NCBI RefSeq assembly: GCF_006376615.1
Contig: NZ_VEXQ01000016.1
Location: 1 to 64,000 of the forward strand
Direction of reading: 5' to 3'
Source: Buttiauxella sp. B2
Lineage (GTDB): Bacteria; Pseudomonadota; Gammaproteobacteria; Enterobacterales; Enterobacteriaceae
Length of the DNA: 64,000 nucleotides
The notes beneath the pieces are model-generated. The model was not told where the DNA came from, searched no databases, and saw only the letters and a list, made by a program, of their open reading frames with translations. Shown here one piece after another: positions 1 to 64,000 of this stretch (position 1 is its first letter; every line of letters starts with the position of its first letter). A program made the position numbers and the translations under genes.

Positions 1-986
1 GTCACGTTGTGGCGTTCAATGGCAATGGCCTGATTGCCTGCCGCATCGTGGCTGACAATCGTCACCTGCACGTTGTTTTTGCCTTCCTGCAATGGCTGGT
101 CTTTTCCGGTCGGCAACATCACTTCGTAACGTAGCTGCCCGTTGTCGCCCATCACCACATGCCCGGTGTAATCCTTGCCCTGGACCGTCACGGTTACCGG
201 ATCCCCGACCCGCGCATCTTCGCCATCCACCTCGCCGCTTACCACCGTCGGCATGCGCGCTTCGTTGGCGTTCACCACGTTGTCGCCCGCCACTTTGCCA
301 ATCGTCAGGCTGTTATGTGCCTGGGTATCCAGCGTCACATTGAGGTGTTCAATGGCGATAGCCTGATTGCCTGCCGCATCGTGGCTGACCACCGTTACCT
401 GCACCTCGTTTTTGCCTTCCTTCAACGGCTGGTCTTTTCCGGTAGGTAGCACCACTTCATAGCGCAACTGGCCGTTATCGCTCATCAACACCGTACCGGT
501 GTAATCCACACCCTGCACGGTCACGGTCACCGGATCGCCAACCCGCGCATCTTCGCCATTGGCCTCACCGCTGATGAGCGTTGGCATGCGCGCTTCGTTC
601 GCATTGACGGCGTTGTCACCCGCAACATCGCCGATAGTCAGGCTGTTATGAGCCTGGGTATCCAGCGTCACGTTGTGGTGCTCAATGGCGACGGCTTCGT
701 TGCCCGCCACATCGTGGCTGACCACCGTCACCTGAACGTCGTTTTTACCTTCCTGTAGTGTGCTGGTTGGCACCGCCACTTCGTAGCGTAACTGGCCGTT
801 ATCGCCTATTACTACCGTGCCGGTGTAATTCACACCCTGTACGGTTACGGTGACCGCATCACCCACCTGCGCATCGCCGCCTACCGTGCCGCTGATAAAC
901 GTCGGCATCCGGGATTCGTTCGCGTTGACCACATCGTCATTAGCCACGGTAGCGATAGTGGCCGAGTTATGAATATCTAAATCGGC
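1..986 (-). repeat. Tandem 333-bp Ig-like domain repeats inside the adhesin gene
   Basis: The same sequence recurs at 1, 334 and 667, giving an exact 333-bp (111-codon) period. The first two complete units differ by scattered substitutions. The third (667-986) carries a short deletion around the 'PTGKDQP' segment, where it reads 'PTSTLQEGK'. Further upstream (about 990-1330) a diverged domain of the same fold is seen. Long near-identical units in phase with the reading frame are typical of adhesin stalks that change length by recombination. Confidence 0.9.
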
Positions 987-2093
987 GTCAACATGATGAA
1001 GGCTGGTTGCGCTCGTGGTGTTACCTGCGGTATCCGTTGAGGTTACGGTGGCGCGAATATCCGGGTTATCCAGCAGACCCTGAGTCGAGACGTTGACCTG
1101 GTAACCCAAAGAGCCGTTGCCGAGATTGATGACCGTGGTGCCGTAATCATGCCCATTCACTGTCAGCGTCACGGTGTCGCCCAACTTTGCGTCGCCGCCG
1201 ACTTTGCCGTGGACTAACGTTTGCGGGTTATGGGACTCGGCGATATTAATCACGTTGTCAGGCGTAACGTTATCCACACTGATCGTGTCTTTTGGACCGG
1301 TATTATCGATTTCCACCGTCACATCGCTGTGCACCGAACGACCTGTAACGTCAACCGCAGTAGCAACAACGGTAATATTGCCCTGCACCAGACGGCTTAA
1401 ATCGGGTTGCGCGGACCAGTGGCCATTTTTGACCGGGACATCAAGGGTCAATGTATTATTTTGGCTATCGGTAAAGACCAGCGTGACGTGATTTTGATTG
1501 CTGGTACCGCTTATTGGAGTGTGTGGCTGTTCGTCTTTATTAACGTAACCGTCGTTACCGGCAAAATCTTCGATGCGTACCTGGGGAGGGAGAATCGGAG
1601 ACGAATTTGATGAGGCGTCATTGCCCGGATCGAAGCGCACAGTATCTGTCCCCGGCGCACCTATTCCAGCGGTTTTAAAACCCGCCGTCGGATCAACCAC
1701 AAGGCCAGTTAAATCTAGCTGCACCACCGTGTGACCGCCGCCACCACCTTCCAGCGAGACCGGCGCTTCATTCCCCGCCGCCGTCGCTTCTAATGCTTGT
1801 GTCGGGTCAGCACCATCGGTAATGGCTTTTTGTAGCGATGCCACATCCTGGGTATCGTGCTCAGCGCTATTAGTTGTATGCAAACCGCTATCGCCCCAGT
1901 GGCTATTGCGACCCAGATCAAGGGTTTGCCCATTCGGCAAAGAGACACTGACAGCACCGCTATCTCCTGTGACTATCTCCTCACCGTTAAAGATTCTGTC
2001 GCCTTCTTTCAGAAGACGCTGCGAGCCATCTGCCGCGACGACATAAACTTGACCTATTACCGCTCTGATCACACCGAGTAAATTGCTCACCAT
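1..2093 (-). CDS. Giant LapA/BapA-type surface adhesin, N-terminal part (runs off the left edge)
   Basis: An open frame of 697 codons runs on the minus strand from ATG at 2093 to the window edge with no stop. Residues 1-110 look like the LapA-family retention module, opening MSNLLGVIRAVIGQVYVV. It is followed by TAAG at residues 103-106, the type of di-alanine site cut by the periplasmic protease LapG, then a glycine run (about 115-119). From about residue 170 onward the protein is made of Ig-like bacterial domains with 'VNANEARMPT' and 'VTVTVQGVDYTG' motifs. Family knowledge: such proteins are secreted by a type I system, held in the outer membrane by the retention module, and released by LapG under c-di-GMP control. 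The C-terminal secretion signal and the secretion genes would lie left of the window. No signal peptide is seen, as expected for type I export. Confidence 0.9.
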   Translation of the reverse strand, partial: MVSNLLGVIRAVIGQVYVVAADGSQRLLKEGDRIFNGEEIVTGDSGAVSVSLPNGQTLDLGRNSHWGDSGLHTTNSAEHDTQDVASLQKAITDGADPTQALEATAAGNEAPVSLEGGGGGHTVVQLDLTGLVVDPTAGFKTAGIGAPGTDTVRFDPGNDASSNSSPILPPQVRIEDFAGNDGYVNKDEQPHTPISGTSNQNHVTLVFTDSQNNTLTLDVPVKNGHWSAQPDLSRLVQGNITVVATAVDVTGRSVHSDVTVEIDNTGPKDTISVDNVTPDNVINIAESHNPQTLVHGKVGGDAKLGDTVTLTVNGHDYGTTVINLGNGSLGYQVNVSTQGLLDNPDIRATVTSTDTAGNTTSATSLHHVDADLDIHNSATIATVANDDVVNANESRMPTFISGTVGGDAQVGDAVTVTVQGVNYTGTVVIGDNGQLRYEVAVPTSTLQEGKNDVQVTVVSHDVAGNEAVAIEHHNVTLDTQAHNSLTIGDVAGDNAVNANEARMPTLISGEANGEDARVGDPVTVTVQGVDYTGTVLMSDNGQLRYEVVLPTGKDQPLKEGKNEVQVTVVSHDAAGNQAIAIEHLNVTLDTQAHNSLTIGKVAGDNVVNANEARMPTVVSGEVDGEDARVGDPVTVTVQGKDYTGHVVMGDNGQLRYEVMLPTGKDQPLQEGKNNVQVTIVSHDAAGNQAIAIERHNV

Positions 2094-2998
2094 ACCCTCT
2101 CTTGATTATCGTTGTTATTTTTATGGAAACTTGAATTTATTAAAGAATTAATAACAATACTCTCTATTTTATAATTGCCATTTTAAATGTATAAAAATAC
2201 ACAATTACCAGGGATTACACTTCAGGACTCAATATAGGAAATGTATAAAAATACACATTATTGCGCATTCAATTCGCATTGTTCATATTTTAATGTAGAA
2301 AAAAACACATTTACGAAAGCTATTTCCACTGAGTTCTAGCCACCGTCTAAATATAATAAAAAATGAGCAAAAGTGAAACATGATATGGTGAAACATTTAT
2401 AACACTTGCGAATGAAAGCCGCTTAATTGAACACCATAGAACCTCTCATGCACATGTTAAATAGCATGATGTTATTTGTGAATATAAATACATATTGATA
2501 TATGCCAGAGAACAGCCTTCAACTTAGCTCATTTGGTGTAATGAATGCCTGCAAAACAAGGGTCAGCATCGCATAAACCTATCTCAACTATGCGTTTACG
2601 ACTTATGTCAGCACCACCGAAAACGATCCCACAGGCCGGACAATCGCTGAGGAAAACAAAGACACAAACTTACCTGAAGTTAAGTAGTATTGAATTAACT
2701 TAATTAATCAACCGCCACTACACTTTCGTTATTAACGATAAATATTATCGTGTTATTTAATTGGTCTTTTTATCCTACAGGATAACGGTTTCAGGACGTT
2801 CAGTTAATGAATGCATCAACCGAACATAGGGATAACGTCATCCGTTACAGAGCAAAGTGTATTACCAACCACAGTGAGTGAATTAGTTTTCATTATCGGC
2901 TCATTAGGTCAGATTATAGCGTATCGACTCATGCAAGCGAGTAAGGCAAGCCATGCCTACCATACCCGCCCCAACATAAAACTACTGCGCCACACTTA
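2094..2998. other. 905-bp AT-rich intergenic region upstream of the adhesin
   Basis: No convincing gene is present. The part next to the adhesin start (2100-2320) holds three copies of a short palindrome, described separately. The direct repeat GTGAAACAT occurs twice near 2374-2396. A 62-codon frame at 2811-2999 lacks a good ribosome site and ends inside the IS terminus, so I do not call it. The region is probably the long control region of the adhesin gene plus decayed DNA. Confidence 0.6.
2188..2309. promoter_or_regulatory. Three phased palindromic sites upstream of the adhesin
   Basis: A 14-bp perfect palindrome, TGTAT-AAAA-ATACA, is present at 2188-2201 and again at 2242-2255, each within the longer identical string AAATGTATAAAAATACACA. 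A degenerate third copy (TGTAGAAAAAAACACA) lies at 2294-2309. Spacings of 54 and 52 bp are about five helical turns, so all three would sit on one face of the DNA. They lie 95-216 bp upstream of the adhesin start. The regulator is unknown; the operator role is inferred. Confidence 0.45.
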
Positions 2999-3165
2999 GA
3001 GCCTATCCCAATATGATTTTATTCCAGACAATGATGCCTCAGTCAAAATGCAGCATCGCCTCATAGTTTTCGACTTTTTTCCAGCGGGTCAGTATGCGAC
3101 GGAAACGGTTCATCCAGCTGTGCGTTCTCTCTACCACCCAGCGATGCGCTTTAAAATCTGTCGTT
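2999..3165 (-). mobile_element. IS5-family transposase remnant: C-terminal end and terminal inverted repeat
   Basis: Read on the minus strand, this encodes the C-terminal block of an IS5-family (IS427/IS1031-like) DDE transposase: 'KAHRWVVERTHSWMNRFRR', containing the catalytic Glu region, then 'KVENYEAMLHF'. A premature TGA at 3043-3045 replaces the usual Cys codon. Beyond it 'GIIVWNKIILG' and the genuine stop at 3003-3005 are still readable, so the copy is dead. The outer end GAGCCTATCCCAATA at 2999 is the IS terminus and is inverted relative to the end at 6419. Confidence 0.8.
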
Positions 3166-3478
3166 CAGATGGCATCGGACACCTCTTTCCTCGACTGGAT
3201 AGGCTGTAAGCCTGTCAAAAAGGGCGAGCTGGACATGAAAACATGAACTCCGGGTCGTAAAAATCAGTAAACCAAATGGCAGAGAGATTTCCCTTCTCTG
3301 AAATTGACATGGCAGGAAGACCAAGAAAAACAAGTGAATGGGAAGCACAGGTTATTTTGATAGGAAATAATCCAAAATGAATTTAACTAATTAATTTTAT
3401 TTTAAACGTAATTATCCTGTGAGTTCGTCACAGAATATAAATAAGATTCGACTACCCCTTCTGTATCGGAGTTTAACT
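3166..3478. other. Gap between the IS remnant and the glycine-zipper gene
   Basis: No firm gene. A 34-codon frame at 3276-3380 contains 'MAGRPRKTSEWEAQV', which resembles the start of a DNA-binding or phage-type protein, but it is too short to call and may be a fragment. The last 60 bp carry the leader of the following gene. Confidence 0.4.
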
Positions 3479-3913
3479 TTGAAGAAAATTGCAATCATCG
3501 CATTAGGCCTTCTTGCCCTGGCAAGCGAGCCTGGTATTGCAGGCACCCGCACCCAAATTGAATATGGCACCGTGCAAGATAGCCGTATTACTACTCAAGG
3601 AAACCAACACACTTCACGTCCACTGCGTACCGCAGGGGCAGCAGCCATTGGGGCTGCTGTTGGTAACCAATTTGGTGGCGGAAATGGTAAGACAGTCGCT
3701 ACTGCTGTTGGAGCAGTTGCAGGCGCTGAAGCTTCGCGCAATCGCCAGGGTAATGAAGCGGCAAAGCAGACTGATGAGATTTTGATTAAGACCCAGGACG
3801 GAAAGTTGATTAACATTGTGCAGGATCACAAGACCAATCTGAACTTTAACAAGGGAGATAAGGTTCGTATTCTGACTACCGGTAGCGACACGGTTGTCGA
3901 TAAATCACTCTAG
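3479..3913 (+). CDS. Secreted glycine-zipper (2TM-type) protein, unknown role
   Basis: 144 residues if translation starts at the TTG at 3479, which I prefer because GGAG at 3468-3471 sits 7 bp upstream and the product then opens with a clean signal peptide (KKIAIIALGLLALAS..., likely cut near GIA-GT). A GTG at 3419 would give a less sensible N-terminal extension. Residues about 50-90 are the glycine zipper (AAAIGAAVGNQFGGGNGKTV), as in SlyB-like and RickA/glycine-zipper envelope proteins. The C-terminal third resembles a small beta domain (ILIKTQDGKLINIVQD). There is no lipobox Cys, so it is probably periplasmic or outer-membrane associated. The gene stands alone between IS remnants. Confidence 0.7.
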   Translation: MKKIAIIALGLLALASEPGIAGTRTQIEYGTVQDSRITTQGNQHTSRPLRTAGAAAIGAAVGNQFGGGNGKTVATAVGAVAGAEASRNRQGNEAAKQTDEILIKTQDGKLINIVQDHKTNLNFNKGDKVRILTTGSDTVVDKSL

Positions 3914-4008
3914 GTCACGCTATTAATGAATGGCCAGAATCCCGGCCATTGCAATCCAGAATCCTTACTGCTCAATTGAATGGGCAATAAGCGAATCCCG
4001 GTAAGAAC

Positions 4009-4251
4009 TCAGTATTTGACATCGCGTGCGGTGTCACGACCATCTTGTTTATTTTCGCGATGATCCTGACGGCAATCGGCATTACCAACAAGACCTTCGC
4101 GGCACTCTTGCTTGACGTCACGCGAATCTTGACGCGTGTCTTGACGCACATCACGAGCATCACGGCGCTGAGATGCCTGTTGGGTAGCCTGTGCAGGTGA
4201 TAGGGTAATCAACGCAGTAGCGGCAAGCAGCATCAATACAGATTTCTTCAT
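4009..4251 (-). CDS. Small secreted, Arg/Asp-rich protein of unknown function
   Basis: 80 residues. A typical signal peptide (MKKSVLMLLAATALITLSPAQA) is followed by a mature part of about 58 residues that is almost entirely charged or polar. It contains repeats of the type RDxRQD/RDVK ('RRDARDVRQDTRQDSRDVK', 'RQDHRENKQDGRDTARDVK') with two Cys about 13 residues apart that could form a disulphide. An AGGATC ribosome-site-like sequence precedes the ATG. I do not recognise a named family; similar low-complexity periplasmic proteins are common in enterobacteria. It is convergent with the glycine-zipper gene. Confidence 0.65.
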   Translation of the reverse strand: MKKSVLMLLAATALITLSPAQATQQASQRRDARDVRQDTRQDSRDVKQECREGLVGNADCRQDHRENKQDGRDTARDVKY

Positions 4252-5004
4252 GGTAGATCCTCAAACAAAATAGGTGAATCACATCAGTGTGAATACCCTA
4301 AATTTAAAAACATTTCATATTTCCTTGTGACTAATCTGAAAATAGTGCGCAACGCATTACATTATTAATCAGATCAGTTGGGGTGGTATTCTTACCAAAT
4401 AAACGCCGATGGGATTAATTTATTTTATTTAATAAAAAATAAAATAATTATAGCAATTGGATGTGTTGATTGCGCTGTGCTGGCGGCACATATTCAATGT
4501 GAAAAATAGGGTTATTTCACATGTTACGCATATTATGCGCAATTGATGTGCTAATAACCGTGCCATGTATTTCAGTAAAATTTGAAATGCAACAGCCACC
4601 GACTCCGGTGGTTATTAAGCATTATCAATCTGGTTGCACGAAACATGAGCGATAAGTTGCTCCTCAAACATAACAGACTATCCAGAGTGGCTACTGGCAC
4701 AGAGCTTTTGAAAAAAATTAGAATTCCAAAGTAATTGGCATATAAACCCTCTGCTGATTTTAAGTAAGGCGCTGATCTTAGATTGCTTTTTAATTCTTAA
4801 CGGGCCGTCTACCCATTCAGACTGTATCCCTTAATGACTCATCTGCCATTGATCATGTGATTTTTGTCTTTTACCCATTTTTTGATATCTACCTCTAAAT
4901 TTAACAATATTAAAAATACATTTATCTGCTTAATTGTATGAAGTCACATTATTCATCTGTGACATTGGGATAATGCGGCAAATTCACGTAACTGGAGAAA
5001 TAAC
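4252..5004. other. 753-bp AT-rich gap upstream of ansB
   Basis: No gene seen. It must contain the divergent promoters of the small secreted protein gene and ansB. A GATAAT -10-like hexamer with an upstream TGG lies near 4968-4973, about 35 bp before ansB. In E. coli ansB is controlled by CRP and FNR, but I find no convincing full site for either here. Confidence 0.45.
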
Positions 5005-6051
5005 ATGGAGTTTTTCAGGAAAACGGTACTTGCCGCACTGGTTATTGGGTTCAGCGGCACAGCTCTTGCCTTGCCTAATGTCACTATTCTTGCGACCGGT
5101 GGGACAATTGCTGGAGGCGGTGACTCAGCAACAAAATCAAACTATACGGCAGGCAACGTTGGCGTAGATAATCTGGTCAATGCTGTTCCGCAACTGAAGG
5201 ATATCGCAGTTGTGAAAGGTGAACAGGTCGTTAATATTGGTTCTCAGGATATGAACGATGCCGTTTGGTTAACACTTGCGAAGAAGATCAATACCGAGTG
5301 CGATAAAACCGATGGTTTCGTCATCACTCATGGCACTGATACGATGGAAGAAACGGCTTACTTCCTCGATTTGACCGTCAAGTGCAACAAACCCGTAGTG
5401 CTGGTGGGGGCGATGCGCCCGTCCACTTCTATGAGCGCAGATGGCCCGTTCAACCTCTATAACGCGGTATTGACTGCGGCAGATAAAACCTCTGCGAATC
5501 GCGGAGTACTGGTGGTAATGAACGATACCGTTCTCGATGGTCGCGACGTAACCAAGACCAACACAACGGATGTTGCAACCTTTAAGGCAGTTAACTCCGG
5601 CCCTCTGGGCTACATTCACAATGGTAAAATTGACTACCAGCGGATACCTGCGCGTAAGCACACAACCGCCACGCCGTTCGATGTTTCTAAACTGACTGAA
5701 TTGCCGAAGGTGGGTATTGTTTATAATTACGCTAATGCATCTGATCTTCCGGCAAAAGCGCTGGTAGATGCGGGTTACGAAGGGATCGTTAGTGCGGGTG
5801 TCGGTAATGGCAACCTGTACAAAACTGTGTTCGATACTCTGGCGGCGGCTGCGCATAAAGGAATGGTTGTCGTACGTTCTTCTCGCGTACCGACTGGCTC
5901 AACCACCCAGGATGCTGAGGTTGATGATGCGAAGTACGGCTTTGTCGCTTCTGGTTCACTCAATCCACAAAAAGCGCGTGTTCTGCTGCAACTGGCACTA
6001 ACACAAACCAAAGATCCTAAACAGATCCAAACGATGTTTAATCAGTATTGA
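5005..6051 (+). CDS. ansB: L-asparaginase II (periplasmic)
   Basis: Hydrolyses L-asparagine to aspartate and ammonia in the periplasm. The 348-residue product has exactly the length of E. coli AnsB and is nearly colinear with it. It has a 22-residue signal peptide ending ALA-LPN, the N-terminal catalytic threonine motif ATGGTIAGGG, the second catalytic segment HGTDTMEETAYF, and the NTTDVATFK stretch. The start ATG at 5005 follows GGAGAAATAAC. The gene is intact although it sits between two dead IS fragments, and it is followed by its own terminator. An alternative cytoplasmic asparaginase is excluded by the signal peptide. Confidence 0.97.
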   Translation: MEFFRKTVLAALVIGFSGTALALPNVTILATGGTIAGGGDSATKSNYTAGNVGVDNLVNAVPQLKDIAVVKGEQVVNIGSQDMNDAVWLTLAKKINTECDKTDGFVITHGTDTMEETAYFLDLTVKCNKPVVLVGAMRPSTSMSADGPFNLYNAVLTAADKTSANRGVLVVMNDTVLDGRDVTKTNTTDVATFKAVNSGPLGYIHNGKIDYQRIPARKHTTATPFDVSKLTELPKVGIVYNYANASDLPAKALVDAGYEGIVSAGVGNGNLYKTVFDTLAAAAHKGMVVVRSSRVPTGSTTQDAEVDDAKYGFVASGSLNPQKARVLLQLALTQTKDPKQIQTMFNQY

Positions 6052-6058
6052 TCGTTTA

Positions 6059-6085
6059 TGCCCCAGCAATGTCTGGGGCATTTTT
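6059..6085 (+). terminator. Rho-independent terminator of ansB
   Basis: TGCCCCAG / CTGGGGCA stem of 8 bp with a 6-base loop followed by five T residues, 8 bp after the ansB stop. Confidence 0.9.
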
Positions 6086-6106
6086 CCATTGTTACTATAA
6101 GAGTAG

Positions 6107-6419
6107 CCTTTTACCGGGTCTGCCCGTCTGAAGGACATCCAGGGTATCCGCGACCAGCTTTATAGCGTGGGTATTTGCCCTTAAGATAACCACAGAAAGC
6201 GACAACCCGTTGTGAGCACAAAGAAAATGGTGTTCATTGCGGCACGATTATCAACACGTCTACGATGCCTCCCCAGCGGGTGGCTGGTTTTGTGCTCCGG
6301 GATAAAAGAAGCCATTTTTTCCCAGAGTTCATCGCTTATCTGCCACTTCCTGCCTGCCATACTTTTCTCTCAGAAATTACCGTAACGCATCATACGATGA
6401 TCCCTTTTGAGATAGGCTC
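6107..6419 (-). mobile_element. IS5-family transposase remnant: N-terminal end and terminal inverted repeat
   Basis: The minus strand from ATG at 6360 encodes 59 residues of an IS5-family transposase N-terminus (MAGRKWQISDELWEKMASF ... NTIFFVLTTGCRF), ending at a stop at 6181-6183. After a deletion a second family block, KLVADTLDVLQTGRPGKRL, is readable around 6110-6165 in another frame. The IS terminus GAGCCTATCTCAAAAGGG starts at 6419 (minus strand) and is inverted relative to the end at 2999. The flanking TTA at 6420-6422 matches TTA at 2996-2998, consistent with a 3-bp target duplication. The element is degraded and non-functional. Confidence 0.8.
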
Positions 6420-8941
6420 TTAATCACCTCTTCTGACTCTTTATGCGCATTCACCTCTTCGCGACTCAGCCACAACGGTTTGCGGCCAAATGTCTTATAC
6501 ATCTCCAGCTGATCGCGATAGTGCTTCGCAGGCGTACCGTCTGGGGCAACAAAGCCACTTTGTCCAGGTGCCACAACATCCCACGCCTGCACCTCATTGC
6601 CTTTAGCGCCAAAAACAATCATGTCGTTTTCGGTGCCACGGTTTTGATATTCCGCCTGGTGAACGGCTTCATCGGCATTGGCCTGCGGCACACCGAAGAA
6701 GTTATTCGCTCTGAAGGTCAGCGGCAAGGCTGGCGTTTTCCAACCCGTTGGCTTCTCGCCATAACGCTTTGAAAGCTGCTGCCAGGTCTCTTGCAGAGCA
6801 TTTCTGACCAACTCATCGGGCGATTTACCGCCAAACAAATCGACAGCCTGCGGAATTGGCGAACTCGCCCCTTGCAATGCCTCATACAGAATTTTGGCAC
6901 CCACACTGATGTTCATAGAACCGGTTGGGCCATCCTGCGTGGTTTCATAACCGCTGGCGCTGTACCACTTGTTAAACGGAGCAGGCACGGCCTCAACAAC
7001 GGTCTGCTTTAGCATGCTGGTCAGCCAGACGTTCAAAATCGCTGAACCTGGATGCTGGTAAGTTTTGTCATCCGCATTCATGCGATTATTTCCATCCCAG
7101 GTCGCCAGAAGAGAAGCAAGCTGGCGGCGTGGATCATTGGTTGGCAACCCCTGAACTGCATGTTCAATGGATGGCAGGAACAACCGTAAATTCAGATCCT
7201 GGCGACTGGTTTTGGCAATAATGCCCCACGCCTGTTCGTGTGTGAGTTTCGGCTGAGCGTCGATAAGTTTTTTGATCTCATCAACACGATCGGCAGCGCC
7301 CCACAGGAAAGCAAAAAGATCCGATGCTGGATAACCTTCTTCTGGCGAATTGTTCCAGTTGGCGATGTAGCCCGATTTTGGATTATAGATTTGCGGGTTG
7401 TTGGCGAACGGCAAAATGCCATCCCAGTCCCATTCACCCGTTCCGGGAACCGGCAAACGCGGGTCGTGCCCAGGCTTACGTTTTGGATAGGCACCCGTAT
7501 GCACATAACCGATGTTCCCTTGTTTATCAGCGTAATACCAGTTGATGGTTAAAGCCTGATTTGCGGCCTGTTTCGTCCACTGCGTCCAGTTCTTTGCCTG
7601 CATTTGATGTGTCCAGGCCAATAGTGAAGCGACCTCTTTGCCTTCCCAGGCACGGGATTTTGCATACCCGATGGAGGTTTGCGGGTCGTTTTTGATAACG
7701 TTGCCGTGAACCGTTCGATAGACAGTGTAGGAAACCGGAGCGCCATCTTTAACATTGATCGTTTCAGTGCGGCTGAGCATTTTCACCCATTGCCCCTGGT
7801 GCTGATAATAATCAGGACGTTTGGGATCAAGTTTTTCCGCGAAGATATCAACGTCATCGCCAAATCCGGCGGTCGCACCCCAGGAAATCGTGCCGTTATG
7901 CCCAAATACCAAACCGGGATAAGCGAATGGTGTGTTGCCCACCACATCGTACCCGGCACCGTGCAGACCAATGCCATAGGTGTAGGCCGGCGCATACCAA
8001 CCAAACTGTGGCCCATTGACCATAATCGCTTTGGCGTCTGCCGCTTTTGTCTTCCCGATAACCCACATATTGCTGGTTGTCGGATAACCCGCCAGGCCGT
8101 TGGCCCCGCTGCGGGCAAATTGTTGTTCGATAACAGACTTATTTTGCTCATGGCTCAGCGCCAGCAATGCACCGTCATTGCCTTTCGCTAATCGCTCAAA
8201 CGTCGGTGGAGTGTGGTCAAAACGAGGCAAATTATAGGCAAGCTGTGTGGCCTGATTGGTTAGTTTAAAGGGATAACGATGCTCGTCAGGCTCGATAGTC
8301 GTCGACGCAGAAGGGTTGACCAGCCACTTAATCTGGTTAAAAACACCCATTCCCTGCTTGTCACCGTATTTGTCCTTCAGCGCGTTATACAGTGCAAGGT
8401 TGTCAATTTCACTGGAGCTATCAGAGAAGCGGTTCGCCATGGTGCCGACAAAAATCATCGCCACATCAAAAGGCTGCCAGTGTTGCGGTTTAAAGCCGAG
8501 GGTTGAAAACTCTTTTGGCAGCAGTTTGCCAGGATCCGCATTCACCTTATCAATCCAGGCGTTCATGCCATCGGCATAGCCTTGCAGGATAGTTTTTTCT
8601 TCAGGGGGTAACGCTTCAATTTGGGCATGAATATTGGCAGGCCAATAGTTAAGCCGAATGTCTTTATCGAAATCGAGAAATTTGCGGCCCAGCACTTCCG
8701 CCACGGTTCCCTGGGTGCTGCGGCGCGCCATTTCCATCTGGAAAAGCCTGTCTTGTGCAACCACATAGCCATAACCGTAAAACAGGTTTCGGGTGTCGTT
8801 GGCGTAAATATGAGGAACGCCGTACTCATCGCGAATGATTTTTACATCCTTACTTTGCTCCGCTGTCGCTCCCTGCGAACTCCATAACGCTGCCACCCCT
8901 GCCATAAAGCAACTCACAATAAGGCCATTTTTATTTTTCAT
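6377..8941 (-). CDS. pac: Penicillin G acylase precursor, C-terminus altered by an IS end
   Basis: An 854-residue Ntn-hydrolase precursor, colinear with E. coli and Kluyvera penicillin acylase. It has a signal peptide of about 27 residues (ending GATA-EQ), an alpha subunit opening [18 protein letters not shown], a spacer, and a beta subunit starting at Ser290 in [10 protein letters not shown], the autocatalytic cleavage and nucleophile position. It hydrolyses phenylacetyl amides in the periplasm. The native protein normally ends a few residues after 'AHKESQEV'; here '...[10 protein letters not shown]' runs into the IS terminus, giving a foreign tail [13 protein letters not shown] and a stop at 6377-6379. 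All catalytic parts are intact, so the enzyme is probably still active. Start is the ATG at 8941 after AAGAGGATACA. Confidence 0.95.
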
Positions 8942-9193
8942 TGTATCCTCTTAAAGATGAAAGACTTGCAAAAGGATACTAGCAACGGTGCAGACTTTAT
9001 CCATTTCACCGGGACACTTTGAGGTGAAATCGTGAGCAGGGTAACTAAATTAATCATTCATCATTTATTAAAAATAGATAAAAAACGAATCATAAAACGC
9101 GATACCAGACTCTGAGTTAAACCATTTGTGTTTATGTCGAACTTGCCTCTGGTGGGCTATATATGTGGTGAGCAAATTTACGGAAATGCACTC

Positions 9194-10555
9194 ATGATGC
9201 GGCTAACCATGATCCTGCTTGGCGTTGATTTTCTGCGTTCTCACTGGCGCGGGTTACGCCATTTCGGCTGGGTAACGTTAATTGCTGGCGTCATAATTTT
9301 TATTGATGCGTTGGATGGTTCGCTATTTCTTCCTATTGAACCTTTCGCCTGCTTATTATTGCTCGAAGGCGGCGCAACATTGATGGTGGCGCATAGCGGC
9401 ATGGGCGGCCAGCGGGTGCTACGTTACGTCAAAGGTGGAGCATTCACTCTGGCGGCGGTGCTGATTCTGGCGGGCCATCATCATGGGAATTTTGTTCTGT
9501 CGATGATCTTCGGTCTGCTGTTTTTGTTTGATGGCTCACTGCAAATCGCTTCTGCGGTGGTGGTGCGTTATCGCCGTTGGCGGCCCGCTTTATGGGCTGG
9601 AGTCGTTGAAATTGTGCTGGCTATATTCTTCTTTCAGCCGTGGCCTTCTGACTATATGGGCACGGCGCCTTACTGCCTTGGGCTTGGCCTCGCTTTTACG
9701 GGGTGGAATATGTTTATCCTCGCCAATCGTGTGAAACGGGCCGCTGAAAACCCGGGTCTTAAAGGCGCGGTTTTTATGGAAGAAACCGATAGCCTCCCCC
9801 CAGATATTGTCGAGTGGGATGGCCCACCGGATGACGATGAAAAAGCGTTGACGGTTCATGTCTGGACGCCCGCTGGCTCCGCACCAGCCGAAACTATTCC
9901 ACGCCCGATAATTAGCCGTTATATCGCCGCCGTCGACCGTAACGGCGTTATCTCCACCGGGCACGCCGCGCTGGAATCACCAGGTGGAATTTACCTTAGT
10001 CTCTATCCTGCTGAGCTGATTGACCAGTCACCAGATGAGTTCGCACGCTTATTGCGTGCAACACCAGAAAACAACGTGCCAGGGCTTTTCCAGCCAGATT
10101 ATGCAACAGAAGCCGCAAAATGGTGCCCGTCGACAAGAAAAGTGCGCATTCGCAATTACAGCGAAGCGCGGCTGAAAGCGTTCTGGGAAAGTTATCGTCA
10201 GAATGAGTCCTACAATTTGACGCACCGAAATTGTTCGAGCGGTGTGGCGCGAGGGCTGGAAGCGGCACTTGAAGGCTCAGTTGGCAGGCTGTGGCAGAAG
10301 CGAGGTTTCTGGATGGCAATGGGGAAATTGATGTCGACACCGGAACTATGGGTGGCGCTGCAGCTGCGCAAACGTGCTGAAACCATGGCATGGACACCAG
10401 GCCTGGTACTGGATTACGCCCGGGCACTGAGCATGCTTGCCGACCCACGCCCCACCGGTTGGTTAAATACTACCGGACGTGCATTGAACAAGATGTTCCA
10501 GCGCCGTATCGCATGGAGAAAAGGCAAAAGCGATGAGGAAAATACGCAGGATTAG
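9194..10555 (+). CDS. Inner-membrane DUF308/HdeD-like protein fused to a putative papain-like domain
   Basis: 453 residues from ATG 9194; upstream GTG 9128 and ATG 9134 are possible starts but lack a ribosome site. The first 190 residues form six or so hydrophobic helices in the paired-helix pattern of the HdeD/DUF308 family (LTMILLGVDFLRSHWRGLRHFGW...; MIFGLLFLFDGSLQIASA). The soluble C-terminal half contains His257 in STGHAALESPGGIYLSLYP and Cys347 in NLTHRNCSSGVARGLEAAL. This His-then-Cys order is that of circularly permuted papain/LRAT-type hydrolases (the YiiX/DUF4105 type). Function is unknown; the hydrolase call is inference from these motifs. Confidence 0.75.
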   Translation: MMRLTMILLGVDFLRSHWRGLRHFGWVTLIAGVIIFIDALDGSLFLPIEPFACLLLLEGGATLMVAHSGMGGQRVLRYVKGGAFTLAAVLILAGHHHGNFVLSMIFGLLFLFDGSLQIASAVVVRYRRWRPALWAGVVEIVLAIFFFQPWPSDYMGTAPYCLGLGLAFTGWNMFILANRVKRAAENPGLKGAVFMEETDSLPPDIVEWDGPPDDDEKALTVHVWTPAGSAPAETIPRPIISRYIAAVDRNGVISTGHAALESPGGIYLSLYPAELIDQSPDEFARLLRATPENNVPGLFQPDYATEAAKWCPSTRKVRIRNYSEARLKAFWESYRQNESYNLTHRNCSSGVARGLEAALEGSVGRLWQKRGFWMAMGKLMSTPELWVALQLRKRAETMAWTPGLVLDYARALSMLADPRPTGWLNTTGRALNKMFQRRIAWRKGKSDEENTQD

Positions 10556-10728
10556 CGTTAATGGCTCGCCACTTTCCGCTAATCATTACGTACTCTACCT
10601 TTTCTGCACCACATAACAAAGCGCCAGAGTGTGATCTACCCTTTCCCTTACGGTTTATGGCGTTGCTGTTATAGCCCATCGCGCTAGTATAGAAACAACG
10701 TTTCAAATCACAACTATAAGGAAACATC

Positions 10729-11769
10729 ATGCCGTATCTGGCTTCCCCTTCCCGTTACGAAACCATGCAATACCGCCGTTGTGGTCAAAGCGGCCTGAAA
10801 CTCCCCGCCCTTTCTCTTGGCCTGTGGCACAGTTTTGGTCATGTAAACACGCTCGATTCTCAGCGCGCATTGCTGCAAAAAGCCTTTGATTTGGGTATCA
10901 CTCATTTTGATTTAGCAAACAACTACGGCCCACCGCCGGGATCAGCAGAAGCAAACTTTGGCCGCCTGTTGCGTGAAGATTTTGCTGCATATCGCGATGA
11001 GCTAATCGTCTCTACCAAAGCGGGCTACGACATGTGGCAAGGGCCATATGGCTCCGGTGGTTCACGTAAGTATCTGCTGGCAAGTCTGGATCAAAGCCTC
11101 AAGCGCATGGGTCTTGAATATGTCGATATCTTCTATTCGCATCGGGTAGATGAAAATACGCCGATGGAAGAAACCGCAGCCGCACTGGCACATGCAGTGC
11201 AAAGCGGTAAAGCGCTATACATTGGGATTTCGTCTTATTCCCCAGAGCGCACGCAACAAATGGCCGGCCTGCTACGCGAGTGGAAAATCCCGCTGCTTAT
11301 CCACCAGCCTTCGTACAACCTGCTTAACCGTTGGGTTGATAAGAGCGGCTTGCTGGATACGCTTGAGCAAAATGGTGCGGGCTGCATCGCGTTTACCCCG
11401 TTGGCACAAGGCTTGTTGACGGGCAAATACCTGAACGGCATTCCTGATGGTTCGCGGATGCAAGTTGAAGGGAAAAAAGCGCGTGGATTAACTGAAAACA
11501 TGCTGTCAGAAGCCAACCTCAATAGCTTGCGCTTACTCAACGAAATGGCTCAACAGCGCGGTCAGAGCATGGCGCAGATGGCGTTAAGCTGGCTATTGAA
11601 AGATGACCGAGTGACATCAGTTTTGATTGGTGCAAGCCGCACGGAACAACTGGAAGAGAACGTGAAGGCACTAGAGAATTTACGCTTTAGCGCTGAGGAA
11701 TTAGCCGCAATTGATAAGCATGTCGCCGATGGGCAATTGAATCTTTGGCAGGCATCGTCAGATAAATAA
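10729..11769 (+). CDS. gpr: L-glyceraldehyde 3-phosphate reductase (aldo-keto reductase)
   Basis: NADPH-dependent AKR that reduces L-glyceraldehyde 3-phosphate, a toxic side product, to glycerol 3-phosphate. The 346-residue product is colinear with E. coli Gpr (YghZ). AKR signatures visible: DLANNYGPPPGSAE (catalytic Tyr), VSTKAGYDMW (catalytic Lys), FYSHRVDENTP (catalytic His), and the C-terminal cofactor loop SVLIGASRTEQLEEN. ATG at 10729 follows AAGGAAACATC. It is monocistronic, followed by a weak hairpin. In E. coli it lies close to exbBD-metC; here the fucose locus lies between. Confidence 0.95.
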   Translation: MPYLASPSRYETMQYRRCGQSGLKLPALSLGLWHSFGHVNTLDSQRALLQKAFDLGITHFDLANNYGPPPGSAEANFGRLLREDFAAYRDELIVSTKAGYDMWQGPYGSGGSRKYLLASLDQSLKRMGLEYVDIFYSHRVDENTPMEETAAALAHAVQSGKALYIGISSYSPERTQQMAGLLREWKIPLLIHQPSYNLLNRWVDKSGLLDTLEQNGAGCIAFTPLAQGLLTGKYLNGIPDGSRMQVEGKKARGLTENMLSEANLNSLRLLNEMAQQRGQSMAQMALSWLLKDDRVTSVLIGASRTEQLEENVKALENLRFSAEELAAIDKHVADGQLNLWQASSDK

Positions 11770-11775
11770 TAAAAT

Positions 11776-11818
11776 GTGGGCTTCGCTGAATGACTCTATG
11801 AGGCCCACTATCTTAGAA
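11776..11818 (+). terminator. Weak hairpin after gpr
   Basis: GTGGGC at 11776-11781 pairs with GCCCAC at 11813-11818 across a long loop; a T-rich stretch follows only loosely. It is a possible terminator. Confidence 0.35.
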
Positions 11819-11824
11819 ATAATT

Positions 11825-11944
11825 TCATTTTAAGGCTACTTCGTTGCCGTTTATTCTTTGGCTGGCGCGTTGGCCTTGAGCATGAATTCCAGACTGACGT
11901 GCGTAACAGCTTACAAACATAGTGCTGGTTACCAGCAAGACCAT
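11825..11944 (-). CDS. Candidate 39-residue small membrane/secreted peptide
   Basis: ATG at 11944, stop TGA at 11825-11827. The sequence opens with a hydrophobic stretch (VLLVTSTMFVSCYA) and continues with a polar tail (RQSGIHAQGQRASQRINGN). A purine-rich GGGG lies 5 bp upstream of the ATG. It is too short for routine gene callers. It looks like a small secreted or single-pass peptide, but there is no family recognition and it may be a gene remnant. Confidence 0.3.
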   Translation of the reverse strand: MVLLVTSTMFVSCYARQSGIHAQGQRASQRINGNEVALK

Positions 11945-12140
11945 CGTAGCCCCGCCATATGACGAATTAAATTTCGATTCGTTTGAGAGTAATCCCCGTT
12001 AAAATCCCAAATATAAATATAGGTTAATGAATAGATCAACTACCATACATTTAAACCATTTATTCATGATATATAACGTAAAATAGTATTAATACAAGGA
12101 ATCGAGCAGGAAAATAAAACAGCTTAAATACGAATTGGAC

Positions 12141-12701
12141 TCAACTCACAACTTCCAGATGGCGTGCCGTTTCGTAATGTTCAACCCAATAATTATTTGC
12201 CAAAGAGGAAATTGTCACCCCTTGGGTGCTTGAAGCATGGATAAATTGATTATCACCAACATAAACCCCGACATGGCGCATACCTGGAGATGTCTTAAAG
12301 AAGACTAAATCGCCCGGTTGAAGTTTATCTTTACTCACCTGAGACCCATTTTGTATTTGTTGGCCGGTGGTTCTTGGCAACTCTTTGTGGAAAGAATCAC
12401 TGAAAATATGCTGCATTAGCGCGGAGCAATCGACACCTTTGTGCGTCGTTCCACCAAAGTGATATTGCGTACCTTTCCAGTTGGCAAATTGTGCCAATAT
12501 AGCCTTTCTTACGTTATTTGATTCATAATTAGTTTTAGGCTTTATATAATCTGCTTTTTCGGAGAATATATCATGTTGGGAAAGAGACTGAACGCCTAAT
12601 GATGCAAGTTCCTTTGGTATATTAAAAGCATGGGAGTTGGTGCTGATAATCAAAGGGATGATAAAAAATGATGCGGTAATGAGTTTTTTAAAACGAAGCA
12701 T
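12141..12701 (-). CDS. Secreted NlpC/P60 peptidoglycan hydrolase (MepS-like)
   Basis: 186 residues. A signal peptide (MLRFKKLITASFFIIPLIIS..., cut near SHA-FN) has no lipobox Cys, unlike MepS/Spr. The NlpC/P60 domain spans about residues 62-183 with the catalytic triad Cys92 (GVDCSALMQ), His143 (RHVGVYVG) and His155 (FIHAS). The family cleaves murein peptides, usually D,D-cross-links or D-Glu-diamino acid bonds; the exact specificity cannot be read from sequence. It is a single gene, lower in GC than its neighbours. A secreted endopeptidase such as an alternative MepS paralogue is the best call. Confidence 0.85.
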   Translation of the reverse strand: MLRFKKLITASFFIIPLIISTNSHAFNIPKELASLGVQSLSQHDIFSEKADYIKPKTNYESNNVRKAILAQFANWKGTQYHFGGTTHKGVDCSALMQHIFSDSFHKELPRTTGQQIQNGSQVSKDKLQPGDLVFFKTSPGMRHVGVYVGDNQFIHASSTQGVTISSLANNYWVEHYETARHLEVVS

Positions 12702-12897
12702 AAATAATATCTTTCATATACAGGCAAACAAACCATTACCGAGTCTTCAGTAATAGGACGAGCAACTCCTTTTGGTTGAACAAATAATAACCATCGAGTG
12801 AATTTTGTACAAACTATAATCAGTCCAATACTGGACTTAACCTTTTAAAGCTAAAAAAACAGACTCTTACTTGGTTAGCAACGTAGTTAGCAAGCAC

Positions 12898-13401
12898 TCA
12901 CACATTGACGAGTTCGACCACTGGGCGGCTGTAATGCGGCCATACTAGCGCCACTAGCGTTGGGTAAGCGTCATGACTGAACTCGTCAAAACACTGGCGT
13001 AAATTCAGCACTTCAATGTCGCCAAACGGTACTTTCTCACCCTCAGTACAGCGTTTTCTCAGGTTGTCGTAATAGCGGTAAATGGCGGAGTTCAAATCAC
13101 TGCATCGTCTTTGCGCATTAAAAAGCTCGGGGTCTGCACTGAGTTCGTCGATGCTCATGCGTTTAATTGTTGCATGATTAAAGTCCACATATTCATGGCT
13201 TACCCGCCAATAATAGTCAGGAGTAATTTTCGATATTAACTTAGCAAAGTAATCTTCACGCTCATCACTATCTGTTAAATTTAATTTAGGGGACGCTTGT
13301 GGCATTAATTTGACTTTGGGATGTGAAATTTCGCGCATCAGCACCAATACGAGGCACATCAACAATAATATTAATACAATCGAATAAAAGATGCTGGTCA
13401 T
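12898..13401 (-). CDS. Unknown membrane-anchored protein, 167 residues
   Basis: Start at ATG 13401, chosen because AGGAG lies just upstream (an upstream in-frame start would cover that site). One N-terminal transmembrane helix (TSIFYSIVLILLLMCLVLVLM) is followed by a soluble acidic domain with Tyr/Trp-rich motifs (ITPDYYWRVSHEYVDF) and four Cys. I do not recognise the family. The gene is divergent from the next two unknown genes with about 100 bp between, so the three may share a control region and a function. Confidence 0.6.
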   Translation of the reverse strand: MTSIFYSIVLILLLMCLVLVLMREISHPKVKLMPQASPKLNLTDSDEREDYFAKLISKITPDYYWRVSHEYVDFNHATIKRMSIDELSADPELFNAQRRCSDLNSAIYRYYDNLRKRCTEGEKVPFGDIEVLNLRQCFDEFSHDAYPTLVALVWPHYSRPVVELVNV

Positions 13402-13501
13402 GAGGACTCCTGTTTTTTTTATAGTAATTTTGAGGCAAAATATTGTCAACGTAACACCTGATTGCCATGAACTTCACTCTGCGAATATTAAAGGACACCT
13501 A

Positions 13502-13900
13502 ATGCTGCCCACCAACCTGGTGCCAGTGCTTTTCCCTGTCTCACAGGCTGATATTTCTTTATCAGAAGAACATAGCGCTCTAACTATAAATTCTCAGGAT
13601 AATCTTTTAGCTCTCGAAAAAACGGTTCTGAGCGCCAATCACTACGCTGGGCAGGCGAAAAATACCCTACTTGAAGAAAATGACCGACATTTAAAAGAAC
13701 GTTTATTTTGTGTGGTTAAAATAGAAGCAATAATGACCGTTGTGAATGAACTTATAGAGCAAGAAAAAATCAGCTCTGCCGATTTGCATATGTTAATTGA
13801 AGATATGAAATTGCAGATAAGTCATCATTTACAGGAAATATGGGTCAACCAGCTCACCCAGGAAAAAAGCTGGCCACTGTTTTATTCATTTAACGAGTAA
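13502..13900 (+). CDS. Unknown helical protein, 132 residues
   Basis: ATG at 13502 follows AAAGGACACCTA; an upstream in-frame ATG at 13391 has no ribosome site and lies inside the divergent gene. The product is acidic and predicted helical (EKTVLSANHYAGQAKNTLL; IEQEKISSADLHMLIEDMK), with no signal peptide or membrane segment. No family recognised. It is followed 5 bp later by another small gene on the same strand, so they form a two-gene operon. Confidence 0.6.
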   Translation: MLPTNLVPVLFPVSQADISLSEEHSALTINSQDNLLALEKTVLSANHYAGQAKNTLLEENDRHLKERLFCVVKIEAIMTVVNELIEQEKISSADLHMLIEDMKLQISHHLQEIWVNQLTQEKSWPLFYSFNE

Positions 13901-13905
13901 TATCA

Positions 13906-14292
13906 ATGTCAGACGCGCAATCACTCATTCTGGAAAACACCGTTTCAACCGATGACACCGCACCTGAAAGTACGTTATTGCGTGAAAATATTGCCGCCCT
14001 GGTGCAAATTAAAAACGCCAATATCGACAACTTTGCTCAAGGCAAAATTAATATTACCTCGGCGCTGGTTGAACAAAAGTGGCATAACCGTCACCAAATT
14101 TACCCTTACCGCGTGAAAGAAGAAATTTACGGTGCAGTACTCAGTGAAATTATCACCCATCACTCAAGGCTTAAAAACGAGATCCTTGCCCGCCTCGAAG
14201 AGGTTTATCAGCAGTTGAGAAATGAGGAAGCACAAACGCTGGCGCGGACTCGTGCTCTGTTGGAAAACAACTACAAAACACCCCATTTGTAA
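13906..14292 (+). CDS. Unknown coiled-coil-like protein, 128 residues
   Basis: Starts 5 bp after the stop of the preceding gene. Its ribosome site is weak, suggesting translational coupling. Mostly helical; the last 45 residues (ILARLEEVYQQLRNEEAQTL) look like a coiled coil. No signal peptide. No family recognised. It ends 4 bp before the convergent fucR stop. It probably works with the preceding protein. Confidence 0.6.
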   Translation: MSDAQSLILENTVSTDDTAPESTLLRENIAALVQIKNANIDNFAQGKINITSALVEQKWHNRHQIYPYRVKEEIYGAVLSEIITHHSRLKNEILARLEEVYQQLRNEEAQTLARTRALLENNYKTPHL

Positions 14293-14296
14293 GACG

Positions 14297-15016
14297 TTAC
14301 GTGCGCTCCCAAATATCACCTTCGGTAATAATTTCGGTCACATCATTGCGCTCACCGATCCGCACCTCACTCACGCGATCAAATTTGCTCTTGTCGAGTA
14401 ACAGTAATGACTGTGCAGATCGTTTGAGCAGCGTGGTTTTAAACTCTGCATTCCAACTACGCGTGTCCCACAATGTTCCGTGGCAGTCCAGGCCTTCGCA
14501 GGAAAAAAGGAACAGGTCGATATCCAGAGATTTGAGATGAACCGCAAGAGGCGCATTGATATAGCAGGCATATTTTCGCTGGAGCAGCCCGCCAGTGCTA
14601 ATAAGCTGGATATGCTCGCGCCTGGTTAACTCATGGCAAATACGTTCGCTGTTGGTAAAGACGGTAAGTGGAATATCGGGGAGTAAACGGGCCAAATACC
14701 AGCAAGTTGAACTGGCATCCAGTGCTATCACCATGCCCGGCACAATCCAGGCGAGTGCTCGATGGGCAATTTCAGCTTTGCTATTAAGATGGCTTTTCAG
14801 GCGAGAAGTAAAAGGATCACCACTTTCATCTGCACCACTGTTTATGCGCTTTGCTTTCCCGTGCTGGCGTACAATTTTCCCCTGTTTTTGCAGCATACGC
14901 AGATCGCGACGCACGGTTTCCTGGCTCACTTCAAGTAAATGAGCCAGCTGTTGTGTGGTCAGATTGTTGTACTGTTCGACAAGTTGAACCAGTTCCTGAT
15001 GGCGTGCGATTTTCAT
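14297..15016 (-). CDS. fucR: L-fucose operon activator, DeoR family
   Basis: 239 residues from ATG 15016; the in-frame ATG at 15022 lies only 2 bp from GGGAG, so the second ATG is the better start. It has an N-terminal winged HTH (TTQQLAHLLEVSQETVRRDLRML) and a C-terminal sugar-phosphate sensor domain with ALDASSTCWYLARLLPDI, almost identical to E. coli FucR, which responds to fuculose-1-phosphate. It is the last gene of the fucIKUR run, 28 bp after fucU. Confidence 0.95.
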   Translation of the reverse strand: MKIARHQELVQLVEQYNNLTTQQLAHLLEVSQETVRRDLRMLQKQGKIVRQHGKAKRINSGADESGDPFTSRLKSHLNSKAEIAHRALAWIVPGMVIALDASSTCWYLARLLPDIPLTVFTNSERICHELTRREHIQLISTGGLLQRKYACYINAPLAVHLKSLDIDLFLFSCEGLDCHGTLWDTRSWNAEFKTTLLKRSAQSLLLLDKSKFDRVSEVRIGERNDVTEIITEGDIWERT

Positions 15017-15044
15017 TATCATGTCTCCCGGCGTTGCCAGGATA

Positions 15045-15467
15045 TTAGGGGGTGACCCCCTTCTTTAACAAGATGTTGCCGTACTTCGCCCGCTCCCCTG
15101 TGATGACGATCGCAAAGGCTTGTTGGGCGCGTTCATAAAATGCAAAACGATCTATGCGCTCAATCGCAGGCCCATGCTCATCTTTAAATAATGCCTGGCG
15201 ATAGCGTTGCTCTACCTGGCTATCCAGTTCATCACCACTGACCGGAGCCATCATCACTAACGGCGGTGCGTAGCTGTCTAACTCAAAAAGTGGGATTACG
15301 GCGGCCAGCAAATCACTGACCAGTAACCCATCTGCACGGATGACCTGCGGGCCGATACTGTGGGCAGGAAAATGTGCATCGGCAAAAATAATTTCATCTC
15401 CGTGCCCCATTTCAGCGAGTATTTTTAGCAGATCTGGAGAGATAAGCGGCGAGATGTTTTTTAGCAT
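15045..15467 (-). CDS. fucU: L-fucose mutarotase
   Basis: 140 residues, same length as E. coli FucU, RbsD/FucU fold. It interconverts the alpha and beta anomers of fucose for FucI. Motifs: [19 protein letters not shown] (catalytic His) and [18 protein letters not shown]. The ATG at 15467 lies 1 bp after the fucK stop, and the AAGGAG ribosome site is inside the fucK tail, so the genes are coupled. An upstream in-frame extension to 15632 would overlap fucK and is rejected. Confidence 0.96.
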
Positions 15468-15468
15468 T

Positions 15469-16914
15469 TCACACTCCTTTAGCGGCAATTTTGCGATAAG
15501 CCTCGCAGTGAACACCGGGATAAAAATAACGGTACTGGTAATCAACTTGTGCCCGTGCTTGCTCAGGCGAACTAAACGCGCCGCACCCGGACCAGGCAAA
15601 CATTGCCGCCCCCAGCACCGTGGTTTCTGCATCGTCCAGGACTTTTACCGGCAGGTCGAGAATGTCGGCTTTAATTTGGTTCCACAGCGCGTTTCGGCTA
15701 CCTCCTCCCACCAGCAGTAACTCCTGGGCTTTGAAGTCGCCGAGTGATTCAAGAACCTGCAAGTTTCCGCGAAGCTGCCAGCTCAAGCTTTCCAGCGTCG
15801 AGCGATAAAAATGCCCGCGCGTGGTGGCGAGTGTCACCCCTTGCCAGCCCGCATTTGATGGGCGCGTCATTAACCCGCAATCCATCTGCAAACCGTCACA
15901 ACCCGGCTTTACCTGCTCTGCCTCCGCCATCATTTTCTGATAAACACGCGGTGCCTCAACATCATGCCAGTAGAGTTGGCGCACCCATTCCAGAACGCCG
16001 GAAGCCAGCCATTGCAGGCCTGGATTGAACAAACCCGGCAGGCTGTCCAACTCGCAGGTTGATCCTGCAAACTCCGGCAACAGCGAAGTATTCACGCCCT
16101 GACTGCGAGCCATGAGAATTTCCCATGTCCCTGAAGAAAGCACGGGTGCAGAAAGACCTGCTCCCGATCCAAACAGCGCAAATTGGGTATCGTGACCGGC
16201 GGAAATAACTGGAATTCCCGGAGTTAACCCCAGAGCAGTTGCCATTTGCGGGCGCAACGTACCGATAATTTCGCCAGGGATAACCTGGCGCGGGAAAAGC
16301 CGTTCAGGTAAACCTGCCGCTTGCAAAATGGTGTCGCTAAAACGGGAATTATGAATGTCGAGCATCTGGCTGGTACCCGCCATGGTGCGGTCGGTGGTCA
16401 ATTCCCCCGTCAGACGATGATTAATGAGTGATGAGATAAATAGCCACGCATCGGCACGGTCTATAAGTTGCGGATGGTTCTCTTTGAGCCACAACAATTT
16501 GTACAACGTGTTAAAGCTAAACTGGCCGACGCCGGAAAGTGTTTGTAACTCGTGCGGCGAGATAGTGCAGTTTATCGCTGCCATCGTTTCGACGGTTCGC
16601 GGGCATTTCCAGCTAATAATGGGATAAAGCAATTCGCCACGCTCGTCGGTTAGCGCACCATCCACACCAAAGGTGGTTACGGTAATTGCGCGAATTTCCC
16701 AACCCCTGAGCTGTGCCATAACCTGCTGGCAACAGCGCTCCAGGCGCTGAAGAATGTCGTCGAGCGACCAGTCATGCCAATGCGGATTTTCTGCGGAAAT
16801 TTGACTTTCATTGGCGACCGTGGCTTTCGCCACAATCTTCCCTTGGCTTTCAACTGCCATCGCCCGCACATTAGTGGCACCGCAATCCAGAACTAACACA
16901 GCTTCTTGCTTCAT
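15469..16914 (-). CDS. fucK: L-fuculokinase
   Basis: 481-residue FGGY-family kinase that phosphorylates L-fuculose to L-fuculose 1-phosphate. The N-terminal [14 protein letters not shown] is the phosphate-1 loop of the actin-like ATPase fold; [15 protein letters not shown] and [20 protein letters not shown] are the C-terminal FGGY signatures. ATG 16914 follows AGGAGACGTT. It lies 54 bp downstream of fucI. Length and order match E. coli fucK. Confidence 0.96.
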
Positions 16915-16968
16915 AACGTCTCCTGCTTTCCAGTGCCGCTACCTTGCAGGCAGCGGCTTGGGGTTGGG

Positions 16969-18747
16969 TTAACGTTTATAAAGCGGGCCATAGTTCTGGC
17001 AAGCGCGATAGTCCTGACCTTCGCTATCCATACCGTGTGCACTCCAGACTGACGGACGATAAATCGCTTCGTCTTCAACGTTGTGCATACACACCGGAAT
17101 GCGCAGCATTGAGGCAAGCGTAATTAAATCAGCACCGACGTGGCCAACCGTCAGCACACCGTGGTTAGCACCCCAGTTCGACATTACTGACCAAACATCT
17201 TTGAACGGCCCTTTTCCTGTCAGACGCGGTGCAAACCACGTTGTCGGCCACGAAGAGTCGGTGCGTTTATCAAGCGTGTCGTGTACGTCTTTCGGCAGGT
17301 CGATACTCCAGCCTTCGGCAATTTGCAGCACCGGACCAATTCCTTTCACCAGGTTAATGCGGCTCATAGTGAACGGTACCCCGCCACGGGTCAGGAAGCG
17401 CGAAGAAAAACCGCCGCCACGGAAGTATTCATGCACCGCTGGGCACCATTGGGTTGCAGCAAGGCAGGCATCGGCTTCTTGCTGGCTGATTTGCCAATGA
17501 GGTTTCATGGTCGGATTTCCGGCATCATCTTCCTGCCTGCAAGTGCCATCTAGTGCAGCCGAACCCGAGTTAATTAAATGGATGATGCCGTGTTCGGCAC
17601 GCCCGGTGAGCGCTTTGCCCGTAACCCGTTTCACGACTTCCGGTGACCAGAAGGTACGAACATCAGCAAACACTTGCGCGGTTCCGGTAAGCAAATGCCC
17701 GAACAGCATGGAGACGCCATTCAGGCTGTCGTTTTCGGTCGCTACAATGTACGGCTGGCGTACGCCATGCCAGTCAAAAGAGCTGTTGAGCAGCGCTTCT
17801 GCGGTATCGCCATTCGGGTATTGATCCGTCCAGTGACGCTGGCCCTGAAAGCCAGCAGCAATCGCGTTATAGCCCAGAGATTCTTCCACGCGCCCATTCT
17901 CGGCAAGTTTGGTATTCCCCTGCATCATGTCTCTGATGCACATCGCCATCAGCAAGCTTTCACGCAAAATCGCATGGTTTTCCTGCTCTGAACGGTGGTA
18001 CTTCTCAGCGTTTTTATCTTCACCATATTTAAAGTTTTTATCAGCCCAACTTAATGCCAGCTCAAGCTCTTGTTCATCATAGATTTTTTGATCAATACGA
18101 CGACGCAATTCCGTCATATCCACGGCTTGCACTTTCATACCGAGATACGACTCGAAGAAGTTGTGATCGACTATCGAACCGGCGATGCCCATCGAAACGC
18201 CACCAACGGACAAATAGCTTTTGCCTTTCATGCTAGCAACCGCGAGCCCGGCGCGAGCAAAACGCAGCAATTTTTCCTGCACATCAGCAGGGATCGAGGT
18301 GTCGTCAGCTTCTTGCACGTCATGGCCGTAAATTGAAAATGCGGGTAAGCCTTTTTGATTGTGTGCGGCGAGGGCTGCGGCCAGATAAACCGCCCCAGGT
18401 CGCTCGGTACCATTGAATCCCCAAATAGCTTTTGGACGCATCGGGTCCATATCAATGGTTTCGCTGCCATAACACCAGCATGGCGTTACCGTAATCGTTA
18501 ATCCTACATTCAGGCGGCTGAATTTTTCTTCACAAGCAGCAGACTCCGCCATACCGGCGATGGTGGTATCCGCAATAACGCACTCAACCGTCGTACCACA
18601 AGCATGGCGCAACTGTTCGCTGAGCAATTGTGCTGTCGCTTTTGCCATGTTCATGGTTTGTTGTTCAAGTGATTCGCGCACGCCCATTCTGCGGCCATCA
18701 ATTACCGGGCGGATGCCTATTTTAGGTAAGGAATTAGTACGGTTCAT
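16969..18747 (-). CDS. fucI: L-fucose isomerase
   Basis: 592 residues; converts L-fucose to L-fuculose using Mn2+. Strongly colinear with E. coli FucI (591 aa): [20 protein letters not shown] at the N-terminus, [20 protein letters not shown] around the active-site Glu, GPLYKR at the C-terminus. First gene of the minus-strand fucIKUR run. Its promoter region (18748-19246) is shared with the divergent ABC transporter and carries two identical-type palindromes and a CRP-like site. Confidence 0.97.
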
Positions 18748-18840
18748 ACAGAACCCTCATGTTGGTAAATCTATTTTTCGTGAACGAGCTGATGTCGCTT
18801 AAACACACTTGAAAGTATGAACAGCGAAAATATGAAAATT

Positions 18841-18856
18841 GCTAACTCGAATTAGC
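18841..18856. promoter_or_regulatory. LacI-type operator, fucI side
   Basis: GCTAACTCGAATTAGC: a 16-bp near-perfect palindrome with the central CG typical of LacI-family operators. It differs by one base from the copy at 19079 and lies about 95 bp upstream of fucI. Likely target of the LacI-type regulator encoded at 22871-23869 (inference). Confidence 0.7.
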
Positions 18857-18898
18857 ATAGATACCAGAGAATAAAATCGACAATAAATTTATCTGTGA

Positions 18899-18918
18899 AG
18901 TGTGATGCTTTTCACGAG
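18899..18918. promoter_or_regulatory. CRP-cAMP binding site (predicted)
   Basis: TGTGA at 18901-18905, six bases, TCACG at 18912-18916: nine of the ten core bases match the CRP consensus TGTGA-N6-TCACA. It is located between the two LacI-type operators, so it could serve both divergent promoters. Confidence 0.6.
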
Positions 18919-19078
18919 TTTTAAGCATTAGGTTAAATGTGAAAATAATTAGTTTTAAAGGGTTATCATTAAATCATTATAATTCAAATAGATGATTCAT
19001 TTACGCTGCGTCACATCACAAATTGACAGCAAATAATTTGTCGGAACCACAGAGTTTGAATAGCTTTAAAACGGAAAT

Positions 19079-19094
19079 GCTAACTCGAGTTAGC
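19079..19094. promoter_or_regulatory. LacI-type operator, ABC-transporter side
   Basis: GCTAACTCGAGTTAGC: perfect 16-bp palindrome, 238 bp from its partner at 18841 and 153 bp upstream of the transporter ATG. Two such sites at this distance would permit looping by a tetrameric repressor (inference). Confidence 0.75.
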
Positions 19095-19246
19095 GAAAAT
19101 TAATCCCCAACGGGTTTTATACACAGCGAAAACCGGAGAAGCGTGAGGATAATTATTCCCTTCCTCCGGTGAAATAACTCTCTGAGTATCTGTCTTTCCC
19201 GTTAACCAATGACCGCGAACACCTGATCAATTCAAGGGAAAGCGCC

Positions 19247-20746
19247 ATGTCTGACATTTTTTTGCAGATGAATAATATTACGAAACGATTCCCCGGTGTT
19301 CTGGCACTCAGTAATGTCAGCTTCAATTTACGCCGTGGAGAAGTCCATGCATTGCTTGGGGAAAATGGTGCAGGTAAATCTACACTAATGAAAATTCTCT
19401 CCGGTGTTTATCGCCCAGATGAAGGCGAGATTATTTACGAGGGCAATAAAGTAAAATTCGACAGCCCTCTCGATGCACAAAATATGGGTATCACCATCAT
19501 TCATCAGGAATTTAATCTGTTTCCTGACCTGACGGTTGAAGAGAATATTTATATTGGCCGTGAGTTTTGTAAAAACAATCGCTGGCGGCTTGATGTACCC
19601 GCACAACGTGCGTCGGTTAAAGATATTCTGGCAAAACTGAATCTCAAAATTAAGCCTGAAACACGCGTTTCTGATTTAACAGTTGCCCAACAGCAAATGG
19701 TCGAAATCGCCAAAGCCATTTCGGTAAATGCCAAAGTTCTGGTAATGGATGAACCGACCGCGGCATTAACCGAAAGCGAGATAGATAGCCTGTTTCGCGT
19801 CACTCGATTACTGAAAGAACAAGGTACCGGCGTGGTTTACATCTCCCACCGCCTTGAAGAACTGGCGCTGATAGCAGACCGAGCTACCGTGATGCGCGAC
19901 GGGCAATACATAGATACCGTGGATTATGAAACGGTGCAGATCAGTGACCTGATTACCAAAATGGTGGGGCGAAAACTGGGTGATATCTATCCGCGCCGCC
20001 CGCCGTTTATCGGGAAAAACAAAGTGCTGGAAGTTAAAAACCTCCAGCGTAAAGGTGTGCTGCACAATATCAATTTCAGCCTATATCAAGGCGAAGTACT
20101 TGGCCTTTCCGGTTTAATGGGTGCGGGACGTACTGAACTGGCACGCGCATTATTTGGCGCAGATTCAATTGATAGCGGTGAAATTTGTCTTAATGGCGAA
20201 TTAACCAAAATAAATGATGTCCATCAAGCCATTGAAAAAGGTATTGGTTATTTAACTGAAGACCGTAAAAAAGAAGGCCTGGCATTAGGTTTGTCCGTCG
20301 AACTCAATATTATGCTAGGAAACTTCCCAGAGTATTCAGATAAATTTGGTATTGTGAAAGAAAAACAGTGTCAGGATATTAGCCAGAAACTGGTTGATAC
20401 ATTGCGAATTAAAACACCTCACTTACAACAGTCAGCCCTTAATCTTAGCGGCGGAAACCAACAGAAAATTATCATCGCCCGTTGGGTCTGCAAAGATACT
20501 GATATTTTAATTTTTGATGAGCCAACCCGGGGTATTGATGTGGGTGCAAAGTTAGAAATTTATGAACTGATGAATCGCCTGGTCGCCAAAGGAAAATCCA
20601 TCATCATGATTTCATCTGAGTTACCCGAAATTCTTGGCATGTGCGATCGCATATTAGTCATGCGCAGCGGACACATAACAGGCGAGCTAAACAAAGCCAA
20701 CGCCTCTCAGGAATCCATTATGAAATATGCGACGTTAGAGGACTGA
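19247..20746 (+). CDS. Sugar ABC importer, ATP-binding subunit (RbsA-like), probable L-fucose
   Basis: 499 residues with two fused ABC domains, the CUT2/RbsA layout. The first domain has Walker A GENGAGKST near residue 39 and Walker B VLVMDEPTAAL; the second has a degenerate Walker A (GLMGAGRTE), the LNLSGGNQQK signature and Walker B ILIFDEPTRGIDVG. A degenerate second P-loop is normal for this family. ATG 19247 follows AAGGGA. It is the first gene of a transport operon divergent from fucI. The fucose substrate is inferred from the neighbours and from the absence of fucP. Confidence 0.9.
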   Translation: MSDIFLQMNNITKRFPGVLALSNVSFNLRRGEVHALLGENGAGKSTLMKILSGVYRPDEGEIIYEGNKVKFDSPLDAQNMGITIIHQEFNLFPDLTVEENIYIGREFCKNNRWRLDVPAQRASVKDILAKLNLKIKPETRVSDLTVAQQQMVEIAKAISVNAKVLVMDEPTAALTESEIDSLFRVTRLLKEQGTGVVYISHRLEELALIADRATVMRDGQYIDTVDYETVQISDLITKMVGRKLGDIYPRRPPFIGKNKVLEVKNLQRKGVLHNINFSLYQGEVLGLSGLMGAGRTELARALFGADSIDSGEICLNGELTKINDVHQAIEKGIGYLTEDRKKEGLALGLSVELNIMLGNFPEYSDKFGIVKEKQCQDISQKLVDTLRIKTPHLQQSALNLSGGNQQKIIIARWVCKDTDILIFDEPTRGIDVGAKLEIYELMNRLVAKGKSIIMISSELPEILGMCDRILVMRSGHITGELNKANASQESIMKYATLED

Positions 20747-20749
20747 AAC

Positions 20750-21733
20750 ATGACCGATTCATTAACGCCCACCACTCAACCGGTAAAAACACGCCGTCTG
20801 AATAAAGCGCTTTTAATGCGCCTCGCCCCCTTATTTAGCCTAGTTTTATTGGTGATATTTTTTAGCTTCAGTTCACCCTTCTTTTTTAATACTGAAAATA
20901 TCATGACGATTGCGCTGCAAACGTCTGTGATTGGCATTATGGCGATTGGCGTGACCTACGTCATTATCACATCCGGCATAGACCTGTCGTTAGGTTCTGT
21001 GGTGGCATTTTCCGGCGTAGTGGTCGGGTTATGTGCTTCTTTTAGTATGCCGCTGATTGTCTGCGTGATTGCTGGAATGCTGGCTGGCGGTTTATGTGGC
21101 TGCATCAACGGTTTTCTGGTGACGCGCGCCACTATCCCACTTTTCATTGCAACACTTGGCCTGATGATGTCGGTGCGCGGTATCAACATGGTAATGACCG
21201 ACGGTCGCGCCATTTATTTCTCTGATTACCCGACCTTTAAGCTGCTGGCGCAGGGCCGGCTGTTTGATGTGCTTCCGTATCCTGTTTTCTATCTGCTTAT
21301 TATCGCGTTGGTTGCGGCATGGATACTGAAAAAGACCGTGATTGGCCGATATGTCTACGCCGTGGGCAGCAACGAAACAGCAGCCCACCTTTCCGGGATT
21401 AAGGTTCAGCGCGTCAAAATCTTTGTTTATGCCTTCTGCGGCCTGTTAACCGGTATTGCCGGGGTTATCCTCGCCTCGCGCCTTAACTCCGGCCAACCCA
21501 CTGTGGGTGTTGGCTACGAGCTGGAAGCCATTGCTGCAGTGGTGATTGGCGGCACAAGTCTGATGGGCGGCGTTGGCACTATCGGTGGCACCATTATTGG
21601 CGCGTTCATCATGAGTGTGCTGAAAAACGGCCTCAACCTGATGGGGGTATCTCAATTCTGGCAGATGGTTGCGATGGGTATTGTGGTCATCGCTGCGGTT
21701 TATCTCGATACGTTACGTAAGAAAATGCGTTAG
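20750..21733 (+). CDS. Sugar ABC importer, permease subunit (RbsC-like), probable L-fucose
   Basis: 327 residues, about 8-10 hydrophobic helices, BPD_transp_2 family. RbsC-type landmarks: TSGIDLSLGSVVAFSGVV and AIAAVVIGGTSLMGGVGTI. Starts 3 bp after the ATPase stop with a GAGG ribosome site in the ATPase tail. Forms the membrane channel with the 19247 ATPase. Confidence 0.9.
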   Translation: MTDSLTPTTQPVKTRRLNKALLMRLAPLFSLVLLVIFFSFSSPFFFNTENIMTIALQTSVIGIMAIGVTYVIITSGIDLSLGSVVAFSGVVVGLCASFSMPLIVCVIAGMLAGGLCGCINGFLVTRATIPLFIATLGLMMSVRGINMVMTDGRAIYFSDYPTFKLLAQGRLFDVLPYPVFYLLIIALVAAWILKKTVIGRYVYAVGSNETAAHLSGIKVQRVKIFVYAFCGLLTGIAGVILASRLNSGQPTVGVGYELEAIAAVVIGGTSLMGGVGTIGGTIIGAFIMSVLKNGLNLMGVSQFWQMVAMGIVVIAAVYLDTLRKKMR

Positions 21734-21790
21734 CAGTCTGTTTCATCATTAAAACCCTTTAAAAAACCCGATAATAACGGAGCTAGTGAG

Positions 21791-22741
21791 ATGAAAACCA
21801 AACACATATTAGGTGCACTTTCCCTTGCTGCACTGTTGGTCAGTACCGCTTACGCGAAGACGTTAACGCTGCCGGTGGTGAGTAAAGGCTACCAACATGA
21901 ATTCTTCCAGACTGTAAAAATGGGGACTGTCGCGGCGGCAAAAGATCTGGGTGTCGAAACCAGTTTTGTTGGCCCGGCGGACGAAACACAAATTGCCGAG
22001 CAGATTCAGCTTATTGAAAACACGATGGCGAAAAAACCTGATGGCATTTTACTTGCCGCACTGGATGCCAACGCGCTGACACCGCTGGTTGAAACCGCAA
22101 ACAGCCGAGGGATTAAAGTTGTGACCTTCGACTCAGGAGTGAATTCAGACATTCCCGCCAGTTTTGTTGCCACCAATAACGTGAAAGCGGGCGCTGAGGC
22201 AGCAGATGCGCTGGCCGCAGAAGTCGGTGGCAAAGGTAAAGTTGGAGTGATTGCTCACGTTGCCGGAACCAGTTCTGCCATTGAGCGTTCTGAAGGTTTC
22301 ACCAAACAGATGAAAGAGAAGTATCCGCAAATTATCGTGTTGCCCGTGCAGTACAGCGATGGTGACCCGCAAAAAGCGATGGATAAAACCACCGATATGG
22401 TACAAGCCAACCCGGATCTTGCGGGGATCTACGCGACCAACGAAGGCTCAACACTTGGCGTTGCCAACGCAATTGATAGCCTGGGTATTAAAGGCAAAGT
22501 GAAAGTTATCGGTTTTGATAGTACCGAAGCAATTATTGGCTTCTTAAAATCTGGCGTGCTGCAAGGCTTTGTGGTTCAGGATGCCTACCAGATTGGTTAT
22601 CAGGGCATTAAAGCGCTGGATGATGCTATCAATGGCAAAGCCGTGGCTAAAGTAATTGATATTCCGGTTAAATTCGTCAGCATGAAGAACATTAACGATC
22701 CAGCAGTCGATAAGCTGTTGCATCCATTTGGGAAGAAATAA
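21791..22741 (+). CDS. Sugar ABC importer, periplasmic binding protein (RbsB-like), probable L-fucose
   Basis: 316 residues. Signal peptide MKTKHILGALSLAALLVSTAYA, then a type-1 periplasmic binding fold (Peripla_BP_4) with KPDGILLAALDANALTPLVE and GIYATNEGSTLGVANAI, which line the sugar cleft in RbsB-like proteins. It follows the permease by 57 bp. A GC-rich hairpin after the stop may protect the mRNA or partly terminate it, raising binding-protein output over the rest of the operon. Confidence 0.9.
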   Translation: MKTKHILGALSLAALLVSTAYAKTLTLPVVSKGYQHEFFQTVKMGTVAAAKDLGVETSFVGPADETQIAEQIQLIENTMAKKPDGILLAALDANALTPLVETANSRGIKVVTFDSGVNSDIPASFVATNNVKAGAEAADALAAEVGGKGKVGVIAHVAGTSSAIERSEGFTKQMKEKYPQIIVLPVQYSDGDPQKAMDKTTDMVQANPDLAGIYATNEGSTLGVANAIDSLGIKGKVKVIGFDSTEAIIGFLKSGVLQGFVVQDAYQIGYQGIKALDDAINGKAVAKVIDIPVKFVSMKNINDPAVDKLLHPFGKK

Positions 22742-22753
22742 GCGCTTTACCCA

Positions 22754-22777
22754 CCCCTTTGCGCTAACGCAAAGGGG
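22754..22777 (+). terminator. Hairpin after the binding-protein gene
   Basis: Perfect 10-bp stem CCCCTTTGCG / CGCAAAGGGG with a CTAA loop. No T run follows, so it may be an mRNA-stabilising or partial termination hairpin rather than a full terminator. Confidence 0.5.
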
Positions 22778-22870
22778 CTGTCCGGTGAGAATGACAAACT
22801 GCGGTGGGTGTTTGAAGTTTTGGATTTATAATGGCAGCCATTTTTTGAAAACGGACTGGGAAAAACGGTT

Positions 22871-23869
22871 ATGGCGAAGACGGTAGAACAGATCGCAACG
22901 GATCTCAGTTTGTCGGTAACGACGGTGAGACTGGTATTAAGCGGGAAAGCGGAACAATACCGCATTAGTCTGAAAACCCAGACCCGTATTAATGAACATG
23001 TAGAACGTTACGGCTATACCATTAATCATTCAGCTCGCAGTCTGAAGTTAAATAAAACTGACACGCTAGGGTTAATTATCCCTTGCATCTCCAACGTCTT
23101 TTTTGCCACGTTGGCAGAGAAATTAGAATTACGCTGTCGTAAGTCTGGTTTGCAATTAATGATCAGCTGTACTTATAACGACGTTGATTATGAGAACAAA
23201 CTGGTCAAAGCCCTTATTGCCCGCAATGTGGATGGGCTGTTTATTGCGCCTTCGACGCTAGAAAACCAGCAGCATCATTTACGTCAGGTAAAAAAACCAC
23301 TGGTGTTACTCGACCGTGATTTCAAATTTACCGATAACGCTCTGGTCGAGAGTGATAACTTTGCGGGTGGCGTCACGCTTACCGAATCAATGCTTGATGC
23401 CGGGAAAAAACCACTTTGGTTCTTAGTCGGTGACACGGCTTTGCCCAGTATCCATGACCGTTTGCAAGGTTATCTGCATGCGCTGGAGCAAAACGCGTTA
23501 GGTGCGGAAAACTGGGTCGCGGAAGCGCAAGACAATACGCCGGAAGGCGGTGCGCAATTGATGAAAGAACTTATCGCGCGGGCTGGTGTACCGGATGCCT
23601 TTATCGCCTCTTCGCTGCCAATGCTCGAAGGTGCTGTTAAAACCATTCGCGAGCATTGCGGAGCTATTCCTCAGCACATCAATATCGGCACTTTCGATGA
23701 GCATCCAATGCTCGGGTTTTTATCCAACAATGTCTGGTCAATGCGCCAGGATGAAGATACCTGGGCTGAGAAAGCATTTGAGTTGATGCAGCATGCCATC
23801 GACGGGAAACCGGCAATGCACACTGAAAAGGTTAATATGATGCTGATTAAACGTGAGGGTAATTACTAA
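22871..23869 (+). CDS. LacI-family transcriptional regulator of the fucose importer
   Basis: 332 residues. The N-terminal LacI HTH (KTVEQIATDLSLSVTTVRLVLSG) is followed by a hinge helix region and a sugar-binding domain (LGLIIPCISNVFFATLAEK; NVDGLFIAPSTLENQQ). It lies between the ABC genes and fucA. The two GCTAACTCGA(A/G)TTAGC palindromes in the fucI/ABC gap are the obvious targets. Effector is unknown; fucose or a fucose metabolite is inferred. Having both this protein and FucR gives the locus two dedicated regulators, unlike E. coli. Confidence 0.85.
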   Translation: MAKTVEQIATDLSLSVTTVRLVLSGKAEQYRISLKTQTRINEHVERYGYTINHSARSLKLNKTDTLGLIIPCISNVFFATLAEKLELRCRKSGLQLMISCTYNDVDYENKLVKALIARNVDGLFIAPSTLENQQHHLRQVKKPLVLLDRDFKFTDNALVESDNFAGGVTLTESMLDAGKKPLWFLVGDTALPSIHDRLQGYLHALEQNALGAENWVAEAQDNTPEGGAQLMKELIARAGVPDAFIASSLPMLEGAVKTIREHCGAIPQHINIGTFDEHPMLGFLSNNVWSMRQDEDTWAEKAFELMQHAIDGKPAMHTEKVNMMLIKREGNY

Positions 23870-23888
23870 GCATTATTTCAAAAGTATA

Positions 23889-23912
23889 AAGGGTAAATAT
23901 CTATTTACCCTT
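23889..23912 (+). terminator. Hairpin after the LacI-family gene
   Basis: AAGGGTAAAT / ATTTACCCTT 10-bp stem with a 4-base loop, then a moderately T-rich stretch, 20 bp after the stop. Confidence 0.6.
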
Positions 23913-24056
23913 ACATTCAATTTTAATTTTTCATGCGAAAAATGAATCAACATTTTTGTATGCCCATGAGCATTCGAGTTACAGATATTCTGGGTATAGA
24001 TTCATTGCATTTCTATTTTCGGAATTCCGTATTAACTATTATTGTGGAGAAAAGAA

Positions 24057-24704
24057 ATGGAAAGAGATGTATTGGCTCGTGAAATCATAGATACCTGTCT
24101 TGAAATGACGCGCCTGGGGTTAAACCAGGGAACGGCAGGGAATGTGAGTGTGCGTTATCAGGGTGGTATGTTAATTACCCCAACCGGTACACCTTACGAC
24201 CGCTTAACTGAATCGAATATTGTCTTTGTTGATTCCGATGGCCAGTTTGAAGCTGGGAAAATTCCTTCCAGCGAGTGGCGATTTCATCTTGCGGTTTACC
24301 AGGCGAGGCCAGACGCCAACGCCGTGGTGCATAACCATGCCGTTCACTGCACGGCGCTGTCGATTCTCAACCGCCCTATTCCTGCCATTCACTACATGAT
24401 TGCCGTCGCGGGTGGGAACTCCGTTCCTTGTGCGCCATACGCCACGTTTGGCACTCAAAAGCTGTCTGAATATGTCTATCAAGCGATGAAAGATCGCAAA
24501 GCCACGTTGCTGCAACATCACGGCCTGATTGCCTGCGAGGAGAATCTGCAAAAAGCATTGTGGCTGGCGCACGAAGTGGAAGTGCTGGCGCGGCTGTACC
24601 TTACAACACTCGCCATTGTCGATCCGGTACCGGTTCTGCCTGATGAAGAAATTGCCATTGTGCTGGAGAAATTCAAAACCTACGGATTGCGTATTGAGGA
24701 TTAA
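24057..24704 (+). CDS. fucA: L-fuculose-1-phosphate aldolase
   Basis: 215 residues from ATG 24057, the same length as E. coli FucA; the ATG at 24042 would add five non-family residues and I reject it. Class II aldolase that splits fuculose-1-phosphate into DHAP and L-lactaldehyde. Zn ligands: the two His of VVHNHAVHCTA and a third in LLQHHGLIAC; catalytic Glu in PSSEWRFH. Sits 187 bp after the LacI gene with its own likely promoter. No fucO (lactaldehyde reductase) is adjacent, unlike E. coli fucAO. Confidence 0.97.
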   Translation: MERDVLAREIIDTCLEMTRLGLNQGTAGNVSVRYQGGMLITPTGTPYDRLTESNIVFVDSDGQFEAGKIPSSEWRFHLAVYQARPDANAVVHNHAVHCTALSILNRPIPAIHYMIAVAGGNSVPCAPYATFGTQKLSEYVYQAMKDRKATLLQHHGLIACEENLQKALWLAHEVEVLARLYLTTLAIVDPVPVLPDEEIAIVLEKFKTYGLRIED

Positions 24705-24714
24705 GAAGGACTGT

Positions 24715-24746
24715 CAGCGCCGAGGTTTTCCCCCGGCGCTGGGTTT
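24715..24746. terminator. Terminator between fucA and the convergent chemoreceptor gene
   Basis: CAGCGCCG / CGGCGCTG 8-bp GC-rich stem followed by GGTTTT; it lies between the two convergent stops. Confidence 0.7.
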
Positions 24747-26198
24747 TCAGGCCAGACGAAACACTGAAATCGCCTGTTGTAAGCCATCGGCCTGCTGCTG
24801 CTGCTGGCGCGCCGCCTGCACGGTTTGTGCAGTGTGTTCCACATTTTCCTGAACACTTTCATCAATGCTGGCAATGCTGTCATTCATTTGCGTGATGCTA
24901 ATACTCTGCTGGTCGCTCATGTCAGAAAGTTCTTCCACCAACTCTGCCAGGGCATTGATCGAGCCAATGACTTCACGCATGGTTTGCCCGGCATTTCCCA
25001 CCTGCTGTGAACCAGTTCTGGTGCACTCTACCGATACACTGACCAACTGGCGAATATCTTTAGCCGCGTTTTCACAGCGTAATGCCAGCGTACGAACTTC
25101 AGAGGCGACAACCGCAAATCCACGACCATGAGCCCCCGCACGTGCTGCTTCAACGGACGCATTCAGCGACAGAATATTTGTCTGGAAGGCGATACCATCA
25201 ATCAGTTCGAGAATGTTACTGATGCGCCCTGACTGTTCGCGAATTTGCTCCATGGTTTGTGTCGCATCATCAATACTTACGCCGCCTTTCGTGGCAATGC
25301 CGCTCGCTTGCGTGGCCAGCATCCTCGCACCTTGCGCTTTTTCGCTGGTGACAACCGCCGCCGAACTCAGTTGTTCCATGGCGCTGGCGGCAACCGCAAG
25401 CGCTGCTGCCTGTTCGTCTGTACGTTTAGACAATGCAGCATTACGTTGGATAATGCTTTCCGATGCAGTCAGCACAGACGCTACGCCCTGGCTCACCTGA
25501 CTGAGAGTATTCCGCATGGTAGTCAGCGTGGTATTAAAGGTTTTAGCAAAGGGAGTGCGGCTTTCTTTTTCACTGCGCGTGAGCGTCAGGCATCCCGGCT
25601 GATGGTTTATCTGCGCAGCCAGCTGTGCCACTTCGCTGGCTGAACGGGCGTCGTCTGCCATACGCAATGCCATATAAATGAGTATCGCCGTTTGCGCCAC
25701 CACGAATATGGCGTGGAATACCACCATATGAACACCCGGATGCATGAAGCAGTTAATACCGAATAAACCGTTCGCTTGTAACCATGCAAATAATACATGA
25801 TGAATAGCTGCCACCGCCGCTCCCATTAATACAGGGCGATAATCTCGGTAAGCTAATAATGCAGACAGTAATACAAAAACTGAAAAGTGATATTCAGTTT
25901 CACCCTCTCCTAATTGAATGAGTAGAGCCGCGAAACCCACTAATGTGAAAGCATAGAATAAACGCGTAAATAACTTACCAGGCAGTAACACTTTGATAAT
26001 GCTGGAACTCACGGCAAGCAGGCTACCCACTATTAGTGCCACAGGAAGTGAATCGTATGCCCAACCTACAACCAGTGAAATAACGAATAATCCCCACACC
26101 ACAAAAAACATCAGTACATCAGCATGCAGGTAAATGCTCGCAAGAGATACCATGTCAGGCTGTTTGTTGTTGGTACGCAAAGCAGTCATCGTTGCCAT
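24747..26198 (-). CDS. Methyl-accepting chemotaxis protein with a multi-helix membrane sensor
   Basis: 483 residues from ATG 26198 (GTG 26210 is the alternative). Residues about 20-190 form six hydrophobic helices with almost no periplasmic loop; a His-rich patch (AAIHHVLFAWLQ; MHPGVHMVVFHAIF) lies in the membrane. The C-terminal half is an MCP signalling domain with the conserved hairpin tip (DGIAFQTNILSLNASVEAARAGAHGRG). No HAMP is obvious and there is no C-terminal NWETF-type CheR tether. The stimulus is unknown; signals from the membrane, such as redox state or energy, are possible. It is convergent with fucA, so co-function is uncertain. Confidence 0.9.
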   Translation of the reverse strand: MATMTALRTNNKQPDMVSLASIYLHADVLMFFVVWGLFVISLVVGWAYDSLPVALIVGSLLAVSSSIIKVLLPGKLFTRLFYAFTLVGFAALLIQLGEGETEYHFSVFVLLSALLAYRDYRPVLMGAAVAAIHHVLFAWLQANGLFGINCFMHPGVHMVVFHAIFVVAQTAILIYMALRMADDARSASEVAQLAAQINHQPGCLTLTRSEKESRTPFAKTFNTTLTTMRNTLSQVSQGVASVLTASESIIQRNAALSKRTDEQAAALAVAASAMEQLSSAAVVTSEKAQGARMLATQASGIATKGGVSIDDATQTMEQIREQSGRISNILELIDGIAFQTNILSLNASVEAARAGAHGRGFAVVASEVRTLALRCENAAKDIRQLVSVSVECTRTGSQQVGNAGQTMREVIGSINALAELVEELSDMSDQQSISITQMNDSIASIDESVQENVEHTAQTVQAARQQQQQADGLQQAISVFRLA

Positions 26199-26403
26199 TA
26201 AGTTACCCACACTTTTGATATTAATTTCCAGGGTGAACCATCCCGTATAGAAATAGCATAGATAGATATTGTTAGGCTGAATGTATTTTTCTTGTGTTCA
26301 CAATAATAAGATCGGGTGATTTTTATAATTTGAATTAAGTCAGATAACAGCGATGAGCTAATGAAAATACGCGGGATGGAATACTGAATTGGGTGTAGAA
26401 AAG

Positions 26404-26435
26404 AAAAACGGCCGGTTAGTTCAACTAACAGGCCG
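26404..26435 (-). terminator. Terminator of exbBD
   Basis: Inverted repeat with arms CGGCC-GTTAGTT and AACTAAC-GGCCG (26409-26435), followed on the minus strand by TTTTTC. Lies 24 bp beyond the exbD stop. Confidence 0.8.
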
Positions 26436-26458
26436 CTTCGAAATGCTAAATTGAGTTC

Positions 26459-26884
26459 TTACTGGGGTTTGGTGACTTCCTGCCCCACTAAACCAATCTT
26501 TAAATACCCTGCCTGATGCAGCGTATCCATCACATTCATCATTGTTTCGTAATCAACTGTTTTGTCTGCGCGGAAGAAAATCGTGGTGTCTTTCTTGCCG
26601 TCAGTCGCCGCCATCAGAGCGTTGATCATGCTCTCTTTGGTCACTTCATCATTACCAATAAACATCTTGTGATCGGCTTTGACTGATAGATAAACCGGCT
26701 TTTCAGGACGCGGTTGTGGCTGGCTTGAGGACGCAGGAAGATTTACCTTCACATCCACCGTTGCAAGTGGTGCTGCGACCATAAAGATAATCAGCAGGAC
26801 CAACATAACATCGATAAACGGTGTCACGTTGATTTCATGCATCTCACCGTTATCGTCGAGATTTTCGTTTAAACGCAAAGCCAT
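26459..26884 (-). CDS. exbD: TonB-system energy transducer ExbD
   Basis: 141 residues, same length as E. coli ExbD. A short cytoplasmic N-terminus leads to one transmembrane helix with the essential Asp (VTPFIDVMLVLLIIFMV), then a periplasmic domain. Partner of ExbB and TonB; it couples the proton gradient to outer-membrane uptake of siderophores and B12. Starts 4 bp after exbB. Confidence 0.97.
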   Translation of the reverse strand: MALRLNENLDDNGEMHEINVTPFIDVMLVLLIIFMVAAPLATVDVKVNLPASSSQPQPRPEKPVYLSVKADHKMFIGNDEVTKESMINALMAATDGKKDTTIFFRADKTVDYETMMNVMDTLHQAGYLKIGLVGQEVTKPQ

Positions 26885-26888
26885 GGTA

Positions 26889-27623
26889 TCAACCTACACG
26901 CAGTTTCTGAGCCGTACGTACCGGGCGAGCCTGAGAGCTGGCTTCTAAATCCAGGTCACGGCTTTGCAGCAGCAGAACTTGGGCTGCGACATCACCCAGA
27001 GAAGCTTTATAGCCGCCAATCACACGGGCAAACACGTTATAGATAACAACCGCAGGAATTGCTGCAACCAGGCCGATAGCCGTTGCCAACAATGCTTCTG
27101 CAATCCCCGGAGCAACAACAGCCAGGTTAGTAGTTTGCGATTGCGCAATACCAATAAAGCTGTTCATGATGCCCCAGACCGTACCAAACAGACCGACAAA
27201 CGGTGAAATTGCACCGATGGTCGCAAGGAAGCCGTTGCCACGTCCCATATGACGACCTACAGCCGCAACGCGACGCTCCAGACGGAAACCGGTACGTTCT
27301 TTAATACCTTCGTTGTCTTCACTACCAGCGGAAAGTTCCAGCTCATTCTGCGCTTCATTAATAAGCATGGTGCTGAGGCTTTTCGCATCAAATGTATCGG
27401 CCATTTCACTGGCTTCATTCAGAGAGCGGGCATTAGCCAGTTGTTGCTGTTCACGCTTAAGACGGCGCTTTTGCGAAATCAGTTCAACGCTTTTGCTAAA
27501 GAAGATGGCCCATGTGACGACAGAGGCCAGAATCAGGCCGATCATCACAATTTTTACCACGATGTCGGCATGTTGATACATGCCCCAGACAGAGAGGTCT
27601 GTCTGCATCAAATTATTCGTCAC
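26889..27623 (-). CDS. exbB: TonB-system proton channel subunit ExbB
   Basis: 244 residues, colinear with E. coli ExbB from NNLMQTDLSVWGMYQHADIVV to the C-terminus. Three transmembrane helices; the MotA/TolQ/ExbB domain contains GAISPFVGLFGTVWGIMNSF. Divergent from metC as in E. coli. A Fur-box-like sequence lies in the gap, fitting iron control. Confidence 0.97.
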   Translation of the reverse strand: MTNNLMQTDLSVWGMYQHADIVVKIVMIGLILASVVTWAIFFSKSVELISQKRRLKREQQQLANARSLNEASEMADTFDAKSLSTMLINEAQNELELSAGSEDNEGIKERTGFRLERRVAAVGRHMGRGNGFLATIGAISPFVGLFGTVWGIMNSFIGIAQSQTTNLAVVAPGIAEALLATAIGLVAAIPAVVIYNVFARVIGGYKASLGDVAAQVLLLQSRDLDLEASSQARPVRTAQKLRVG

Positions 27624-27687
27624 TCTTACTCTCCACCACGAAATAATACAAAAACTGTGCGCAATAATATCAAAACGGCATCGAATT

Positions 27688-27706
27688 GATAGTAGTTCTC
27701 ATTAGT
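27688..27706. promoter_or_regulatory. Fur-box-like site upstream of exbB
   Basis: GATAGTAGTTCTCATTAGT matches about 12 of 19 positions of the Fur consensus GATAATGATAATCATTATC. It lies about 65 bp upstream of the exbB start, consistent with the known Fur control of exbBD in E. coli. Confidence 0.5.
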
Positions 27707-27777
27707 ATTTAAAGAGTGCCTTAAATTGTCTATCCATTCCTTGCGCTTACGCAGCAAAAGCATGATAAGTTATATTT

Positions 27778-27793
27778 GGACATCCAGATGGTT
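27778..27793. promoter_or_regulatory. Tandem MetJ boxes upstream of metC
   Basis: GGACATCC-AGATGGTT: two adjacent 8-bp boxes related to the AGACGTCT Met box, matching the arrangement before E. coli metC. Directly downstream of a TATATT -10-like hexamer (27771-27776), so bound MetJ would block the promoter. Confidence 0.65.
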
Positions 27794-27811
27794 AAACAGG
27801 GTAAAGTGAAC

Positions 27812-28999
27812 ATGACTGCGAAGCACATTGAAACGGCGCTGGTTAATGCCGGACGCGATAAAAAATTCACCCAAGGTTCAGTTAACAGTGTCATTCAACG
27901 CGCTTCATCGTTGGTGTTTGAAAATGTTGAAGCCAAAAAGCAGGCGACGGCTAACCGCGCTAAAGGCGAGCTATTTTATGGCCGCCGCGGCACCCTCACC
28001 CATTTTTCACTACAAGAGGCTATGTGTGAACTGGAAGGTGGCGCAGGTTGCGCACTTTATCCTTGTGGCGCAGCGGCGGTTGCCAACGCAATTCTGGCAT
28101 TCGTCGAGCATGGCGATAATGTGCTGGTAACTGGCAGCGCTTATGAACCAACCCAGGATTTCTGCACCAAAATCCTCGCCAAACTGGGCGTAACTACCAC
28201 CTGGTTTGACCCAATGATTGGCGCAGGTATTGCTAAACTGGTGCAACCCAATACTAAAGTCGTATTTCTGGAATCCCCTGGCTCTATCACAATGGAAGTA
28301 CATGACATTCCAGCCATTGTTAAGGCAATACGCAGCGTAGCCCCAGAAGCCATTATCATGATTGATAATACTTGGGCGGCAGGAATTCTGTTTAAGGCAC
28401 TGGATTTTGGTATCGATATTTCGATTCAGGCTGGCACCAAGTACCTGATTGGTCATTCAGATGCGATGGTTGGTACTGCGGTTTCCAATGCCCGCTGTTG
28501 GGATCAGCTACGTGAGAACTCTTATCTGATGGGGCAAATGCTGGATGCCGATACGGCCTACATGACCAGCCGAGGTTTACGCACCTTAGGTGTGCGTCTG
28601 CGCCAACATCATGAAAGCAGCTTGAAAATTGCCGAATGGCTGGCGCAGCACCCGCAGGTTGAACGCGTTAATCACCCTGCATTGCCCGGCAGTAAAGGGC
28701 ATGAGTTCTGGAAACGAGACTTTACAGGTAGCAGCGGTTTGTTCTCATTTGTACTGAAAAAGCGTTTAGATAGTGAGCAATATCAAAACTACCTGGACCA
28801 TTTCCACTATTTCAGCATGGCCTATTCCTGGGGAGGCTATGAATCGCTTATCCTAGCCAACCAACCGGAAGAGCTTGCTGAAATTCGCCCGGCGGGAGGA
28901 ATTGACTTCACCGGGACGTTAGTTCGTGTTCATATTGGCCTGGAAAATGTGGATGATCTGATTGCCGATCTAAACGCAGGTTTCCAACGTATCGCCTAA
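27812..28999 (+). CDS. metC: Cystathionine beta-lyase
   Basis: 395 residues from ATG 27812, equal to E. coli MetC; the TTG frame start at 27776 would include the MetJ box. PLP enzyme that splits cystathionine into homocysteine, pyruvate and ammonia. Visible: [13 protein letters not shown] phosphate-binding region, [10 protein letters not shown], and the PLP lysine in [16 protein letters not shown]. Cytoplasmic, methionine pathway. Confidence 0.97.
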
Positions 29000-29197
29000 A
29001 ATTGCCAGATGTGGACGCCTGAACGGACAGTTTTTTCTATTTCGTGATGATTTGTTGAGCCTGCGATCAAGATGTCGCAGGCCATTTAGCGTTACACTAT
29101 ATCTCTAAATAAAAGTAAGTTTCTAAAACTAAGGTGCACCTAAGCTAACTGCTTTAGATTCAGGCGTGCCAATTTAAGTTGTTCCACAGGATTTGCC

Positions 29198-29857
29198 ATG
29201 GCTGTTATACACAATATTGTTCAGGCGCTTTGGCAACATGACTTTGCTGCACTCGCGGACCCTCATGTTGTTGGAGTGGTTTATTGCGTCATGTTTGCGA
29301 CGCTGTTTCTCGAAAATGGATTGCTGCCTGCCTCGTTTTTGCCCGGCGACAGTTTGCTATTACTCGCTGGAGCACTAGTAGCAAAAGGGGTCATGGATTT
29401 TGTCCCGACGGTCATTATTTTAACCATGGCGGCAAGTCTCGGTTGCTGGTTAAGCTATGCGCAAGGCCGCTGGCTGGGTAATACCAAAGCAGTGAAAAGT
29501 TGGCTGCGGCAGTTGCCGCCACAGTATCATCAACGTGCAACGGTAATGTTCGACCGACACGGTTTATTCGCCCTGCTAGCCGGGCGTTTTCTGGCGTTTG
29601 TGCGCACATTATTGCCAACAATGGCGGGGATCTCCGGGCTTAGTAACCGCCGCTTCCAGGTGTTTAACTGGTTAAGTGGACTGCTATGGGTCGGTAGCGT
29701 GAGCAGCTTGGGTTATGCTCTGAGCATGATTCCGTTTGTGAAACGCCACGAAGACCAGGTAATGACCTGTCTGATGATCCTACCAATGGTGCTGCTGGTT
29801 GCGGGCCTGGTTGGAACAGTGTTTGTGGTTATCAGGAAAAAATTTAATCCTGCGTAA
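29198..29857 (+). CDS. yghB: DedA-family inner-membrane protein YghB
   Basis: 219 residues, the E. coli YghB length. SNARE-associated/DedA (VTT) domain: [22 protein letters not shown], the membrane-entering [18 protein letters not shown] motif, and four or more hydrophobic segments. The family takes part in membrane homeostasis and probably undecaprenyl-phosphate or lipid recycling. Follows metC as in E. coli. Confidence 0.95.
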
Positions 29858-29867
29858 GCAATTACAA

Positions 29868-29892
29868 AGTGGATAATATCGAATTATCCACT
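29868..29892. terminator. Bidirectional hairpin between yghB and yqhC
   Basis: AGTGGATAAT / ATTATCCACT perfect 10-bp stem with a 5-base loop, located between the convergent stops. Confidence 0.7.
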
Positions 29893-29904
29893 CTGCAATT
29901 CCTG

Positions 29905-30795
29905 CTATATCATCCTCATCCGAGCAGCATCTTCCCCCGGCGTCACACCAAAGTAGCGCTTAAACTCACGGCTAAATTGCGATGCGCTTTCATAGCCTAC
30001 GCGAATTGCCGCAGTGCTGGCCTTCATCCCATCATGCAAAATCAGCATCCGCGCTTTATGCAGACGATAGCTCTTGAGATATTGCAACGGCGAGGTACTG
30101 GTAACGGACTTAAAGTTGTGATGGAACGCCGAGACGCTCATGTTCGCTTCTGCGGCCAATTGATCGACTGAAAGGTTCTCGGTGTATTGCGTTTCAATAC
30201 GCCTGAGCACACGACTTATCAGGCTGAAATGCGTTTGCCGGCTTACCAACGCCAGCAGTGCCGCACCGCACGACCCCACCAGTATGTGATAGAGAATCTC
30301 GCGGATAATTTGTTTACCCAAAATACGCGCATCAAGAGGGTGTTCGAGCACATCCAATAAACGTTCAGCCGCGCAGAGAATTTCTTCAGAAAGCTTAGCG
30401 GAGTTAATCCCGGTTGAGCAGGTTTGCGGGTGCAATAAATCATCCTCGCCGATATCCATCAGCAAGTCCTGAAGCTGCAAAATATCGATATTAATACGCA
30501 CACCAGCCAGTGGTACATCAGGCGTGGCGAAGGTTTCACATTCAAACGGCAGTGGAACAGTAAGCAGCAGGTATTCGTTAGCATCGTAGCGAAAAATACG
30601 ATCGTTCAAATAACCCGTTTTATGACCGGAAAAGAGAATAATGATCCCCGGTTCATACATGACCGGCGTGCGGGCATAAGGCTTAGTGCCATACAATAAA
30701 TTCACATTAGGCAGGGAACTCAGGCCACTATTATCTTTTTGTATCAAAGAATTAATCTTATCCGTTAATTGCTGGCAAATCGCTTCCCGCTTCAT
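29905..30795 (-). CDS. yqhC: AraC-family activator of yqhD-dkgA
   Basis: 296 residues from ATG 30795; a GTG at 30810 is the alternative. N-terminal AraC_N domain ([22 protein letters not shown]) and a C-terminal double HTH ([41 protein letters not shown]). In E. coli YqhC senses reactive aldehydes and activates yqhD and dkgA, which lie divergently here in the same order. Confidence 0.96.
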
Positions 30796-30986
30796 ATCCT
30801 GCCGCTCCACAAGGTTTTTCTGACAGTATCAGTGTGCAACTAATTTTATCATTCCTCCAGTCACCAGGAGAAATAGGCAAGACAAAGGCAGGAATAAGCA
30901 TTGAGGGATAGCGGTCACGGGTCGACAATGGGTACCATCAAATTCGATAAGCAATGTCTTTAATAAGCCACTACGGGAAATTAATA

Positions 30987-32150
30987 ATGAACAACTTCAA
31001 CCTACATACCCCGACTCGCATCCTGTTTGGTAAAGGTGCCATTTCTGAATTGCGCGCACAAATTCCAACCGATGCCCGTGTACTGATTACTTACGGCGGC
31101 GGCAGCGTGAAGAAAAATGGCGTACTGGACCAGGTTTACGCCGCACTCGAAGGGCTGGACGTGCTGGAGTTTAGCGGCATAGAACCTAACCCAACTTACG
31201 AAACACTGATGAAAGCCGTGGAAGTCGTGCGCCAACAGAAAGTGACTTTCCTGTTAGCGGTCGGTGGTGGTTCTGTGCTGGACGGTACTAAATTTATCGC
31301 AGCGGCAGCTAACTACCCACTCAATCAAGATCCGTGGAATATCTTGCTGACTCGCGGTGATGACGTTAAAAGCGCAATCCCGATGGGTTCGGTGTTGACG
31401 CTTCCTGCAACCGGTTCTGAATCTAACAAAGGCGCGGTTGTTTCTCGCCGTTCAACAGGTGACAAACAGGCATTTATGTCTGAACACGTGCAGCCTGTAT
31501 TCGCCGTTCTTGACCCGGTTTATACCTACACTTTGCCACCGCGTCAGGTCGCAAACGGCGTGGTTGATGCGTTTGTCCATACCGTTGAGCAGTACATCAC
31601 CTATCCGGTGAATGCCAAAGTGCAAGACCGCTTTGCCGAAGGCATTCTGCTAACGCTGGTTGAAGACGGCCCGAAAGCGCTGGAAGAGCCAGAAAACTAT
31701 GACGTGCGTGCCAACGTAATGTGGGCTGCGACCATGGCGTTAAACGGCCTGATTGGTGCTGGCGTACCGCAGGACTGGGCAACGCATATGCTGGGTCACG
31801 AACTGACGGCGATGCATGGCCTGGATCATGCTCAGACTCTGGCAGTCGTTCTGCCTTCTTTGCTGAATGAAAAACGTAACGAAAAACGCGGCAAACTGCT
31901 GCAATACGCTGAGCGTGTATGGAATATCACCGACGGCTCCGAAGAAGAACGTATTGATGCGGCAATTGATGCAACACGTAATTTCTTCGAGCAAATGGGT
32001 GCACCAACTCGCCTGTCCGCTTACGGTCTGGATGGCAGCTCAATCCCGGCATTGCTGGTTAAACTGGAAGAAAAAGGCATGACGCAACTGGGTGAAAATC
32101 AGGACATCACTCTGGATGTGAGCCGTCGTATTTACGAAGCTGCACGCTAA
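30987..32150 (+). CDS. yqhD: NADPH-dependent aldehyde/alcohol reductase YqhD
   Basis: 387 residues from ATG 30987 (upstream frame to 30954 rejected; family length and the GGGAAAT site fit the later start). Iron-type alcohol dehydrogenase fold; reduces methylglyoxal, malondialdehyde and other aldehydes with NADPH. NADP-binding ITYGGGSVKKNGVLDQV and AVGGGSVLDGTKF; metal His residues in HMLGHELTAMHGLDHAQTLA. Confidence 0.97.
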   Translation: MNNFNLHTPTRILFGKGAISELRAQIPTDARVLITYGGGSVKKNGVLDQVYAALEGLDVLEFSGIEPNPTYETLMKAVEVVRQQKVTFLLAVGGGSVLDGTKFIAAAANYPLNQDPWNILLTRGDDVKSAIPMGSVLTLPATGSESNKGAVVSRRSTGDKQAFMSEHVQPVFAVLDPVYTYTLPPRQVANGVVDAFVHTVEQYITYPVNAKVQDRFAEGILLTLVEDGPKALEEPENYDVRANVMWAATMALNGLIGAGVPQDWATHMLGHELTAMHGLDHAQTLAVVLPSLLNEKRNEKRGKLLQYAERVWNITDGSEEERIDAAIDATRNFFEQMGAPTRLSAYGLDGSSIPALLVKLEEKGMTQLGENQDITLDVSRRIYEAAR

Positions 32151-32256
32151 GTAATTTAGCCCTTTTGTTTTCGTTTTTGAGTATTTGGTCCAGACTTAAA
32201 TGCATTATTACGCTGGGGCATAGCCCCAGTCGTATCATTTGATTAAGGAGGAATAC

Positions 32257-33084
32257 ATGGCAAACCCAACTATAATCAAGCTCCAGGATGGGAATGTGAT
32301 GCCACAATTAGGTCTCGGCGTCTGGCAAGCCAGCAACGACCAGGTCCTGATTGCAATCAATAAAGCGCTGGAAGTCGGCTATCGCTCCATTGATACCGCG
32401 GCCGCGTACAAAAATGAAGACGGCGTGGGCAACGCGCTAAAACATGCCGGAATTCCGCGTGATGAACTGTTTATCACCACCAAGCTGTGGAATGACGATC
32501 AGCAACGTCCGCGTCAGGCACTGGAAGAAAGCCTCGAAAAACTACAGTTGGATTATGTCGATCTGTATTTGATGCACTGGCCAGTGCCCAGCAAAGATCA
32601 TTATGTTGAAGCCTGGAAAGGACTGATTGAGCTGCAAAAACAGGGGCTCGCCAAAAGTATCGGCGTCTGTAATTTCCAACTCAACCATCTCCAGCGTTTG
32701 ATTGATGAAACGGGTGTTTCACCGGTTATCAACCAGATTGAACTGCATCCATTGCTGCAACAACGCCAGCTTCATTCCTGGAATGCGACTCACAAGATCC
32801 AGACCGAATCCTGGAGCCCGTTGGCTCAAGGTGGCGAAGGCGTGTTTGATAAGAAAATCATCCGCGATCTGGCGGACAAATACGGTAAAACTCCGGCGCA
32901 GATTGTTATTCGTTGGCACCTGGATAGCGGCCTGGTGGTGATTCCGAAGTCAGTTACGCCATCGCGCATTGCAGAGAACTTCGACGTATTTGATTTCCGA
33001 CTGGATAAAGACGAGTTAGGCGAGATTGCGAAGTTGGATAGCGGCAAGCGATTGGGGCCAGATCCCGACGTATTTGGCGGCTGA
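32257..33084 (+). CDS. dkgA: 2,5-diketo-D-gluconate reductase A / methylglyoxal reductase
   Basis: 275 residues from ATG 32257 behind AAGGAGGAATAC, a near-ideal ribosome site. AKR family: catalytic Tyr in DTAAAYKNEDGVG, Lys in TTKLWND, His in LMHWPVP, NADPH loop VVIPKSVTPSRIAENFDVF. Acts with YqhD in aldehyde detoxification; co-regulated by YqhC. This is the last gene with E. coli 68-min order; the map jumps after it. Confidence 0.97.
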   Translation: MANPTIIKLQDGNVMPQLGLGVWQASNDQVLIAINKALEVGYRSIDTAAAYKNEDGVGNALKHAGIPRDELFITTKLWNDDQQRPRQALEESLEKLQLDYVDLYLMHWPVPSKDHYVEAWKGLIELQKQGLAKSIGVCNFQLNHLQRLIDETGVSPVINQIELHPLLQQRQLHSWNATHKIQTESWSPLAQGGEGVFDKKIIRDLADKYGKTPAQIVIRWHLDSGLVVIPKSVTPSRIAENFDVFDFRLDKDELGEIAKLDSGKRLGPDPDVFGG

Positions 33085-33099
33085 TCTTTAAAATAATCC

Positions 33100-33142
33100 T
33101 CATCCCGGCCCTTATCCTGATGGAAAAGAGCCGGGTGATTTT
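33100..33142 (+). terminator. Terminator of dkgA
   Basis: CCCGGC / GCCGGG core stem (33104-33109 with 33130-33135) extended by TCA/TGA, then TTTT. It overlaps the stop of the convergent cupin gene. Confidence 0.6.
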
Positions 33143-33923
33143 AAGGGTGAAAATTCACCCACTTTTGGCTTGCTAGTCCCGGTTTCGAAATAAACTGAAA
33201 TCGTGCAGGATCCTCAATAAACTGCTGATACAGCGGACCATCGGTAATCCCAAATTCGGTATAACAACGCGGCGAAGTCACCTGCAAACGCCCCGGCATA
33301 TAATGGCGATTATGCTGCCAGGCGATGTGTTCATCCTGCAACAGCGGATACCACGCCAGCCCTTTATACGCCCGTACAGCATCATATTCGAAACCATATT
33401 CTCTGTCGCACCAGGCACCAAACGTCAACGGTTCATCGGGTGATGCGGAAATAGTGGCATGCGCCCAACCTGGTGGTACCAGCACTTTTTCGCCAGGCCC
33501 TGCACAAACGGCAAAACAGCGTCCCGGATCGTCAGCGACATTTTCCTGCATGTAGATAATCGCTTTTCCCTGCCAGATTTCATAAAGCTCTGGAGGCGAC
33601 CAGCCGCTGTGGCTGCTGATTCGGTGAATATGCCCCTGGCTGCGAATCGGTTCATCGCCCAATTGCCCGGAAGCGTAAGTCACCACGCCAAACAGCAGCA
33701 TGCGCTTTCGAAGTTCTTCACGATCCTGCAAGCGCGCCACATCCATGACGATCGCATAAACATCTTCCGGCCCTTTGCAGTGCGGATCGCGCAGTGATGC
33801 ACGGATCTGATCAAGCTTACGGATTTCTGGTACCGGCCCGATAACTTCTTCGCCGTAGCTAAACCCCATAGGATGGTGGTGGATCTTCATATCCAACCCA
33901 AAACTCAGGTGCGGTTCAGCCAT
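33141..33923 (-). CDS. Cupin-type phosphoglucose isomerase-like protein, first of a pair
   Basis: 260 residues from ATG 33923, which overlaps the stop of the upstream gene by 8 bp (coupled). The longer frame to 34031 lies inside that gene and is rejected. Cupin metal ligands fit the archaeal-type phosphoglucose isomerase family (PF06560): QGHIHRISSHSGWSPPELYEIW gives two or three His and a Glu, and VPPGWAHATIS the last His. The family interconverts glucose-6-P and fructose-6-P, or related aldose/ketose phosphates. An enterobacterium already has pgi, so the true substrate is probably a different sugar phosphate. Confidence 0.8.
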   Translation of the reverse strand: MAEPHLSFGLDMKIHHHPMGFSYGEEVIGPVPEIRKLDQIRASLRDPHCKGPEDVYAIVMDVARLQDREELRKRMLLFGVVTYASGQLGDEPIRSQGHIHRISSHSGWSPPELYEIWQGKAIIYMQENVADDPGRCFAVCAGPGEKVLVPPGWAHATISASPDEPLTFGAWCDREYGFEYDAVRAYKGLAWYPLLQDEHIAWQHNRHYMPGRLQVTSPRCYTEFGITDGPLYQQFIEDPARFQFISKPGLASQKWVNFHP

Positions 33924-34479
33924 TTTGCACCTCTTTGGCCTGAATTTTTCCGTCCTGCAAAACAACGCGCAATGAAAAGCCCTGCGCCAGAGCAGCGTAA
34001 TCATGTCCGGCAATACTCGGCCAGACGGCAAGTGCTGAGAGAACTTCCGTTCCGGTGTTGATCAAGCGATGTGCGGTAAATCCAGGAATAATATGCACGG
34101 AGCCTGGCGATACTTGTTCAAGCCGCGCTTCGCCCTGCTCGTTCTGAAGCAGTAATAATCCGCTACCACGCAAGCCGAAGTACACCTCGCCTTGCTCACG
34201 ACGTTGATGGAAATGCCCGCGAGTCATATAAAACTCATCACCAACACGTCCTGGATTCAAATGCGTAGTGCCGACGAAAAGCTCGCCTTCCCCCTGTGGC
34301 GATTTCAGCATCTCAACTTGATAGATTGTCGTTTCTGAGGGGATCGACTGCCAGGTAATTTGATCGTGGAATACGCCAGCAAGATCACCGCAATGCGTGA
34401 TCTTAGTGATCATATCTTCAGCCGTGAAATGGCCATTAAGGAATGCCACACCAGGTGGCAAGCTGACAGGAATATTCAT
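33916..34479 (-). CDS. Cupin-type phosphoglucose isomerase-like protein, second of a pair
   Basis: 187 residues from ATG 34479 with GGAG 8 bp upstream; this is the usual size of cupin PGI. Metal-binding motif RGHFHQRREQGEVYFGLRG (His, His, Glu) and IIPGFTAHRLIN (His). Paralogous to the next gene but shorter. It follows rihC by about 100 bp on the same strand, so rihC and the cupin pair may be one operon linking nucleoside-derived ribose to a sugar-phosphate isomerisation (inference). Confidence 0.82.
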   Translation of the reverse strand: MNIPVSLPPGVAFLNGHFTAEDMITKITHCGDLAGVFHDQITWQSIPSETTIYQVEMLKSPQGEGELFVGTTHLNPGRVGDEFYMTRGHFHQRREQGEVYFGLRGSGLLLLQNEQGEARLEQVSPGSVHIIPGFTAHRLINTGTEVLSALAVWPSIAGHDYAALAQGFSLRVVLQDGKIQAKEVQNG

Positions 34480-34582
34480 TTTGTTTCTCCGGCCCAAGGA
34501 GAACTGCACAATCAGCATAACAGGTTAATCGATTAACCCTATTATCAGGCCGAAGAAAGTAGATCTGTGTCGCGTTAATTAA

Positions 34583-35500
34583 TCAGGGAGCCAACACCAG
34601 CACTTCTGCAACCCAGCGCTGGAAACCAGCTATATCCAGATCCAGCGCCACATGGGCGTTTGGTTCGCGCTGGTAGCGCTGTTCTATATCCACAACCGTA
34701 GTACCCGCCGTGAATTCACCGCGAGTTTCCACCGCGACAAAGCACGGTTTGGTATGGAACAATTCTGGTTTCACCAGCCAGGCGATAGCGCAGAGGTCAT
34801 GCATTCTCAAACCCGCCGACATACTGCCGCTGCGATAATGACTAAACAGCGCGTGCAGCATTTTCCCGGTTTGATTCAGGTTTGGGAGCGTTGTCAGATA
34901 TTCTGGGCTGAGCATCGCCTGATTGGTGACGTCCAGACCGCACATCACGATTTCCAGCCCGCTTTCAAACACGCGCGCCGCTGCTTCCGGGTCAATGGCG
35001 ATATTAAATTCCGCATTTGGCGTGAAGTTGCCGCGTCCCGCCGAACCGCCCATGATAACCAGGCGTTTGATCTTCGCTTTGCATTCCGGATACTGGATGA
35101 GCAATAGCGCAATATTAGTTAATGGACCAATTGCCACCAGCGTGATGGTTTCAGGACTTGCATTTAAACATTCATAAATGGCCTGAAAAGCGGGTTTATC
35201 CAATGGTTTGCGCTGATGTTCAACGAATGCGTAACCCTCCATACCAGACTGGCCATGTACATAAGCGGCATCGCGCAGTTTACGCACCAACGGGGCTGCG
35301 GCACCTTTGGCAACCGGAATGTTCTTCTGCCAGAAGTGCATAAGCTGTAGAGCATTACGCGTGGTTTTCTCAACGCTAACGTTCCCGGCGACCGTCGTCA
35401 GAAGTTTTAAATCAAGCTGTGGGGCAAAAAGTGCCGCTGCAATGGCAACTGCGTCATCGATACCCGGATCGGTGTCGAGAATGATTGAAGTTTTACTCAT
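34583..35500 (-). CDS. rihC: Ribonucleoside hydrolase RihC
   Basis: 305 residues; hydrolyses purine and pyrimidine ribonucleosides to base and ribose. The N-terminal calcium-binding motif [15 protein letters not shown] is intact, as are [11 protein letters not shown] and the active-site segment [14 protein letters not shown]. Colinear with E. coli RihC. In E. coli rihC directly follows ispH on the same strand; here an entire sugar-acid operon separates them. Confidence 0.95.
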
Positions 35501-35520
35501 AAATTACTCTCTTTAATACC

Positions 35521-35633
35521 CTTTAGCATTCGAGTTGCAGGTAGGCGGCAAGGGAGCTTATCCCCAGGAGCTTACTTTAGTAAGTGACTGGGGTAAGTGA
35601 GTGCAGCCAACACCCCAGGATGACGGGTATATT
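35521..35633. repeat. Enterobacterial intergenic palindromic repeat
   Basis: About 113 bp beginning AGCATTCGAGTTGCAGGTAG and ending GATGACGGGTATA, with an internal hairpin (CCCCAG...CTTACT/AGTAAG...CTGGGG around 35561-35592). I recognise this as a dispersed, non-coding repeat common between genes in Enterobacter, Klebsiella, Serratia and Yersinia. It separates rihC from the divergent GntR regulator, at the boundary of the inserted operon. Confidence 0.75.
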
Positions 35634-35702
35634 AGGTACATACGGTGTGATTAGCTTACTATGTAGCTCATTTCCATGTGCTAACACGACCGAGAAAGTG
35701 TA

Positions 35703-36434
35703 ATGAAGCTCCCACAGGCAAACATTTCAGAATTCGTCACTCAACATCTTGCGCGACGCATTATGCACGGCGATCTCGCGCCGGGGCTTTCACTACCTGG
35801 TGAAAACGAACTGGCTGCCGAATATGAAGTTTCCCGAACTTCGGTACGCAATGCACTCCAGGTTCTGGCGGCGAAGGGGCTTATCTCGATTCAGGCCAAA
35901 AAACGAAGCACAGTGAATACCCGGGAGCAGTGGAGCCTTTTGGATATTGATGTGTTGGGATGGCTAGCAGAAGGTGAACTTGATCTGAAACTGGTTGAGC
36001 AACTGATCGTGACACGTCTGATTTTTGAGCCAAACGTGGCAACGCTTGCTGCACTAAATGCCAACGGACACGATCTAGCCGCCATGGAAGATGCACTTCA
36101 GTTAATGCGTAAAGGCCAACTCGATGCGCAAAGATCTTTGTTTGAAGAAGGTGACATGGCGTTTCACCATGCTTTATTACGCGCCACACATAACCCCTTT
36201 CTTTTAGCGCTAGGCAACGCACTTTCCGCAGCGATGGCGCTCTCCTTTCGACAGACTCTAGAAAAAGACGTGCGTCAGACCAAAGCCGCCGTTGATGAAC
36301 ACTTCCTGCTGTTTGATGCCATTCGCCTTAAACAAGTCGATAAAGCTCGCCTGCAAATGCGCAGCATTTTGCTTAATGCCGCCAAAAAACGCATCTGGCA
36401 AGATCGCCCGGAAATGTTCGATCACATCATTTGA
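35703..36434 (+). CDS. GntR/FadR-family regulator of the oxidative sugar operon (DgoR-like)
   Basis: 243 residues. N-terminal winged HTH (PGENELAAEYEVSRTSVRNAL) and a C-terminal FCD ligand domain with metal-site His residues (FHHALLRATHNPFL; DEHFLLFDAIR). It resembles DgoR, which represses the galactonate genes and is relieved by a pathway intermediate. First gene of the cluster; the palindrome at 36495-36509 between it and the kinase gene is its likely operator. Confidence 0.85.
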   Translation: MKLPQANISEFVTQHLARRIMHGDLAPGLSLPGENELAAEYEVSRTSVRNALQVLAAKGLISIQAKKRSTVNTREQWSLLDIDVLGWLAEGELDLKLVEQLIVTRLIFEPNVATLAALNANGHDLAAMEDALQLMRKGQLDAQRSLFEEGDMAFHHALLRATHNPFLLALGNALSAAMALSFRQTLEKDVRQTKAAVDEHFLLFDAIRLKQVDKARLQMRSILLNAAKKRIWQDRPEMFDHII

Positions 36435-36494
36435 TCACCAACTGACGTAATTTCGATCGCCCTCACACATTGTGGTCTTTTTATGCCTTAAGAT

Positions 36495-36532
36495 TCTTGT
36501 ACTACAAGATTACATGGTTTGTATTACTTGAA
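36495..36532. promoter_or_regulatory. Palindromic operator pair before the KDGal kinase gene
   Basis: TCTTGTA-C-TACAAGA at 36495-36509 is a perfect 15-bp palindrome. A related imperfect copy, GTTTGTATTACTTGA, starts at 36518, 23 bp (about two turns) further on. The TTGTAnTACAA core is of the type bound by GntR/FadR-family regulators. Position just before the operon's first enzyme suggests repression by the 35703 product. Confidence 0.65.
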
Positions 36533-37434
36533 TGAACAATAACTGGATTGCCATCGATTGGGGAACCACTAACTTCCGTGCATTCTTAATGCAAGGAGCA
36601 CAGCAACTTTCCCGTATAAGCCAGACCTGTGGGCTGTTATCCGTCGAAAAAGATCAATTTGCCCCGACTCTGCAATACCTGTTGCAAACGTGGCTTGAGC
36701 AATACGGCAATTTGCCGATTGTGATGGCAGGCATGGTAGGTTCGCAGCAGGGCTGGCATGAAGTACCCTACGTACCTTTGCCGTGCAATGCCCAAGATTT
36801 GGTATCACACACGCTGGCCTTTACCACTCCATGGGGTAGCCCGGCATGGCTGATTCCCGGCGCTAACGCCATCAGTCAGTTTGACCAGCCAGACGTGATG
36901 CGCGGTGAAGAAGTGCAGCTTTTCGGCTTGAGTGCTTTATATCCCGCAGATGAACATTTCGCGTTACTGCCCGGCACGCACAGCAAACATGCGCAACTGC
37001 GCCAGGGCGAGATAACGTCATTCTCCACATTTATGACAGGTGAAATTTTCTCACTGTTATCCCAACATTCTATTCTTGGCCGCGCATTGCCGGAGCAACG
37101 GGAAAATAACGAAGCCTTCCTTCTAGGTGTGAGAACCGCGATGCGGGGTGCGCCCTTCACTCATTTAATCTTTTCAGCACGCACCCGTCGTCTGGTGGGT
37201 GAAATAAACGAAGCCCACGTCCACAGCTATCTGTCTGGTTTAACCATCGGTTACGAATTGCAGGCGCTCCCCACAGGGCAACTCGCGTGGGTAGTTGGCA
37301 GCCCCTCGCTGACCGCCCGCTATGAGCTTGCGGCAAGCCAGATGGATCTGAATCTTTCTCCGGTCAATGGTCATGAATGTTTCATTCATGGCCTGTGGCA
37401 CCTATTCACCCAGCTCCAGGGAAATCAATCATGA
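36532..37434 (+). CDS. dgoK: 2-dehydro-3-deoxygalactonokinase
   Basis: 300 residues; phosphorylates 2-keto-3-deoxygalactonate (KDGal) at O6. N-terminal ATPase motif IAIDWGTTNFRAFLM, then AGMVGSQQGWHEVPYVPLP and the GTHSKHA phosphate loop, all typical of DgoK. The ribosome site is weak (no strong GGAG), which is unusual for the first enzyme gene. Overlaps the aldolase gene by ATGA. Confidence 0.93.
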   Translation: MNNNWIAIDWGTTNFRAFLMQGAQQLSRISQTCGLLSVEKDQFAPTLQYLLQTWLEQYGNLPIVMAGMVGSQQGWHEVPYVPLPCNAQDLVSHTLAFTTPWGSPAWLIPGANAISQFDQPDVMRGEEVQLFGLSALYPADEHFALLPGTHSKHAQLRQGEITSFSTFMTGEIFSLLSQHSILGRALPEQRENNEAFLLGVRTAMRGAPFTHLIFSARTRRLVGEINEAHVHSYLSGLTIGYELQALPTGQLAWVVGSPSLTARYELAASQMDLNLSPVNGHECFIHGLWHLFTQLQGNQS

Positions 37435-38078
37435 GCCCAGAAAATTTCATTACCCAGTGGCAACAAGAGCCGCTACCGCTGGTCGCCATATTGCGTGGCA
37501 TTACGCCAGCCGAAGCTGCCGAAGCGGCAGACATTTTGTTGGAATGCGGATTCCGTTATCTGGAAGTGCCGCTTAACAGTCCGTCGCCACTGGAGTCGAT
37601 TAGCCTTATGCGCGATGTCGTAGGCAAACGCGGCTACGTTGGCGCGGGTACGGTGCTTACCGTCGAACAAGTGGATGCTGTTGCCGAATGCGGCGGCCAA
37701 TTGATTATCTCCCCGAACTGCTGCCCTGACGTTATCCGCCACACCAGCAAACTTGGCTTGATAAGCATGCCGGGCATCATGACACCAAGCGAAGCGTTCA
37801 GCGCCATTGCAGCCGGAGCCAGCGCCCTGAAACTGTTCCCAGCCGAACATGTCAGCCCAGTGATTACCAAAGCTTTTCGCGCAGTAGTACCACGCGAAGT
37901 GGCGCTGTTGCCAGTTGGCGGTATTCAGCCTAACGCAGTACAAATGAGGAGTTACATGCAGGCAGGAGCCAACGGTTTCGGCCTGGGCGGTGGGTTATAT
38001 CAGGCGGGAATGAGCATGGCTTTGCTGCGTGAACGTGCACTGGCATATCAACAAGCCTGGCGCGAGTGTGCGGAGTAA
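37431..38078 (+). CDS. dgoA: 2-dehydro-3-deoxy-6-phosphogalactonate aldolase
   Basis: 215 residues from ATG 37431 (ATGA overlap with dgoK). Class I KDPG/KDPGal aldolase; cleaves KDPGal to pyruvate and glyceraldehyde-3-phosphate. Motifs: LVAILRGITPAEA, YLEVPLNSP (catalytic Glu), GAGTVLT, and the Schiff-base Lys in ALKLFPAEHVSP. Matches DgoA better than Eda by the ILRGI N-terminus and its partner gene. Confidence 0.93.
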   Translation: MSPENFITQWQQEPLPLVAILRGITPAEAAEAADILLECGFRYLEVPLNSPSPLESISLMRDVVGKRGYVGAGTVLTVEQVDAVAECGGQLIISPNCCPDVIRHTSKLGLISMPGIMTPSEAFSAIAAGASALKLFPAEHVSPVITKAFRAVVPREVALLPVGGIQPNAVQMRSYMQAGANGFGLGGGLYQAGMSMALLRERALAYQQAWRECAE

Positions 38079-38081
38079 ATC

Positions 38082-38951
38082 ATGAATCAGTTCATCGGTG
38101 GGAACGTCGAGGTTATTGGTGATTATCGTGCTCAGTTGGGTGAAACGCCGGTGTGGTGTAGCCACAGCGATTCGCTGCTGTGGGTCGATATTCTGCAAAA
38201 CCGTCTGCTGCGCTACTGGCCGAATCAGGCCGGACGCATTGATGTTCACCCGATGCCTGTTTTCACCAGCGCGGTACTGCTGACAACCCTGCCCGAGACA
38301 TTTCTGGTGGTAAGCCAGAGCGGGATCTCTGGGTACAACTATCAGAATCAGCAATTTAGCCCGCTTTGCGAATGGCCTGATGATGCGGCGGGAACGCGCC
38401 CCAACGAAGCCGCGATTGCGCCAGATGGTTCGCTGTGGTTTAGCACTATGGACCCAACGGCTCAAAAAGCTATCGGAAGTTGGTATCGAGTTAGCCGTTC
38501 AATGCCTGTTCCCCAACGCCTGCTGGGCGGCCAGTTAGTCCCCAACACCCTGCAATGGATTGATGGAAATATCTGGTTCGCCGATTCACTACGCCACACG
38601 TTTTACCGCGCAACGTTGCAATCAGATGGCCTGCACATCAAACAAGAATATCAAGTATCCGGTATTCCAGACGGTTCAACGCTCACCACCAAAAATGAAC
38701 TTATCAACGCTTGCTGGGGCAGTTCGTCCCTGACGCATTACCAGATAAGTGGCAACAAAATGGCCGAAACGAGCCAGTTAAAACTACCGGTTAGCCAACC
38801 CAGCAGTTGCACCTTCGGAGGGCCAAATCTGTCCGATCTCTACATCACTTCCGCACGAGAAGGACTCGCTGCACCCGTCGCCCTGGATGGCGCGGTTTTA
38901 AAAATAACAACAACTCATTCAGGCATACTCGCCCGCAAATTCAGGCTCTAG
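38082..38951 (+). CDS. SMP-30/gluconolactonase-family sugar lactonase
   Basis: 289 residues, six-bladed propeller. Metal ligands visible: Glu in AQLGETPVWCSHSDSLLWVDI, Asn in GTRPNEAAIAPDGSLWFSTMD, Asn near VPNTLQWIDG, Asp in IWFADSLRHTFYR. Hydrolyses an aldonolactone to the aldonate; which sugar cannot be read, but the kinase and aldolase upstream suggest galactono- or a related hexono-lactone. Starts 3 bp after dgoA. Confidence 0.88.
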   Translation: MNQFIGGNVEVIGDYRAQLGETPVWCSHSDSLLWVDILQNRLLRYWPNQAGRIDVHPMPVFTSAVLLTTLPETFLVVSQSGISGYNYQNQQFSPLCEWPDDAAGTRPNEAAIAPDGSLWFSTMDPTAQKAIGSWYRVSRSMPVPQRLLGGQLVPNTLQWIDGNIWFADSLRHTFYRATLQSDGLHIKQEYQVSGIPDGSTLTTKNELINACWGSSSLTHYQISGNKMAETSQLKLPVSQPSSCTFGGPNLSDLYITSAREGLAAPVALDGAVLKITTTHSGILARKFRL

Positions 38952-38978
38952 AATTTTCATAACTTTCAAGGTGTTATT

Positions 38979-40403
38979 ATGAGCACAATTTCTAATCCTA
39001 CACATACGAATCGCCAGACGATCCTCGTCTGTTTCCTCGCGGCACTAGCCGGGTTGCTGTTTGGCCTGGATATGGGCGTTATCGCGGGCGCACTCCCCTT
39101 TATTGCTAACGAATTTGGTTTAAGCAGCCACCACCAGGAAATCGTGGTCAGTATCATGATGTTGGGTGCAGCACTGGGCGCATTGTGCAGTGGCCCAATG
39201 TCTTCAAGCCTTGGGCGTAAGAAAAGCCTGTTGCTGGGTGCGGTGCTGTTTGTGGTTGGTTCCGTGGGTTGTGCCGTTGCGCACAACATGGAAATCCTCT
39301 CCGTATCGCGTTTTATCCTCGGCCTGGCTGTCGGCGTTGCCTCCTTCACCGCCCCGTTGTATTTGTCTGAAATCGCACCAGAACGTATCCGCGGCAGCAT
39401 GATTTCGCTTTATCAATTGATGATTACCATCGGTATCCTGGCCGCATTTTTGTCTGATACCGCACTGAGCGAAGGTGGCCACTGGCGCTGGATGCTTGGC
39501 GTTATCACCTTCCCGGCGATCATTCTCTTTGTTGGCGTGCTGACCTTACCTGAAAGCCCACGCTGGCTAGCGATGAAAGACAAACACGAGCTGGCAGGAA
39601 AAGTGCTGAAACTGCTGCGTAATTCCGACAAAGAAGCGCAGGACGAACTGAATCAGATCCGCGAAAGTGTGAAGATGAAACAGCGCGGTTTGCAGCTTTT
39701 CCGCCACAACGCAAACTTCCGCCGTTCCACCTATTTGGGCGTGTTACTCCAGTTCATGCAGCAGTTCACCGGCATGACGGTGATCATGTACTACGCGCCG
39801 AAGATCTTCGAGATCGCCGGGTTCTCCACCACCAAAGAGCAAATGTGGGGCACGGTTATCGCCGGTTTAACCAACGTTCTCGCCACCTTTATTGCCATTG
39901 CGCTGGTCGACCGTTGGGGACGCAAACCGATCCTCAAGCTAGGGTTCTCGGTCATGGCGGTGTGCATGGGTATTCTCGGTTATATGTTCTACAGCGGGAT
40001 AACTAACCCAACCGAACAATACGCTGCGGTTATCGTGCTGCTAATTTTCATCACTGGTTTTGCGATGAGTGCAGGCCCGCTTATCTGGGTGCTGTGTTCT
40101 GAAATCCAGCCGCTCGCCGGACGCGACTTTGGCGTCACCTGCTCCACGATGGCGAACTGGATTGCCAATATGATCATCGGTGCCACTTTCCTGACGCTTA
40201 TCGACACCATCGGCAGCCCGAACACCTTCTGGCTGTATGGCGTGCTGAACGTCATTTGTATTGGACTGACTGTTCTCTTCGTCCCTGAAACCAAAAGTAT
40301 TTCTCTGGAACACATCGAACGTAATTTGATGAGCGGCCTGCCGCTGCGCCAAATCGGTCTGCCGCAAAACGGAAATATCGGACAAACAGCCACAACAGAA
40401 TAA
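38979..40403 (+). CDS. MFS sugar:proton symporter (GalP/AraE/XylE type)
   Basis: 474 residues, 12 helices. Sugar-porter signatures: [47 protein letters not shown] and the C-terminal [14 protein letters not shown]. The full set and the GalP-like [17 protein letters not shown] stretch suggest import of a free hexose or pentose. Its presence in the cluster implies that the pathway starts from a free sugar rather than only from an aldonate. Confidence 0.9.
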
Positions 40404-40410
40404 AAAATTA

Positions 40411-40437
40411 TCGGGTGGCGCTGCGCTATCCGACCTA
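40411..40437. repeat. REP-like element
   Basis: TCGGGTGGCGCTGCGCTATC followed by CGACCTACA closely matches the REP/BIME unit of enterobacteria, with the GCGCTGCGC core and a pairing TCGG/CCGA stem. It sits between two genes of one operon, where it may limit read-through or protect upstream mRNA. Confidence 0.75.
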
Positions 40438-40469
40438 CAAAAGCCCAGCCCTACACCCTGGAGATGAAC

Positions 40470-41858
40470 ATGAGTGGCATAATAGAAAGAAAATCAGCGG
40501 GTTCTACCGCTGAGTCGCGGGTCTATAGCAAGATAACCAAGCGACTTATTCCGTTTTTGATTTTGTGTTATTTCTTCGCCTACCTGGACCGCGTAAACGT
40601 TGGGTTCGCCAAACTGCACATGCAGGATGCGCTGAACTTCAGCGACACGGTCTACGGGCTTGGGGCGGGCATCTTCTTTATCGGCTACTTCCTGTTTGAA
40701 ATGCCCAGCAATCTGCTGATGCAACGCTTCGGTCCACGTTTCTGGATTGCCCGCATCATGGTGACATGGGCGGTGCTTTCAGCGGGCATGATGTTTGTCA
40801 CCACGCCGACGCAGTTTTACGCGGTGCGCTTTTTACTCGGCGTGGCAGAAGCTGGCTTCTTTCCTGGCATCGTGTTTTATCTCACGCTGTGGTTCCCTTC
40901 GTGGCGATCCGCCCGCACCCTCGGGCTGTTTATTCTCGTCACGCCTCTTTCCACCATTATTGGTAGTCCGCTTTCCGGTTTGATCCTCAAGCTGTTTGAA
41001 GGCGTTGGCAGTTTGCATAACTGGCAGTGGCTGTTTTTGGTCGAAGCTGTTCCCTCTTTCCTGTTGGCGTTCGTGGTGCTGCGTTATCTGGATAACGACG
41101 TGAAATCGGCCAAATGGCTGAGCGATGCCGAAAAGCAGATTGTGATTAACGACCTGGCAAAAGACGCCGCCAACCGCGCCCTTGCTAATCAGGGCAAAGT
41201 CGACAGCAGCCTGAAAGGCATGTTGAAAAACGGCTATGTCTGGCTGTTGGCAGTGGTGTTCTTTAGCTTCAACATCGGCTACTACGGCATTAATTTCTGG
41301 CTGCCGTCGATAATCAAAAGCTCCGGTGTTAACGATGATTTCCATATCGGCCTACTGGCGGCACTACCTTATGTGTTCGGCGCATGCTTCATGGTGTGGA
41401 ACAGTCGCCACTCCGACCTGAAACAAGAACGCCGTTGGCATATCGCTATTCCTGCGCTGATCGGCTGCATTGGCCTTGCGCTGAGCGCATATTGCAGCGG
41501 TTCCACCTTCTGGATGATGGCGTGGATTTGCGTGGCGATGTCCGGCACCCTGGCGCTAATCCCAACTTATATCAGCCTGCCCGGCGCATTGCTCTCCGGT
41601 ACTGCCGCCGCCGCAGGTATCGCTTTCGTTAACTCCATCGGCAACCTGGCGGGCTTCTTTGGCCCAACGGTTCTTGGCTGGCTGAAAGACACGACTGGCC
41701 GTACCGACACCGGTTTATACATTCTGGCGGGCTTCCTGCTGCTTTGCGCCCCGCTGATCCTCACGCTGCCAGCCCGACTGGCAAACCCGAAAAAAGTTAT
41801 CGCAGTACCTGAACGCAGCGATGTGCAGCCTGATGCTGCCCATCACATTAATCGCTAA
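40470..41858 (+). CDS. MFS anion:cation symporter (DgoT/GarP-like aldonate importer)
   Basis: 462 residues from ATG 40470. The in-frame ATG at 40464 directly abuts GGAG, so the second ATG, 6 bp away, is the likely start. 12 helices; ACS-family signature FAYLDRVNVGFAKLHMQDAL and the inter-domain loop. Relatives import galactonate, glucarate or tartrate-type acids. It gives the cluster an acid-entry route beside the sugar porter. Confidence 0.88.
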   Translation: MSGIIERKSAGSTAESRVYSKITKRLIPFLILCYFFAYLDRVNVGFAKLHMQDALNFSDTVYGLGAGIFFIGYFLFEMPSNLLMQRFGPRFWIARIMVTWAVLSAGMMFVTTPTQFYAVRFLLGVAEAGFFPGIVFYLTLWFPSWRSARTLGLFILVTPLSTIIGSPLSGLILKLFEGVGSLHNWQWLFLVEAVPSFLLAFVVLRYLDNDVKSAKWLSDAEKQIVINDLAKDAANRALANQGKVDSSLKGMLKNGYVWLLAVVFFSFNIGYYGINFWLPSIIKSSGVNDDFHIGLLAALPYVFGACFMVWNSRHSDLKQERRWHIAIPALIGCIGLALSAYCSGSTFWMMAWICVAMSGTLALIPTYISLPGALLSGTAAAAGIAFVNSIGNLAGFFGPTVLGWLKDTTGRTDTGLYILAGFLLLCAPLILTLPARLANPKKVIAVPERSDVQPDAAHHINR

Positions 41859-41879
41859 CGTTATAAAGAGATTGAGAAT

Positions 41880-43586
41880 ATGAGTGGATGTGGCGGATGT
41901 GCCAGTTGTGGCACGCATTTCAACCCAATCCTTGAAGATGATGACGGCGCGCTGAAACGTGCTCTGTATAAATCAATGGGCCATACCGACGAGCAACTGC
42001 GTAAACCCGTTATTGCAGTAGTGAACAGTTACACCAACGCAACGGCGGGCCATGCCAATCTGAATGAGCTAACAGCCAAAGTGCTTGAAGGTATTGAAGA
42101 AGCCGGTGGCGTGGGCATGGTGTTTGGCACTATTGCCCCTTGCGACGGTATTGCCGAAGGGCATTTAGGAATGCGCTATATTCTCGCTGCCCGCGAGGTG
42201 ATTACCGCGTCAATCGAAGTGATGATGCGCGCCCACCGTTTTGATGGCATGGTGCTGCTCGGTTCGTGCGACAAAATCGTTCCGGCAATGTTAATGGCGG
42301 CGGCACGGCTGGATATCCCGGCGATTATGGTCAACGGCGGCCCAATGTATCCGGCTGAATATAAAGGTAAACACTGGGACGGCAACATCGTTACCGAAGC
42401 CATTGGCTGGAAGAAACGTGGCGAAATCAGCGAGGAGGAGTTCGCTCATATCGAGAACATCGCAGAACCAGGACCAGGTTCCTGCACCATGTATGGTACG
42501 GCGAACACCATGTGCTGTATCGGTGAAGTTCTGGGGATGAGTTTGCCAGGCAGCAGTACGTTGCCTGCCGTTTCGCAAGAACGCCGCGATTGCGCTGTAG
42601 AAACAGGGCGTCAGGCTGTCGAACTGGTGCTCAACGGGGTTAATGCACGCCAGATTATTACCGCAGAATCCATTCATAACGCGATGGTTTATCTGCTGGC
42701 AACCGGCGGCTCAACCAATGCCATCCTACATTTACAGGCAATTTATTACGAAGCCGAACTCGGCCATCTGCCACTTTCTGCATTTGATGAACTCAGCCAC
42801 CGAGTGCCGTTGGTTGCCTCGCTCTATCCGGCATCCGAACACGACATGATCGATTTCTGGGAAGCGGGCGGCGTGCAGGCAGTGGAGTATGAAATCAGCA
42901 AACTGATGCACATGGATGCGCTGACAGTGACAGGTAAAACCAAAGCTGAATTGCACGCCGTTGGTAAACGTAGTTGTCGCCCGGAAGTGATTCATACCCT
43001 CGCCATTCCGGTGCGTAATGAAGCCGGTGTTGCGGTGCTGCACGGTAATTTGTCGCCGCTGGGTTGCGTGGTGAAACCTGCGGCAGTGCCGGAAAACCTG
43101 ATGGTCTTCCGTGGCCCTGCTGTGGTGTTCAACAGCGAGCAAGAATCCGTCGAGGCGATTATGTCCGGCCAAATCCAGCCGGGTAGCGTGCTGGTGCTAC
43201 GCTACGAAGGCCCGAAAGGTGGCCCAGGCATGCCGGAAATGTACAAACCGATGAAATCCCTCGAAGGGATGGGCCTGTCCGATACCTGTGCATTAATTAC
43301 CGATGGGCGTTTCTCCGGCTCGAACCGCGGTTTGTTCGTCGGCCATATTTCACCGGAAGCGGTGGATGGCGGTGAACTGGGTCTGGTGGAAGACGGGGAT
43401 GAAATCTCCATTGATATTCCGTCCCGTACTCTGACGTTGCATGTGGCAGAAACTGTTCTGGCAACGCGCCGCGAAAACTGGAAACCCGTCAATAAAGAAG
43501 TTCCTCGCGGTTTTCTGCGTTTGTACCGCCGCTGGGCGTTACCTGCCGCGCAAGGTGCCGTATTGGCAGACAGGGAGGATGACTAA
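41880..43586 (+). CDS. IlvD/Edd-family sugar-acid dehydratase
   Basis: 568 residues. Fe-S ligands of the family: Cys in IAPCDGIAEGHLGM, GSCDKIVPAMLMAA and GSCTMYGTANTMCC; C-terminal ITDGRFSGSNRG. Dehydrates an aldonate to a 2-keto-3-deoxy acid. Sugar-acid members act on arabonate, xylonate, galactonate or fuconate; the dgoK/dgoA partners favour galactonate or a related hexonate. Odd: the first 12 residues hold an extra CGGCASCG cluster. In E. coli galactonate is dehydrated by DgoD (enolase superfamily), absent here. Confidence 0.88.
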   Translation: MSGCGGCASCGTHFNPILEDDDGALKRALYKSMGHTDEQLRKPVIAVVNSYTNATAGHANLNELTAKVLEGIEEAGGVGMVFGTIAPCDGIAEGHLGMRYILAAREVITASIEVMMRAHRFDGMVLLGSCDKIVPAMLMAAARLDIPAIMVNGGPMYPAEYKGKHWDGNIVTEAIGWKKRGEISEEEFAHIENIAEPGPGSCTMYGTANTMCCIGEVLGMSLPGSSTLPAVSQERRDCAVETGRQAVELVLNGVNARQIITAESIHNAMVYLLATGGSTNAILHLQAIYYEAELGHLPLSAFDELSHRVPLVASLYPASEHDMIDFWEAGGVQAVEYEISKLMHMDALTVTGKTKAELHAVGKRSCRPEVIHTLAIPVRNEAGVAVLHGNLSPLGCVVKPAAVPENLMVFRGPAVVFNSEQESVEAIMSGQIQPGSVLVLRYEGPKGGPGMPEMYKPMKSLEGMGLSDTCALITDGRFSGSNRGLFVGHISPEAVDGGELGLVEDGDEISIDIPSRTLTLHVAETVLATRRENWKPVNKEVPRGFLRLYRRWALPAAQGAVLADREDD

Positions 43587-44488
43587 TGGCTAAGCATTTT
43601 ACTGCGGCGGATATTGTTGGGGTAAACCCGATTGTCGCTATGCCGTTTACCGCTAGCGGGGAAATCGACGAAGTCAGTTTTGTGCGCCTGCTCGAGCATA
43701 TCGGCAATACCGGCGCACAAGGCACCACGCTGTTTGGCATCGCCAGCGAGTTTCCAAAACTTGAAGACAACGAGCGCAACCGCCTGGCACAACTGCTTGT
43801 CAGCACGCTGGCGGGCAGTTCGTTGTATCGGGCAATGTCCGTCACCGACCACAGCACAGAAGTTGCTGTAAAACGTGCGCGTTATTACGCCTCACTGGGT
43901 GCTGATGCACTCATGCTGCTGCCACCGTTTTTCCTGCAACCCAGTCCACAGGCGATTCAGGAACATATTTTTGCTGTGCTGGAAGCGGTGGATATTCCGG
44001 TGATGGTGCAATACGCACCGGGAGAAACAGGTCTTGCGATTACCCCAGAACAGTTAGCGGCAGTCGCTGTTCGTTATCCCCATGCGGTGTTTAAAATCGA
44101 GTGCAATCCGCCAGTGGATTACACCCGTGAATTCTTAGCCAAAGCTCCGCAGGCCAGCGTGCTTAATGGCTATGCTGGATTGTATATGCTGCAAATGTTG
44201 GAGGCAGGTGGCAAAGGCGTGATGCCAGGTTGTTCGTTTAGCGAAGTGTATGTGCGCATTTACCAACAATGGCAGCGCGGAGAACAGCAACAGGCCGAGG
44301 CATTGCACCAGGCGCTGCTACCGTACATACAGCGCTGGATGGCGCACTGCGAATACATCATTCAGGTCGAGAAAACGATTCTGATGCAGCGCGGCCTTAT
44401 CGCGACCGATTATTGCCGTAAACCTGGCTGGCATCTTACGCCTGAAGATCATCAGCTTATTGACAACTTCATCAGGGAATTATTATGA
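43586..44488 (+). CDS. DapA-family 2-keto-3-deoxy acid aldolase or dehydratase
   Basis: 300 residues, TIM barrel. Schiff-base Lys in VFKIECNPPVDYT; catalytic Tyr in VMVQYAPGETG; the usual GTTGE loop reads LFGIASEF. Relatives include KDG/KDGal aldolases, L-KDA dehydratase and NanA-like lyases; the exact reaction is open. Starts in a TAATG overlap with the dehydratase gene. It would give a non-phosphorylated branch parallel to dgoK/dgoA, or serve a different chain length. Confidence 0.85.
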   Translation: MAKHFTAADIVGVNPIVAMPFTASGEIDEVSFVRLLEHIGNTGAQGTTLFGIASEFPKLEDNERNRLAQLLVSTLAGSSLYRAMSVTDHSTEVAVKRARYYASLGADALMLLPPFFLQPSPQAIQEHIFAVLEAVDIPVMVQYAPGETGLAITPEQLAAVAVRYPHAVFKIECNPPVDYTREFLAKAPQASVLNGYAGLYMLQMLEAGGKGVMPGCSFSEVYVRIYQQWQRGEQQQAEALHQALLPYIQRWMAHCEYIIQVEKTILMQRGLIATDYCRKPGWHLTPEDHQLIDNFIRELL

Positions 44489-45267
44489 AAACCCAACAAT
44501 CTACTCGCGTAATCATCGTGACCGGAGCCAGCCAAGGGATTGGCCACGCGATAGCGCAAACTTATCTGAATAATGGCGATATTGTCATTGGTTGTGCTTA
44601 TTCCACACTGGAAAAAGCGAGTGGCGCGCAAAAATTACTGGCTGATTATCCGGAGCGTTTCTTCTACTTTTCCGTCGATGTCACCAAAACCGAGTCAATA
44701 AAGCAGTTTGTTACCGATGCTGAAAAACTGTTTGGCCATATTGATGTGCTGGTGTCAAATGCAGGCAAGAACGTCTTTAAAGGGATTGATTGCGAAGAGA
44801 ACGACTGGTCGCATAACTTTGACCTGAACTTGCGCTCCCATTGGTTTATGGCGAAATGTGCCCGTCCTGCGCTAGCCAAAAGCAAAGGGGTGATTCTTAT
44901 CATGACTTCAAATCACGCGTTCTCTACCATGCCAGGATGTGCACCTTATAACATTAGCAAACGTGCATTGCTGTCGCTGGTACAGAGCCTGACTATCGAA
45001 TGGGGGCCAGAAATTCGTACCGTCGGCATCGCGCCTGGTTTTATCGATACCGACGGCAATCAGGTGTGGTTTGATTCACACACTGACGGACGTCTCGCCC
45101 GTGAAAAAACCATCAAAAAACACCCTGTCGGGCGTATTGGTCGCCCTGAAGAAGTAGGCGAACTTTGCCTGTTCCTATCCAGCGAAAACGCCGGTTTTAT
45201 TGCTGGCACCACGATTGTGATGGATGGCGGGCGTAGTGCCATCATGCAAGATAGAGACGACGTTTGA
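44485..45267 (+). CDS. Short-chain dehydrogenase/reductase, probable sugar dehydrogenase
   Basis: 260 residues. Classical SDR: VTGASQGIGHAIAQ cofactor loop, VSNAGKN, catalytic Ser in MTSNHAFSTM, and Tyr/Lys in YNISKRALLSL. Family members oxidise galactose, glucose, arabinose or fucose to lactones with NAD(P)+. ATGA overlap with the DapA-type gene; last gene before a terminator. In the model it performs the first step, before the lactonase. Confidence 0.88.
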   Translation: MKTQQSTRVIIVTGASQGIGHAIAQTYLNNGDIVIGCAYSTLEKASGAQKLLADYPERFFYFSVDVTKTESIKQFVTDAEKLFGHIDVLVSNAGKNVFKGIDCEENDWSHNFDLNLRSHWFMAKCARPALAKSKGVILIMTSNHAFSTMPGCAPYNISKRALLSLVQSLTIEWGPEIRTVGIAPGFIDTDGNQVWFDSHTDGRLAREKTIKKHPVGRIGRPEEVGELCLFLSSENAGFIAGTTIVMDGGRSAIMQDRDDV

Positions 45268-45283
45268 TAAATCGCAGGTATAA

Positions 45284-45309
45284 AAATGGGGAGCCGAGGC
45301 TCCCCATTT
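45284..45309. terminator. Bidirectional terminator between the SDR gene and ispH
   Basis: AAATGGGGAGCC / GGCTCCCCATTT 12-bp stem with a tight loop; A/T tracts flank both sides, so it can serve both converging transcripts. Confidence 0.85.
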
Positions 45310-45330
45310 AATTCTGTCTGATGGCCGAAA

Positions 45331-46281
45331 TCACTCGACTTCTTTCACATCCACACGTAGCTCACGCGGCACTTCGAAAACGATGTTTTCTTCACGCCCA
45401 ATCAGCTCACGCGCTTCGCTGCCACCCAGTTCACGCAGGCGAGCCAGCACGTTTTGTACCAGAATATCTGGCGCAGACGCCCCAGCAGTCACACCGACAC
45501 ACTTGGCATCTTTAACCCAGACATCCTGGATATCAGTTGCATCGTCAATCAGGTATGCGGCTTTGCCCATGCGTTGTGCAAGCTCAGCAAGACGATTGGA
45601 GTTGGACGAGTTTTTCGACCCCACGACCAGCACCACGTCAGCTTCATCTGCCAGCGCACGCACGGCTTCCTGACGGTTAGTCGTTGCGTAGCAAATGTCA
45701 TCTTTACGTGGGCCGATGATTTTCGGGAAGCGTTTACGCAGCGCGTCAATCACATCTGAAGTGTCATCCACAGAAAGCGTGGTCTGCGTCATAAACGAAA
45801 GTTTGGTTTCGTTTTTCACATCCAGCTTGCCGACATCTTCCGGTGATTCAACCAAGTACATGCCACCTTTTGGGTTGCTGTACTGGCCCATGGTGCCCTC
45901 CACTTCCGGGTGACCAGCATGGCCAATCAGAATGGATTCTTCACCACGACGGCTGGCGCGAGCAACTTCCATATGCACTTTGGTCACCAGTGGGCAAGTC
46001 GCATCAAACACCGTTAAATCACGGCCTTTTGCTTCGCTGCGCACCGCCTGAGAAACTCCGTGTGCTGAGAAAATCAGGATTGCGCCATCCGGCACCTCAC
46101 TGATCTGCTCGATGAAAATCGCCCCACGTTCGCGCAGGCTATCTACCACATAGCGGTTGTGCACCACTTCGTGGCGGACATAAATTGGCGCGCCGTAAAT
46201 GGCCAGCGCGTTTTCAACAATGCTGATAGCGCGGTCTACCCCGGCACAAAAGCCGCGAGGGTTAGCCAACAGGATCTGCAT
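45331..46281 (-). CDS. ispH: 4-hydroxy-3-methylbut-2-enyl diphosphate reductase
   Basis: 316 residues; last step of the MEP isoprenoid pathway, giving IPP and DMAPP. [4Fe-4S] ligand cysteines in [26 protein letters not shown] and [14 protein letters not shown]; catalytic Glu in [11 protein letters not shown]. Overlaps fkpB by 20 bp; end of the ribF-ileS-lspA-fkpB-ispH operon. Confidence 0.97.
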
Positions 46282-46732
46282 TCAACGCCTCCAGTACCGG
46301 ATCGATTTCCAGTACTTCGATATCAAAATGAATGGTTTGCCCGGCGAGTGGGTGGTTAAAGTCAACGGTGATGGAATCGCCATTAACTTCACGCACTACA
46401 CCTGGCATCTCGCTGCCATCCATTGCAGTAAATAGCATAATCGCACCGGGTACCGGCTCACCCGCATCAATAAATTCACGACGCGAGAAATACTGGATCA
46501 TGTCCGGACTTGGAATACCAAACGCCGACTCTGGTGCCAGAGAGAACGTTTTTTTGTCCCCTGCTTTCAAGCCGACAAGCTGGTCTTCCATACCCGGCGA
46601 CAGTGTTTCGTCGCCCAGCGTGAAGAGTGCCGGTTTGCCGTTATTGCGGGTCGACTCGGCAGTGGAGCCATCTTCGAGTTTCAGAGTGAAATGCACTAAT
46701 ACTCTGCTATTGGCCTGGATAGACTCAGCCAT
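46262..46732 (-). CDS. fkpB: FKBP-type peptidyl-prolyl isomerase (SlpA-like)
   Basis: 156 residues, a few longer than E. coli FkpB (149). FKBP domain with the inserted flap: [58 protein letters not shown]. Cytoplasmic prolyl isomerase/chaperone. Starts 3 bp after lspA. Confidence 0.95.
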
Positions 46733-46735
46733 GGA

Positions 46736-47242
46736 TTATCCTTTCTGCTTTGCGGGCTTGTCGGAGGAGACAAAGAACCCCTCCAGTACAATTAGCGCCG
46801 CACCGATACAGATTGCCGTATCGGCCAAATTAAACGTGGCAAAGTGCCAGTCGCCGACATAAAAATCGATCATGTCGACCACAAAACCATGCCAAAGCCT
46901 GTCAAACAAGTTGCCAAGTGCACCGCCAATAATTAAAGCATAGGCGATATTATTCAGCTTCTGAGTGGCTTTCGCGCGGTACATCAGCACGGCCAGAACG
47001 ACACAAATACCGATAGCGATACCTGCGAAGAACCAGCGCTGCCAGCCGCCACTATCTGCAAGGAAGCTAAACGCAGCACCGTAGTTACGGGCATAGTGCA
47101 GATTCAGCGACGGGAACAGGGATACAGTGTCCCCCAGCATGAAATGCTGGAGGATCAGGTATTTACTGCCCAGATCGACGATCAGTACCACAACCACTAG
47201 CCACAGCCAGCGCAGGCCGCTTGAACAAATCGATTTACTCAT
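46736..47242 (-). CDS. lspA: Lipoprotein signal peptidase
   Basis: 168 residues, four transmembrane helices; cleaves prolipoprotein signal peptides. Catalytic-Asp regions [20 protein letters not shown] and [11 protein letters not shown]. Starts in a TGATG overlap with ileS. Confidence 0.97.
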
Positions 47243-50058
47243 CAGGCAAACTTACGCTTTTCGCCGTCACCGGCTATGTTGGTTACACAGCGGCCACAGA
47301 TTTCTGCGTGTTCCGCTACCTGGCCGACATCGGTGGTGTAATGCCAGCAACGCGGGCACTTCTCACCATCGGCTTTACGCAAAGAGACTTTTAACCCTTT
47401 GAGAATTTCACTCTGCTGTGCGTCATCACCTGCCTGCGCATAATCGGCAACTTCAGCGCCTGAGGTCAACAGGACAAATCGTAATTCATCGCCCAGGCTG
47501 TTCAATTTCGCTGCCAGTTCGCTGTCGGCAAACAGGGTGACTGCTGCTTCCAGAGAACCGCCCACACGTTTATCCGCACGTGCTTGTTCGATAACTTTGT
47601 TTACTTCACCGCGCACAGTTAACAGCGTGTCCCAGTAATCATTGTTCATGGTTTCGCTATCAGCCAAACCGAACAGGCCTTCGTACCATTCGCCGGTAAA
47701 GACGTATTTCTCACGAGAACCCGGCAGATAAGCCCAGATTTCGTCAGCGGTGAAGGACATGATTGGCGCCATCCAGCGAACCAATGCTTCTGCAATGTGG
47801 AACAGAGCAGTCTGGCAACTGCGACGCGCTACGCTGTCTGCTTTTGCGGTGTACTGGCGGTCTTTAATGATATCGAGGTAGAACGAGCCCATTTCGATGG
47901 AGCAGAAACGCATCAGGCGTTGCACCACTTCGTGGAAGTCGTAGCTCTCGTAGGAAGCCAGGATATCGGTCTGTGCTTCCTGAGCACAACCCACAGCCCA
48001 ACGATCAAGCTTAACCATCTCTTCTGGTTTCACCATGTCGGTTTCTGGGTTGAAACCATTAAGGTTCGCCAGCAGGAAACGAGCAGTGTTACGAATACGA
48101 CGATAAGCGTCGGCAGAGCGTTTCAGAATTTCGTCTGATACTGCCATTTCGCCAGTGTAATCGGTAGATGCCACCCACAGACGCAGGATATCCGCGCCCA
48201 GTTTGTTCATCACATCTTGCGGAGAAACAGTGTTGCCGATGGATTTGGACATCTTACGGCCCTGACCATCAACGGTGAAGCCGTGAGTCAGTACCTGGCG
48301 GTAAGGCGCTTTGCCTTTCATCGCAGTAGAAATCATCAGTGAAGACATGAACCAGCCGCGATGCTGATCCGAACCTTCCAGATACATGTCTGCCGCATGG
48401 CCGTTGAATTCTGGGCGCACATCAACAACAGATGAATGCGTTGAACCGGAGTCGAACCACACGTCCAGAGTGTCTGGCACTTTGGTGTAGTTGTCGGCAT
48501 CGTCACCCATGATGTCGCGTGGGTCGAGATCCCACCACGCCTGAATGCCATCTTGTTCTACACGCTTAGCCACTTCTTCCATTAGTTCCAGTGTGCGCGG
48601 GTGCAGTTCTTCAGTGTCTTTGTGTACGAACAGAGACATTGGCACGCCCCAGGTACGCTGGCGAGAGATACACCAGTCCGGGCGGTTAGCAACCATTGAT
48701 TCAATGCGCGCCTGGCCCCAGTCAGGGATCCACTGCACGTCTTTGATCTCTTTCAAGGACTGCTCACGCAGGCCTTTTTGATCCATACTCACAAACCACT
48801 GAGGTGTTGCACGGAAGATGATCGGAGTTTTGTGACGCCAGCAGTGCGGGTAGCTGTGAAGCAGTTTTTCAACATGCAGCAGAGCGCCTTTATCACGCAG
48901 GATATTGACGATCAGGTCGTTGGCTTTAAAGACCTGAACACCGTCCAGACCTTCGTAAGTACCAGGCAAGTAGCAACCGTCTGGACCCACCGGGTTAGCC
49001 ACTTCCAGACCATATTTCTGACCGATAACGTAGTCGTCCGGGCCGTGACCTGGTGCGGTATGGACAGCACCGGTACCCGCTTCCAGCGTGACGTGATCGC
49101 CCAGAATTGCCGGAACGTCAAACTCTAAGAACGGATGCTTGTAGCGAGTCAATTCCAGCTCAGCACCTTTAGTCGTGCCCAGAACAGTCCACTCGGCGAT
49201 ACCCGCACTCTTCATTACGCTTTCGAGCAAATCTTTAGCGAGGATAAGCGCCTGGCCATCAACCTGCACCAGTACATACTCGAATTCTGCATTCAGAGCG
49301 ACTGCACGGTTTGATGGCAGCGTCCACGGCGTAGTCGTCCAGATAACCAGAGAAACTGGGTCGTTAACCTGCGTTGCACCAAACTTCTCTTTTACCGCGT
49401 CGGCATCAACTGCCTGGAAGCTAACAAAGATAGATGGAGAGGTTTTGTCATAGTACTCAACTTCCGCTTCAGCCAATGCTGAACGGCAGTCGACACACCA
49501 GTGCACCGGTTTAGCCCCTTTATGCAGGTGACCGTTACCGACGATTTTACCGAGCGCACGGATGATGTTCGCTTCAGTTTTGAAATCCATAGTCAGGTAC
49601 GGACGTGACCAGTCACCCAACACGCCCAGACGGATGAAGTCGGCACGTTGACCATCTACTTGTTCAGCTGCGTATTTACGGCATGCTGCGCGGAATTCTG
49701 ATGCAGATACTTTCTCACCTGGTTTACCGATGAGTTGCTCTACTTTCAGCTCGATAGGCAGACCGTGGCAGTCCCAACCTGGCACATACGGGGAGTCAAA
49801 ACCGCTCAGTCCTTTGGACTTCACGATAATATCTTTCAGAATCTTGTTTACTGAGTGACCAATGTGAATGCTGCCGTTCGCGTATGGAGGGCCATCATGC
49901 AGAATGAAGGATTTTTTGCCTTTCTTTGCATTACGGATAATGCCGTACAGGTCATCATCATTCCAGCGAGCCAGCATGCCCGGTTCGCGTTTGGCGAGAT
50001 CGCCACGCATCGGGAACCCTGTTTCCGGTAAATTCAGGGTAGATTTAAAGTCACTCAT
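47242..50058 (-). CDS. ileS: Isoleucyl-tRNA synthetase
   Basis: 938 residues from ATG 50058, the E. coli length (frame to 50103 rejected). Class Ia synthetase: HIGH motif in [13 protein letters not shown]1 editing domain with [18 protein letters not shown] motif in [10 protein letters not shown], anticodon domain, and a C-terminal zinc finger (CPRCWHY and CGRC). Charges tRNA-Ile and edits Val. Second gene of the ribF operon. Confidence 0.98.
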
Positions 50059-50086
50059 TAGATTCTCGGTTCCGTAGTTAGCTTGC

Positions 50087-51019
50087 TCAGGTATTTGGCC
50101 CAAAAAATTCGCGGGCGGTTACCACATCTTTGGCGATTTGCGCTTTCAGTTCATCAAGCGAAGCAAACCGTTGTTCATTTCGTATTTTTTTACGTAGCAC
50201 CACATCAATATGGTGCCCATACAAATCCATTACAACGTCAAGTAAATGGACTTCTAGCTGTTGGCGCAACCCCGCCACAGTCGGGCGTGTACCAATATTG
50301 GCAACGCCAGGCAGCAGTTTGTCACCCAGACCGGCGACTTCTACTGCAAAAACCCCTTTCACCGGGGATACCTGGCGACGCAGCGGTATATTTGCCGTTG
50401 GGAAACCAATGGTTCTTCCCAGTTCATCACCGTGGACAACGCGCCCGGAGATGATAAACGGATGGCCAAGTAAGCTTTCGGCAAGCGCTAAGTCATCATC
50501 AGCCAGAGCCTGGCGTACAACCGTGCTGCTGATACGCACGCCACCTTCGCAGAAGGTTTGCGTACTGGTGACGTCAAAGCCAAATTCCTGCCCAGCCTTC
50601 TGTAATAACAAGAAATCCCCCTGGCGACCAGCACCAAAGCGGAAATCATCACCCACCGCGAGGAATTTTACCCCGAGTTGGTCGACCAGCAATTCGCTGA
50701 CAAAGTTTTGTGCTGTGAATGCGGCAAAACGACGATCAAAACGCACACACAGTACGTAGTCCACACCGCACTCGGCCAGATAACGAAGCTTTTCGCGCAG
50801 GCGTGTAAGACGCGCAGGGGCTTTGTCACCTGCAAAAAGCTCAAGCGGCTGTGGTTCAAAGATCATGACCATCACCGGTAGATTGCGTGCACGCCCTTCC
50901 GCACACAGTCCTTTTAATAGGGACTTGTGGCCTCGATGAACGCCATCGAAATTACCAATGGTGAGGACACACCCGTGGTGGTTCTGGCGTAAATTATGTA
51001 TGCCGCGTATCAGCTTCAT
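50087..51019 (-). CDS. ribF: Bifunctional riboflavin kinase / FAD synthetase
   Basis: 310 residues. N-terminal FMN adenylyltransferase domain ([20 protein letters not shown]), C-terminal riboflavin kinase domain ([19 protein letters not shown]). Makes FMN and FAD. First gene of the operon with ileS, as in E. coli, and divergent from rpsT. Confidence 0.97.
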
Positions 51020-51610
<591 letters not shown>

Positions 51611-51632
51611 TCGCCTTTTCGTTGGTAGCTTG

Positions 51633-51660
51633 AAAAAAACCGGCTTATGCCGGTTTTTTT
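51633..51660 (+). terminator. Terminator of rpsT
   Basis: AAAAAAACCGGC TTAT GCCGGTTTTTTT: a stem of 12 bp with A and T tails, 22 bp after the rpsT stop. It can also act on nhaR transcripts from the other side. Confidence 0.92.
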
Positions 51661-51684
51661 ATATCTAAAATTTGCTGTTCTTTA

Positions 51685-52578
51685 TTAGGATTCTTTAAAC
51701 AGAGCTGAATAATCCCGGTTACACACACGCTGCACTGCCGGATGTTGAATCATACGTTCAGCAAATATCGCGTGATACTCTTCCATCACATTCTCAACTC
51801 GCCCGATCTCAACAATATTTTCATCGTTGTAGATATCCTGGCCGTACAGTGTTGGCGCGACAAAAATTGCATTGTGTGCTGCACCAAAGGCTTTCATCAA
51901 AGCCGCATCATCGAACTCACCAAGAATCTCAACGTTAAGTCCCTGCCCGTTAATCCAGTTCAGGATCTTACGTCCTAACATAGAACGCCGGCCCGGAATC
52001 AATAAGCGTCGGGATTCAAGACATGCAGGGAAAGGCAGGTCAGGAATCGGATTCTGGCTCCAGAAACTAATGCCACACTCGCCGATTTTCACCGAAAATA
52101 GCCCTTCTTGCTGAGTCGAATCAATGGGGCAATCGGAGATGATCATGTCCAGTTTGTGTTGGCTCAATTGCTCCAGCAGCATTTCGTGAGTTGATTCAAA
52201 ACAGCGTAGGTGAATTTGTTCGTCTTCGACGACCGCCGCATCCAGCACGCCGCTCACCAAGCGTTTTGACAGCGCATCCGCAATACCCACATCAAACAAC
52301 AGGCTGGACTCTTTGCGATAATTCACAATATCCAGCATTTCCTGACTTAACGTAAACATGCGGTCCGCATAGCGGAAAATGAGCTGGCCCAATTCAGACG
52401 GCACCAGACCACGCCCCTGGCGGCGAAACAGTTTACCTTGCAGACGTTCTTCTAATGCTTTGATCTGTCCAGTAATGGTTTGCGGTGTTAAATAAAGTGC
52501 TTCAGCGGCACCCACCACGGAACCTTCTTTGCAGACATGCCAGAAGTAGTAGAGGTGGTTATAGTTGATATGTGACAT
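51685..52578 (-). CDS. nhaR: LysR-type activator NhaR
   Basis: 297 residues. N-terminal HTH ([28 protein letters not shown]) and C-terminal effector domain ([22 protein letters not shown]), colinear with E. coli NhaR. Activates nhaA in response to Na+. Lies downstream of nhaA on the same strand, with a strong hairpin between. Confidence 0.96.
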
Positions 52579-52611
52579 GCGTTATTCGCTCCCTGATAAA
52601 CAATCCATTGA

Positions 52612-52637
52612 CTAACGGCTCCCTCAGGAGCCGTTAG
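52612..52637 (-). terminator. Strong hairpin between nhaA and nhaR
   Basis: CTAACGGCTCC / GGAGCCGTTAG perfect 11-bp stem with a 4-base loop. There is no long T run on the minus strand, so it is likely a partial terminator or processing hairpin setting the nhaA:nhaR ratio. Confidence 0.6.
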
Positions 52638-52657
52638 TGGAAATATTAATTATGCTG

Positions 52658-53824
52658 TCATTGCGTACTGAAACGACTTCTCAGCATGCAATAACCCACC
52701 ACCGCTGAAAGCAGTGACCCTAATAAGATACCCAGTTTCGCCCAGGTAATCAGCGCTGGGTCGGCTCCGTCAAACGCCAGTGACGCGATGAAAATCGACA
52801 TCGTGAAGCCAATCCCGCACAGCACGCCTACGGCCATGATTTCCTTGCAGGTAGTTCCTTCTGGCAAGGTCGCCAGTTTCAGCTTAAGAGCCGCCCAACA
52901 AAATAGGCTAATACCCAGTGGCTTACCGATAAACAGACCCGCCATAATTCCCATCGGTAACAGCGAGGTTAATCCAGCAAAGGTGACGCCACTTAACGAT
53001 ACGCCCGCATTGGCAAAGGCAAACAAGGGCAGAATCAGGAACGCGACCCAAGGATGAAGCACATGCTCCAACTCTTTAGCCGGGGAACGTCCATTTTTTT
53101 CTTTTAGTGGAATAAGGAAACCGATGATGACCCCAGCAAGCGTTGCGTGAACACCCGACTTCAACACCGCAGTCCATAGCACTACACCGACCAAAATATA
53201 CAAACCAGTACGGCGTACGTTGCAAATATTCAACAGTGCCAGTACTGCGATAGCACCCGCCGCGACAGCCAGCGAGAGTATTGAAAGGTCATTGGTGTAG
53301 AACAAGGCGATGATAACAATCGCGCCCAGGTCGTCAATAATTGCCAGCGCCATCAGGAACACTTTGAGAGCTAGCGGTACGCGATTTCCCAGCAATGCTA
53401 AAATACCCAGTGCGAAGGCGATATCTGTTGCAGCTGGAATCGCCCAACCTTCACGAGTAATTGGGTCCTGGAAGTTGAACAGCAGATAAATTGCCGCAGG
53501 GATAACCATGCCGCCCAATGCCGCAATTACCGGGAATGATGCCTGGCGCATGCTGGCAAGCGAGCCACTAACCATTTCGCGTTTAACTTCAAGGCCAATC
53601 ATCAAGAAGAAGATTGCCATCAACGCATCGTTAACCCATAACAGCAGGTTTTTGCTGATATCCAGAGAACCGATACGAACTTCTACCGGTGTATCCAGAA
53701 ACGATTGGTACAACCCACTGGTGGAACTAAGATTAGCAAGAACCATTGCCAGCACAGCGGCAAGGATTAAAACGATGCCGCTTGAGGCGTCATTGTTAAA
53801 AAAGCATTTTAGTTTTTTTGTCAT
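52658..53824 (-). CDS. nhaA: Na+/H+ antiporter NhaA
   Basis: 388 residues from ATG 53824, the E. coli length; ATG 53836 would add four residues with no room for a ribosome site. Twelve helices; pore aspartates in [17 protein letters not shown] and [13 protein letters not shown]; pH-sensor His-rich loop differs from E. coli. Exports Na+ in exchange for protons; controlled by NhaR. Confidence 0.97.
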
Positions 53825-53982
53825 TCTTTCATCCAACTTATTCGAATGTCTTAAACATTTAAGCCATTAATATGTATCTAGCATAACCCTTCCAATACAT
53901 CGATAAAAGTAGATTATATAGCGATAAATACTCGAAAAAAACGAACTGAATCGCAAATTAAGCTAATCATTGTCTGGTGCAT

Positions 53983-54022
53983 AAAAAAAGCCTGAATCAA
54001 AAAAATTCGATTCAGGCTTTTT
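53983..54022 (-). terminator. Terminator of dnaKJ
   Basis: GCCTGAATC / GATTCAGGC 9-bp stem, loop of 10, then a 7-T run on the minus strand, 39 bp after the dnaJ stop. Confidence 0.9.
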
Positions 54023-54060
54023 GCACTACCTTTTCTTACTGCAGAAAAGGAGAGTGAATT

Positions 54061-55200
54061 TTAGCGGGTCAGGTCATCAAAGAATTTCTTCACGCCATCA
54101 AAGAAGTTCTTTGAACGCGGACTGTTTTTTTCACCGCTTGGCCCACCAAAACTTTCAGCCAAATCGCGCAGCAACTGCTTCTGCTTTTCATTCAGGCTGA
54201 CAGGTGTTTCCACCACAACGCGGCATAACAGGTCACCCTGTGCCCCGCCACGTACGGATTTCACCCCTTTGCCACGCATTCTGAACAATTTGCCCGTTTG
54301 CGTTTCGCCAGGCACTTTCAGGTTCACACGACCATCAAGTGTTGGGACTTCAATCTCGCCACCCAGAGCTGCCATTGCAAAGTTAATTGGCACTTCGCAA
54401 TACAGGTTATTACCTTCGCGCTCAAAGATTGGGTGCTGTTTAACCTGAACCTGAACGTACAAATCACCTGACGGTGCGCCATGCTCGCCCGCTTCGCCTT
54501 CGCCTGCAAGACGAATACGGTCGCCGGTATCAACACCCGCCGGGATTTTCACCGACAGAGTTTTGGTTTTTTCTACACGGCCATGACCATGACAGGTGTT
54601 GCACGGATCTTTAATAATCGAACCGCGGCCCTGACAGTGCGGACAACTTTGCTGCACCGTGAAGAAGCCCTGGCGCATTTGTACCTGGCCTTGTCCATGA
54701 CAAGTTGGGCACGTTTGTGGCTTGGAGCCCGCTTTCGCGCCGCTACCGTGGCAAACACCACACTCTTCAAGCGTTGGGATACGGATCTCTTTGGTAACGC
54801 CACGTACTGCTTCTTCCAGCGTTAAGTCCATGTTGTAGCGTAAATCGGAACCGCGAGTAGCGCGTTGACGACGGCCACCACCGAAGATGTCACCGAATAC
54901 GTCGCCAAAGATATCGCCAAAGTCGGCACCGCCGCCACCAAATCCACCGTGTCCGCCGCCACCCATACCACCTTGCTCAAACGCAGCATGGCCATATTGG
55001 TCGTACGCTGCACGTTTTTGCTCGTCAGTAAGGATTTCGTAGGCTTCTTTGATTTCTTTGAACTTCGCCTCTGATTCTTTATCACCCTGATTACGATCCG
55101 GGTGGAACTTCATCGCAAGGCGTTTGTAGGCTTTCTTGATTTCACGCTCTTCCGCGTTTTTCGGAACGCCTAAAACCTCGTAATAGTCTCTCTTCGCCAT
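54061..55200 (-). CDS. dnaJ: Hsp40 co-chaperone DnaJ
   Basis: 379 residues. J domain with HPD ([11 protein letters not shown]), glycine/phenylalanine-rich linker ([19 protein letters not shown]), four zinc CxxCxGxG repeats ([32 protein letters not shown]), C-terminal substrate domains. Stimulates DnaK ATPase. Follows dnaK with a hairpin in the 86-bp gap. Confidence 0.98.
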
Positions 55201-55226
55201 CTTTTTTGTCTGCCCCTAACATGCGT

Positions 55227-55260
55227 GCACGGGCGCAGAGGAAAACCTCGACGCCCGTGC
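55227..55260 (-). promoter_or_regulatory. Intercistronic hairpin dnaK-dnaJ
   Basis: GCACGGGCG / CGCCCGTGC stem enclosing an inner GAGG/CCTC stem. No T run, so it is not a strong terminator. Probably an RNA structure that stabilises dnaK mRNA or lowers dnaJ output. Confidence 0.6.
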
Positions 55261-55286
55261 CAGTGTATCAACCGCTCAAAGGGCGA

Positions 55287-57203
55287 TTATTTTTTGTCTT
55301 TAACTTCTTCGAACTCTGCATCAACAACATCGTCGTCTTTGCCAGCGGTAGTCGCGTCTGCTGCGTTACCTGCTTGCTGCTCTGCGTGTTGTGCCTGAGC
55401 CAGTTCCATCAGTTTCTGGGAAACTTCCGCCAGTGCCTGCATTTTCGCTTCGATGTCTGCTTTATCTTCACCTTTCAGAGAAGATTCCAGCGCGCTCAGT
55501 GCAGATTCGATAGCAGTTTTGTCGTCAGCTGGCAGTTTATCACCGGCTTCTTCAACCTGCTTGCGAGTACTGTGCATCAGGTGGTCGCCCTGGTTACGGG
55601 TCTGAACCAGCTCTTCGAACTTACGGTCAGCTTCGGCGTTAGCTTCAGCATCGCGAACCATTTTCTGAATTTCTTCTTCGTTCAGACCAGAAGAAGCCTT
55701 GATGGTGATCTTCTGCTCTTTACCGCTATTTTTGTCCTTCGCAGACACATGCAGAATACCGTCAGCATCGATGTCGAAGGTAACTTCGATTTGCGGCATG
55801 CCGCGCGGTGCTGGGCTGATACCATCCAGGTTGAACTGACCCAGAGATTTGTTATCCGCCGCACGTTTACGCTCACCCTGAATCACATGGATGGTTACCG
55901 CAGACTGATTGTCTTCAGCGGTAGAGAACACCTGGCTGTGCTTCGTTGGGATAGTGGTGTTTTTGTTGATGAGTGATGTCATCACACCGCCCATGGTTTC
56001 GATACCCAAAGACAGAGGGGTAACGTCCAGCAGCAGTACGTCAGTTACATCACCCGCCAGAACACCACCCTGAACTGCCGCACCGATTGCTACAGCTTCA
56101 TCCGGGTTAACGTCTTTACGCGGTTCTTTACCGAAGAACTCAGTAACTTTTTTCTGCACCATTGGCATACGAGTCTGACCACCAACCAGGATTACGTCCT
56201 GGATATCGGAGACGGACAGGCCAGCATCTTGCAGTGCAACTTTCAGTGGCTCGATAGAACGGTTCACCAGGTCTTCGACCAGAGATTCCAGTTTCGCGCG
56301 AGTCACTTTGATGTTCATGTGTTTTGGACCGGTGGCATCTGCTGTGATGTACGGCAGGTTCACGTCGGTCTGCTGAGCAGAAGACAGCTCAATTTTCGCT
56401 TTTTCAGCAGCTTCTTTCAGACGCTGCATAGCCAGTGGATCGTTGCGCAGATCGATACCTTGATCTTTCTTGAACTCTTCCACTAAGTAGTTGATCAGAC
56501 GGCTATCGAAGTCTTCACCACCCAGGTGGGTATCACCGTTGGTTGCCAGTACTTCAAAGGTTTTTTCGCCATCAACTTCATCAATTTCGATAATAGAGAT
56601 ATCGAAAGTACCACCACCCAAGTCGTAAACCGCGATAGTACGGTTGCCCACTTCTTTATCCAGACCGTAAGCCAAAGCAGCTGCGGTTGGTTCGTTGATG
56701 ATACGTTTTACTTCCAGACCTGCGATACGGCCAGCATCTTTAGTTGCCTGACGCTGTGCATCGTTGAAGTATGCAGGAACGGTGATAACAGCTTCAGTTA
56801 CTGGCTCACCCAGGTAATCTTCAGCGGTTTTCTTCATTTTCTTCAGCACTTCAGCAGAGATCTGCGGAGGTGCCATTTTCTGGCCTTTCACGTCAATCCA
56901 TGCGTCGCCGTTATCAGCGCCGATGATTTTGTACGGCATGATAGCTTCGTCGCGCTGAACTTCTTCGTCCTGGAAGCGGCGGCCAATCAGGCGTTTGATC
57001 GCGAACAGTGTGTTCTGCGGGTTAGTCACTGCCTGACGTTTAGCCGGCTGACCAACCAGAATTTCACCATCCTGGGTATAAGCAATGATAGAAGGAGTGG
57101 TGCGGTCGCCCTCGGCGTTTTCCAAAACGCGAGCAGTAGTACCATCCATAATCGCTACACAAGAGTTGGTAGTACCCAGGTCGATGCCAATAATTTTACC
57201 CAT
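55287..57203 (-). CDS. dnaK: Hsp70 chaperone DnaK
   Basis: 638 residues, the E. coli length. ATPase domain: [45 protein letters not shown]; substrate-binding domain, helical lid, and C-terminal [11 protein letters not shown] tail. Central protein-folding chaperone and negative regulator of the heat-shock response. Driven by a sigma-32 promoter at 57327-57354. Confidence 0.99.
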
Positions 57204-57326
57204 CTAAACGTCTCCACTTAAAATTTGTTCGTCATGTGGTTGTGAACCTGTTATGCGGGCAAACAAAAGTCTTTCAACTGCCCAAACGTGCTTTTTTTTC
57301 AGGTCCATCAACTGCGGTTGCATACA

Positions 57327-57354
57327 AGATGGGGTCACTACGCTCGCCATCAAG
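57327..57354 (-). promoter_or_regulatory. Sigma-32 (heat-shock) promoter of dnaKJ
   Basis: On the minus strand, CTTGAT - 14 bp - CCCCATCT, matching the RpoH consensus (CTTGAA, CCCCATNT) and the E. coli dnaK P1 promoter. About 125-150 bp upstream of dnaK. Confidence 0.88.
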
Positions 57355-57500
57355 GGGCAAGGTAAAAAAATTTTCATCTTCACACCTGTTTAGATCATAG
57401 ACTCGAGCCCTACACCTGATTATGATGCCGCGCCCCGCAGCCCTTTCACGGCGGCGAGGCTATTACGTATATTCATTTTCAGACGAATTTTAGAGGAACT

Positions 57501-58067
57501 ATGGGCAACACTAAGTTGGCTAATCCAGCTCCCCTGGGCTTGATGGGCTTCGGCATGACCACCATTCTGCTCAACCTGCATAACACCGGCATCTTCCCTT
57601 TTGATGTCAACATCCTTGCAATGGGCATTTTTTACGGTGGTATCGCACAAATTTTTGCCGGCCTGTTGGAATTTAAGAAAGGTAATACTTTCGGCCTGAC
57701 AGCATTCACTTCTTATGGCTCTTTCTGGCTGACTCTGGTCGCCATTCTGATCATGCCTAAGATGGGTCTTGCAGACGCTGCAAATGCACATTTCCTCGGC
57801 GCGTACCTGGGTCTGTGGGGCGTGTTCACACTGTTCATGTTCTTCGGTACTCTGCAATCTGCACGCATGCTGCAATTCGTGTTCGCAAGCCTGACTGTCC
57901 TGTTTGCCTTGCTTTCTATCGGTCACTTTGCTGATAACGAAGGCATCATTCATGTTGCAGGTTGGGTTGGTCTGGTTTGTGGTTCTGCTGCCATTTATCT
58001 GGCAATGGGCGAAGTGCTCAACGAGCAGTTTGGCCGTACCGTGTTGCCAATTGGTGAAAAACACTAA
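57501..58067 (+). CDS. satP: Succinate-acetate/proton symporter
   Basis: 188 residues, six hydrophobic helices, GPR1/FUN34/YaaH family. Signature KLANPAPLGLMGFGMTTILLN close to the N-terminus. Imports acetate and succinate with protons. Divergent from dnaK; E. coli has yaaW and yaaI between, absent here. Confidence 0.96.
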   Translation: MGNTKLANPAPLGLMGFGMTTILLNLHNTGIFPFDVNILAMGIFYGGIAQIFAGLLEFKKGNTFGLTAFTSYGSFWLTLVAILIMPKMGLADAANAHFLGAYLGLWGVFTLFMFFGTLQSARMLQFVFASLTVLFALLSIGHFADNEGIIHVAGWVGLVCGSAAIYLAMGEVLNEQFGRTVLPIGEKH

Positions 58068-58097
58068 TTCCCGCAGTCGCTGTGGTAAGAAAACAAA

Positions 58098-58125
58098 AAC
58101 GCGGAGCCTGGCTCCGCGTTTTTTT
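58098..58125. terminator. Terminator between satP and the convergent MFS gene
   Basis: AACGCGGAGC / GCTCCGCGTT 10-bp stem with a CTG loop, then TTTTT. The run overlaps the stop of the MFS gene. Confidence 0.9.
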
Positions 58126-59449
58126 ATGAATGTTGTAGCGGCCTCTCGACCACCTTATTCTCATGTGTTAAATCGTTGCGAAGCCATATTCCCAACGCCA
58201 GCCCTACCATCGCCAGTGCCAGCACATACCAGGCAGGGGCCATCGGAGATATGCCCATCAGCATGGTGACAAAGATAGGTGTCAGGCCACCGAAAATGGC
58301 ATAAGACATATTGTAAGAGAACGAAATGCCGCTAAATCGCACTTCCGCCGGAAACGCTCTGACCATCACGTACGGAACAGCACCCACAATTCCGACGCTA
58401 AAACCGACCAGCCCATATAAAAAGAACAGGTGCTCGGGATGGCTTACTGTCAGGTGATAAAACATCCAGCTACAAACAGCCAGCAACAGACTGCCCACGA
58501 TAAACGTTTTGCTGGCACCAATACGGTCAATAACCAACCCCGCAACGATACAACCAATACACAACATAATTATCGCAATGCTATTCGCCTGTAGCGTCAG
58601 CGCTGGTGCAATGCCCAACTGTTTTTGCAACCATGTTGGCGTCATTAAAATAACCACGACAATACCCGCCGACAGCAACCAGGTCAGCAGCATGGAAACC
58701 ACCACTGCTTTTTTATGGTTCGTAATGACTGATTTCAACGGCAACTCTTCTGCCAGCGCTTTACGTTGCTGCATCTCAATAAAGATTGGCGTCTCTTGCA
58801 ACCAGCGGCGTAGATACATTGCCACCAGCCCGAAAATACCACCGAGGAAGAATGGAATACGCCAGCCGCCATCGTGAATCGCTTGCTGTGTCATCGAGGT
58901 ATTAATAATGGTGGCAACAACCGAACCCAGCAGAATACCTACGGTTAAACCGGCGGTTAACGTGCCGCACGCAATACCGATACGTTTATAAGAAACGTGC
59001 TCTGCAACAAATACCCACGCGCCAGGTACTTCACCGCCGATTGCCGCACCCTGAAGTACACGCATCAAAAGCAGCAATATCGGTGCGGCAATACCGAGCG
59101 TTTCGTAGGTTGGCAACATACCAATCGCAAGCGTTGGCAGCGCCATTAGCAAGATACTCAAAGTGAACATCTTTTTACGACCAACCAGATCACCAAAGTG
59201 AGCCATGATAATCCCACCTAACGGACGTGCCAGATAACCCGCGGCAAAGATGCCGAAAGTTTGTAGCTGACGAAGCCATTCAGGAATATCCGCAGGGAAG
59301 AAAAGCGTCCCTACAACGGTTGCGAAGAAAACAAAAATAATGAAGTCGTAGAATTCGAGAGCACCACCGAGGGCGGCAAGGGTCAGGGTTTTGTAATCCT
59401 GACGATTCAGAGGTCTTGTGCGTTGTGTTGCATATAGTTGTTGTGACAT
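58124..59449 (-). CDS. MFS metabolite:proton symporter (MHS family)
   Basis: 441 residues from ATG 59449 (AGGT upstream); the frame to 59506 extends into the leader and lacks a site. 12 helices; MHS-family features: GALEFYDFIIFVFFATVVG, HFGDLVGRKKMFTLSI, RVLQGAAIGGEVPGAWVFVAEH. Relatives take up proline/betaine, alpha-ketoglutarate, citrate or shikimate; substrate is unknown here. It occupies the place between mog and satP. Confidence 0.88.
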   Translation of the reverse strand: MSQQLYATQRTRPLNRQDYKTLTLAALGGALEFYDFIIFVFFATVVGTLFFPADIPEWLRQLQTFGIFAAGYLARPLGGIIMAHFGDLVGRKKMFTLSILLMALPTLAIGMLPTYETLGIAAPILLLLMRVLQGAAIGGEVPGAWVFVAEHVSYKRIGIACGTLTAGLTVGILLGSVVATIINTSMTQQAIHDGGWRIPFFLGGIFGLVAMYLRRWLQETPIFIEMQQRKALAEELPLKSVITNHKKAVVVSMLLTWLLSAGIVVVILMTPTWLQKQLGIAPALTLQANSIAIIMLCIGCIVAGLVIDRIGASKTFIVGSLLLAVCSWMFYHLTVSHPEHLFFLYGLVGFSVGIVGAVPYVMVRAFPAEVRFSGISFSYNMSYAIFGGLTPIFVTMLMGISPMAPAWYVLALAMVGLALGIWLRNDLTHENKVVERPLQHS

Positions 59450-59574
59450 AAGAACCTGCGCATAAAGAAGAGTGTGGTTATTAGTTTCCATTTCACTGTA
59501 AAGCAAAGCTTACCATATCGAACCCCACTCCACATACCAGAGCCGCTACATCTTATGTCGCAATCAGCCTATTT

Positions 59575-60162
59575 TTAGGCGTTTATTTCACGGATTGCAC
59601 TTTTGGGACGAAAAGCTGCTACCACTTTACTGTCTGTCTCGATGTAAGGTCCATCCAGAAGCTGTATACAATACGGTACACTCGCAAAGATACCCGGTAC
59701 TACAACTTTGCCATCAGCGTCTTTGACACCTTCAAGCGTTTCCTGAATAGACTTAGGTTGCCCTGGTAAATTCAGGATCAACGCTTGCTTACGGATGACG
59801 CCCACCTGGCGTGAAAGAATTGCCGTCGGCACAAAGTGCAGGCTGATTTGGCGCATCTGCTCGCCAAACCCCGGCATTACGCGGTCAGCAATCGCAAGCG
59901 TTGCGTCAGGAGTGACATCGCGACGTGCCGGGCCTGTGCCGCCAGTGCTTAACACCAAATGGCAGGCCATTTCATCCACCAGCTCACACAAAGCTTGTTC
60001 GATAAGCGGTTGTTCGTCAGGGATTAAGCGAGTTTCAATCTGGAAAGGAGTCGTTAAGGTTCGTTCCAGCCAGTCAACAAGCGCCGGAATGCCTTTATCT
60101 TGATATACACCGCTTGAAGCGCGGTCAGAGATGGAAACTAAGCCAATGCGTAAGGTATTCAT
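59575..60162 (-). CDS. mog: Molybdopterin adenylyltransferase
   Basis: 195 residues from ATG 60162 (frame to 60204 rejected), as in E. coli Mog. MoCF domain: LRIGLVSISDRASSGVYQDKG, LSTGGTGPARRDVTPDAT, LILNLPGQPKSIQETL. Adenylates molybdopterin before Mo insertion. Downstream of talB on the same strand. Confidence 0.96.
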   Translation of the reverse strand: MNTLRIGLVSISDRASSGVYQDKGIPALVDWLERTLTTPFQIETRLIPDEQPLIEQALCELVDEMACHLVLSTGGTGPARRDVTPDATLAIADRVMPGFGEQMRQISLHFVPTAILSRQVGVIRKQALILNLPGQPKSIQETLEGVKDADGKVVVPGIFASVPYCIQLLDGPYIETDSKVVAAFRPKSAIREINA

Positions 60163-60273
60163 ATCATTCCCGGGGAAATCAGCAAACTTAACGGAATGAT
60201 ACACGGCGAAAGGAGTTGCAGACAGGGTGAAAAACTAAAAATCGTGACCGGAAGGCTCCGGTCACGCCAATGA

Positions 60274-61227
60274 TTACAGCAGGTCGCCGATCATTTTTTC
60301 CAGTTTTTCCTGGTCGATAGCAAACTTACGGATGCCATCAGCCAGTTTATCAACGGCCATTGGATCCTGGTTGTGGCTCCACAGGAACTGGGATTCAGTC
60401 ATACGGTCTGGGCGTGCTTTGACTTCACCGGTGTAAGACAGTTTACGCTCAACCGCGCCTTCGCTTTCAGCCAGCTCTTTGAGCAGAGGAGGAGCGATAG
60501 TCAGACGGTCACAGCCTGCCAGTTCGATAATCTCGCCCACGTTACGGAAGCTTGCTCCCATAACGACAGTCTCGTAGCCGTGTTGCTTGTAGTACTGGTA
60601 GATTTCAGAAACAGAAACCACGCCTGGATCTTCCTGTGGCGCGTACTCTTTCTTATCAGTATTCGCTTTGTACCAGTCGAGGATACGGCCTACGAACGGA
60701 GAAATCAGGAACACGCCAGCTTCAGCACAAGCACGCGCCTGAGCGAAGGAGAACAGCAGAGTCAGGTTACAGTTGATGCCTTCTTTTTCCAGCTGCTCAG
60801 CAGCACAGATACCCTGCCAGGTAGAAGCCAGTTTGATCAAGATACGGTCATTGCTGATACCCGCATCGTTGTACATTTTGATAAGACGTTTTGCTTTAGT
60901 GATGCTGGCATTGGTGTCATAAGACAGACGCGCATCCACTTCAGTAGAGATACGGCCTGGGATCAGTTTGAGGATTTCCAGACCAATATTCACCGCCAGT
61001 TTGTCAGTCGCATCCACAACTTGTTGTGCACGATCGCTGCTCTGCTCACGCGCCCAGGCAACCGCATCATCAATCAGTTTGCGGTATTCAGGGATCTGCG
61101 CAGCATTCAGGATCAGAGATGGGTTAGTGGTAGCATCTTGCGGTTGATACAGCTTCATTGCCGCAATATCCCCGGTGTCCGCAACAACTGTGGTTAGCTG
61201 ACGCAGGGAGGTCAATTTATCCGTCAT
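60274..61227 (-). CDS. talB: Transaldolase B
   Basis: 317 residues, E. coli length. Non-oxidative pentose phosphate pathway. TIM barrel with the Schiff-base Lys in [25 protein letters not shown] at the N-terminus, and the phosphate-binding ASFRNVGEI segment. Confidence 0.98.
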
Positions 61228-61442
61228 GATAGTGTTTCTCTTAGATGTAACTTGTTAGGGGGATGTAACCGGTCTGGCTTGATGATATCACGACGCAAAA
61301 CAGGTGCAACCGCAGTAATACATCAGCATGAACTGAACGCGGAAGTGATAAATAACGTATATTATTTGTCTGCAATCTAAAGGAACACGCGCGGACAGCG
61401 CTAATTAACTGTGCTCACAACACAGACAAACGAGGGATGTTA

Positions 61443-62888
61443 ATGGCAGATTTTTTTCTGTTTATCAACGAGATACTTTGGGGTTCAGTCCTCATTTATT
61501 TATTAGTCGGGGCGGGTCTCTGGTTCACCTGGCGATGCGGCTTTGTACAATTTCGCTACCTGACTCAACTACGCAGCATAATTCTGTCGAATAAAAGCGG
61601 CGATTCTTCCGGACTTTCCTCATTCCAGGCACTTTGCACAAGTCTTGCTGCACGCGTCGGCAGCGGTAACCTTTCAGGTGTGGCACTTGCCCTGACTCTC
61701 GGTGGCCCTGGTGCTATTTTCTGGATGTGGGTGGTTGCTATGCTAGGTATGGCGACATCCTTTGCTGAATGCTCCCTTGCTCAGCTTTATAAAACCCGCG
61801 ATAGCGAAGGCAATTATCGTGGCGGCCCAGCCTGGTATATGGAACGTGGTCTAGGAATGCGCTGGATGGGCGTGATGTTCTCCGTCTTCCTGATGCTGGC
61901 CTTTGGTTTGATTTTCAACGCGGTGCAAGCGAATTCAATTGCCAGTGCAGTCAACCATGCTTTCGGCATCCCTAAAACCTGGATTGGTATTAGTCTTGTA
62001 GCCCTGACAGCAAGCGTCATATGGGGCGGAATGCGTGGCACCGCGCGTATATCCCAATGGTTAGTACCTTTTATGGCGCTTATCTGGGTGTTGATGAGTC
62101 TGGTGGTGATGGCGATGAATATCGAACGCCTGCCCGAGGTTGTTTCTTTGGTCTTCAAAAGTGCATTTGGCTGGAAAGAAGCCGCATCAGGTGCCATTGG
62201 ATTCACCATTAGCCAGGCGATCACTACCGGTTTCCAGCGCGGTATGTTCTCCAACGAAGCGGGGATGGGATCTTCTCCTAATGCCGCCGCAGCGGCGGCA
62301 ACCTGGCCTCCACACCCTGCATCACAAGGGCTGGTGCAGATGTTTGGTGTGCTGATCGATACGATGATCATCTGTTCAGCAACGGCAGGAATTATTCTTT
62401 TCTCGGGGATTCTGGACACACCTCATCCGCAGATGAATGGCATCACTTTAGTTCAACAAGCGCTTAGCAGTGTGGTTGGCTCATGGGGAACTGGGTTCAT
62501 CGCCCTGATTGTAATGCTTTTTGCATTCACATCGATTGTCGCCAATTATGCGTACGCTGAAAACAATTTGCTGTTTATACAACGGAAAAACCCTTTTGCC
62601 ACCGTGCTATTCCGTTGCCTGGCGCTGGTAATGGTCATGTTTGGAACCCTTTCGCCATTACCGCTGGTCTGGCAGATGGCGGATGTGGCGATGGCGTTTA
62701 TGGCTGTTACTAATCTCACGGCAATTCTACTGCTTTCTCCTATCGCCAGGGATCTCAGTACCGATTACTTACGCCAGCTGCGACTCGGTGTTACACCAGT
62801 TTTCGATCCTAACCGTTTTCCAGAAATTAAGAGCCAACTGGAACCGGGAATTTGGGACAATCCTAAGCCCCCTGAAACCAAACGCTAA
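61443..62888 (+). CDS. yaaJ: Na+:amino-acid (alanine/glycine) symporter YaaJ
   Basis: 481 residues from ATG 61443; ATG 61437 touches the GAGGG ribosome site and is less likely. AGCS family: LAARVGSGNLSGVALALTLGG, GGPAWYMERGLGMRWMGV, SNEAGMGSSPNAAAAA. 10-11 helices. Divergent from talB as in E. coli. Substrate probably alanine or glycine by family. Confidence 0.93.
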   Translation: MADFFLFINEILWGSVLIYLLVGAGLWFTWRCGFVQFRYLTQLRSIILSNKSGDSSGLSSFQALCTSLAARVGSGNLSGVALALTLGGPGAIFWMWVVAMLGMATSFAECSLAQLYKTRDSEGNYRGGPAWYMERGLGMRWMGVMFSVFLMLAFGLIFNAVQANSIASAVNHAFGIPKTWIGISLVALTASVIWGGMRGTARISQWLVPFMALIWVLMSLVVMAMNIERLPEVVSLVFKSAFGWKEAASGAIGFTISQAITTGFQRGMFSNEAGMGSSPNAAAAAATWPPHPASQGLVQMFGVLIDTMIICSATAGIILFSGILDTPHPQMNGITLVQQALSSVVGSWGTGFIALIVMLFAFTSIVANYAYAENNLLFIQRKNPFATVLFRCLALVMVMFGTLSPLPLVWQMADVAMAFMAVTNLTAILLLSPIARDLSTDYLRQLRLGVTPVFDPNRFPEIKSQLEPGIWDNPKPPETKR

Positions 62889-62957
62889 TCGCAACCATTG
62901 GCGGATTCTTTCAGTGAATTTGCTAAAGTAGCAGCTAAAAATCGGCAAGGAACAGAT

Positions 62958-63731
62958 ATGCTAATTCTAATTTCACCTGCAAAAACACTGGATTATCAAA
63001 GCGATCTCCCTACCGATCGTTACACACAACCCGAACTGTTGGATTATTCGCAGCAGTTGATTGCGGTGGCACGCAAGCTTAGTGCGCCGCAAATATCGTC
63101 ACTGATGCATATCAGCGACAAACTCGCTTCGCTGAACGAAACACGTTTTCACGAATGGCATCCTGACTTCACACCACAAAACGCGCGTCAGGCAATTCTG
63201 GCATTTAAAGGTGATGTGTATACGGGATTACAGGCTGATGAATTCAGTGATGCGGATTTCGAATTTGCCCAACAGCATTTACGAATGCTTTCCGGGTTAT
63301 ATGGCGTGTTGCGCCCGCTCGACCTGATGCAGCCTTATCGGCTGGAGATGGGCATTAAGCTTGAGAACACGAAGGGTAAAGATCTGTATCACTTCTGGGG
63401 CGATACCATCACCGAGAAACTAAACCAGGTGCTGGCAGCACAGGGCAACAACATCGTGATTAATCTGGCTTCAGATGAGTACTTCAAATCAGTGAAGCCA
63501 AAAAAGCTCAATGCTGAAATCATCAAGCCGGTGTTTCTTGATGAGAAGAATGACAAATTTAAAGTCATCAGTTTCTACGCCAAGAAAGCTCGAGGTTTGA
63601 TGAGCCGTTACATCATTGAAAATCGACTCACCAAGCCTGAACAACTGCTCGGTTTTAACACCGATGGCTATATCTTTGATGAAGCGGCTTCCGGCAAGCA
63701 TGAGCTGATATTCAAGCGTCACGAGCAGTAA
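62958..63731 (+). CDS. yaaA: Peroxide-stress/DNA-binding protein YaaA
   Basis: 257 residues from ATG 62958 (AAGGAA upstream); the frame to 62898 is rejected on family length. DUF328 fold: [37 protein letters not shown]. In E. coli it is OxyR-induced and limits intracellular iron during H2O2 stress. Followed by a hairpin terminator. Confidence 0.96.
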
Positions 63732-63739
63732 AACGAACA

Positions 63740-63763
63740 AGGCGGGTAAGATTTACCCGCCTT
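63740..63763. terminator. Terminator between yaaA and the convergent DUF2502 gene
   Basis: GGCGGGTAA GAT TTACCCGCC perfect 9-bp stem at 63741-63761 with a short T/A tract on each side. Confidence 0.85.
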
Positions 63764-63767
63764 AAAA

Positions 63768-64000
63768 TTAGTGATGTTTCCATTTATCGCCGTGATTACC
63801 ATTATCGTGATGGTCTTTATCATGATGGCCGTTGTCGTGGTGTTCATCACGATGCTCGTCATGATGGTCATGCTGATGCCATCTATTTTCACGCCATTCG
63901 TAATGATCGTCCCACCAACCCCGGTCGCGCCAGTGGCCGCCATCCCAGTAGTTGCCATTATGGTCCTGATCGCCAATTTGTAATTTTACCGCCGGTATAA
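63768..64000 (-). CDS. DUF2502 (YpeC-like) periplasmic protein, C-terminal part
   Basis: The last 77 codons of a minus-strand gene that enters at the right edge; stop at 63768-63770. [23 protein letters not shown] is the DUF2502 signature found in YpeC-type secreted proteins. The tail of about 45 residues is rich in His and Asp ([20 protein letters not shown]...), with alternating HH-D units that could bind metal ions. The signal peptide should lie beyond the window. Confidence 0.85.

Follow-up and report, generated by a model that had tools for sequence, protein, structure and literature searches.

A modular nine-gene operon of Buttiauxella sp. B2 with a putative oxidative route for galacto-configured aldoses and a possibly forked ending

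Nine adjoining genes that look like a self-contained oxidative sugar pathway lie between rihC and ispH in the window, the stretch of 64,000 nucleotides of the Buttiauxella sp. B2 contig NZ_VEXQ01000016.1 that was analysed. The question is which substrates these genes serve and how the route ends. The answer that we favour, and put forward tentatively, is an operon, modular and induced by its substrate, for the oxidative use of a galacto-configured aldose and the corresponding aldonate, with a forked ending.

The nine-gene unit and its distribution

The nine ORFs occupy positions 35703-45267 of the plus strand, with a GntR gene first (from 35703) and an SDR gene last (to 45267). Their eight intergenic gaps lie between -4 and +97 bp, and five do not exceed 21 bp when the dgoA start is set at the ATG overlapping dgoK (37431), the ORF list starting at 37377. 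Each protein exceeded the Pfam gathering score for its expected family, in the gene order GntR plus FCD, DGOK, KDPG/KHG aldolase, SGL lactonase, sugar porter, MFS, ILVD_EDD, DHDPS, and SDR, which confirmed all nine families listed in the earlier note. Both flanking genes are on the minus strand, rihC at 34583-35500 and, convergent with the operon, the gene that we take from sequence recognition to be ispH at 45331-46281. In the Buttiauxella congener G374, which has no operon-type IlvD gene, the alignments of ispH and rihC end only 75 bp from each other. Since this site is empty, the block is an insertion between rihC and ispH, as had been claimed. Comparison of the locus across genera showed the identical gene order elsewhere, so the block is more than a chance run of ORFs, and the operon was confirmed as a real nine-gene unit. 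A perfect hairpin, AAATGGGGAGCC-GA-GGCTCCCCATTT (45284..45309, no strand assigned), was read in the 45268-45330 gap and is likely a terminator common to the operon and ispH.

All nine genes were present in 12 of 50 named loci. Another 13 carried a six-gene acid-only core, which indicates that the sugar-to-acid part is detachable, and congeners with and without this sugar module were found at the same locus, Buttiauxella noackiae being acid-only and B. agrestis having porter and SDR. The lactonase alone was missing in five loci, and five Vibrionales loci combined the core genes with a DgoD-type gene directly before the IlvD gene. A full-length porter gene was found in 19/50 loci; in one of these the contig stops before the SDR position, and the other 18 all have an SDR gene. 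Neither gene was present in the 21 loci of the acid-only, minimal and Vibrionales types, and the two genes mostly occur together. The operon-type IlvD gene was detected in 33 of 392 sampled genomes of the host's family. Within this set, which is defined by the IlvD match, DgoK lay within about 6.5 kb of IlvD as a full-length gene in 29 genomes and as a fragment in one, with none in three. The IlvD gene also occurs in Vibrio-, Colwellia- and Silvimonas-type bacteria and on an E. coli plasmid, where it and the DapA-type gene are annotated 'dihydroxy-acid dehydratase' and 'dihydrodipicolinate synthase family protein'. A PL8 lyase gene lies downstream in two Colwelliaceae loci and was not taken as a substrate clue. 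Among the matches listed from the open-licence literature (titles and abstract openings), no description of the nine-gene operon was found. Hafnia alvei GB001 expresses D-galactonate genes in cheese, the passages on this not specifying the gene set (PMC6706770).

From aldose to 2-keto-3-deoxy acid

Protein alignments included only ORFs covering at least 80% of the window protein, which is itself counted among the rows. The sugar porter (MFS; 38979..40403, plus strand; TIGR00879, 452 bits, cut-off 238) would bring in the free aldose. The SDR oxidoreductase (44485..45267, plus strand; PF13561) would then act as an aldose 1-dehydrogenase, oxidizing C1 to give the lactone, and the SMP-30 family sugar lactonase (38082..38951, plus strand; PF08450, 156 bits) would open the ring to the aldonate. 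Ser142/Tyr155/Lys159 of the SDR, presumably its catalytic residues, were conserved in 26/26 rows, and E21/N155/D197 of the lactonase, presumably its metal ligands, in 19/19 aligned rows. Ready-made aldonate would enter through the ACS-family (DgoT-like) MFS protein (40464..41858, plus strand), a probable acid importer that scored 316 bits against the D-galactonate transporter profile TIGR00893, below its cut-off of 395, and that is retained in the acid-only core loci. We infer the order of reactions and the substrates from the protein families and the company of the genes, which together support the sequence sugar, lactone, aldonate, 2-keto-3-deoxy acid, with its own importer, that had been suggested earlier.

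The dehydration of the aldonate to the 2-keto-3-deoxy acid would fall to the IlvD/EDD-family protein (41880..43586, plus strand), an Fe-S enzyme by family with both superfamily domains, PF00920 and PF24877. Cysteines C130 and C202 were conserved in 50/50 rows, Gly57 replaced the first cluster Cys in all 50 (with 6nte, rather than the Rhizobium enzyme, as the alignment reference), and the catalytic Ser479 was found in 49, with one gap. The C-terminal His of L-arabinonate-type dehydratases was the last residue in 0/50 rows and lay within the last six in 1/50, and the score against the L-arabinonate dehydratase subfamily profile PRK13016 was 397 bits, compared with a cut-off of 882.

The protein did exceed the cut-off of the ilvD profile TIGR00110 (640 vs. 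618 bits), as would be expected if it were a branched-chain amino acid dehydratase in a loosely assembled operon. We consider this highly improbable, since the same genome contains, besides the operon copy, an IlvD gene (618-aa frame) and an Edd-like gene, names which we assign from sequence recognition plus the tree, and since the gene order is identical in many genera. At least one further IlvD-family match was also present in 7/7 outgroup genomes, grouping with the IlvD of this genome in five, the other two being absent from the tree. In that tree (39 rows chosen from more), the operon copies formed one clade apart from the housekeeping IlvD and Edd-like rows, with support of 88/92 with L078 and 97/96 without it; the sister of the clade was not resolved, and a long-branch warning applies. 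Lone Propionivibrio copies (69%) fell within the operon clade. The idea that they are housekeeping enzymes was dropped, as both genomes contain another long IlvD-like match.

A Rhizobium IlvD-family dehydratase has wild-type kcat/Km values of 4400 for D-fuconate, 930 for D-galactonate and 570 for L-arabinonate (per mM per min; PMC11316719). Since that enzyme takes three aldonates, one front end can feed two branches. Two IlvD-family dehydratases of Herbaspirillum were each specific for one acid (PMC6336799). Because of this, and because the subfamily differs, a broad substrate range of the Buttiauxella enzyme is borrowed by analogy only.

The lower branches

After the 2-keto-3-deoxy acid stage, the route may fork. 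Acids with a 6-hydroxyl group, such as 2-keto-3-deoxy-D-galactonate, would be phosphorylated by the DgoK-type 2-keto-3-deoxygalactonokinase (36532..37434, plus strand; PF05035, 278 bits; PDB 3r1x, E 1.7e-46) and split into pyruvate and glyceraldehyde 3-phosphate by the DgoA-type 2-keto-3-deoxy-6-phosphogalactonate aldolase (37431..38078, plus strand; PRK09140, 269.5 bits, cut-off 207; PDB 2v81, E 1e-49). Lys135, presumably catalytic, and Glu46 of the latter, numbered from 37428, were conserved in 44/44 rows, and the kinase is 36% identical to a second DgoK of the same genome. The galacto-type lower branch proposed before is thus favoured by families and gene company.

These two enzymes would also fit a plain De Ley-Doudoroff pathway for D-galactose, in which the IlvD-type enzyme stands in for DgoD and the DapA-type protein acts as an aldolase on 2-keto-3-deoxygalactonate. 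In this genome, the claim that IlvD replaces DgoD stands: no enolase-family DgoD is among the nine proteins, and none was matched in the genome at E 1e-100, the best match to a Vibrio DgoD being 42% over part of its length. As a rule it fails. Canonical DgoD was present in 24/33 genomes with the operon-type IlvD vs. 121/392 family genomes overall (Fisher p = 2.7e-7, not corrected for kinship and with small reduced genomes among the 392), and this positive association does not indicate replacement. In the five Vibrionales loci, where DgoD adjoins IlvD, the kinase branch may serve DgoD alone, which would tell against the fork. A galactokinase domain was found in 32/33 of the genomes, which bears out the presence alongside Leloir genes and further weakens the plain D-galactose pathway. 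Together with the active site described next, these data make that pathway unlikely in our judgement.

The DHDPS/NAL-family (DapA-type) protein (43586..44488, plus strand) has a dehydratase-like active site of Lys170, Gln142 and Glu172 in 45/45 rows. The position of the catalytic Tyr of aldolases (Tyr in YagE) is Gln142 in every row, and the Lys170-x-Glu172 pair is likewise invariant. These residues match Lys171/Gln143/Glu173 of L-2-keto-3-deoxyarabonate (L-KDA) dehydratase (PMC9795676). Loss of the Tyr and presence of the Lys-x-Glu pair of that dehydratase make an aldolase function improbable and speak against the second, non-phosphorylated aldolase branch of the earlier note. Glu200, the second base of L-KDA dehydratase, is missing; the aligned segment is Gly-Tyr-Ala-Gly in 45/45 rows. 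The top Foldseek match of the AlphaFold model (pLDDT 91) was, by a small margin, the L-KDA dehydratase 7c0c, with chains of that enzyme filling ranks 1-9; DHDPS chains (E 8e-20) and YagE (1e-18) followed at lower ranks with similar TM-scores, and the modelled fold does not discriminate between them.

In the forked reading, acids without a C6 hydroxyl to phosphorylate, derived from L-arabinonate or D-fuconate, would be dehydrated once more by this Schiff-base enzyme, giving a 2,5-diketo acid that housekeeping dehydrogenases would process further. We infer both the fork and this fate of the diketo acid. Against this reading, Pfam identified no aldehyde dehydrogenase among the nine genes, and none was recognised by eye in the neighbourhoods viewed, a minority of whose genes were scanned.

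DgoK and DgoA both accompany the DapA-type gene in 37/43 loci where the latter is full length, which could also mean a serial role. In that case, the DapA-type enzyme would alter the configuration of the 2-keto-3-deoxy acid at C4, removing the hydroxyl there reversibly, and so convert what IlvD makes into a form accepted by DgoK. The C3 base is retained as Glu172 and the aligned C5 base is lost, a pattern that elimination and re-addition at C4 would require; Streptomyces L101 has a PfkB kinase gene next to the DapA-type gene, and Embleya L102 a KDPG aldolase gene near it. Nevertheless, Shimwellia L051 and Serratia quinivorans L073 carry the operon without DgoK/DgoA, although a further DgoK is encoded outside it in the Shimwellia genome (G109), and we know of no C4-type epimerase in the DHDPS/NAL family. 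Such a serial role thus seems rather improbable. Outside Proteobacteria, two of the four contexts read (Streptomyces L101, Halocatena L100) had aldonate-dehydratase-type genes beside distant Gln/Lys-x-Glu proteins, which favours the forked reading. A phylum-wide DapA-type search of 398 genomes (E 1e-45, few candidates scored per genome) returned three matches, all from Buttiauxella, and no new gene context.

With slightly more reserve than for the operon as a whole, we suggest that the DapA-type protein is a hitherto undescribed Schiff-base enzyme of class I that has Gln and Lys-x-Glu but lacks a second base, acting as a dehydratase or C4 epimerase on 2-keto-3-deoxy-hexonates or 6-deoxyhexonates. 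Together with the DHAD-like IlvD it may form the mobile core of a route in Enterobacterales and Vibrionales that forks and takes D-fucose, L-arabinose or related aldonates, beside the classical D-galactonate operon.

Regulation and relation to known pathways

The first gene encodes a DgoR-like GntR/FCD repressor of 243 aa (35703..36434, plus strand; Pfam GntR and FCD), with 33% identity to the protein annotated as DgoR at locus L034. In its alignment (45 rows, GntR rows below 42% identity excluded), the DgoR-type Asp/His/His metal site (D151/H155/H200) and the contact Arg102 were kept in every row. The eight non-metal D-galactonate contacts of DgoR come from docking plus mutants (PMC7674646). 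The window protein retains only R102 and D184 of them, with Q173, R179, W181, T191, S221 and R224 all changed. Polar contacts were lost through Q173 to M/L (45/45), T191 to A (45/45) and S221 to A (43/45); in 41/45 rows the change at R224 was to Lys only, R179 was retained in 7/45, and Trp occurred at position 181 in none of the 44 rows covering it. Repressor and operator resemble those of DgoR, which favours the plain D-galactose pathway, whereas the D-galactonate pocket is changed and partly less polar, which tells against it.

In the gap downstream of gntR, an alignment of 28 sequences revealed a conserved CGATCnnnCTCACA element (36454..36467, plus strand), which is possibly a CRP site. The predicted operator palindrome CTTGTACTACAAG (36496..36508, plus strand) matches the window nowhere else (0.14 hits would be expected with up to one mismatch), and its pattern was found in 30/50 loci. 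Its core is that of DgoR IR1 TTGTAGTACAA, the common part being TTGTAnTACAA. A second, imperfect operator-like repeat, TTGTATTACTTGA (36519..36531, plus strand), was read in the sequence and is conserved in the gap alignment; DgoR itself reportedly binds two closely spaced inverted repeats. The repressor with its changed pocket would control the unit from this double operator.

The operon shares DgoK, DgoA, an FCD repressor, a DgoT-like importer and the operator core with E. coli dgoRKADT, but its dehydratase is of the IlvD type, in place of DgoD or in addition to it, and it adds the DapA-type protein, a sugar oxidation module and the changed effector pocket. With the Weimberg (route II) L-arabinose pathway, for example of Azospirillum, it shares an aldose dehydrogenase, a lactonase, an IlvD/EDD dehydratase and a DHDPS-family enzyme that works through a Schiff base and carries Gln and Lys-x-Glu (PMC9795676). 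However, ketoglutarate-semialdehyde dehydrogenase is missing among the nine genes, the IlvD is of another subfamily, the aligned Glu200 is absent, and a kinase and KDPGal aldolase are added. The E. coli D-xylonate genes YagE/YagF/YagG similarly place an IlvD/EDD dehydratase, a DHDPS-family enzyme and a sugar-acid importer side by side, but YagE has the aldolase Tyr (in YNFP) and Lys-Asp, and a kinase gene is absent within the 8 kb seen. The Bifidobacterium L-fucose (fum) pathway likewise takes a 6-deoxyhexose through dehydrogenase, lactonase and dehydratase steps to an enzyme for the 2-keto-3-deoxy acid; it differs in the opposite sugar series, a predicted aldol cleavage, LacI-type regulators and, in the gene lists seen, the absence of DgoK/DgoA (PMC6817895).

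The order SDR, lactonase, dehydratase is likewise that of the sulfofucose and sulfoquinovose Entner-Doudoroff pathways, whose families SDR (PF13561), SMP-30 lactonase (PF08450) and, for sulfoquinovose, PF00920 dehydratase recur here. These pathways have a PF03328 aldolase yielding sulfolactaldehyde, and the sulfofucose route an enolase-family dehydratase (PMC12421959). PF03328 is absent from the nine proteins, no sulfolactaldehyde gene was recognised by eye, and DgoK/DgoA are kept although C6 of a 6-sulfo sugar is not open to phosphorylation. A sulfosugar role is thus very unlikely.

Database names hide this sugar-acid operon, as its dehydratase passes the NCBI 'dihydroxy-acid dehydratase' cut-off and its DapA-type protein falls in the DHDPS family. 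If our reading of the active site is true, a new reaction would be added to a large Schiff-base family, and one oxidative front end would serve hexoses, pentoses and 6-deoxy sugars.

Organization and site of the operon

Nine ORFs, all on the + strand, were located in the window at 35703-45267, flanked by rihC and ispH. Profile and Pfam scans gave the order GntR/FCD regulator, DgoK, DgoA-type aldolase, SMP-30 lactonase, sugar porter, ACS-type MFS transporter, IlvD/EDD dehydratase (41880-43586), DHDPS-family protein (DapA-type, 43586-44488) and SDR, and three adjacent gene pairs overlapped by 1 to 4 bp (with the dgoA ATG set at 37431). In the 63 bp that separate the operon from the convergent ispH, a hairpin resembles a terminator used by both. 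The insertion between rihC and ispH proposed in the earlier note was borne out by a congener without this IlvD, in which the site was empty and the aligned ispH and rihC ends were separated by 75 bp. The IlvD of B. noackiae ATCC 51607 (L065) was 99% identical to that of the window. Just past rihC, on the - strand (33141-34518), lay two tandem cupin-type proteins with the archaeal-type glucose-6-phosphate isomerase domain PF06560; six further named loci of Buttiauxella and one of Cedecea (L044) had the pair as well.

The IlvD-type dehydratase and the galactonate route

By profile, the IlvD-type enzyme fell in the DHAD group (TIGR00110, 640 bits against a cut-off of 618) and outside the L-arabinonate dehydratase group (397 bits against 882). 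When aligned on 6nte, it had Gly opposite the Cys of the TPC motif, as did the genome's own IlvD (PGH). This Cys is, by our assignment, the first cluster ligand, and Gly at that position (PGH-type pattern) is found in [4Fe-4S] members. The C-terminal His described as conserved in sugar-acid dehydratases (PMC11316719) was absent from the operon IlvD rows. Sugar-acid activity is thus inferred from gene context, not from subfamily. Besides the operon IlvD, the window's own genome encoded another IlvD and an Edd-like protein, and at least one further IlvD-family match was found in 7/7 outgroup genomes.

Among 392 sampled family genomes, this IlvD (E <= 1e-180, 83-100% identity) was detected in 33, all of which had a DgoK match somewhere and 32 a galactokinase domain. 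Canonical DgoD was present in 24 of the 33 and absent from nine; with DgoD in 121/392 overall, the IlvD-bearing genomes were DgoD-enriched (odds ratio 7.2, kinship uncorrected). The idea that the IlvD-type enzyme replaces DgoD thus failed as a general rule and held in the window's own genome, where a search for DgoD returned none. Since the IlvD-bearing genomes mostly hold DgoD too, the operon substrate is probably other than, or more than, D-galactonate; in the nine genomes without DgoD, galactonate could be degraded by way of the operon.

At all five Vibrionales loci, a DgoD-type gene stood immediately ahead of IlvD. The L068 protein scored 646 bits against the galactonate dehydratase cut-off of 311 and was 55% identical to E. 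coli-type DgoD, and the remaining four were 76-82% identical to it. In the four of these loci other than L081, the rest of the gap contained three apparent TRAP transporter genes, read by eye. A second dgoK-dgoA pair of the window's own genome (L095 2312-9952, G000:C56) lay alongside an amidohydrolase and a D-serine-dehydratase-like protein, with a regulator, a RidA-like protein and a transporter also recognized by eye; this set is perhaps a route for N-acetyl-D-galactosaminate.

The DapA-type protein, the regulator and the proposed route

The DapA-type protein had been read as a second, non-phosphorylated aldolase. That reading was not supported, as Gln142 stands where aldolases have Tyr in all 45 rows of the protein alignment, in which Schiff-base Lys170 and Glu172, two past the Lys, were also invariant. 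The dehydratase-type active-site feature was shared with the structural-genomics protein 3dz1. With the predicted model (pLDDT 91), Foldseek ranks 1-9 were L-2-keto-3-deoxyarabonate dehydratase (best E 8e-22, 28% identity), followed by DHDPS chains at 8e-20, which TM-scores failed to separate from the dehydratase. Because Glu200 of that dehydratase was not kept (Tyr196-Ala197 in the window protein) and the fold scores were non-discriminating, we call the protein dehydratase-like, not a member of that dehydratase; its reaction may be new.

Distant relatives that share Gln and Lys-x-Glu were examined in four gene contexts outside Proteobacteria. The Streptomyces relative (L101) adjoined a PfkB kinase and a dehydratase that by profile belongs to the sugar-acid IlvD subfamily (868 bits for PRK06131 against a cut-off of 539; 818 for L-arabinonate dehydratase, slightly short of the cut-off of 882). 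The Embleya relative (L102) had an SDR and a KDPG aldolase in its vicinity, and the Halocatena relative (L100) adjoined a protein resembling L-rhamnonate dehydratase (246 bits against a cut-off of 393), with an alpha-L-rhamnosidase nearby. No dehydratase gene was resolved around the L102 and L103 relatives. These gene neighbors support action on 2-keto-3-deoxy acids, with some substrates perhaps 6-deoxy.

The gntR-dgoK gap contained the palindrome CTTGTACTACAAG together with a second, weaker repeat, and the palindrome pattern was present in 30/50 named loci. DgoR is reported to bind a pair of closely spaced inverted repeats, of which one has the core TTGTAGTACAA, and to respond to D-galactonate (PMC12288454). 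Judged by the contact list in PMC7674646, the metal site of DgoR and Arg102 are retained in the operon repressor, with six other contact residues changed. Since three of the changes in the pocket are polar to non-polar (Q to M, T to A, S to A), they suggest, indirectly, a D-galactonate-like effector that makes fewer polar contacts, such as D-fuconate or L-arabinonate.

In the proposed mechanism, the porter, SDR and lactonase would produce the aldonate, or ready-made aldonate would enter via the ACS importer; IlvD would dehydrate it, and acids with a 6-hydroxyl would then pass to DgoK/DgoA and those without it to the DapA-type enzyme. This is the mechanism we favor, with the operon substrate and the fork put forward as hypotheses. 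One dehydratase taking D-fuconate, D-galactonate and L-arabinonate provides a precedent (PMC11316719); two Herbaspirillum dehydratases of the IlvD family are each specific for one acid (PMC6336799). Against the fork, the operon has no dehydrogenase for the diketo acid, and the DapA-type protein is missing Glu200. A further point against it is that DgoK and DgoA accompanied the full-length DapA-type gene in 37/43 loci of the presence matrix, which would also fit a serial role of this protein, as an epimerase.

Distribution and modular make-up

Fifty named loci were found by the IlvD protein and entered into a gene presence matrix with set identity thresholds. All nine genes were present at 12 loci, the lactonase alone was missing at five, and the six-gene, acid-only core GntR-DgoK-DgoA-ACS-IlvD-DapA was found at 13 and, with a dgoK fragment, at one (L047). 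GntR-ACS-IlvD-DapA only was seen at two loci (Shimwellia L051, Serratia quinivorans L073), GntR-DgoK-DgoA-IlvD-DapA at five, all Vibrionales, and IlvD alone, or nothing above thresholds, at five; seven had single patterns (L055, L057, L066, L077, L079, L082 and L084; of these, L066 is truncated where its contig ends and L079 has a partial DapA).

A full-length porter occurred at 19 loci, with the SDR in 18/18 of those whose contig did not end first, and neither gene was present at the 21 loci of acid-only, minimal or Vibrionales type. The SDR without porter at four loci (L055, L077, L082, L084) counts against strict linkage, and at L057 it accompanied a porter fragment. Given this distribution, and given that B. 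noackiae and B. gaviniae had the acid-only form at the same rihC-ispH site, the genes that convert sugar to acid look like an addition to a core for acid catabolism.

On the E. coli plasmid pWP4-S18-ESBL-07_1 (L034 10208-24071), the acid-only core adjoined a canonical dgoRKAD and MFS set, with gntR apart on the opposite strand behind a broken transposase; among 5426 E. coli genomes, no other gave a near match. Decay forms were observed in Serratia quinivorans (L073, about 8440-8600, dgoK reduced to its start), Serratia sp. AKBS12 (L047, 7381-7662, dgoK fragment) and Hafnia alvei GB001 (L057, 8151-13399, ACS-IlvD-DapA-SDR and the porter fragment, regulator and kinase gone). Directly downstream of the Pseudocolwellia operon was a family 8 polysaccharide lyase, and Colwellia had a protein of similar appearance (L077 12771-16028, L082 12760-16029; domain scan of L077). 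The Silvimonas core and the lone Propionivibrio IlvD relative (L064, L072) both adjoined an alaS apparent by eye, one site common to these distant bacteria. A Marinisporobacter MAG (L078, 9407-18650) combined a 67% IlvD, an SDR and a lactonase of weak similarity, and an aldose 1-epimerase; its RraA-like protein, sitting in the place of the DapA-type gene, is perhaps a functional substitute.

No published account of this operon was found among the matches listed. The operon is real and common to many genera, and it represents a new variant built from known pathway types.
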